Assembly (NCBI GenBank): GCA_017619295.1
Contig: JAFZSQ010000037.1
Coordinates: 1-33,017 of the forward strand
Direction: 5' to 3'
From: Lachnospiraceae bacterium
GTDB lineage: Bacteria > Bacillota > Clostridia > Lachnospirales > Lachnospiraceae
Length of the DNA: 33,017 bases
Part shown: positions 1-33,017 of the stretch, piece after piece
Layout of the letters: each line of letters starts with the position of its first letter
Numbering within the stretch: the stretch's first letter is position 1
Program-made: the position numbers and the translations under genes
Notes under the pieces: model-generated
The model's database searches: none
Told to the model about the DNA's origin: nothing
The model's input: the letters and a program-made list of their open reading frames with translations, nothing else

Positions 1-2
1 AT

Positions 3-164
3 CGAATCAAGGCAGCCATGAAGCTTCTTGGGGATGTAAGATATAAGGTATATGAAGTTGCCGAGAAGGTGGGCTACAAAGATATAACCTATTTCTCCTC
101 GGTATTTAAGAAGATAACGGGTCTAAACCCCTCAGATTTTCAAAATAAGATCCACAATGTCTGA
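3..164 (+). CDS. AraC-family regulator, C-terminal end (5' partial)
   Basis: The frame is open from the window edge and encodes about 53 residues that match the second helix-turn-helix of AraC/XylS regulators: KVYEVAEKVGYKDITYFSSV followed by FKKITGLNPSDF. In Clostridia this ending is typical of YesN-type response regulators that sit beside ABC importer operons, and an importer follows directly on the same strand. I infer, but cannot see, a receiver domain and a sensor kinase upstream. The stop codon TGA (162-164) lies in the loop of a terminator hairpin, so the gene ends inside its own terminator. The class is clear; the regulated target is inferred from position only. Confidence 0.85.
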   Translation, partial: RIKAAMKLLGDVRYKVYEVAEKVGYKDITYFSSVFKKITGLNPSDFQNKIHNV

Positions 165-186
165 TAAGGGCATTGTGGATTTTGTA
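150..186 (+). terminator. Rho-independent terminator of the AraC-type gene
   Basis: A perfect 10-bp stem, ATCCACAATG (150-159) with CATTGTGGAT (171-180), has an 11-nt loop and runs into a T-rich tail. The stop codon of the preceding gene lies in the loop. Confidence 0.8.
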
Positions 187-283
187 TATTTTTCTTTGGA
201 TTTCTAAAGGTCTCATATGCACTTTCGCAGAATTTCACAAACAATAACAGTTTTGTCCAGTTTTTTGTCGTCAAAATCACTAA

Positions 284-289
284 TATAAT
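284..289 (+). promoter_or_regulatory. Probable -10 box of the ABC importer operon
   Basis: TATAAT lies 49 bases before the start codon at 339. The -35 region at 17-bp spacing is only a T-run, so the promoter may need an activator, which would fit the adjacent AraC-type regulator. A small inverted repeat, GTCCGA (299-304) with TCGGAC (311-316), lies in the leader before the AGGAGG site (326-331). Confidence 0.45.
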
Positions 290-338
290 CAAAGTGTAGT
301 CCGAAGGGTATCGGACAAAACCAATAGGAGGACAGAAA

Positions 339-1757
339 ATGAAAAAGAAAGTATTATCAGTTTTGCTTGCAGGCTGTATGCTTATGGGACTTGTAGCATG
401 TGGTTCTGAGGCTCCTGCAGCATCAACAAACACAGCAACTGAGACAAAGACAGAAGAGGCTTCTACAGAGGAAGCAGCTCCCGCAGAGGAAGCAGCAGTT
501 CCCGAGAACCTTACAGCTACTCAGCAGATCATCAAAGAAGCTGAAGGCATGTCAATGGAAGAACTTGCTAAGAAGGCAATTGAAGAGTCTAACGGCGCTA
601 CATTCTATGGCGTAGGTAACTCTTCCCGTGGTAAATCAGCACTTCCTTTATTTATTGAATATTTACAGTCAATCGACCCTTCATACACAATGGAGTTCGA
701 GTGGCAGCAGCCCAAGAACAACAAGATCTTCGAGCAGCTTACAGCTGACTCTCTTAAGGGCGAAGGAACATTTGCAATGACCCTTATCCAGGATGGTAAC
801 CAGATTGAGTCCAAGATGGTTCAGACAGGCATCCTTGATACATTCATTCCCAAGGAGTGGGCAGAGGCAAACGGAACAACAGCAGATGCTTACGAAGGAT
901 ATCTTCCCCTTCAGACACTTAACAAAGTATTCGAGTACAACTGCACAGGTTCAAAAGAGTACACAAACTGCTGGGATTTCGTAGACCAGGATGTTCATGC
1001 ATTATACATGGATATCGATTCCGAGATCGTTGGAAAGAACTTCCTTTACATGTTAACAGAAGACAAGTATGCAGCATGGCTTAAGGAAGCATTCGAAGCT
1101 CTTCCCGCTGACAAGCAGGCTTACTTCCAGCCCACAATCGACGAGATGGCTACAGATGCAGCTGACCTTGGCCTTGGCGCAGACGGTAAATATGCACTTG
1201 CATGGATCAAACTTTGGGTTGAGAGCTACAACGCTCAGACAGATGACGGCCCTATCTGTAACACACTTGTTACCGACTCCGCAACAGATCAGGCAGGATT
1301 ACTTGTTTACTCCAAGCTTCGTTCTGTAGAGGAATCCGATTCCGTATCAGTTAACAACATCAAGGTAGCTGCTTACCAGGATGGTTACAAGGGTATCGGC
1401 GGATACGGTTACTGCCATTACTTATTCGTAACAGACAACTCACCTTTGCCTTGGACAGCATGTGCATTCATCGCTTACATGACATGTACAGAGGACGGTT
1501 TCTCTGCATGGGGTAAAGACATGGGTGGTTACTCATCAAACCCTGAAGTTGCAAAAGCTATCGAAGCTACATACAACCACTCAAAGGGTGGCTGCGATGA
1601 GAGCGGCGCTGTAGTATACGAGTGCAAGAACGACAGAGGATATGACTGGTGGACAACAACCGGTGAACTCGTTCTTGAGGATCCCGAGTACTGCGCATCT
1701 GTTTCCTTCACAGTAGGTAGCTGGATTGAGATGCTTACAAAGTATTCAGCAGAATAA
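339..1757 (+). CDS. ABC transporter substrate-binding lipoprotein
   Basis: The 472-residue protein has a lipoprotein signal peptide: a Lys-rich start, a hydrophobic core and the lipobox L18-V-A-C21, so it should be anchored outside the membrane. An Ala/Glu/Thr-rich linker (about 24-58) precedes the binding domain. It is followed by a fused permease and an ATPase of the Fe(III)/polyamine/aminoethylphosphonate (FbpABC/PotA) superfamily. The substrate cannot be read from the sequence: iron, phosphonates, polyamines or sugar derivatives are all open. The start is supported by AGGAGG at 326-331, seven bases upstream. Heavy use of CTT, CCC and GCA codons suggests good expression. Confidence 0.85.
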   Translation: MKKKVLSVLLAGCMLMGLVACGSEAPAASTNTATETKTEEASTEEAAPAEEAAVPENLTATQQIIKEAEGMSMEELAKKAIEESNGATFYGVGNSSRGKSALPLFIEYLQSIDPSYTMEFEWQQPKNNKIFEQLTADSLKGEGTFAMTLIQDGNQIESKMVQTGILDTFIPKEWAEANGTTADAYEGYLPLQTLNKVFEYNCTGSKEYTNCWDFVDQDVHALYMDIDSEIVGKNFLYMLTEDKYAAWLKEAFEALPADKQAYFQPTIDEMATDAADLGLGADGKYALAWIKLWVESYNAQTDDGPICNTLVTDSATDQAGLLVYSKLRSVEESDSVSVNNIKVAAYQDGYKGIGGYGYCHYLFVTDNSPLPWTACAFIAYMTCTEDGFSAWGKDMGGYSSNPEVAKAIEATYNHSKGGCDESGAVVYECKNDRGYDWWTTTGELVLEDPEYCASVSFTVGSWIEMLTKYSAE

Positions 1758-1790
1758 ATAACAAGCGTCAAACTTAGTACACTAACATAG

Positions 1791-1825
1791 GCTTCAAAGG
1801 CGGTCAAACGCCTTTGAAGCATTTT
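1791..1825 (+). terminator. Intergenic hairpin/attenuator after the binding-protein gene
   Basis: A perfect 12-bp stem, GCTTCAAAGGCG (1791-1802) with CGCCTTTGAAGC (1809-1820), has a 6-nt loop and only ATTTT after it. It lies between the binding-protein stop and the permease RBS (AAGGAGA, 1826-1832). With such a short T-run it probably acts as a partial terminator or a 3' mRNA stabiliser, which would give more binding protein than membrane subunits. Confidence 0.7.
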
Positions 1826-1841
1826 AAGGAGAATTAACTTT

Positions 1842-3683
1842 ATGGACGACACAGCAAGAACAGCGAAAGGGAAAAGTGTAGATTCGTCTGCTGTTTTTTT
1901 CAATAAAATAAAGACGTATTTCATGAAACCCCAGAATGTCATCCTGTTATTGTTTGGTATAGTACTTACCTTCACAACGGTGGCACCAATCGTTGCTATC
2001 GTTCAGGATACATTCAAAATCCATGTAGGAACGATCGATGCTTATCTCACCAAGAAAACAGAAGGCTTTTCCATCGTAAACTATACGGACCTGTTTACAA
2101 GTAAACTGGCCAAGACAAACCTTTGGACACCCCTTGTAAACACCGTATTGCTTGCGGTTCTTACCTGCCTTATTTCCATCCTCTTCGGTGGACTCTTTGC
2201 TTTCCTGGTAACGAGAACCAACTTAAAGTGCAAGAAGTACTTGAGTTCCATATTCATTTTTCCTTACATCATGCCTCAGTGGACATTGGCAGTTGTTTGG
2301 CAGAACATGTTTAACTCCAACGAAGTAACCGGTACTTCAAACGGACTTCTTGCTTCACTCTTTAACTACAGAGCACCTATCTGGTGGTGTCAGGGATTAT
2401 TACCCTGTGCGATAGTTTTGGGCCTTCACTATGCGCCCTTTGCTTACATCATGATAGGCGGAATCTTTAAGAACATGGACGCCAACCTGGAGGAGGCAGC
2501 AACAATCCTTGACACACCCAAGTGGAAGATAATGACCAGAGTAACTCTTCCCATGGTAAAACCGGCTATCCTCTCAACCATACTTCTGGTATTTGGAAGC
2601 GCAATGGGAAGTTACCCGGTTCCCCACTACCTTGGACTTACAACCCTTTCCACCAAGTACGTGTCAATGAACTCCAAGTACACAGGTGAGGCAAGTATCC
2701 TTGCAATTATAATGATGATCTTCGGCATCCTTATTCTCGGTATCAACCAGATGAGCTTAAAGAGCCGTAAATCATACACAACAGTTACTGGTAAATCAGG
2801 TCAGATCAGCAAAATCAACCTTGGTAAGGTTGGTAAATATGTGATTGCGATTATCTTCATCGTAGTTACATTCTTCACATCAATCTTCCCCATTGTTTCC
2901 TTTGCATTTGAGACCTTCTTACCTAACCCCGGTGACTACAGTTTCCTCTACACCGGTAACATCGCAAACCTTACCACAAAGTGGTGGGTTACAAGGGGCA
3001 ACGCAGCCAGCGCTCTTTACGGCCAGGCCGGAATCCTGTTTAACGACATGATCAGAAAAGCCCTTGGCGGAACCCTTAAGGTTGCCGTAGCCTGTGCCCT
3101 TATCGCAGGTACAATCGGAACCCTTATCGGATACGCAGTATCAAAGAATCGAAGAAGCAAGTGGGCCAACTATGTTAACAACATGGCTTTCCTTCCTTAC
3201 CTTATGCCTTCATTGGCAGTAGGTGCCGCATTCTTCGTACTCTTCTCAAATGAGAAAATTAACCTTTTTAACACATACACATTACTGATTATAGCAGGTG
3301 TTATTAAATACATTCCTTTCGCAAGCAGAAGTGCATTAAACTCAATGCTTCAGCTTTCGGGAGAAATCGAAGAGGCAGCGATTATTCAGGATATTCCTTG
3401 GTTCAAGAGAATGTTCAAGATTATAATCCCCATCCAGAAATCCTCAATCATCAGCGGATATCTGCTTCCCTTCATGACATGCTTAAGAGAACTGTCACTG
3501 TTCCTCTTACTCTGTACACAGGGCTTCATCTTATCAACTACGCTGGATTACTTTGATGAGATGGGATTATACGCATTCTCAAGTGCCATCAACCTGATAT
3601 TGATTGTACTTATTCTCGTATTCAACACAGCAATCAACAAGATTACAGGCGCAAGCCTTGACGAAGGAATTGGAGGTAACTAA
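1842..3683 (+). CDS. ABC transporter fused double permease (FbpB/AfuB-like)
   Basis: This 613-residue integral membrane protein contains two tandem permease halves, each with about six membrane segments. Two EAA loops that dock to the ATPase are visible: NLEEAATILDTPKWKIM near 215-231 and GEIEEAAIIQDIPWFKRM from about 507. Fused two-domain permeases are characteristic of the FbpB/AfuB (iron(III)-type) class, so one polypeptide can form the whole channel. AAGGAGA at 1826-1832 supports the ATG at 1842. The next gene starts three bases after the stop, so the ATPase is co-transcribed and probably translationally coupled. The transported substrate is unknown. Confidence 0.88.
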   Translation: MDDTARTAKGKSVDSSAVFFNKIKTYFMKPQNVILLLFGIVLTFTTVAPIVAIVQDTFKIHVGTIDAYLTKKTEGFSIVNYTDLFTSKLAKTNLWTPLVNTVLLAVLTCLISILFGGLFAFLVTRTNLKCKKYLSSIFIFPYIMPQWTLAVVWQNMFNSNEVTGTSNGLLASLFNYRAPIWWCQGLLPCAIVLGLHYAPFAYIMIGGIFKNMDANLEEAATILDTPKWKIMTRVTLPMVKPAILSTILLVFGSAMGSYPVPHYLGLTTLSTKYVSMNSKYTGEASILAIIMMIFGILILGINQMSLKSRKSYTTVTGKSGQISKINLGKVGKYVIAIIFIVVTFFTSIFPIVSFAFETFLPNPGDYSFLYTGNIANLTTKWWVTRGNAASALYGQAGILFNDMIRKALGGTLKVAVACALIAGTIGTLIGYAVSKNRRSKWANYVNNMAFLPYLMPSLAVGAAFFVLFSNEKINLFNTYTLLIIAGVIKYIPFASRSALNSMLQLSGEIEEAAIIQDIPWFKRMFKIIIPIQKSSIISGYLLPFMTCLRELSLFLLLCTQGFILSTTLDYFDEMGLYAFSSAINLILIVLILVFNTAINKITGASLDEGIGGN

Positions 3684-3685
3684 TC

Positions 3686-5320
3686 GTGCCGGAAATTAAG
3701 CTTACAAATGTGACAAAACGTTGGGGAAAATTCTACGCAGTAGATAACCTTAACTTAGATATTGAAGATAATGCTTTTATTACACTCTTGGGACCTTCCG
3801 GATGTGGTAAAACAACTACACTTCGTATGATTGCCGGTCTTGAGACCCCAACCAGCGGACAGATCAAAATCGGTGACAGAGTAGTGTATGATTCAGATGC
3901 GGGAATCAACATTCCTCCCAACAAGAGAAAAGTGGGATTCCTTTTCCAGAACTACGCTCTATGGCCCAACATGACCGTATATCAGAACATTGCCTTTGGT
4001 CTTAACAACATCAAAGAAGAGATGGCTGTTAAGGATCTGGATGCTCAGAAGATTTCTGCTCAGGTAGCCGCATTAAAGAATCCCAAGGAGTATTTCAAAC
4101 TCATTGATGAGTGTAAGGATAAGACAGGAAAGGTAGAGACCGGTAAGGCTTACCTTAAGTTAATCGATGCCTACACACTTTCAATGTACGGCGCAAAGGA
4201 GCTTTATGGCTTTGGCCTTAAGGATGCTGCAGCCTGCGAAGAAAAGAGAAAACAGCTTGAATCACAGCTTGCTATTATCTCAAAAAACCATGCAGCAAAG
4301 AACGAATCCTTAAACGAGAACTTCGAAGTTTTGAGAGACGGAAAGCCCGTAAGAGAAGTAAGAAAGCTTTCCAAAGAAGAAATCGACCTCTCCGTACGTC
4401 GTGTATCAAGAATCGTTAAGATTGGAATGTTCATGGACAGATATCCTGCAGAGCTTTCCGGTGGACAGCAGCAGCGTGTGGCTATTGCCCGTACTCTTGC
4501 TCCCGAACCTCAGGTACTCTTCATGGATGAGCCTCTCTCAAACCTTGACGCAAAGCTTCGTCTCGAGATGAGATATGAGCTCCAGAGACTTCACATTGAG
4601 ACCGGTTCCACCTTCGTATACGTTACACACGATCAGATGGAAGCTATGACTCTTGCTACCAAGATCTGTCTCATCAACAATGGTGTGCTTCAGCAGTATG
4701 ACGCACCCCTTGATGTATACAACAGACCCAACAACCTTTTCGTTGCCGACTTCGTTGGTAACCCTTCAATCAACTTCGTTGAAGCAAAGGGCAAACAGGG
4801 TGAGGACGGAAGCTTCGACCTTGAGATCTTCGACGGAAAGAAGATTAAGTTCACTCCCAATGATTCTCTTTCAATGACCGAGTGGTTTGCAAAGAGAGCA
4901 GAGGCCGAGAAGGCAGCAGAAAAGGAACTTGAGGAAATTAAGGCCGACAAGAAAGCAGTTGAAAAAGGCAACAAAGATGAGGTATTCAAATACCACATCA
5001 GCCTTGTGGAAGAAGAGGATTACACTTTAAAGGAAGCACCTGTTATTACAGATGAAGATTTTGTTCTCGGAATCAGACCCGAGTGCATCAAGATTCGTGA
5101 TAACGGAGCCTTCGACGGAATCATCTACGGTGCCATGCCCACAGGTATGGAATCCACCATCAAGATCGCTGTCGGAAACTTCCTTCTTACAGCCGTTGAT
5201 TTCGGTAATACCTTATACCAGATCAATGACAATAAGAAAGTGGATATTGATACCAACAACATTCTTCTCTTCGACAGAAAGTCCGGCAAAGCAATTTGCG
5301 CAGGTAAGGTAACCGTATAA
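3686..5320 (+). CDS. ABC transporter ATPase with large helical-domain insertion
   Basis: The 544-residue ATPase energises the preceding permease. Walker A GPSGCGKTT (36-44), Q-loop Q88, signature LSGGQ (257-261), Walker B VLFMDEP (277-283) and H-loop H315 are all intact, and a TOBE-like regulatory region with GIRPECIKI follows. Two oddities stand out. About 125 extra residues (roughly 109-235) lie between the Q-loop and the signature, where relatives have only about 30-40. A charged, probably coiled-coil stretch (about 398-445) interrupts the C-terminal domain. The start is GTG, with GGAGGT at 3672-3677. Family PotA/FbpC is certain; the substrate and the role of the insertion are not. Confidence 0.88.
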   Translation: MPEIKLTNVTKRWGKFYAVDNLNLDIEDNAFITLLGPSGCGKTTTLRMIAGLETPTSGQIKIGDRVVYDSDAGINIPPNKRKVGFLFQNYALWPNMTVYQNIAFGLNNIKEEMAVKDLDAQKISAQVAALKNPKEYFKLIDECKDKTGKVETGKAYLKLIDAYTLSMYGAKELYGFGLKDAAACEEKRKQLESQLAIISKNHAAKNESLNENFEVLRDGKPVREVRKLSKEEIDLSVRRVSRIVKIGMFMDRYPAELSGGQQQRVAIARTLAPEPQVLFMDEPLSNLDAKLRLEMRYELQRLHIETGSTFVYVTHDQMEAMTLATKICLINNGVLQQYDAPLDVYNRPNNLFVADFVGNPSINFVEAKGKQGEDGSFDLEIFDGKKIKFTPNDSLSMTEWFAKRAEAEKAAEKELEEIKADKKAVEKGNKDEVFKYHISLVEEEDYTLKEAPVITDEDFVLGIRPECIKIRDNGAFDGIIYGAMPTGMESTIKIAVGNFLLTAVDFGNTLYQINDNKKVDIDTNNILLFDRKSGKAICAGKVTV

Positions 5321-5340
5321 TTTAAGCCTTGGAACCATTA

Positions 5341-5380
5341 AGCGCCTAATCCTGTTTGGGATTAGGCGCTTTTGTTTTGT
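5341..5380 (+). terminator. Terminator of the ABC importer operon
   Basis: A perfect 12-bp stem, AGCGCCTAATCC (5341-5352) with GGATTAGGCGCT (5359-5370), is followed by TTTGTTTTG. Confidence 0.92.
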
Positions 5381-5398
5381 AAAAAAACTTTCCTTCTG

Positions 5399-5407
5399 TG
5401 GTAAAAT
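5399..5407 (+). promoter_or_regulatory. Extended -10 element for the beta-helix lipoprotein gene
   Basis: TGGTAAAAT matches an extended -10 (TGn plus TAAAAT). It lies just after the upstream terminator and 40 bases before the ATG at 5447. No good -35 is visible. Confidence 0.4.
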
Positions 5408-5446
5408 ATAGGAAGCACAAAACTAATCCATGAAAGGATTTGAAAC

Positions 5447-6778
5447 ATGAACACTAAATCAAAGTTACTCAGATTAATCGCTATATGCATTGTTCCCGCA
5501 ATGCTTCTTGCTGCCTGTGGTGACAAGGAGGCTTCAACAGAGCAGCCTGCAGAGACAGTGACGGAAACTCCTGAAGTGAAAGCTGAGGAGACACCCACTC
5601 CCACTCCCACGGAGGAACCTACACCCATTCCCGATGACAGCATCCACGTTGATAATGTGGCGGATTTCTTGGAGGCAATTAAACCCGGTGCAAAGATAAC
5701 CATTGAGCCCGGTTTATATAATCTTGAGCTTGATAAGATTTGGGACGAGCAGGGTGAGGCCTGGAACAAGGCTCATGAATATCTGGAACTTGTCGATGAA
5801 TTTGATGGCCGTGAGCTTTGGATTAAAAACTGCGATGACTTAAAGATAAGCGGTGGCGGAGATAACTTCAAGGAAACCGAAATAGTTATTATGCCCAGAT
5901 ATGCCGCAGTTATGCACTTTGAAAAGTGTAAGAATCTGACGGTTGAAAACATGACCATGGGCCATACGGATACCGGAACATGTACCGGAAACGTTATTGA
6001 TTTATACGGTTGTAAAAACGTCGAAATCAACAACATGGATATCTATGGCTGCGGTGTATATGGTCTTGGATTATGGAACGGCTGTGCCGATATAACCGTA
6101 AACAACAGCACCATAAGAGACTGCTATTATGGTCCTTTTGAATTTCATAAAGGAAAGGGAACCCTTACTTTTAACGAGTGTACCTTAAGAGATTCCGGAT
6201 GGCTTTCTTATAGCCCCACCTCCGAAACCAAGGTGGTTCTCAACAAGTGTACGCTTGGTGATCAGGAAACCACAAGCTTAGACAGCATGGGGAATATTAT
6301 AGAGACAAATGATTGTACTTTTGGAGAGATTCAACCCTATGAGTATCCCGAGTATGACGAGGGATATGATTACGGTTTCGATCCTTCGACTCTGGACTTA
6401 AAGAAAATGACAGAAGTTGTCTTCCATGAATATGCTTCCGACAGATGGTGGACAGGATATATGAAGAAGAACACCGTCACCGGAGAGGTTACATATCTTC
6501 CCATCTACGATGAAGAAGCAGATGAACTAATTGAAGGAAGCTTTGAATTTATGGGTGCCGGTGAAGGTGAGGACGACGGCCGTTTCTGGCTAACCGCCGG
6601 AGATTTGTACACAGGTGGTGTATGGCGCTCCATAAGCCTTTGGGGTGTGGGACTTCTGAAAGAACCTGAAGACGACGAGTTTTTCGCTTATGCAGCCATA
6701 TATAAAGATTCTTCCAAAGCGGATTCACATCCTTGGCTTTGTGTTTCCATAGGTGATGAAGAATACTGGATGTATTAA
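5447..6778 (+). CDS. Surface lipoprotein with right-handed beta-helix domain
   Basis: The 443-residue protein begins with a lipoprotein signal ending at lipobox L21-A-A-C24. A Thr/Pro/Glu-rich spacer (about 30-65) follows that could span the wall. Residues of about 70-290 show the short repeating strands typical of NosD/pectate-lyase-like parallel beta-helices (repeated hydrophobic, Asn and Cys positions such as CKNLTVENMTM, CKNVEINNMDI and CADITVNNSTI, about 22-25 residues apart). The C-terminal 150 residues form an unrecognised domain rich in Trp, Tyr and acidic residues. No catalytic residues of known lyases could be identified; polysaccharide binding or cleavage is possible. RBS GAAAGGA is at 5432-5438. 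It converges with nth, one base apart, with no terminator between them. Confidence 0.75.
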   Translation: MNTKSKLLRLIAICIVPAMLLAACGDKEASTEQPAETVTETPEVKAEETPTPTPTEEPTPIPDDSIHVDNVADFLEAIKPGAKITIEPGLYNLELDKIWDEQGEAWNKAHEYLELVDEFDGRELWIKNCDDLKISGGGDNFKETEIVIMPRYAAVMHFEKCKNLTVENMTMGHTDTGTCTGNVIDLYGCKNVEINNMDIYGCGVYGLGLWNGCADITVNNSTIRDCYYGPFEFHKGKGTLTFNECTLRDSGWLSYSPTSETKVVLNKCTLGDQETTSLDSMGNIIETNDCTFGEIQPYEYPEYDEGYDYGFDPSTLDLKKMTEVVFHEYASDRWWTGYMKKNTVTGEVTYLPIYDEEADELIEGSFEFMGAGEGEDDGRFWLTAGDLYTGGVWRSISLWGVGLLKEPEDDEFFAYAAIYKDSSKADSHPWLCVSIGDEEYWMY

Positions 6779-6779
6779 T

Positions 6780-7418
6780 CTATTTGACCGTACTAGAAGG
6801 ACAAATGTCGTTAAGAACACACTTATCGCAATAGGGATTGGTTCTTGCAGTGCAGACATCCCTTCCGTGAAGTACGAAACGATGACATAAGTCGTTACCC
6901 TCCGAAGGAGGAACGATTTTCCACAATTCCTTTTCAACCTTACCGGGTTCCTTGATATTTTTAACAAGCCCAAGACGGTTGGAAAGTCTGATGCAGTGAG
7001 TGTCGGTTACGATGGCAGGTTTCCCGTATACATCACCCAGGACCAGGTTGGCGCTTTTCCTTCCCACTCCGGGGAGTTTCAGAAGTTCCTCCATGGTATC
7101 GGGAACCACGCAGTTATACTCATCACGAAGCATCATCATGCAGGCCTTGATGTCTCTTGCCTTGGAGTTTCCCAGTCCACAGGGGCGGACAATCTCCTCG
7201 ATTTTATCCACAGGAGCATCAGCAAGAGCTTCAACAGTCGAGTACTTATCAAGAAGCCCCGGCATAATCTGGTTAACCCTGGCATCTGTGCATTGAGCCG
7301 CAAGCCTTACACTTACCAGCAAAACCCACGCATCTTCGTAATTAAGAGAGCACTCCGCAATGGGGTACTCTCTTTTTAATCTTTCAATAATGATTTGTAC
7401 TTTTTCTTTTTTTGTCAT
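6780..7418 (-). CDS. nth: Endonuclease III (DNA glycosylase/AP lyase)
   Basis: This 212-residue base-excision repair enzyme removes oxidised pyrimidines and cleaves the abasic site. The helix-hairpin-helix LPGVGRKSANLVLG (115-128) holds catalytic Lys121, and VTDTH holds catalytic Asp139. The C-terminal iron-sulfur ligands C189, C197, C200 and C206 are present with CX7CX2CX5C spacing, one residue longer in the first gap than the E. coli CX6 pattern. The length is normal for the family. It lies two bases downstream of the ABC permease gene on the same strand, so it is probably the last gene of that transcript. Confidence 0.95.
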   Translation of the reverse strand: MTKKEKVQIIIERLKREYPIAECSLNYEDAWVLLVSVRLAAQCTDARVNQIMPGLLDKYSTVEALADAPVDKIEEIVRPCGLGNSKARDIKACMMMLRDEYNCVVPDTMEELLKLPGVGRKSANLVLGDVYGKPAIVTDTHCIRLSNRLGLVKNIKEPGKVEKELWKIVPPSEGNDLCHRFVLHGRDVCTARTNPYCDKCVLNDICPSSTVK

Positions 7419-7420
7419 GT

Positions 7421-9991
7421 TTATTCCCGATTCTTAAGAACCTCAGCAGGTGTTATCTTGTTCAGTTTGCCTGTAATAGCAATGCTGATAATCTGATAGA
7501 TCAACATGATTACAGCAAATATAACGATGTACATATACCAATTATATTCCAAGTGAACACAACACGCTACGTTTGGAATAAAAACGGGAAAGAGTTTATC
7601 AATTATAAGTTTGGCCAAAGGAATGGCAATCAACGAACCTACAGCAACCGTAATACGATTTCCGTCAAGGTAGAGTTTCTTAATCTCTCCGGATTTAAAT
7701 CCAAAAATCTTAAAAAGTGATATTCCGAAACTTCCCCTGTCTATCATTACCGAAGTCATAAGGTACATTACAATGAAAAAGACAACGGCGGAGCAGGAGA
7801 TTAACATCAAAAACAAGGGCTTCATTAAATCTACGAAAATGTGGGACGACCTTTCGGCATCGGCTTTGGTTGAGGTGGAATATAGTCTTCCTTCCTCAAT
7901 ATCAAGTTTATGGTCCGACATTACCACGTTGTAGTAATCATCATCCTTACTGAAAAGTTCCCGCATACTGTCTATATCCATAAACACCGTGAGGCCCACT
8001 GAATAGGGAACAATTTCTTCTATGGCAAAAGCGTAGTTCATATCGTTTGCGGTATCGGAAAGAATTATCATATCTCCTACATTAAGGTTATATCTGGTGG
8101 TTACTGCATCCGAAGCCACTATCTTGTTTTTCCCTTTAACAGGTTTTGCATTAATGAAAGGATTGTCGCCATCAATACCCATTACAGATACATCCAGGGT
8201 ATATCCGTACATTTCTTTCTTGAGAGTTTCCACATAACAGGCCTCGCCCCCCTCAGGTTCATCTTTGGTGGGATATTTGTATGTGTAGAGATACTCGTAT
8301 TTTGTATCCTCTACAGACAGTCTGCCCACGCTGTCGCAGAGGGTATAACAGTTAAATCCCATCATGAAAATCATTAAACAGATCACCATTCCGGCCATTA
8401 CAGTAACGGCTGTTCTTCTTTCTCTCAAAATCTGTCTGATTCTGAACATGGGTACAAACTTCATGTTCTTTATTCTAATATCTTTGCTCTTGCTTACTTT
8501 CTGCTCGTTTCTTATAAGAGACAGGGCGGTTCTTGAAAGGCTCTTGTTAATTACAAGGATATTCACAATCAATGAAACTACAGGAGGCATTATAACGGCA
8601 TAAATAATCAGATAGGCAGGAATCACTGTGCCAAATTCCGGCAGTGAATAATACGAATAAGAATCCGAAGTCTGCAGACTGCTTCCGAATCCGCTAAGGC
8701 CGATGATTGCTCCGGCCAGGCCTCCCAAAAAGGAAATAATGGTTGGAAGAAAGATATAATGCCTCATAAGATCTTTCTTACGAACTCCCATGGCATATAA
8801 AGCTCCGATGACGCTGCTTTCGTTTTGGATTTGGTGGATAACGAAAACGGAAAGCACATATGCAAAAAGAATAATAATGATGATTCCCTCAAGGAGCCCG
8901 GAGGTTTTGTTAATTTCGATATCACCTGCGGCGCCGCCGATTCTCATATTGTCTTCTCTTAGAATATAGGAGGTGATGTTGTTGGGGGACTCATCGAAAA
9001 TCTTATCAAGCTTCTCATCAGATTTTTCCTTAAGTTCATCCACACCATCTTTCAACTCTTTAGTGCCGTCTCTTAATTCCTCGGCACCCTCATGGAGTTC
9101 TTTGGCACCTTCATATGCTTCAGGCAGCAGTGGTCTATATGGTTCAAGGCCTTCTTTAAATTCCTTTGTTCCGTCGTATAATTCTTTGACACCATCCACT
9201 AACTCGTCCGTGCCATCTACAAGATCATTTATACCATCTGTTATTTCATCCTTCTTGCCGTAAGTGTCGGCAAGGATTTCCTGGTAGTAGGGATCATCAA
9301 CTGCCTTATAATCAAAGTCGAAATCCTTAATCATTTCCTTTAATTCATCAGATGTCATGGCATCGTCAAGAAGAAAGCCGTAGGTTAAGTCTTCAGTTCC
9401 AATGCCACCGCCGGATTTCAATTTGTTATAACCATCCTCTGTAACAAACGCAGTTCCGAAGGCTAAGCTGTCTATTGCGGTGTCGGAAAATTTCCTTAAT
9501 GGAGCATCGTAGTCCACGCTGCTTCCGATACCGGTGACCGTAAAAGTTTTTCCGGCAAGGTTAATTGTGTCGCCAAGGTTAATATCGTGCTCTTCGCAGT
9601 ATCTTTTCTCAAGGACAATCTCATTATCCTTTTTGGCAAGAGTGCCCTGATCCAGGGTCACCAAGTCCACCTTTTCACGATTTTTAAAGACACGAAGAAC
9701 CGAAGTATCCTTTAGGGTAACTTCAAAACTGAAGTGGGGTTCTATGGTTACTCCTTTATCAGAAATAGCTTTTAATTCTTTATCAGTGAATTTGGAAAAA
9801 ACCGTTACCTGCCCGTCTTCAAGTTTACTGACCTTCTGATTGTTTTCGGTTCCCTGAATTACAATTTCTGCCGCACCCACCATTGAGGTGACAATGTACA
9901 TGCAAAGAACAATCATCAGAAATAAAGCCAGATACCTGAAGAAATTATTTTTAATTTCCCTGGGCATTCTTTTTCTCAATACTCTGTTCAT
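7421..9991 (-). CDS. FtsX/MacB-type ABC transporter permease
   Basis: The 856-residue membrane protein has an N-terminal anchor (about 20-42), a long extracytoplasmic region, a central set of membrane helices, a second extracytoplasmic domain and a final set of helices: the duplicated FtsX layout of large Gram-positive efflux or lipid-handling permeases. The extracytoplasmic part contains a run of 7-residue repeats of the type DGxxEL (DNA about 9020-9255), probably a long coiled coil. I chose the ATG at 9991 rather than an in-frame ATG 21 bases upstream, because GGAGG (9999-10003) lies seven bases before it and ATG overlaps the ATPase stop as TAATG. The substrate is unknown; TetR control suggests an exported hydrophobic compound or peptide. 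Confidence 0.85.
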   Translation of the reverse strand: MNRVLRKRMPREIKNNFFRYLALFLMIVLCMYIVTSMVGAAEIVIQGTENNQKVSKLEDGQVTVFSKFTDKELKAISDKGVTIEPHFSFEVTLKDTSVLRVFKNREKVDLVTLDQGTLAKKDNEIVLEKRYCEEHDINLGDTINLAGKTFTVTGIGSSVDYDAPLRKFSDTAIDSLAFGTAFVTEDGYNKLKSGGGIGTEDLTYGFLLDDAMTSDELKEMIKDFDFDYKAVDDPYYQEILADTYGKKDEITDGINDLVDGTDELVDGVKELYDGTKEFKEGLEPYRPLLPEAYEGAKELHEGAEELRDGTKELKDGVDELKEKSDEKLDKIFDESPNNITSYILREDNMRIGGAAGDIEINKTSGLLEGIIIIILFAYVLSVFVIHQIQNESSVIGALYAMGVRKKDLMRHYIFLPTIISFLGGLAGAIIGLSGFGSSLQTSDSYSYYSLPEFGTVIPAYLIIYAVIMPPVVSLIVNILVINKSLSRTALSLIRNEQKVSKSKDIRIKNMKFVPMFRIRQILRERRTAVTVMAGMVICLMIFMMGFNCYTLCDSVGRLSVEDTKYEYLYTYKYPTKDEPEGGEACYVETLKKEMYGYTLDVSVMGIDGDNPFINAKPVKGKNKIVASDAVTTRYNLNVGDMIILSDTANDMNYAFAIEEIVPYSVGLTVFMDIDSMRELFSKDDDYYNVVMSDHKLDIEEGRLYSTSTKADAERSSHIFVDLMKPLFLMLISCSAVVFFIVMYLMTSVMIDRGSFGISLFKIFGFKSGEIKKLYLDGNRITVAVGSLIAIPLAKLIIDKLFPVFIPNVACCVHLEYNWYMYIVIFAVIMLIYQIISIAITGKLNKITPAEVLKNRE

Positions 9992-10692
9992 TACAGATCC
10001 TCCAGTTCGCATGCGGGTACTCTGGTATCATTCAGATACTCGTTTTTAACAATTCCGTCCTTAAGGTAAATAACCTTGTGAACCATGTTCTTGATTGAGT
10101 TGTTGTGGGTAACAATCAACATGGTGGTTCCGTACTTTTCATTGATCTTTTCAAGCAAAATCAGAATATCCCTTGAGGTTGCTGAATCAAGAGCACCTGT
10201 AGGTTCATCACAAAGAAGAAGCTTGGGATTTTTTATAAGGGCTCTTGCAATGGCGCAGCGTTGCTGCTGGCCTCCGGATAACTGTGAAGGGAACTTGTTT
10301 TGATGTTCGGTTAACCCAAGTGTTTCAAGGAGTTCATCCATATCAAGAGGGGAGTCCGTAAGGTACTCGCAAACCTGTATGTTTTCCCTGACCGTAAGAT
10401 TGGGAACCAGGTTGTAAAACTGGAAAATGAATCCTAAATTGTCCCTTCTGTAATTGGACAGATCATTGTTTTTCATGCCGAATATTTCCGTCCCGTCAAC
10501 CTTAACGGAACCGGAATCCATAGTGTCCAAACCACCGATGCAGTTTAGGAGAGTTGATTTTCCGGAACCGGAGGTTCCCTGAATTACGCACATCTGGCCC
10601 TTTTCAACATCGGTGTTTACACCCTTAAGAACCTGAATGTAACTTCCGTTTTCACCATAACTTTTCTTAACGTCTTTGATTTCCAAGTACAT
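9991..10692 (-). CDS. ABC transporter ATPase (MacB/LolD class)
   Basis: The 233-residue ATPase pairs with the FtsX-type permease encoded immediately downstream, with a one-base stop/start overlap. Walker A GTSGSGKST (39-47), Q91, signature LSGGQ (138-142), Walker B LLLCDEPTGALD (158-169) and H196 are intact. The DEPTGALD wording is typical of the LolD/MacB/bacitracin-efflux subfamily. RBS GAAAGG is eight bases before the ATG on the minus strand. A perfect palindrome lies in the promoter region and matches sites in front of the tetR-type gene upstream, so control by that repressor is likely. Confidence 0.92.
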   Translation of the reverse strand: MYLEIKDVKKSYGENGSYIQVLKGVNTDVEKGQMCVIQGTSGSGKSTLLNCIGGLDTMDSGSVKVDGTEIFGMKNNDLSNYRRDNLGFIFQFYNLVPNLTVRENIQVCEYLTDSPLDMDELLETLGLTEHQNKFPSQLSGGQQQRCAIARALIKNPKLLLCDEPTGALDSATSRDILILLEKINEKYGTTMLIVTHNNSIKNMVHKVIYLKDGIVKNEYLNDTRVPACELEDL

Positions 10693-10718
10693 ATTCTGTG
10701 CCTTTCTGTGTTCTGTAG

Positions 10719-10724
10719 ATTTTA
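10719..10724 (-). promoter_or_regulatory. Putative -10 of the MacB-like operon
   Basis: TAAAAT on the minus strand partly overlaps the palindrome at 10722-10742. The -35 region is weak. Confidence 0.4.
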
Positions 10725-10742
10725 CATAACAATGTTATGTAA
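10722..10742. promoter_or_regulatory. Palindromic operator in front of the MacB-like operon
   Basis: Perfect 9-bp arms, TTACATAAC (10722-10730) and GTTATGTAA (10734-10742), are separated by AAT. The core ATAACAATGTTAT recurs in front of the adjacent TetR-type gene, so this is the probable repressor binding site. It overlaps the proposed -10. Confidence 0.75.
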
Positions 10743-10755
10743 TTGTTATTTTTTT

Positions 10756-10779
10756 ACCGTCCCCATATTCGGAGACGGT
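10756..10779 (-). terminator. Hairpin after the tetR-type gene
   Basis: A 9-bp stem (10756-10764 with 10771-10779) is fully paired, with one G-U wobble, only in minus-strand RNA, so it belongs to the tetR-type transcript. It is followed by A residues, not U, so it is not a canonical rho-independent terminator. Confidence 0.35.
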
Positions 10780-10791
10780 ATTAATGTCTTT

Positions 10792-11406
10792 TTATTCTTT
10801 TACAAGGCCCATGCCCACAAAGCCCTGAACCATGAAGTTTGTTACTTTCCTGAGTTTAAGCTTGGCTTCTTCTTTATTCCGTTCATGTTTTATAACGTGA
10901 ATATAACCGTCTATTGAAATATGGCATATCCAGTGGCACATGAATTCGTCGTATGTATATCCGTTTACTGCATTAAGCATTGGAGAAGTCTTTTTCTCTA
11001 AAAGATCAACTAACTCATCCACCACATTTTCATAAACGGTGTTCTCTGTGCCGGTAAGCAGTAGAAGAAAAGAGTCATAATTATCATAGATGCAGTCTAC
11101 AAAAATGTCCGTATCCTTATCATGATTTAAATCAAGACCATCAAGAGATTTGAGAGATGACATCAGTTCAAGGTCTTCGTCGAAATGTTTTATGATGATT
11201 CTCTTAAGTTCGTTAAGAGGTCTGTCTACGATAGCTGAAAAGAGGTCGGCCTTATTCTCAAAGAAAAAGTATAAAGCTCCTGTGGTTACTCCGGCGTTTG
11301 CGCAGATGGTTCTTAAAGACGCCTTAGTATATCCCTTCTCCAAAAACTCCTGCTTTGCAGCCTTAAGAAGTTCTTCTCTTTTCTCGTACTCTATATCCTT
11401 TTTCAT
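10792..11406 (-). CDS. TetR/AcrR-family transcriptional repressor
   Basis: The 204-residue protein has an N-terminal TetR DNA-binding domain: EELLKAAKQEFLEKGYTKAS, then the recognition part TICANAGVTTGALYFFFENK (about 33-52). The C-terminal ligand domain is divergent. Start codons at 11418 (ATG) and 11430 (TTG) are also possible; I prefer 11406 because AGGAAAG lies just before it and family members usually begin here. Palindromes sharing ATAACAAYGTTAY lie over its own promoter and over that of the downstream ABC pair, so autoregulation plus control of the transporter is the simplest reading. The inducer is unknown. Confidence 0.88.
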   Translation of the reverse strand: MKKDIEYEKREELLKAAKQEFLEKGYTKASLRTICANAGVTTGALYFFFENKADLFSAIVDRPLNELKRIIIKHFDEDLELMSSLKSLDGLDLNHDKDTDIFVDCIYDNYDSFLLLLTGTENTVYENVVDELVDLLEKKTSPMLNAVNGYTYDEFMCHWICHISIDGYIHVIKHERNKEEAKLKLRKVTNFMVQGFVGMGLVKE

Positions 11407-11422
11407 ATCTTTCCTCATATAA

Positions 11423-11450
11423 AATAACAACGTTACGTAACAATGTTATT
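11423..11450. promoter_or_regulatory. Double operator over the tetR-type promoter
   Basis: Two half-overlapping sites, ATAACAACGTTAC (11424-11436) and GTAACAATGTTAT (11437-11449), form a larger near-perfect palindrome centred on GTTACGTAAC. It covers part of the -10 and the expected transcript start of the tetR-type gene. Confidence 0.75.
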
Positions 11451-11476
11451 TAACATTATAATTCTGTTGCTGTCAA
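11448..11476 (-). promoter_or_regulatory. Promoter of the tetR-type gene
   Basis: TTGACA (11476-11471, minus strand), a 17-bp spacer and TTAAAT (11453-11448). The -10 overlaps the operator, which is a classic repression geometry. Confidence 0.6.
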
Positions 11477-11496
11477 GCCTATTTTTAAGATATAAT
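11467..11496 (+). promoter_or_regulatory. Promoter of galM
   Basis: TTGCTG (11467-11472), 18 bp, TATAAT (11491-11496). Its -35 overlaps the -35 of the divergent tetR-type promoter, so the two may compete for RNA polymerase. Confidence 0.5.
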
Positions 11497-11540
11497 ATTC
11501 CTTGATGTAACAATCAATTCAGAAATCAAAGGGGTAGCTT

Positions 11541-12461
11541 ATGATTACAAAAGAAAAATTTGGAAACTATGAGAAGTATGAAATCGCTAAGGGTGATTTG
11601 GCTGTAACTGTTACAACTCTTGGCGCAACTTGTATTTCAATCAAATTCAAGGGTAAAGAATTGGCTCTTACCCATAAGACAGCTGATGAGTATTTAAACG
11701 GAGACGGATTCATCGGAGCAATCGTCGGAAGATATGCCAACAGAATCAAGGATGCAAAGTTTACCTTAAACGGTAAGGAGTACATTCTTCCTGCAAACGA
11801 AGGAAAGAACCAGCTTCACGGTGGTCCCAATGCCTTCGACAAGAGAACATTTAAGGCAGAAGAGATTGGCGATAACGCAGTTAAGTTCACATATTTCTCT
11901 CCCGATGGTGAGAACGGATATCCCGGAAACTTAACCGCTGTTTTCACATATACAGTTGAGAATAACGCTTTCAAGATTGACTTCGAAGGCGATACAGATG
12001 CTGATACCGTTTATGCTCCCACAACCCACCTTTACTTTAACCTTGCAGGTGGCGGAAGTATCTTGGATCACGAAGCAAGAGTACTTGCTGACGAGTATGT
12101 GGCAGTTGACGATGAGAGCATTCCTACAGAGATTAAGCCTGTGGACGAGTACTTCGATTTCAGAAAGACCCGTAAGATCAAGAGCTTCATCGATCACTCT
12201 TACGTTCTTAACAAGAGCGAGGGCGATAAGGTTTGTGAAGTCAGCTACGATGGTGTGAAGATGACTCTCGAAGCTGATGCTCCCGGAGTTCAGTTCTACA
12301 CAGGTAAGTTCTTAAGCGGCGAGTACAAGGCCTTCGAAGGCTTCGCATTTGAGCCCGGCCTTTATCCCAACTCTCCCAACAGGGATGATTTCCCCAACGC
12401 TACACTTAAGGCAGGGGAGCATTATCACAAATATGCCAGATTTTCATTTGAGAGCATTTAA
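11541..12461 (+). CDS. galM: Aldose 1-epimerase (galactose mutarotase)
   Basis: The 306-residue cytoplasmic enzyme interconverts alpha and beta anomers of galactose or glucose before kinase action. Visible motifs are GRYANRI (63-69), NQLHGG with His93, THLYFNLAG with catalytic His163, and FAFEPGLYPNSPN with the catalytic Glu near 272. The length is normal. AAAGGGG (11528-11534) supports the start. It stands as a single-gene unit between its own promoter and a strong terminator, apart from the Leloir-pathway genes, which are not in this window. Confidence 0.93.
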   Translation: MITKEKFGNYEKYEIAKGDLAVTVTTLGATCISIKFKGKELALTHKTADEYLNGDGFIGAIVGRYANRIKDAKFTLNGKEYILPANEGKNQLHGGPNAFDKRTFKAEEIGDNAVKFTYFSPDGENGYPGNLTAVFTYTVENNAFKIDFEGDTDADTVYAPTTHLYFNLAGGGSILDHEARVLADEYVAVDDESIPTEIKPVDEYFDFRKTRKIKSFIDHSYVLNKSEGDKVCEVSYDGVKMTLEADAPGVQFYTGKFLSGEYKAFEGFAFEPGLYPNSPNRDDFPNATLKAGEHYHKYARFSFESI

Positions 12462-12476
12462 TTTCCATTAAATACC

Positions 12477-12513
12477 AAGACCTCCTCGGGCTTTCGCCCT
12501 TGGAGGTCTTTTT
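12477..12513 (+). terminator. Terminator of galM
   Basis: Outer 9-bp stem AAGACCTCC (12477-12485) with GGAGGTCTT (12502-12510), inner stem GGGC/GCCC with loop TTTC, followed by TTT. Confidence 0.88.
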
Positions 12514-12550
12514 GACATCGGGATTTGCTATTTCTCGATTTCCGTTGCTT

Positions 12551-12690
12551 TTATATCCAATTATATTGTTTTATATTGAATTATATTTTTCAGACCCCAA
12601 TTATATTGAATTATATTGTTTTATATTGGATTATATTGTTTTATATTCGATTATATTCAATTATATTGAATTATATTGTATTATATTCTG
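12551..12690. repeat. AT-rich tandem array with exact 10-bp period
   Basis: Fourteen consecutive decamers fit the consensus TTATATTGWW in unbroken 10-bp register. Thirteen begin with TTATAT; the fifth (CAGACCCCAA, 12591-12600) is the only unit that does not. The array fills most of the gap between the galM terminator and the PAP2 gene. Each unit contains -10-like TATATT. Ten base pairs is close to one helical turn, so all TATAT steps face the same side. A small GGGAT/ATCCC hairpin (12692-12705) follows. Function unknown: a bending or regulatory region, or a slippage-prone promoter spacer, are options. Confidence 0.9.
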
Positions 12691-12733
12691 TGGGATAAAA
12701 ATCCCGTAAAAACGATAAAAAGGCGGTTATTAT

Positions 12734-13402
12734 ATGAACAAAGAAACCAAAACAAATGCGATATATACATCACTTTTATTTGTTGTATTTATCGTCTTCA
12801 CAATCCTTGTAAAGACTGTGGACGTGGCAGCCATAGGACCTGAAGGAAGCAAGGTTGGCTTTGCTGCGGTTAATGGTGCGGTAAGAGATGCCATTGGAAT
12901 ACATGAATTCTGGTACAAATTAACGGAAGTTTTCGGAATCGTTGCAATCCTTGTGGCGGCATTCTTCGGTGTTATCGGACTGATGCAGCTTATCAAAGGA
13001 AAGAGCCTTAAAGCAGTCGAATCAGACATCTATGCTCTCGGTGCAACCTATGTGGCAACAATAGTGTTCTACGCTCTCTTTGAGAAACTTGTAATCAACT
13101 ATCGTCCCATTATCCAGGATGTGGAGGAAGGCCTTGAAGCATCATTCCCTTCATCCCACACAATGCTTATTATTGTGGTTCTTGGAACAGCCATTATTGA
13201 GGTAACAAACAGAATTAATGACGTCAAGACATCAATGATTATTAAGATTGTTCTTGGATTAATTATTGCCCTTACAGTTGTGGGACGACTTATCTGTGGC
13301 GTTCACTGGTTTACGGATATTGTGGCAGGAATGATTCTTGGTGCTGCACTTATCTCTCTGTACATGACCTTGAAGGGTTTCTTTGCTAAATCTTTTGACT
13401 GA
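12734..13402 (+). CDS. PAP2-superfamily membrane phosphatase
   Basis: The 222-residue protein has about five or six membrane segments. The three phosphatase motifs are visible: K118-x5-R124-P125 (one residue shorter than the usual K-x6-RP), PSSH (139-142, usual PSGH) and R185-x5-H191-x3-D195. Members of the family dephosphorylate undecaprenyl pyrophosphate, phosphatidylglycerol phosphate or phosphatidate on the outer membrane face; which applies here cannot be told. AGGCGG (12721-12726) lies seven bases before the ATG. It is preceded by the decamer array and followed after 35 bases by the J-like gene. Confidence 0.88.
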   Translation: MNKETKTNAIYTSLLFVVFIVFTILVKTVDVAAIGPEGSKVGFAAVNGAVRDAIGIHEFWYKLTEVFGIVAILVAAFFGVIGLMQLIKGKSLKAVESDIYALGATYVATIVFYALFEKLVINYRPIIQDVEEGLEASFPSSHTMLIIVVLGTAIIEVTNRINDVKTSMIIKIVLGLIIALTVVGRLICGVHWFTDIVAGMILGAALISLYMTLKGFFAKSFD

Positions 13403-13437
13403 CAAATAAATAATTAATATGGGGCGGGGGAGTAAAA

Positions 13438-15078
13438 ATGGCAAAATCAATCTGGCAGTGGCTTGAGATAGAGCCCACCACCGACAAAAACGCAATTAAG
13501 GCAGCATATGCAGAGGCTGCCAAGAAATATCACCCTTCGGAGCACCCTGAAGAATTTCAGGAGCTGAGAAGGTGTTACAAGGCAGCCATAAGTCAGGCTG
13601 ATCTGAAAACAGTAGCAGAAGAAAAAGAAATTCGGGAGTCATCGGAAGAAGAGACTGAAACCTATGAAGAGGAGAATCTTTTTCCTCCGTTCTCTGATGA
13701 GGCAAAAGAAAACAATCCCTTTACATCATTTTGGAGGGAATCTGAGAATGACAACCTGTCCGAAAGACAGCGAATCATGCTCACATTCTTTTCCCAAATG
13801 GGTGAACTTATGTCCCTTAAAACGGCTAAATACAAGACGGCAAGGGCTTTCGAATTAATCTTTGAAGGCTGGAATCACAGCTTTTATGCTGATGAGATTA
13901 CTCCAGAGTTTACTCATTTGCTTTTGGAAATAATTTCCAATATAGCGGGGCTTGAGTACAAGGCATATGATGTCTTTGAAAAAGCAATAATCTGCGGAAG
14001 AAAAACAGGAGAATGGACCGGAGTTTATTCCAGATTTCTTTCCATGAAGTCGGAAGCAGGCCGACTGATAGACAAAAGCAAAAAGGGTGATTGTTATGCC
14101 CTTTTCAGCGAGTGCTCCGGAAAGAAGGATTTGCGTCTCTCCATAGGATATATCACACCCTATGGGCTTGGGAAATTTTTGTGCAAGAAGGATTTCCTCT
14201 GCGATTCCCGGATTTTGATTGATTTGAAAAAGGGTTTTAAGAAGTATCTGTGGAAGGATCTTGGATGGACCTTGAACCCTAAGAATGATGAATTAAGGGT
14301 AATAGACTGCACAGGAAAAGAGATAATAGTTTTATCCCCTGATCATTACAGATATACAAGCCTTTTATGCATCCTAAAGGATTCAGAAGCTCATTATCTG
14401 GGGAAAGTTGAATTCGATAAGATTACCCTGATGACTAAGATGCTTCCGGATCCGGACGGTAGGGTGAGGGTTTGTTCCAATCCTCATTTTACAAATTCTC
14501 TAAAACGTAATTTCAAGGAACAGATTATCTATAGCATCATATGGATTGTTTGTTTTGTCATATTCACTAATCTGGCAATTTATGGGAGAGAATTTAAAGA
14601 TGCCGGGAAAATGATTCCATATTGTCTTTCGTTTGCGGGAGTAATCATCATAATAGCTCCTACATTTCTGTTTTTTATGGCTTCCTTTATCAAGGGCTTT
14701 TTGGTACTGCTGCATGTTTATGTGATTTACTTTAGAATGGCAAAACACAGGACATCATTTAAAAGGAATATACTGGAAGGCTACTGTTACAGAACCGTGG
14801 GCGGCAATGTATTTTTCATGAATGACTACCTGATTATGAAGAGTCCACTGGATATAGGTATGCTTAAATTCGAAAACATATCAAGGGCAACAATTATTCC
14901 GGGCCTTCCGGGCTCAAGGAAGAGAACATTGCAGATTGTTCAGAAGATAGGACGACCTTTTTCGCTTAAGATTTATGACAAAGGATGGCCGGATGCGTTG
15001 TGCGCGAGAATCAAAAATACGATACATAATGTATTTGGAACTAAGATTTTGGGGGAAGAGCATGCTAGTTGGTATTGA
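13438..15078 (+). CDS. Membrane J-domain-like protein, partner of adjacent Hsp70
   Basis: The N-terminus of this 546-residue protein looks like a J-domain (WQWLEIEPTTDKNAIKAAY, then KKYHPSEHPEEFQELRRCYK), but the HPD tripeptide that activates Hsp70 reads HPS (32-34). An acidic linker (about 60-90) and a long uncharacterised region follow; two or three membrane segments lie at about 360-430, before a C-terminal domain of about 100 residues. It overlaps the HscC-type Hsp70 gene by 17 bases. In E. coli HscC works with the membrane J-protein DjlC, so a dedicated pair is likely. RBS GGGGGAG lies just upstream. Whether HPS still works is an open question. Confidence 0.75.
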   Translation: MAKSIWQWLEIEPTTDKNAIKAAYAEAAKKYHPSEHPEEFQELRRCYKAAISQADLKTVAEEKEIRESSEEETETYEEENLFPPFSDEAKENNPFTSFWRESENDNLSERQRIMLTFFSQMGELMSLKTAKYKTARAFELIFEGWNHSFYADEITPEFTHLLLEIISNIAGLEYKAYDVFEKAIICGRKTGEWTGVYSRFLSMKSEAGRLIDKSKKGDCYALFSECSGKKDLRLSIGYITPYGLGKFLCKKDFLCDSRILIDLKKGFKKYLWKDLGWTLNPKNDELRVIDCTGKEIIVLSPDHYRYTSLLCILKDSEAHYLGKVEFDKITLMTKMLPDPDGRVRVCSNPHFTNSLKRNFKEQIIYSIIWIVCFVIFTNLAIYGREFKDAGKMIPYCLSFAGVIIIIAPTFLFFMASFIKGFLVLLHVYVIYFRMAKHRTSFKRNILEGYCYRTVGGNVFFMNDYLIMKSPLDIGMLKFENISRATIIPGLPGSRKRTLQIVQKIGRPFSLKIYDKGWPDALCARIKNTIHNVFGTKILGEEHASWY

Positions 15079-16768
15079 TTTGGGAACAACAAACAGCCTT
15101 GTAAGTGTTTGGACAGATGAGGGGGTTAAACTCATTCCGAATGAGTTTGGAGAGTATCTTACTCCTTCGGTAGTATCTTTCGGGAAAGAGACCTATGTTG
15201 GCAAAACAGCAAAGGAAATGCTGATAACCAAACCCGAGAACACTTTCAAAGAGTTTAAAAGACTCATGGGAAAAGATGTGAAGCTAAAACGTGAAGACGG
15301 CGGCAGCGTTTCTCCCATCGAGCTGTCGTCAATAATTATCAGGAAACTGGTGAACGATGCCGAGAAATATTTGAATGAAGAGGTGACGGAGGCTGTAATC
15401 AGTGTTCCAGCCTACTTTGATGACCATCAACGCGAAGCCACAAGACTGGCCGGGGTGAAAGCCGGCATAAAGGTAACGCAGCTGGTAAATGAACCCTCAG
15501 CAGCAGCCCTTGCATATCATATAAGAAATATGGATGAGGACGAAAGGTTCATAGTATTTGATTTTGGTGGCGGTACTCTTGACGTTACCCTTGTGGAAGC
15601 CTTTGACAATATGGTGGAGATATGCAATATCTCCGGCGATAACAGCCTTGGCGGCAAGGATTTTAACGAGGCTATTGCCATAGATATCTGTAATAAAACC
15701 GGCCATGACTGGAACGCGCTGAATCTTAAAGAGCAGGCTGTTTTCATTGCCTTTGCCGAGAATATTAAGATTGCTCTGTCCTCCTCGGATGAGGTGAGCG
15801 CTAAGGTTAATATTGAGGATAAGGAATATGAATATTCCCTGACACAGCAGGAACTGATTGACCTTTCTGAGCCGATTTTCAAAAGAATCACAGTTGTTCT
15901 TAAGAAGCTTATGAACGATTCCATGCTGAATATCGAAGATATATCAGGCGTGATTATGGTAGGTGGCTCCTCCAAGATGCCCTGCGTCAGAGCATATGTA
16001 AGCAGTCTTTTTGGAGGAAAAGTATATATGGATCCCGAAGGGGATGTATCCATATGTAAAGGTGCCGGAGTTGTTACGGGAATTAACCTGAGAAAAGAAG
16101 AGGTTAAAGATATAGTAATGACAGATATCTGTTCCTTCTCTTTGGGTATTGAAATACTTGGTGGCGTTATGTCTGTTATTATCCCGAAGAACCAGACGTT
16201 ACCTGTCAGCAGAATGCACAGATATTATACGGTCGGTGACAACCAACCCAAAATTGAGATTAACATATATCAGGGTGAGAACCATATTGCTTCCAGGAAT
16301 CTGCTGCTTGATAATTTTAGTATCAGAGTCCCCAGACTTCCCAAGGGTGAAGCCTTTGTGGACGTGCGATTCTCCTATGATTTGAACGGAATATTTGATA
16401 TAGATGTTCACTGTCCATTAAACGGGGCCAGCGTTCACAGAAGCCGTGGGGCAAATATGGGCGTGGACTCAGATTATATGGACAAGCTTAAACTGAACAT
16501 GGAAGAGCTTAAACAGGATCCCAGAGAGCTTCCTGAAGTTAAGTACGTTATCGAAAGAGCATTAAGGATATTCGAGGAAGGAAATGAATATCAGAAGAGA
16601 GCCATCGAGATAGAACTTATGCGTTTCGACAATGTCCTTGAGACCTGCAGAATACCCGAGTGCCAAAAAGCTGCTGCAGGCTTTGCATTAAGACTTAAGG
16701 AACTTGAGAAGACAATGTTCAGATTTGAAGGGGAAACAGATGATTTGTGGGATGACATCTTGAAATAA
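15062..16768 (+). CDS. hscC: HscC-type Hsp70 chaperone
   Basis: The 568-residue Hsp70 resembles E. coli HscC (556 residues) more than DnaK: short length, GIDLGTTNSLVSVW at the N-terminus, FGEYLTPSVVSF, NEPSAAALAY, FDFGGGTLDVTLVEA, VMVGGSSKMP, and the HscC-like TDICSFSLGIEI and VNIYQGENH. The nucleotide domain is complete; the substrate domain is short and lacks the DnaK-type C-terminal lid tail. An in-frame ATG upstream (14975) is rejected: homology starts at MLVGIDLG, and GGGGGAAG lies just before 15062. Overlap with the J-like gene indicates translational coupling. Clients are unknown. Confidence 0.9.
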   Translation: MLVGIDLGTTNSLVSVWTDEGVKLIPNEFGEYLTPSVVSFGKETYVGKTAKEMLITKPENTFKEFKRLMGKDVKLKREDGGSVSPIELSSIIIRKLVNDAEKYLNEEVTEAVISVPAYFDDHQREATRLAGVKAGIKVTQLVNEPSAAALAYHIRNMDEDERFIVFDFGGGTLDVTLVEAFDNMVEICNISGDNSLGGKDFNEAIAIDICNKTGHDWNALNLKEQAVFIAFAENIKIALSSSDEVSAKVNIEDKEYEYSLTQQELIDLSEPIFKRITVVLKKLMNDSMLNIEDISGVIMVGGSSKMPCVRAYVSSLFGGKVYMDPEGDVSICKGAGVVTGINLRKEEVKDIVMTDICSFSLGIEILGGVMSVIIPKNQTLPVSRMHRYYTVGDNQPKIEINIYQGENHIASRNLLLDNFSIRVPRLPKGEAFVDVRFSYDLNGIFDIDVHCPLNGASVHRSRGANMGVDSDYMDKLKLNMEELKQDPRELPEVKYVIERALRIFEEGNEYQKRAIEIELMRFDNVLETCRIPECQKAAAGFALRLKELEKTMFRFEGETDDLWDDILK

Positions 16769-16780
16769 AGATTATATAAT
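16752..16780 (+). promoter_or_regulatory. Promoter of the DUF1846 gene
   Basis: ATGACA (16752-16757), 17 bp, TATAAT (16775-16780). The -35 lies within the last codons of hscC. Confidence 0.55.
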
Positions 16781-16819
16781 TAATTAGTTATAAAGAGTTT
16801 TAGTAATATCGGAGGAACT

Positions 16820-18271
16820 ATGAAAATCGGGTTTGACAATGACAAATATGTGAAACTCCAATCTGAAAGGATTAGAGAAAGAATTGACGAGTTCGGCGGT
16901 AAGCTTTACCTGGAATTCGGCGGAAAGCTTTATGATGACTTGCATGCATCAAGAGTGCTTCCCGGATTTGAGCCGGACAGTAAGCTGAAGATGCTTATGA
17001 AGCTTCAGGATCAGGCGGAGATGATTCTTGTAATCGGAGCCGACGCCATTGAGGCCAACAAAGTAAGAGGTGATCTTGGAATCACATACGACGAGGATTT
17101 GCTTCGTCTGGTTGACATCTTCAAAAACATGGGCTTTTATGTAGGCGGTGTGGTAATCACCAAATATGCCGGCCAGCCCAGTGTCGACAAATATCGTCAG
17201 AGACTTAAGAACCTTGGAATTGAGTCTTATCTTCACTATCCTATACCCGGTTATCCCAATAATGTTCCCCTTATCGTTTCAGACGAAGGATACGGACGAA
17301 ACGAATACATTAAGACCACAAGACCTTTGGTTGTGGTTACAGCTCCCGGCCCCGGAAGCGGAAAGATGGCTACATGCCTTTCACAGCTCTACCATGAGCA
17401 CAAGAGAGGAATCAAGGCAGGTTACGCCAAGTTCGAGACCTTCCCTGTATGGAACCTTCCTTTGAAGCATGCAGTTAACCTTGCATATGAGGCGGCAACC
17501 ATTGACCTTAATGATGTTAACATGATTGACCCCTTCCACCTGGAAGCTTACGGCGAGACAACAGTTAACTACAACAGAGATATTGAGATTTTCCCTGTGC
17601 TTAACGCAATCCTTACAGAGATTATGGGTAAAAGCCCATACAAATCTCCAACCGACATGGGCGTTAACATGGTGGGAAAGTGCATAATAGATGATGATAT
17701 CTGCGTTGAGGCATCTCATCAGGAGATTATCAGAAGATATTTACAGGCCCTCATCGATAAGAAGAAAGGCCTTCTCACCAACGAGATGATTTACAAGGCT
17801 GAGTTCCTTATGAATCAGGCCGGGATTTCAGTAGATGACAGAAAGACCGTTGCAGCTGCAAGAAAGCGCGCTGAAGAGACAGGAAAGCCTGCGGTTGCCA
17901 TCGAGATGGAGGACGGCACAATTCTTACAGGAAAGACCACAGACCTTTTGGGACCTGCGGCAGCAGTGCTTCTTAAAGCTTTGAAAAAAGAAGCAGGGAT
18001 CTCCAAAGACCTCAAAGTCGTTACACCTACGGCCATTGAACCTATCCAGGAGCTTAAGACCAAATATATGGGCAGCAAGAACCCCAGACTTCATACAGAT
18101 GAGATTCTTATAGCCCTTTCAGTAAGCGCATCCATAAGCGATGTTGCAAAGATTGCTTCGGAGCAGCTTCCCAAACTTAAGGGATGTGAGGTTCACTCCA
18201 CATGCGTTCTTTCAAGCGTTGATATGAAGGTATTCAAGAAGCTTGGAATGCATTTGACCTGCGATGTTTAA
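16820..18271 (+). CDS. DUF1846 family protein
   Basis: The 483-residue protein matches DUF1846 over its full length by recognised features: N-terminal GFDNDKYVKLQSERIRERI, the P-loop-like APGPGSGKMATCLSQLYHE (about 175-193), a conserved NLPLKHAVNLAYEAAT, and the ending KLGMHLTCDV. The family is widespread in Firmicutes; its biochemical role is not established as far as I know, and no function is assigned here. No signal peptide or membrane segment is visible, so it should be cytoplasmic. GGAGGA (16811-16816) is close to the ATG (three to four bases). Confidence 0.88.
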   Translation: MKIGFDNDKYVKLQSERIRERIDEFGGKLYLEFGGKLYDDLHASRVLPGFEPDSKLKMLMKLQDQAEMILVIGADAIEANKVRGDLGITYDEDLLRLVDIFKNMGFYVGGVVITKYAGQPSVDKYRQRLKNLGIESYLHYPIPGYPNNVPLIVSDEGYGRNEYIKTTRPLVVVTAPGPGSGKMATCLSQLYHEHKRGIKAGYAKFETFPVWNLPLKHAVNLAYEAATIDLNDVNMIDPFHLEAYGETTVNYNRDIEIFPVLNAILTEIMGKSPYKSPTDMGVNMVGKCIIDDDICVEASHQEIIRRYLQALIDKKKGLLTNEMIYKAEFLMNQAGISVDDRKTVAAARKRAEETGKPAVAIEMEDGTILTGKTTDLLGPAAAVLLKALKKEAGISKDLKVVTPTAIEPIQELKTKYMGSKNPRLHTDEILIALSVSASISDVAKIASEQLPKLKGCEVHSTCVLSSVDMKVFKKLGMHLTCDV

Positions 18272-18304
18272 GAAAGTTTTATTTAAAAGTTTATAAACAG
18301 TTTA

Positions 18305-18334
18305 TTGATTTGGCTGTAAACGCTAACATATAAT
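18305..18334 (+). promoter_or_regulatory. Promoter of ftsH
   Basis: TTGATT (18305-18310), an 18-bp spacer and TATAAT (18329-18334), 39 bases before the ATG. A short inverted repeat GGTAA/TTACC (18341-18355) lies between the promoter and the RBS AGGAGAG. Confidence 0.65.
18315..18328 (+). promoter_or_regulatory. Candidate cre (CcpA) site in the ftsH promoter
   Basis: TGTAAACGCTAACA fits the cre consensus TGWAANCGNTNWCA at every position and lies inside the -35/-10 spacer, where CcpA binding would be expected to repress. Confidence 0.55.
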
Positions 18335-18372
18335 TATAAAGGTAACGTGATTACCCATAGGAGAGAAATTAT

Positions 18373-20475
18373 ATGGAAAACAACAACAACCAGGGGGGAA
18401 ACGGGAATCCTAACAATCAGAACAGGAAGCCGAGTCTTTCCTTTATAATGCTTGCCATATTATTTACCATCTTTTTGGTAAGCATAATAATGAGAGTGTT
18501 TAGCGGAGATTCATCTCAGGAGATTTCCTACACCGAGTTTTTGACAATGGTGGAGGAAGGCAAAGTTGAGAGCGTAGAAATCTCAGTGGATAAAAGTCGC
18601 CTGACTATTTACACCACCAACCAGGCCAAACAATCAAATCTTCCCGATTGGTATATCTACGGAAACATGGTAGGCAAATCGGGTGAGACCTACTATACAG
18701 GTTATGTGGATGACGATGAGAATCTGATTCCTTACCTGAAAGAGCATAACGTTGAGATTAATCGACAGATTTCCGATAATTCCGGCGTGCTTCTTTCGAT
18801 TTTGATAACATATGTATTACCTGTAATCATAATGCTTGTTGTATTAAGCTTCCTCTTCAAGAAGATTGGTGGAGCAGGCGGACCCATGGGAGTAGGTAAG
18901 AATACTGCCAAGGTTTATGTACAAAAAGAAACGGGTGTTACATTTAAGGATGTTGCCGGAGAAGACGAGGCGAAAGAATCACTTGTCGAGGTGGTGGATT
19001 TCCTTCATAATCCCGGAAGGTATGCAGGAATTGGTGCAAAAATACCTAAGGGTGCCCTTTTAGTCGGCCCTCCCGGAACAGGTAAGACACTTCTTGCCAA
19101 AGCCGTAGCCGGTGAGGCACATGTTCCCTTCTTCTCACTGACTGGTTCCGACTTCATTGAGATGTATGTCGGTGTCGGAGCATCCAGAGTAAGAGATTTG
19201 TTTAAGGAAGCAAGTAAAAATGCTCCCTGTATTGTATTCATAGATGAGATTGATGCCATCGGTAGAAGCCGTGATAACCGTTACGGCGGCGGAAACGAAG
19301 AAAGAGAGCAGACACTTAACCAGCTCCTTTCAGAGATGGATGGTTTCGATTCCACAAAGGGAGTATTGATCCTTGCGGCAACCAACAGACCTGAGATCCT
19401 TGATAAGGCTCTTCTTCGTCCCGGACGTTTCGACAGAAGAATTATTGTTGATAAGCCCGACCTTAAAGGACGTGTTGAGATTCTTAAGGTACATGCCAAG
19501 GACGTTAAGATGGATGAGACCGTTGACCTTGAGGCAATTGCTCTTGCCACAAGCGGCGCAGTTGGTTCCGATCTTGCAAATATGATCAACGAAGCTGCAA
19601 TCAATGCAGTTAAGAATAAACGTGAGTACGTTACCCAGAAAGACCTCTTCGAGGCAGTTGAGCAGGTTCTTGTGGGTAAGGAGAAGAAAGACCGCATCAT
19701 GAGTAAGGAAGAGAGAAAGATCGTTTCCTACCATGAAGTTGGACATGCCCTTCTCTCAGCACTTCAGAAGAATACCGAGCCCGTACAGAAGATTACAATC
19801 GTTCCCAGAACCATGGGAGCTCTCGGATATGTAATGCATGTTCCTGAGGAAGAGAAATATCTTAATTCCGAGAAGGAACTTCATGAGATGATAGTAGGAC
19901 TTCTCGGCGGACGTGCCGCAGAAGAGCTGGTATTTGATACAGTTACTTCCGGAGCATCAAACGATATCGAGAAGGCAACAGACATTGCCAAGTCCATGGT
20001 AACTCAGTATGGTATGAGCAAGAAGTTCGGCCTTATCGGACTTGCAACAGTTGAGAGCAAGTACCTTGACGGAAGAGCAGCACTTAACTGCTCAGATGTA
20101 ACAGCGGCTGAGGTGGACAAGGAAGTAATGCGAATCCTCAAAGAATGCTATGAGGAAGCCAAGAAGCTTCTTGCCGAGAATCGTGACGTAATGGATAAGA
20201 TTGCCGAATACCTTATTGAGAAAGAGACCATCACCGGTAAGGAATTCATGAAGATATTCCGTGAGGCAAAGGGACTTCCTGAGCCTGAGGAAAAGAAAGA
20301 AGACGAGGCTAAGACCGAGGAACCTAAACCCGAAGAGCCTAAAGACGAGGAACCCAAGGCAGAAGAAAAGCCGGAGGAGCCTAAGGAGGAGAAATGGGAG
20401 GCTCCCAAGTCCATGGAGGATTTGAAGGCTGAGAACGAAGCTCCCGTAGGAAGATTTTCAAATACAACATTATAA
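18373..20475 (+). CDS. ftsH: ATP-dependent zinc metalloprotease FtsH
   Basis: The 700-residue membrane-anchored AAA+ protease degrades misfolded and regulatory membrane proteins. Two N-terminal membrane segments (about 22-43 and 139-163) flank the extracytoplasmic domain. Walker A GPPGTGKT (232-239), Walker B CIVFIDEIDAIG, the pore motif MYVGVGASRVRD, HEVGH (454-458) and third zinc ligand D531 are intact. The tail (about 636-690) is a long Glu/Pro/Lys-rich, probably disordered extension with repeated EEPK units, making the protein longer than typical. RBS AGGAGAG (18359-18365). It is a single-gene unit with its own promoter and terminator. Confidence 0.97.
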   Translation: MENNNNQGGNGNPNNQNRKPSLSFIMLAILFTIFLVSIIMRVFSGDSSQEISYTEFLTMVEEGKVESVEISVDKSRLTIYTTNQAKQSNLPDWYIYGNMVGKSGETYYTGYVDDDENLIPYLKEHNVEINRQISDNSGVLLSILITYVLPVIIMLVVLSFLFKKIGGAGGPMGVGKNTAKVYVQKETGVTFKDVAGEDEAKESLVEVVDFLHNPGRYAGIGAKIPKGALLVGPPGTGKTLLAKAVAGEAHVPFFSLTGSDFIEMYVGVGASRVRDLFKEASKNAPCIVFIDEIDAIGRSRDNRYGGGNEEREQTLNQLLSEMDGFDSTKGVLILAATNRPEILDKALLRPGRFDRRIIVDKPDLKGRVEILKVHAKDVKMDETVDLEAIALATSGAVGSDLANMINEAAINAVKNKREYVTQKDLFEAVEQVLVGKEKKDRIMSKEERKIVSYHEVGHALLSALQKNTEPVQKITIVPRTMGALGYVMHVPEEEKYLNSEKELHEMIVGLLGGRAAEELVFDTVTSGASNDIEKATDIAKSMVTQYGMSKKFGLIGLATVESKYLDGRAALNCSDVTAAEVDKEVMRILKECYEEAKKLLAENRDVMDKIAEYLIEKETITGKEFMKIFREAKGLPEPEEKKEDEAKTEEPKPEEPKDEEPKAEEKPEEPKEEKWEAPKSMEDLKAENEAPVGRFSNTTL

Positions 20476-20487
20476 AACTATGATTTT

Positions 20488-20516
20488 AAAACGGGGCTTT
20501 GCCCCGTTTTTTTGTT
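20488..20516 (+). terminator. Terminator of ftsH
   Basis: A perfect 10-bp stem, AAAACGGGGC (20488-20497) with GCCCCGTTTT (20501-20510), has a 3-nt loop and a T-tail. Confidence 0.93.
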
Positions 20517-20535
20517 TTGATTAGTCTTAGCAGAG

Positions 20536-20565
20536 TTGACAGGGCTATCGTCCTGACGATACAAT
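20536..20565 (+). promoter_or_regulatory. Promoter of the DUF3990-XRE module
   Basis: TTGACA (20536-20541), 18 bp, TACAAT (20560-20565). The expected transcript start is near 20572, which is the A of the first start codon. Confidence 0.65.
20546..20561. promoter_or_regulatory. Palindromic operator in the toxin-antitoxin promoter spacer
   Basis: TATCGTC (20546-20552) and GACGATA (20555-20561) form a perfect 7-bp inverted repeat around CT, between -35 and -10. It is the likely autoregulatory site of the XRE protein encoded by the second gene. Confidence 0.65.
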
Positions 20566-20571
20566 AGAAAT

Positions 20572-21270
20572 ATGAGAAAAGATAGCAAAAAGAAAACAAT
20601 ATATCATGGCTCAGCCGGAATTATTGAGACACCGACCTTTGGAAAAGGAAACGTTAATAATGATTACGGCCTTGGATTTTATTGCACATATGACCCTGAA
20701 CTTGCTAAGGAATGGGCGGTCGGAAAAGGACGAGACGGTTATGCTAACAGATATAGCATTTCTGAAGAAGAATTATCGATTTTAAATTTGGGAGATGGTA
20801 ATTATAACATTCTGAATTGGCTTTCTGTTTTGGTTGATAATCGTATTTTTAAAGTTAAGTCCGAAGTTGCAATGGATGCCAGGAATTATCTCTTGGGGAA
20901 TTTTTTGCCGGATTATCATAAGTATGATGTTATTAGAGGCTATCGTGCGGATGATTCATATTTTGCCTTTGCAAATGATTTTCTTAATAATGTAATTACC
21001 CTTGAGAAGCTGAATTATGCAATGAGTTTAGGCAACTTGGGCGAGCAGTATGTATTAATGAGTCAAAGAGCGTTTGATAATCTTTCCTTCGAAGGATGGG
21101 AGCTTGCCTCAAATGAGATATATTTCCCACGCAAGGAGAAACGTGATTGGGAGGCAAGAGAGAGCTATTTCAAATATAGAACGCTATCCACAGAAGGCCA
21201 CTATATGATAGACATTTTGAGAGAGAAATGGAGGAATGATGATGAACGCATACAACGAATTATATATTGA
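20572..21270 (+). CDS. DUF3990 ADP-ribosyltransferase-like putative toxin
   Basis: The 232-residue protein matches the DUF3990 pattern: TIYHGSAG with His12, YGLGFYCTYDPELAKEWA (about 32-49) with Tyr37, YDVIRGYRADDSYF (118-131), and GEQYVLMSQRAF (157-168) with Glu158/Gln159. His-Tyr-Glu-like positions of this kind are those of ADP-ribosyltransferase folds; activity is inferred. The gene overlaps an XRE-domain gene, the usual toxin-antitoxin layout. No Shine-Dalgarno site precedes the ATG, and the promoter would start transcription about at the ATG, so translation is probably leaderless. A role as an abortive-infection or stability toxin is plausible but unproven. Confidence 0.78.
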   Translation: MRKDSKKKTIYHGSAGIIETPTFGKGNVNNDYGLGFYCTYDPELAKEWAVGKGRDGYANRYSISEEELSILNLGDGNYNILNWLSVLVDNRIFKVKSEVAMDARNYLLGNFLPDYHKYDVIRGYRADDSYFAFANDFLNNVITLEKLNYAMSLGNLGEQYVLMSQRAFDNLSFEGWELASNEIYFPRKEKRDWEARESYFKYRTLSTEGHYMIDILREKWRNDDERIQRIIY

Positions 21271-21880
21271 CGATTCCTCTGAAATACTTGGTGAATATCT
21301 GGATTGTATGGTAAATCGAGGGGGATATTCTGCAGATGATGCCCTTACTTTCTTCTCAAGATCGGCGATTGGATATGAATTTGAAAGCGGAAATCCCAAA
21401 TATATTGCGGGATGCTCCGGGACAGAACTAGCTATGGCAGTAATCCTTGAAGTGTTTGGCAAATGCGTTGAATTTGGATATGAATATTGTATAGATAAGA
21501 GTCCTGAATATTGGTGTGGGTGGATTCTTGCCAGATATCAGTGGATAAAGAACATATCCTTTAAGAAGCTTTATGAGAGGGGGTTGACTGCAAAGCATAT
21601 TATAAACAGATATATTTTGCACGAAGCAGATGAAACAAGAGCCTTTGATGAGTTTGATGAATATCTTGAGTATAGAAGGAAGCAAGAAGAATCTATGCTT
21701 AAGAGACTTAGGACATATTATGAAATGACGCAGAAACAGCTAAGCGAGAAATCCGGAGTTTCTCTTCGTATGATTCAGTTATATGAACAAGGTCAAAGTG
21801 ACATTACCCACGCTCAGATAAATATCGTCAAGGCATTGGCAGATGCACTTGGATGCAGACCGGATGAGCTGGTATCATAA
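21242..21880 (+). CDS. XRE-domain protein, putative antitoxin and repressor
   Basis: The 212-residue protein has a C-terminal Cro/C1-type helix-turn-helix: RTYYEMTQKQLSEKSGVSLR followed by MIQLYEQGQSDITHAQINIV. The N-terminal 130 residues are not recognised and probably bind the DUF3990 partner. Three ATG codons run in a row (21236, 21239, 21242); the third is seven bases after GGAGG (21230-21234) and is chosen, giving a 29-base overlap with the toxin gene. The palindrome in the module promoter is its likely operator. The antitoxin being the second gene, with the DNA-binding part at its C-terminus, differs from the commonest antitoxin-first order. Confidence 0.75.
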   Translation: MNAYNELYIDDSSEILGEYLDCMVNRGGYSADDALTFFSRSAIGYEFESGNPKYIAGCSGTELAMAVILEVFGKCVEFGYEYCIDKSPEYWCGWILARYQWIKNISFKKLYERGLTAKHIINRYILHEADETRAFDEFDEYLEYRRKQEESMLKRLRTYYEMTQKQLSEKSGVSLRMIQLYEQGQSDITHAQINIVKALADALGCRPDELVS

Positions 21881-21915
21881 TTTCTAATTTTTTATCAGTT
21901 AAGTTTACAAATTAA

Positions 21916-22182
21916 ACAGAATCTCCTTTTTACTTATTGAACGCGCGAGTTGCTGCAAAGGAATTTGGGAACAATTTTGATGAAACTCTTGAATTTGCGA
22001 ACAAAGCAATAAACAGAGATAAAGCTGCAATTATCAAAGCAACAATTCCTGGACGAGTGTACAATAAGCTGAATCATATGAAATTGGATCCATCAATTTT
22101 TAAATCAGGAACACCTGTTGTTGAACCTGAAATGCTGGATTATTTTAACTCACATATCATAGGAATTAATCATGTATATTAA
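21916..22182 (+). pseudogene. 5'-truncated polymorphic-toxin tail (remnant)
   Basis: An open frame of about 88 residues has no ATG and no ribosome binding site; the only candidate start is TTG at 21937, and an in-frame stop precedes 21916. The sequence (AAIIKATIPGRVYNKLNHMK, then IFKSGTPVVEPEMLDYFNSH) looks like the ordered C-terminal end of a secreted toxin domain rather than a shadow frame. The stop codon overlaps the RBS of the next small gene, the spacing expected between a toxin tip and its immunity gene. I read it as the surviving end of a displaced toxin module. The toxin class is not recognised. Confidence 0.55.
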
Positions 22183-22197
22183 GGAGGATAAAGATAT

Positions 22198-22500
22198 ATG
22201 AAAGCCGATGTTGAAGTCGTTTTTTGTTTTGATGAAAAAAAAGAATTATATGATGGATACAGGCCATCACATCTGATTGATGGTAAGAATTTGACAACAG
22301 GTGTTCATCATTATTTTGATTCGGGTTTAAGCCAAAACACTGTTAAAGGGACAATAACTTTTATCGCACCGGAGGATTACCCAAACAGTTTAAAAATTGG
22401 AGATAAAATTGACATGTTCGAAGGAAGTAAGAAAATTGGATTTGCGGAGATTTTGGAGATATTTAATCCTATTCTTGGTAGAAACGAGTCGATTCGGTAG
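22198..22500 (+). CDS. Small EF-Tu domain III-like protein, putative immunity protein
   Basis: This 100-residue protein starts after AAGGAGG (22181-22187). It follows the layout of elongation factor Tu domain III: a first strand (VEVVFCF), GYRPS at 20-24 (EF-Tu GYRPQF), a TTG motif, VKGTITFIAPED (EF-Tu PGDNVKMTVELI-like), then IGDKIDMFEGSKKIGFAEIL (EF-Tu RFAIREGGRTVGAGVV-like). It contains no GTPase domain, so it cannot be a translation factor. Position directly after a toxin remnant suggests an immunity protein; mimicry of EF-Tu is my inference from motif order. The fold assignment is moderately secure, the function is not. Confidence 0.6.
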   Translation: MKADVEVVFCFDEKKELYDGYRPSHLIDGKNLTTGVHHYFDSGLSQNTVKGTITFIAPEDYPNSLKIGDKIDMFEGSKKIGFAEILEIFNPILGRNESIR

Positions 22501-22559
22501 AGTGCTTAGTGACTGAGGACTTTATTCTTTTATGACTGTGATTTGTCGAATTAGCACTA

Positions 22560-22590
22560 GCGCAGGTGACATTTATTTTGCCACCTGCGT
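22560..22590. other. Hairpin between the small gene and the Rhs fragment
   Basis: CGCAGGTG (22561-22568) and CACCTGCG (22582-22589) form a perfect 8-bp stem with a 13-nt loop but have no T-tail on either strand. It lies at the truncation edge of the Rhs fragment, so it could be a leftover terminator or a recombination junction. Confidence 0.4.
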
Positions 22591-24338
22591 CCTGCGTTAA
22601 ACCAGCAATTTTCTTTAGAGAACTCGTTAAGACTACTCAGAAGTTAAAGAGCGGAGAAAACTTCAGAACCAAAGAGCGTAAGTTCGTTCCTGATTTCATG
22701 ACTTCGTCACTCGGTAATAACCTTATGACCTATGAAACAGGTAAAGGCAGCACCAAGACAGTCTTTGGTGGAGCATACGATAGAATCGGTCAGAAGTATA
22801 CTCCTGACATTCCTAATCCTGAGGCATCACTTAGTGAGAAGACATTCTTCCATGCAGACCTTTACGGAAGTCCTTTGCTTGCCACAGATGAAGCAGGAAA
22901 CATTAGGCGCGTTTCAAGCCTTGGTATCTGGGGTGAAGGAGAAACAACTCTTCCCGATACCCTTGATGAGAACTTAAGATTCTCTACATATCGCTATGAT
23001 TCTGCAATCGGCAAGTATTACGGCAACGCGAGATTCTATGATCCCAAGGCAGGCAGAATGCTTGCAATCGACCCCATAAAGAGGGGTATAAATGGGTATG
23101 GATATTGTGACAATGATCCCGTAAATGAGGTGGATCCTGATGGCAACGTACCTCAGCTCGTAACTGCTCTAATTGGAGGCGCCGGAGGAGCTCTGTTTGG
23201 CTTCGGAAGAGGTTTTGTGCAGTCTGTGATTTCACAAAAACTATCCGGAAATCAGATTGACTGGCACGAGGCTGTTGGAGAAGGTATATATGGTGCAGTA
23301 TCTGACGGAACCAGGGGATTAGCTGTTGGCCTGACAGGGCAAATAGGATTAATAACGCTTGCAGATGCTGCAGGTGGGGCATTAGGGAGCGTTGCAAAGC
23401 AATGGTATTTGAATGGAAACCTTAATGATATTGATTATTTTGAGGTGGCTAAAGATGCCGTAGGAAACGCAATTAATGGCTATGTTTTTGGAAAGGGTCG
23501 CTCCAAAACCTTGGGTGAAGAGGCTAAACGAGGAGCTAAAGCCATTGGCTTAACTACAGCCTTTGATTACCTGACAGATTATGCCAAAACCCGATATAAT
23601 AACAATAGGTTTGCCGGATTAGAAGATTCCATGGCGATAGGTGCAGATATAGGCTTTAGAGATGCTTATGCAGCTATGCCAATGTCAAAAGATCCAAGAA
23701 GAGGATGCGGCGAATCTAGCACATTTACCTTGGGTATAAGTCCATATAGTGCAGATCGCATTGGTGCGGGCCTACGCGCAGTTCAGGAAAGACGTGCGAA
23801 AGAGAATGAGTTTAGCCTTGTTGATTTTGGATTAAATGTCGCGGCAGGAACTGCTTTGGGCGCAATAGAGAGTGCCGGCGCCTATAAATTTGGTCAAATA
23901 GGTAAAAAAGGCTATGAACTGTATAAACAGTACAAAAAGACACGTAGTCCCAAGGCACATGCACCGGAAGTACCACTATTAACTACTTCAAGTTACATAT
24001 CTGGAAAAACTGAAGATCACCATATTATTCCCAAATTCCGAGGTAAAAGTGAGAAATATGCAAACTTTATTTCGGAAAGAGGAATAGATGTAGACTTGTA
24101 TACTGTAATCGTAGGCGGTGGGAAAGGAGGATATCATCTGAACTCAATACATGGAAAGGGAAAATGGAATGTAAAATGGATAGAGTTTATAGAAGATAAC
24201 CCAAACGCGTCAGCAAAAGACATATACCAATTTGCCGGGAAAATGCTGGATGATTATGGACTGAACGGGTTTAATATTCATCCCTATAGAAAAAAAATAG
24301 TGTTATGCGCAGGATGCGAAGTATCAATACGTTTATAG
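22566..24338 (+). CDS. Truncated Rhs C-terminus with HNH-like (DUF2380/SitA-type) nuclease tip
   Basis: The frame (GTG at 22566, 590 residues) encodes only the end of an Rhs/YD-repeat protein: HADLYGSPLLATDEAGN, the RHS core RFYDPKAGRMLAIDPI and NDPVNEVDPDG (to about 193). A variable Gly/Ala-rich tip follows, ending in a nuclease-like domain with EDHHIIPKF (His485, His486) and GYHLNSIHGKGKWNVKWIEF, which resembles the DUF2380/SitA-type toxins of the HNH/AHH group. The YD-repeat shell and secretion parts are absent and no Shine-Dalgarno site is visible, so it is either an orphan tip module or a pseudogene. The real start is uncertain; homology begins near residue 16. The cognate immunity gene follows 46 bases later. 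Confidence 0.72.
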   Translation: MTFILPPASCVKPAIFFRELVKTTQKLKSGENFRTKERKFVPDFMTSSLGNNLMTYETGKGSTKTVFGGAYDRIGQKYTPDIPNPEASLSEKTFFHADLYGSPLLATDEAGNIRRVSSLGIWGEGETTLPDTLDENLRFSTYRYDSAIGKYYGNARFYDPKAGRMLAIDPIKRGINGYGYCDNDPVNEVDPDGNVPQLVTALIGGAGGALFGFGRGFVQSVISQKLSGNQIDWHEAVGEGIYGAVSDGTRGLAVGLTGQIGLITLADAAGGALGSVAKQWYLNGNLNDIDYFEVAKDAVGNAINGYVFGKGRSKTLGEEAKRGAKAIGLTTAFDYLTDYAKTRYNNNRFAGLEDSMAIGADIGFRDAYAAMPMSKDPRRGCGESSTFTLGISPYSADRIGAGLRAVQERRAKENEFSLVDFGLNVAAGTALGAIESAGAYKFGQIGKKGYELYKQYKKTRSPKAHAPEVPLLTTSSYISGKTEDHHIIPKFRGKSEKYANFISERGIDVDLYTVIVGGGKGGYHLNSIHGKGKWNVKWIEFIEDNPNASAKDIYQFAGKMLDDYGLNGFNIHPYRKKIVLCAGCEVSIRL

Positions 24339-24384
24339 GCTGTGTCCCATTTGCACATCAATATAGTTAAAAGAAAGGAGAAAG

Positions 24385-24951
24385 ATGAATTTATATTTTG
24401 ACGAATTAAAGGAATATATTTCAACTAAATATGAGGTCAAATTAATTAACGAGAGGAGATGTTGCATAAAAATAAATAACATTTTAGGGCAGGATGTCAA
24501 TGAAGATGTTAGAAATGTCTATGAAAACTTCGAAGAACTAGAAATGGCATGGTTCGATTCATCAGGCAGATTAATCGGAGAAATTGACTTTGTTGCATAT
24601 AAAGAATTAGCCAGTGCCAATGAAGAATTGATAGAAATTATGAATGAATCTTATGATATTGAGACTGATGAGTTTGATGTTAAGGACGATATAATGAATT
24701 GGTATCCGGTATTTAGATTTGCTAATGGGGACGCTTTTTGCGTAGACATTAGGAATGGGCACATAGTATTTTATGAACATGACGTGTTTGATCAAGGACC
24801 AAATATACATGGGCTTATTATTGCAAAATCATTAAATGATTTATTTTATAAATGGAGCCAAATACACTTTGCTAATGTATACTATTGGGAAAAAGGGACA
24901 AATGAGAATGGGATAGATTTATCTTCTGAAATTGTTCAGTCTTTCAAATAA
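24385..24951 (+). CDS. SUKH-like immunity protein
   Basis: This 188-residue acidic, cytoplasmic protein lies immediately downstream of the Rhs nuclease tip, the standard immunity position. RBS GAAAGGAG (24373-24380) is four bases before the ATG. The second half reads like the SMI1/KNR4 (SUKH) fold: WYPVFRFANGDAFCVDIRNG, then HIVFYEHDVFDQGPNIHGLI and a final helix SLNDLFYKWSQI. The N-terminal third is less typical. Function as a neutraliser of the preceding nuclease is inferred from position and fold. Base composition is clearly AT-richer than in the flanking core genes, consistent with transfer. Confidence 0.68.
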   Translation: MNLYFDELKEYISTKYEVKLINERRCCIKINNILGQDVNEDVRNVYENFEELEMAWFDSSGRLIGEIDFVAYKELASANEELIEIMNESYDIETDEFDVKDDIMNWYPVFRFANGDAFCVDIRNGHIVFYEHDVFDQGPNIHGLIIAKSLNDLFYKWSQIHFANVYYWEKGTNENGIDLSSEIVQSFK

Positions 24952-24972
24952 GATAATCATCACTAACACACT

Positions 24973-25015
24973 AAGAAGCAGATATATTAAAGAAAAAATA
25001 TCTGCTTCTTGCGTT
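24973..25015 (+). terminator. Terminator-like hairpin after the SUKH-like gene
   Basis: A perfect 13-bp stem, AAGAAGCAGATAT (24973-24985) with ATATCTGCTTCTT (24998-25010), has a 12-nt loop. The tail GCGTTGTT is poor in T, so termination may be partial. Confidence 0.6.
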
Positions 25016-25074
25016 GTTAAGGATGTTATATGTCACATTTATGAAAACAAACATAATTAAAAGGAGGAGTAGCA

Positions 25075-25515
25075 ATGCTGGACAGAATGGGAAGGGACGA
25101 GATGGTATACAAAATAGCGGATATTGGTTGTAACTGGATGAAATCGGACGATGAAATATTGAAAGATATGCGTTCCATCTCAAATCCTAATTTTCAAGAT
25201 TTCCAAGGCTTTTCATATCTTCATACAGCTTGTCAAACACATTGCATCGAGGCTGTGAAAATACTTTTGGAACTTGGTGCTGACCCAAATATCAACGATA
25301 ATAGGGGGTTTTCTCCTATATCATGTGCTGTAGGTAGCATAAACGAGAATAATATACCTATTTTAAAGTTGATGCTGGATTATGGTCTTGACCTTCAAAA
25401 AAGGGAAGGAGACCAAACACTTAAAGAATTCTTGGAACGCTTTAATGAGGATGACATGAATAGAGTAATCGAAGAATATATTGCGAAACTGTCAGCCAAA
25501 ACAGAATCATCTTAA
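25075..25515 (+). CDS. Ankyrin-repeat protein, putative orphan immunity protein
   Basis: The 146-residue protein has at least two ankyrin repeats: FQGFSYLHTACQTHCIEAVK followed by ILLELGADPNI, and NRGFSPISCAVGSINENNIP followed by ILKLMLDYGLDL. AAGGAGG (25061-25067) is seven bases before the ATG. Small ankyrin proteins are a known immunity type in polymorphic toxin loci, and this one lies right after an Rhs toxin/SUKH pair with no toxin of its own, so I read it as an orphan immunity gene kept against toxins of relatives. Another ankyrin role cannot be excluded. AT-rich codon use matches the island. Confidence 0.65.
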   Translation: MLDRMGRDEMVYKIADIGCNWMKSDDEILKDMRSISNPNFQDFQGFSYLHTACQTHCIEAVKILLELGADPNINDNRGFSPISCAVGSINENNIPILKLMLDYGLDLQKREGDQTLKEFLERFNEDDMNRVIEEYIAKLSAKTESS

Positions 25516-25570
25516 TACATTACAAATTTCAGGCAACTCATTAGTGGAGGCATCTATTCTTTTTACAGAG

Positions 25571-25608
25571 AAGCAGGCATATCGAAAACGGTAAGCCTGC
25601 TTTCTTTA
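25571..25608 (+). terminator. Terminator after the ankyrin gene
   Basis: AAGCAGGC (25571-25578) pairs with GCCTGCTT (25595-25602), with a 16-nt loop and TCTTTA tail. It starts with the same AGAAGCAG motif as the hairpin at 24973. Confidence 0.65.
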
Positions 25609-25660
25609 TGTATGATTATTAAGACTTCCTTAATATTGTCCCGAAACACTTGAAAAAACT

Positions 25661-26134
25661 ATGGAGAAGACTTTAACACCGCTTAATGTGGCCCTTTCGG
25701 TAATCGGTGCTTTTATTGGGGAGAAGTTTAAGACAATAGGCCCGGAACTATTTTTCTTTTGCTATTTGATGCTGGCTGATTATATTACGGCACTGATTGC
25801 ATGTCATAAGGAAGCGGTGGAACATCCGGGAAGTACGAAATACGGCTGGAACAGCAAGAAGGGTGTCATTGGAATCTATAAGAAGATTGGGTATTTCTTC
25901 ACAATATTTGTGGCCTTTGGTTTGGACTATGTCATAACTCATTTGATAGGAAAGATATGGCCTGACAGCAGCGTATACGCCATATTCGGAACATTGGTAC
26001 TGACTTGGTTTATTCTTAACGAATTGTTATCGATTCTGGAAAATGTTGGGAGAATGGGTGTACAGCTTCCTGATTTTCTGGTGAAGACTATTTCTGAGCT
26101 ACGAAAGAGTGTTGATGAGAAGAAGGAAATATAA
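25661..26134 (+). CDS. Phage/toxin-secretion holin family protein
   Basis: The 157-residue membrane protein has three or four hydrophobic segments and the typical wording of the phage_holin_4_1/TcdE-like family: FFFCYLMLADYITALIA, GWNSKKGVIGIYKKIGYFFT, and WFILNELLSILENVGRMGVQ near the end. Such holins make membrane lesions that release endolysins or large toxins. No endolysin or other phage gene accompanies it, so it is a lone holin. It could be a prophage relic or serve release of the polymorphic toxins beside it. No clear Shine-Dalgarno site precedes the ATG. Confidence 0.82.
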   Translation: MEKTLTPLNVALSVIGAFIGEKFKTIGPELFFFCYLMLADYITALIACHKEAVEHPGSTKYGWNSKKGVIGIYKKIGYFFTIFVAFGLDYVITHLIGKIWPDSSVYAIFGTLVLTWFILNELLSILENVGRMGVQLPDFLVKTISELRKSVDEKKEI

Positions 26135-26143
26135 TCACATCAT

Positions 26144-26173
26144 TTGTATTATCCCGAGGGAATAGAGTATTAT
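26144..26173 (+). promoter_or_regulatory. Possible promoter of uvrC
   Basis: TTGTAT (26144-26149), 18 bp, TATTAT (26168-26173). Transcription would start at about the ATG (26180), so the message could be leaderless; no Shine-Dalgarno site is present at normal distance. Confidence 0.35.
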
Positions 26174-26179
26174 TAGTAT

Positions 26180-28027
26180 ATGTTTGACATTGAAGAAGAA
26201 TTGAAAAAGCTCCCCCATACTCCGGGAGTTTATATAATGCATGATGCGTCGGATGCCATTATCTATGTGGGTAAGGCCATCGACTTATTTAACCGTGTCC
26301 ACTCATACTTCAGGGTGGGTTATAAGAAGTCGCCCAAAATTGAGAAGATGGTTACTCAGATTAAGAGATTCGAGTACATCATTACGGATTCGGAACTGGA
26401 AGCTTTGGTGCTTGAGAACAACCTGATTAAGGAGCATGAGCCAAAGTATAATACCATGCTTAAGGATGATAAGACTTATCCCTATATCATGGTGACTCTT
26501 GGAGAGAAATTCCCGAGAGTAAAGTCCTCAAGAACGATGAAGAAGGACAAGTCCAGATACTTTGGCCCCTTCACATCAAACTATGCGGTGAAGGAGACTT
26601 TGGATCTTCTTAATAAGGCATATAAGATAAGAACCTGCAATAAGAAGCTTACGGGAGAGCCTGAAGGTCGTCCCTGTTTAAACTACCATATAGGACAGTG
26701 TATGGCACCCTGCACCGGTAAAGTAAGTGAGGAAGAGTACAGGGAAAATATCGATAAAGTTCTGGACTTCCTGGGTGGCAATTATTCCTCCATCGTGAAG
26801 GACCTGGAAGCAAAGATGAATGCTGCTTCAGAGGCTTTGGACTTTGAGACTGCGGCTACATACAGAGACCTTATTAACAGTGTTAAGGCTGTAACCCAGA
26901 AGCAGAAGATTACGGACCATGACGGAGATGACAAGGACGTTATCGCCATAGCAAGAGACAGGCAGGATAACGAGGCAGTTGTTCAGGTTTTCTTTGTAAG
27001 GGACGGAAAACTTATCGGAAGAGAACACTTCTATATGACACATGTGTCATCGACTGAAACCGATGCCGATGTGCTCGGAGATTTTGTAAAACAGTTCTAC
27101 GCAGGAACACCCTATATTCCAAAGGAGATTATGCTTCCCACAGAGCTGGAGGAAGCAGGTCTTATTGAAGAATGGTTAACGGGCAGAAAGGAATCCAGAG
27201 TATATATCAAGGTTCCTAAAATTGGTTCCAAAGAGAAGCTGGTGGAGCTGGCGAGAAAGAACGCTGCCCTTGTACTTAATCAGGACAGGGAGAGATTAAA
27301 GAGAGAAGAAGGCCGAACAATCGGAGCCGTTAAGGAAATTCAGGAGCTTCTGGGACTTGATAAACTTAACCGAATGGAAGCCTTTGATATATCCAACACC
27401 AGCGGTTTTGAAAATGTAGGCTCCATGGTGGTTTTTGAAAAGGGTAAACCCAAGAGAAGCGACTACAGAAAATTCAAAATCAAAACAGTCGCAGGTCCCG
27501 ACGACTACGCCTGCATGCATGAAGTTTTAACCAGAAGACTCTTAAGAGGAAAAGAAGAATCGGGAGAGGAAATAAGCACCGGTTTTTCAACCCTTCCCGA
27601 CTTGATTCTTATGGATGGTGGAAGGGGCCAGGTTAATATCTGCTTAAAGGTCCTTGATGAACTTAAGATGAACATTCCCGTTTGCGGAATGGTTAAGGAT
27701 GATTTTCACAGAACCAGAGGAATCTATTTTAACAACAAAGAACTTCCCATAGATACTCATTCCGAAGGATTTAAACTGGTTACAAGAATTCAGGACGAGG
27801 CTCACAGATTTGCCATCGAGTTCCACAGATCCTTAAGAAGCAAGGATCAGACCAAATCCGTTTTGGATGAGATTTCGGGAATCGGACCCGCAAGGAGAAA
27901 GGCTCTCATGAGAACTTTTGCCTCCATAGAGGATGTAAGGAATGCCACCCTTGAAGAACTTGAGGCAATTCCCGAGATGAATCCAAAGGCTGCGGAGAGT
28001 GTTTATGGCTATTTCCACAAGCAATAA
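26180..28027 (+). CDS. uvrC: UvrABC excinuclease subunit C
   Basis: The 615-residue nucleotide-excision repair nuclease makes both incisions around a lesion. An N-terminal GIY-YIG domain ([20 protein letters not shown]), a cysteine region ([13 protein letters not shown]), a UVR motif ([17 protein letters not shown]), a UvrC RNase H-like domain ([32 protein letters not shown]) and the C-terminal helix-hairpin-helix ([16 protein letters not shown]) are all present in the normal order and length. The start is fixed by homology although no ribosome binding site is visible. It marks the return to core genome after the island. Confidence 0.97.
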
Positions 28028-28031
28028 AATC

Positions 28032-28060
28032 TTGTGGCAACATATCCACTGTGATAAAAT
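28032..28060 (+). promoter_or_regulatory. Promoter of the hprK operon
   Basis: TTGTGG (28032-28037), 17 bp, extended -10 TGATAAAAT (28052-28060). Confidence 0.55.
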
Positions 28061-28109
28061 GAGTAGTTGAAGCAGGTTGCTTCAAAAATAAACTAAAGAG
28101 GAGAATCCT

Positions 28110-29048
28110 ATGGCCAGCGTTCGATTATCAGCTATTATTGAGAAAATGAAACTGGACAACCTGACACCCGAGATTAATGCGGACAAGATCCGTATTACTC
28201 AGCCGGATATCAACCGTCCCGCACTTCAGATGGCAGGTTACTTTGAACACTTTGAAGAGACACGACTTCAGGTTATCGGATTTGTGGAATACACCTACAT
28301 GCAGGGTCTTTCCGAGGACAGGAAGAAAGAGGTTTACGAACAGCTTCTTTCCTATGAAATTCCCGCAATCGTATTCTGCAGAGAGCTTACACCCGACCCC
28401 TTGTTTATAGAGGTGGCGCTTAAGCATCAGAGAGCCGTTCTTGTTTCCAAGAAAGCTACATCCGCATTTATGGCGGAGATAATTCGTTGGCTTAATGTAA
28501 AGCTTGCACCCTGTATCACCATCCATGGCGTACTCGTAGACGTTTATGGTGAAGGTGTTCTTATTACAGGTGAGAGCGGTATCGGTAAATCCGAGGCAGC
28601 ATTGGAGCTTATAAAGCGTGGGCACCGTCTTGTAACCGATGATGTTGTCGAAATCAGAAAGGTATCCGATGATACCCTGATCGGATCTGCTCCCGAGATT
28701 ACCAAGCACTATATCGAGCTTAGAGGTATCGGTATTGTGGACGTTAAGACACTCTTCGGTGTATCAAGCGTCAAGGAAACTCAGAGCATTGATATCGTTA
28801 TCAAGCTTGAGGATTGGAATAAAGACAAGGAATACGACCGCCTTGGTCTTGAGGAAGAGTACACAGAATATCTTGGAAACAAGATTGTCTGCCATACCAT
28901 TCCCATCAGACCCGGACGTAACCTTGCGATTATCTGTGAGACAGTTGCGGTTAACCACAGACAGAAGAAGATGGGTTATGACGCAGCCAAAGAGTTCTAC
29001 CAGAGAGTACAGGCGTCCTTCACAAAGAACAGGGACGACGATGATTAA
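28110..29048 (+). CDS. hprK: HPr(Ser) kinase/phosphorylase
   Basis: The 312-residue enzyme phosphorylates and dephosphorylates Ser46 of HPr-type proteins in response to glycolytic metabolites, the sensor step of carbon catabolite control in Gram-positive bacteria. His139 in the HGVLVD motif, the P-loop GESGIGKS (154-161), TDD (176-178) and the family signature ELRGIGIVDV (203-212) are intact. AAGAGGAGA (28096-28104) is the RBS. It leads a run of genes (ROK kinase, murB, whiA, HPr-like) with small gaps. A likely substrate is encoded 2.8 kb downstream. Confidence 0.96.
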   Translation: MASVRLSAIIEKMKLDNLTPEINADKIRITQPDINRPALQMAGYFEHFEETRLQVIGFVEYTYMQGLSEDRKKEVYEQLLSYEIPAIVFCRELTPDPLFIEVALKHQRAVLVSKKATSAFMAEIIRWLNVKLAPCITIHGVLVDVYGEGVLITGESGIGKSEAALELIKRGHRLVTDDVVEIRKVSDDTLIGSAPEITKHYIELRGIGIVDVKTLFGVSSVKETQSIDIVIKLEDWNKDKEYDRLGLEEEYTEYLGNKIVCHTIPIRPGRNLAIICETVAVNHRQKKMGYDAAKEFYQRVQASFTKNRDDDD

Positions 29049-29071
29049 TTAAGTGAAAGAGGAATGTTTTA

Positions 29072-30016
29072 ATGAAGAATTATGTTTTTGGTGTAGATGT
29101 GGGAGGAACAACCGTTAAGATCGGTTTGTTCGACAAAGAGGGAAAAGCAATTGATAAGTGGGAAATCCCCACTCGTACAGCTAACGGCGGAGAAGCAATT
29201 CTTCCCGACATAGCTAAGTCCATAGAAGATAAGATGGCTGAGAAGAACATCTCCAAAGATGATCTTATCGGCGTGGGTCTCGGTGCACCCGGTCCCGTAG
29301 ATGACAACGGAATGATCCACAAAGCGGTTAACCTTGGATGGGGCGAGTTCTCCATCAAAGAGAAACTTGAAAGCATTCTTGGCGTTCAGGTTGAGGCAGG
29401 TAACGATGCCAACGTTGCAGCATTGGGTGAAATGTGGCAGGGCGGCGGCCGTGGCTACAAGAACGTAGTTGCTGTTACTCTTGGAACCGGTGTTGGCGGT
29501 GGTATCATCGTTGACGGCCAGATCTTAAGCGGTACCAGCGGAGCTGCCGGCGAGATCGGACATATCCACTTAAACGACAGCGAGTTAAGTGTCTGCGGAT
29601 GCGGCAACAGAGGATGCCTTGAGCAGTATGCTTCAGCAACCGGTGTTGTAAGACTTGCAAAGAGACGTCTCGTTGCAGATGAGAAGCCCAGTGTATTAAG
29701 AGATACAGAGCTTAGTGCCAAGTCAGTATTCGATGCTGTTAAGGCAGGAGATGAAGTGGCAATCGATGTTGCCAAGGAATTCGGAAGATGCCTCGGTATC
29801 GGTCTTGCAATCGTTGCAGCAGTTATGAACCCTCAGATATTTGTTATCGGAGGCGGTGTATCAAAGGCAGGCCCTGTGCTCTTCGATTACATTATTCCCG
29901 CATATAACAACAACGTATTCCCTGCAGCAAGAGACATCAAGTTTGCCCTTGCTGAGCTTGGAAACGATGCCGGAATCTACGGCGCAGCTAAACTTGTACT
30001 TGATAAAGCAAACTAA
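29072..30016 (+). CDS. glk: ROK-family glucokinase
   Basis: The 314-residue sugar kinase of the ROK family probably makes glucose 6-phosphate from glucose and ATP. The N-terminal phosphate loop DVGGTTVK (9-16), the sugar-binding LGAPGPVDDNG, the second phosphate motif TLGTGVGGGIIVDGQ, and the ROK zinc site (GHIHLN, then CGCGNRGCLEQYAS) are visible. No N-terminal helix-turn-helix is present, so it is an enzyme and not a NagC-type repressor. Glucose as substrate is inferred from overall similarity to Gram-positive GlkA and from linkage to hprK. AAAGAGGA (29056-29063) supports the start. Confidence 0.9.
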   Translation: MKNYVFGVDVGGTTVKIGLFDKEGKAIDKWEIPTRTANGGEAILPDIAKSIEDKMAEKNISKDDLIGVGLGAPGPVDDNGMIHKAVNLGWGEFSIKEKLESILGVQVEAGNDANVAALGEMWQGGGRGYKNVVAVTLGTGVGGGIIVDGQILSGTSGAAGEIGHIHLNDSELSVCGCGNRGCLEQYASATGVVRLAKRRLVADEKPSVLRDTELSAKSVFDAVKAGDEVAIDVAKEFGRCLGIGLAIVAAVMNPQIFVIGGGVSKAGPVLFDYIIPAYNNNVFPAARDIKFALAELGNDAGIYGAAKLVLDKAN

Positions 30017-30031
30017 AAACGGAGCTCGGGT

Positions 30032-30946
30032 ATGATTACAAAGGAAACAAAGGAAGCAATAAGTCGTTTGGTTCCCGAAAGTCATATTTTATATGACGAA
30101 CCCCTAAAAAAGCATACAACATTTCAGGTAGGCGGAAATTCCGACTGCCTGATTTTTGTTGAAAAAGAAAAAGAACTGGCGGACCTTTGCAAATACCTGG
30201 ACTCTGAAAACATACCCCGCTTTTTAATAGGAAACGGAAGCAATCTTCTTGTAAGTGACGAAGGTTTTGACGGAGTAATCCTTGAAACAAGACGTCTGTT
30301 TTCTGATATAAAAGTTGAGGGAGAAACAATTATCGCCAAGGCCGGAGCATTAATGTCCAAAATCGGCTCCGTTGCTTTGGAAAATGAACTTACAGGCTTT
30401 GAGTTTGCCGCAGGAATTCCAGGAACCATCGGCGGTGGTGTTGTGATGAATGCCGGAGCTTACGGCGGAGAACTTAAGGATGTAATCACAAGCGTAAGGG
30501 TTCTTACAAAAGAGGGTGAATTTATGGAAATCCCCTGTGAGGACATGGGCTTTGGTTACAGGACAAGCGTTGTAAGAAAAAAGGATTATATCGTTACCGA
30601 GGTAAAGATTAAACTTTCCAAAGGTAATAAGGAAGAAATAAAAGCCACAATGGAGGACCTTAAGGAAAGAAGGAAATCCAAACAGCCTTTAGAATTCCCC
30701 AGTGCAGGTTCAACTTTTAAAAGGCCTGAGGGATATTTTGCCGGAAAGCTTATTGAGGATACGGGCCTTAGAGGATATACTGTGGGCGGAGCAATGGTTT
30801 CGGAGAAGCATTGCGGATTTGTAATAAACAAAGGAGATGCCAGCGCATCAGACATTGACAGACTGATAAAGGATGTAGGCGAGCGCGTCAAAGAGACTTT
30901 TGGAGTAACATTGGAACCCGAAGTAATCAGACTGGGAAAGTTTTAG
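30032..30946 (+). CDS. murB: UDP-N-acetylenolpyruvoylglucosamine reductase
   Basis: The 304-residue flavoenzyme reduces UDP-GlcNAc-enolpyruvate to UDP-MurNAc in peptidoglycan synthesis. FAD-binding wording is clear: TTFQVGGNSDCLIF, FLIGNGSNLLVSDEGF and GIPGTIGGGVVMNAGAYGGE. FGYRTSVV, PSAGSTFKRP with the catalytic Ser, and the late Glu in LEPEVIRLG complete the active site. Length and arrangement fit the shorter type II MurB of Gram-positives. Its TAG stop overlaps the AGGAGG site of whiA, so the two genes are coupled. rapZ, often found between murB and whiA in relatives, is absent here. Confidence 0.96.
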   Translation: MITKETKEAISRLVPESHILYDEPLKKHTTFQVGGNSDCLIFVEKEKELADLCKYLDSENIPRFLIGNGSNLLVSDEGFDGVILETRRLFSDIKVEGETIIAKAGALMSKIGSVALENELTGFEFAAGIPGTIGGGVVMNAGAYGGELKDVITSVRVLTKEGEFMEIPCEDMGFGYRTSVVRKKDYIVTEVKIKLSKGNKEEIKATMEDLKERRKSKQPLEFPSAGSTFKRPEGYFAGKLIEDTGLRGYTVGGAMVSEKHCGFVINKGDASASDIDRLIKDVGERVKETFGVTLEPEVIRLGKF

Positions 30947-30954
30947 GAGGCAAT

Positions 30955-31821
30955 ATGTCTTTTTCGACTGATGTTAAAGAAGAGCTGACCAAACACATAC
31001 CGGGACCCCGTCATTGCGCCCTTGCAGAGCTCATGGCTATCATGCATTTTGCCGGATATTTCGGCAAGACTGAGGACGATGGACTCATCATTGGCTTTAA
31101 ATCCGACAACCCCTGTGTTTTAAGAAAAGGCTTTACATTGTGGAAAAAAACCTTTAATATAGAATCTGCTATGGTCCTTAGAGGGGCGGAAGCTGACATG
31201 GTAATGGACAAATTCGGCAATTTGTCTGATCCCGTGGACCCTGTATTCCTTAAGAGTTCCTGTTGCCGAAGGGCTTTTTTAAGGGGCGTTTTTTTAAGCG
31301 TTGGTTCGGTCAGCGATCCGGATAAAAGCTATCACATGGAGTTTTTGTGCGAGAATGAAGCACAGGCCATGCAGCTTAAGGACATCATAAGGGACTTTGA
31401 CGTAGAAGCAAAGATTATTACGCGAAAGAAGTATTTTGTCGTATATATAAAAGAAGGCTCATCGATAGTAGAACTTCTCAATGTAATGGAAGCTCATGTT
31501 TCACTGATGAGCTTTGAGAACTCCAGAATTCTTAAGGAAGTCAGAAATACCGTTAACCGAAGAGTTAACTGTGAGACAGCCAACATCAAGAAGACTGCGG
31601 ATGCTTCGTCCAGACAGATGGAGGACATTTATCTACTTAGGGATACATACGGACTGAAGAATCTCCCGGAGAAACTCAGGGAGGTGGCGGAAGTTCGATT
31701 GGAATACCCGGAGGCCACCCTTCAGGAATTGGGTGAGATGCTTTCGGTTCCGGTTGGCAAATCCGGAGTAAATCACAGGCTCAGAAAGCTGTCCGAGCTT
31801 GCTGATAAGGTAAGGGGCTAA
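30955..31821 (+). CDS. whiA: DNA-binding sporulation/division regulator WhiA
   Basis: The 288-residue protein begins with SFSTDVKEELTKHI and an N-terminal LAGLIDADG-like fold (CCRRAFLRGVFLSVGSVSDP). It ends with the WhiA helix-turn-helix region (NLPEKLREVAEVRLEYPEAT, then LQELGEMLSVPVGKSGVNHR). It is at the short end of the family range. WhiA binds DNA and influences cell division or sporulation in other Gram-positives; the endonuclease catalytic residues are normally lost. AGGAGG precedes the ATG. The next gene encodes the HPr-like protein, as in the B. subtilis whiA-crh order. Confidence 0.94.
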   Translation: MSFSTDVKEELTKHIPGPRHCALAELMAIMHFAGYFGKTEDDGLIIGFKSDNPCVLRKGFTLWKKTFNIESAMVLRGAEADMVMDKFGNLSDPVDPVFLKSSCCRRAFLRGVFLSVGSVSDPDKSYHMEFLCENEAQAMQLKDIIRDFDVEAKIITRKKYFVVYIKEGSSIVELLNVMEAHVSLMSFENSRILKEVRNTVNRRVNCETANIKKTADASSRQMEDIYLLRDTYGLKNLPEKLREVAEVRLEYPEATLQELGEMLSVPVGKSGVNHRLRKLSELADKVRG

Positions 31822-31839
31822 GGCCCAAGGAGGAGAATT

Positions 31840-32100
31840 ATGACAAAAAAATCTGTAACCATTAATCTTGAAAACGGTCTTGATGCACGTCCCATTGCCC
31901 TTCTTGTGCAGAGAGCCAGCCAGCACGAATCCAGAATTTACATCGAGATCGGCGATAAGAGAGTAAATGCCAAGAGCATCATGGGTATGATGAGTCTTGT
32001 TTTGGATAATGGCGAAACCTTAACTGTTGCAGCAGACGGAACCGACGAGAAGGAAGCTGTTGTTGATTTGGAACAGTTCCTTAGCGGACAGACTGCTTAA
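31840..32100 (+). CDS. HPr-like protein lacking His15 (Crh-type)
   Basis: The 86-residue HPr fold has NGLDARPIALLVQ where canonical HPr has GLHARPA: position 15, the histidine phosphorylated by enzyme I, is Asp. The regulatory site is kept: NAKSIMGMMSL with Ser46. It therefore cannot carry phosphate for sugar uptake but should still be phosphorylated by HprK, like B. subtilis Crh (Gln15). Expected role: co-regulator for CcpA or another Ser46-P target. AAGGAGGAG lies just before the ATG. Position after whiA matches crh. A canonical ptsH, if any, must be elsewhere. Confidence 0.93.
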   Translation: MTKKSVTINLENGLDARPIALLVQRASQHESRIYIEIGDKRVNAKSIMGMMSLVLDNGETLTVAADGTDEKEAVVDLEQFLSGQTA

Positions 32101-32115
32101 TACGAATATATCCGC

Positions 32116-32142
32116 ATTCCATATTTGGAATAGCGATATAAT
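32116..32142 (+). promoter_or_regulatory. Promoter region of fba with inverted repeat
   Basis: TATAAT at 32137-32142 lies 51 bases before the start codon. The inverted repeat ATTCCA (32116-32121) with TGGAAT (32126-32131) covers the -35 position, so a regulator could act here. No strong -35 is seen and no T-run follows, so it is not a terminator. Confidence 0.45.
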
Positions 32143-32193
32143 ATCCCTAATGGGTTAACTAAAAATTTCATACTAATATAGGAGGTATATAAA

Positions 32194-33017
32194 ATGGCAT
32201 TAGTTACCACGAAAGACATGTTTGCTAAAGCTTATGATGGCGGATACGCTGTCGGTGCATTCAACGTAAACAACATGGAAATCGTACAGGGTATCACAGA
32301 GGCAGCAGGCGAGTTAAAGAGCCCTGTTATCCTTCAGGTATCCAAGGGTGCAAGAGCATACGCTAACCACACTTACCTTGTTAAGCTGGTTGAGGCAGCT
32401 GTAGCTGAGAACCCTGAAATCCCCATCGCATTACACTTGGATCACGGTGATACATTTGAACTTTGTAAGTCTTGTATCGACGGTGGATTTACATCTGTTA
32501 TGATCGACGCTTCCTCAAAGTCATTTGAGGACAACATCGCTTTAACACAGCAGGTTGTTGAGTATGCACACGCACACGGCGTTGTAGTTGAGGCTGAGCT
32601 TGGTACTCTTGCAGGTATCGAGGATGAAGTACAGGTTGAGGCTGGTAAGGAAGCTTACACTCGTCCTGAAGAGGTTGAAGAGTTTGTTGACAGAACAGGT
32701 TGTGACTCTCTTGCAATCGCTATCGGAACATCACACGGTGCTTACAAGTTCACTCCCGAGCAGTGCACAAGAAATGCAGACGGAATCCTTGTTCCCCCTC
32801 CGCTTCGTTTCGACGTTCTTGAGGAGTGCATCAAGAGACTTCCCGGATTCCCTATCGTACTTCACGGTTCATCTTCAGTTCCTCAGGAATTCGTTAAGAT
32901 GGTTAACCAGTACGGCGGAAAGATGCCCGATGCTGTAGGTATTCCTGAAGAGCAGCTTCGTCAGGCAGCTAAGCTTGCTGTATGTAAGATCAATATCGAC
33001 TCCGATATCCGTCTTGC
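32194..33017 (+). CDS. fba: Class II fructose-bisphosphate aldolase (3' partial)
   Basis: The first 274 residues of the zinc-dependent glycolytic aldolase are present; the gene runs off the window. GAFNVNNMEI, the catalytic HLDHGDTFE (Asp83, His84), VEAELGTLAGIEDE, IGTSHGAYKF and IVLHGSSSVP are the active-site and metal-binding segments. The GILVPPPLRFDVLEE stretch fits the longer, roughly 300-residue Clostridia form. AGGAGG (32180-32185) is eight bases before the ATG. It has its own promoter. Codon use is strongly biased, as expected for a highly expressed enzyme. Confidence 0.95.
   Translation, partial: MALVTTKDMFAKAYDGGYAVGAFNVNNMEIVQGITEAAGELKSPVILQVSKGARAYANHTYLVKLVEAAVAENPEIPIALHLDHGDTFELCKSCIDGGFTSVMIDASSKSFEDNIALTQQVVEYAHAHGVVVEAELGTLAGIEDEVQVEAGKEAYTRPEEVEEFVDRTGCDSLAIAIGTSHGAYKFTPEQCTRNADGILVPPPLRFDVLEECIKRLPGFPIVLHGSSSVPQEFVKMVNQYGGKMPDAVGIPEEQLRQAAKLAVCKINIDSDIRL

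Follow-up and report, generated by a model that had tools for sequence, protein, structure and literature searches.

Operators located within the promoter of the gene that encodes their own binding protein are a known kind of regulatory element. The closest described counterparts of the locus reported here are autorepressors of the BlaI/ArsR/MarR class and the AbiEi antitoxins, the latter having operators in their own promoters according to two reports (PMC7319586, PMC3985639). The family described below resembles these proteins in its probable winged helix-turn-helix (wHTH) domain, as judged from weak sequence matches to BlaI, ArsR and MarR chains, and in putative binding sites that lie over the -35 and -10 elements of the protein's own gene. 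In the present family, in contrast, this domain is joined to a P-loop ATPase, the repeats are numerous, direct rather than inverted and 10 bp in period, with pairs recurring every 29 bp, and the repeat word differs between paralogs.

Iterons and parC-type centromeres also consist of short direct repeats in tandem, roughly one turn of the helix from each other and located ahead of the gene for the binding protein; unlike these, the arrays described here mostly accompany chromosomal-looking single genes, with no evident replication or partition partners at the 11 loci inspected. Repeats about one helical turn apart are likewise read by SARP-type regulators, which are winged-helix-type proteins, as we propose for the present family, although SARP repeats are few and their readers belong to a different protein family and activate other genes. 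One report describes the SARP sites as heptameric direct repeats within promoters (PMC5930380). The ATPase portion of the present family is most similar to the STAND/archaeal-type ATPases (ATPase_2, AAA_14, AAA_16, AAA_22, nSTAND), as reflected in its Pfam matches (ATPase_2, AAA_14, AAA_16 and AAA_22 are each matched, at E up to 1, by 36/36 members in the alignment) and in an invariant GKT and D145. Full-text searches of open-access literature listed no description of cognate upstream arrays for such ATPases, or of an ATPase family with its own co-varying arrays.

The window analysed here, a 33,017-nucleotide stretch of a Lachnospiraceae genome, contains 14 decamers in exact register (Table 1), 13 of which begin with TTATAT and 12 with TTATATT. 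In these 12, the first seven bases form a core (TTATATT) and the remaining three are free; differences between the regular units are limited to the final three positions, or the final four in the first unit. This recount bears out the preliminary description of a registered array, with one aberrant unit, ahead of a PAP2 gene. Tandem Repeats Finder delimits the array at 12551-12687 (period 10, 13.7 copies), its G+C content is 16%, and a 27-bp pattern of three successive cores occurs eight times in the window, compared with none in 100 dinucleotide shuffles. With as many as three mismatches allowed in this triple-core pattern, no second copy of the array was found in the 2.75-Mb assembly; presence at one locus only rules out a genome-wide repeat family. 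Nor was there a credible match to a known structured RNA element, the single Rfam match within 12300-13000 (E 0.85) falling far under the gathering score. A promoter scan of the array region returned six sites, compared with 5.8 expected; the possible promoter picked out by eye (Table 1), whose G11 counterpart is TTGAAT-N17-TATTAT, was not among them.

Table 1. Coordinates of features in the window, in the sister species G11 and at two loci in other genomes.
Feature	Position	Strand	Remark
Aldose 1-epimerase gene	11541..12461	+	Left neighbour common to window and G11
GC-rich terminator-like hairpin with T-run	12479..12513	+	3' of epimerase gene, left of array; by eye
Decamer array (TTATATNNNN in 13 units, one further unit aberrant)	12551..12690	+	Putative orphan operator-like array
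Aberrant unit CAGACCCCAA	12591..12600	+	
Nine consecutive cores, 12601 to 12681	12601..12687 (block)	+	
Possible promoter TTCAAT-N17-TATTAT	12656..12684	+	Inside array; by eye, weak
PAP2 superfamily phosphatase gene	12734..13402	+	Right of array
DnaJ-like/Hsp70 gene pair	13438-16768		Between PAP2 and DUF1846 genes
DUF1846 gene	16820-18271		
LemA-family gene, G11	L027:3090-3752		Between epimerase and array; Pfam E 9.5e-14
CAGTAAA array	L245 (G310:C34)		Before gene for TetR-family regulator; within 1.5 kb, no ATPase
CAGTAAA pair array	L249 (G003:C28)		Before ORF without Pfam match (127 aa scanned)

Comparison within the genus involves two genomes, that of the window and that of the sister species, Lachnospiraceae bacterium G11 (locus L027). 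The G11 array sits between the same outer genes as the window array, in the order epimerase, LemA-family gene, hairpin, array, 347-aa ATPase, PAP2, with only 4 nt between the ATPase stop codon and the PAP2 ATG. Both the LemA and the ATPase genes are missing from the window locus, where the array adjoins PAP2 (43 nt from the last unit to the PAP2 start) because the ATPase gene that follows the array in the sister species is absent. The association with PAP2 noted in the preliminary description is real in the window and yet indirect, as the ATPase gene intervenes in G11; assembly error, which it had also raised, is unlikely, since the sister species has this array too, between the same outer genes. 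The G11 array has a similar hairpin ahead of it; scanning the hairpin interval of the window gave just an overlapping minus-strand site. To the right, the DUF1846 gene of G11 comes directly after PAP2, without the intervening DnaJ-like/Hsp70 pair of the window (the DnaJ-like protein, 546 aa, has a Pfam score slightly below cut-off, and its ORF overlaps the 597-aa Hsp70 ORF). By profile search, the window's own genome contains one ATPase only (G000:C48), which is encoded at another locus, occupies a different part of the tree and is accompanied by a word of its own (TATAACAAGA); the assembly being 95.8% complete, an ATPase encoded elsewhere could be missing from it.

An alignment of the window and G11 arrays spans 102 columns and needs one 10-bp indel, whose position is the aligner's choice; unit number, suggested earlier to be possibly variable, thus differs by one 10-bp unit between the two species. 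The right-hand block comprises nine cores in the window and eight in G11, a clean 10-bp indel, and at the aberrant unit G11 has an identical 20-bp core-to-core step in which the 13-nt spacer has diverged. All nine aligned cores (eight of the block, plus the core at 12581) are identical and the spacers differ, with changes at 0/63 core positions versus 8/39 other columns (Fisher p 0.0003). Because fourfold sites differ at 24/108 positions in PAP2 and 49/121 in the epimerase gene (22-40%), the cores appear to have been held while the spacers drifted at about the silent rate. Against the DUF1846 gene, whose 483-aa product is 100% identical to that of G11 and in which 41/483 third positions have changed, the excess of core conservation is less extreme. 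Silent changes in DUF1846 are far fewer than in PAP2 or the epimerase gene, divergence being uneven along the region. Intact cores are surprising if the binding protein is gone, unless its loss was recent or the array is still used.

The G11 protein is an AAA-type ATPase with a probable C-terminal wHTH domain, judging from its sequence matches. It scores above the Pfam cut-offs for AAA_22 (29.8 bits, cut-off 27), AAA_14 (28.8, cut-off 27) and AAA (23.4, cut-off 21.2) and below that for ATPase_2 (22.1, cut-off 33.2). Across the 36 aligned members, the Walker A motif (GxxxxGK[ST]) is present, with R47, G48, G50, K51 and T52 invariant and G45 in at least 90%, as is the Walker B acidic pair (D145 invariant, E146 in at least 90%). 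C-terminal positions 255-344 give weak profile matches to BlaI, ArsR, MarR and Lrp-like chains (best E 0.023), and Pfam HTH_24 is matched in 9/36 members. Homologs occur in 74/397 genomes of the family (E <= 0.001), where at most five candidates per genome were scored, so that paralog numbers are lower bounds, and in 5/398 genomes of a phylum-wide sample (E <= 1e-10), four of these being the window's own genome or members of the same family. Distant homologs were found in 30 plasmid records; near some of them, at up to about 3 kb, lie ParA genes. A phage or viral origin was rejected, because searches of 50,697 phage records gave no homolog and those of viral contigs no confirmed one, and the one PHROG match was weak (clamp loader, E 0.0012); membership in a defence system was rejected on PADLOC matches that were only weak (PDC-S01, E 0.0005; mad8, E 0.04). 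At 11 loci, read by ORF starts alone, no fixed partner gene was apparent, and no NCBIfam model matched the G11 protein.

Most genes encoding these ATPases are preceded by short repeats at 10-bp spacing, the words of which differ, as seen in the first 30 upstream regions and then in the whole set; they include ATTATATA/T, AGTATATAA, GTTATATAA, GTTATAAC and CAGTAAA, as well as GTGATAAA, ATTATGAA, GTTGTGGAA and others. The set was drawn from loci L027 and L137-L226, rather than from all matches in the 74 genomes, with a near-complete N-terminus required and identical proteins collapsed; L168 and L169, which lack the NP motif and also have arrays, had been left out earlier, and removal of L173 (misplaced start) from 68 records left 67. 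Mean upstream autocorrelation peaks at lags of 10, 19 and 29, consistent with a 29-bp recurrence of paired units spaced by 10 bp. Periodicity at 10/29 bp exceeded z 3 against dinucleotide shuffles (200 per ATPase region, 60 per control) in 53/67 ATPase upstream regions, the remaining 14/67 not exceeding it, versus 8/295 control genes (taken from L167-L226, with ORFs of 150 aa or longer). Seven of these eight periodic controls read as ATPase arrays too, either seen from a gene divergent to the ATPase or belonging to ATPases outside the set.

A recognisable promoter, defined as TTGAC followed 16-19 nt on by a -10-like hexamer (at least 4/6 matches to TATAAT), is present in 29/67 regions, compared with a mean of 1.0 and a maximum of 3/67 in shuffles; 38/67 regions have none by this rule. 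In 24 of the 29 promoters a unit lies on the -10 element, usually with a second unit in the spacer, and additional units are found downstream of the -10, in the leader. This is the layout expected of an autorepression operator. The cooperative protein binding proposed in the preliminary description gains support from the placement of arrays in ATPase promoters and leaders and from the co-variation, described below, of units with the recognition helix. Its proposal of multiple -10-like elements holds for the one unit that overlaps a -10-like hexamer in many relatives, but not for the other units, which lie downstream, and the scan of the window resembles shuffles. Among the 10 distant plasmid loci fetched (of the 30 records), clear arrays were visible by eye in three (L227, L228, L231). 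Repeats of the GACTCACAAG type, about 10 bp apart, precede the distant homolog of L231 (Arthrobacter plasmid p232), suggesting that such arrays may extend to Actinomycetota.

The words are not distributed at random over the family. Similarity between words correlates with similarity between recognition-helix regions, given ATPase-domain identity (partial r 0.26, with 0/1000 permutations as high), and the reverse partial correlation, of word with ATPase domain, is 0.08 (rank correlations, 65/67 ATPases kept). Word similarity thus tracks the helix region more closely than it tracks the ATPase domain, with moderate strength. Among 1089 distant pairs the helix-word correlation is 0.165; the alignment column best associated with the motif is 253, in the ATPase part, and the second best is 311, in the helix. 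At least two AGTAAA units are found upstream of 10/11 ATPases with an NP[YV][RK] helix versus 0/56 others, an association for which the Fisher value is overstated because the sequences are related; even so, ATPases with AGTAAA units do not group as a single clade, and between L178 and L159, which are sister rows, helix and word are both different. When 11 unit classes are placed on the tree of the ATPase part, 22 changes are required, compared with 45.5 in shuffles (0/200 as low). All seven ATPases with ATTATAT[A/T] units, that of G11 included, form one clade (support 100/100), and it is the word of this clade that the window array carries. An enforced difference between paralogs within a genome was not supported, mean unit similarity being 0.526 within and 0.517 between genomes. 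At L209 (G346:C6), a distance of about 3 kb separates two ATPases from different clades, whose words are ATTATATA and CAGTAAA.

Arrays and ATPase genes do not always occur together. A strict CAGTAAA array pattern matched seven loci in 378 genomes (reversed control, none): four lie directly before an intact ATPase gene, one beside a decayed C-terminal ATPase fragment, and two have no ATPase within 1.5 kb (L245 and L249, Table 1), indicating that the linkage of array and ATPase is not absolute. The L249 genome has a CAGTAAA-type ATPase elsewhere (L185), for which this array is a possible target in trans. The TTATATT triple pattern, with one mismatch, has matches in 21/397 genomes; the 22 loci inspected, including that of the window, comprise three with an intact ATPase and one with a stub (G310:C18), in which a three-unit TTATATT-like array is followed by an ATPase gene of this kind reduced to its first ~18 codons. 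The remainder look mostly like isolated or simple-sequence matches, so TTATATT triples alone are not diagnostic and long arrays are better. We also surveyed PAP2 genes of other genomes (71 loci, G11 included, 70 with enough upstream sequence). None of 70 exceeded z 3 for 10/29-bp periodicity in the 150 nt upstream (window, z 7.1), so that PAP2 genes do not in general carry such an array, and none of 71 had more than one TTATATW in the preceding 400 nt (window, 12).

We consider it likely that the window array is the autoregulatory operator array of an ATPase, orphaned by loss of the gene and perhaps still serving PAP2. In this model, the ATPase would bind the array in its own promoter and leader, probably as an oligomer that places two wHTH domains on each pair of units 10 bp apart, and would thereby shut off its own transcription, each ATPase lineage reading its own repeat word through the recognition helix. 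In the window genome, the ATPase gene would have been lost from the locus, leaving the array before PAP2. As only two genomes of the genus are compared, the choice of loss here over gain in the sister species is made from the ATPase-clade word of the array and not from an outgroup. Because PAP2 lies so close behind the ATPase gene in G11, the two are probably co-transcribed there, and, PAP2 following directly, the array region may hold a promoter for both; such a promoter, now serving PAP2, would explain why the array is intact here.

A different account of the present-day array is that it controls PAP2 by way of some other cellular factor, or by serving as a UP-like promoter region, phased and rich in A and T; in either case its origin beside an ATPase would be incidental. 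The short distance to PAP2 and the unchanged cores, in a species with no ATPase left beside the array, agree with this, as do the two CAGTAAA arrays without a nearby ATPase, one of them before a TetR-type gene; yet the other PAP2 genes surveyed are without such arrays and the promoter scan stayed at expectation, and we regard this account as rather unlikely. Intrinsic curvature or a platform for nucleoid proteins, in which 10-bp phased TpA steps bend the DNA with no specific reader, would suit the exact period and AT-rich core, but is very improbable given that the words of relatives contain G and C (CAGTAAA, GTTGTGGAA) at similar 10/19 steps and that the word co-varies with the recognition helix. 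Least credible of all is a functionless microsatellite evolving by neutral slippage: a length difference of one unit between species is what slippage would produce, but the cores are unchanged where other columns and the fourfold sites of the two nearest genes have diverged (DUF1846 less so), and such arrays are linked to one gene family.

The array might instead be an iteron- or centromere-like site where the ATPase assembles to partition, replicate or mobilise a small element and not to control transcription. An AAA ATPase with a probable wHTH domain and tandem sites does resemble initiator and partition modules, and both the ParA genes near some plasmid homologs and the want of a common neighbour among the 11 loci are compatible with such a role. 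The coincidence of arrays with the ATPase gene's own promoter argues against it, as do the absence of homologs from the phage records and of confirmed ones from viral contigs, and the sole match to a DnaA box (TTATNCACA) on either strand of the window, at 7204, is no more than chance (1.24 expected); we judge this explanation unlikely. More tentative than the orphaned-operator model, and doubtful in our estimation, is a family-wide reading in which the units are self-addressing, each ATPase recognising mainly its own array while word and helix change together quickly. Units would then be gained, lost and orphaned singly, in the manner of a selfish element or of an arms race; each array would act as a loading strip for ATP-controlled assembly of the ATPase, which would sense invaders or DNA state, and autorepression would be the resting state.

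An orphaned operator would assign a testable activity, sequence-specific binding to its own 10-bp array, to an ATPase unmatched in NCBIfam, and suggests that arrays can outlive their gene. Across the family, dozens of naturally occurring helix-word pairs are available, and if the code holds, repressors for gut Clostridia that act independently of one another could be drawn from them.

Other periodic repeats were encountered in the course of the analysis. At L099:1470-1590 (G316:C20), a 10-bp array has about a dozen units (TTTGTATTGC/TTTATATTGC), and within 1.5 kb no member of the ATPase family was detected. L113:1500-1540 (G247:C1) has three copies of the decamer TTATATTCCC, plus a fourth core, upstream of a gene whose start resembles that of a response regulator. 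In the window itself, a repeat of 15-bp period lies within a 700-aa ORF (20315-20354), and the 15-bp array in the apparently corresponding ORF of G11 (L027:9269-9359) is longer.
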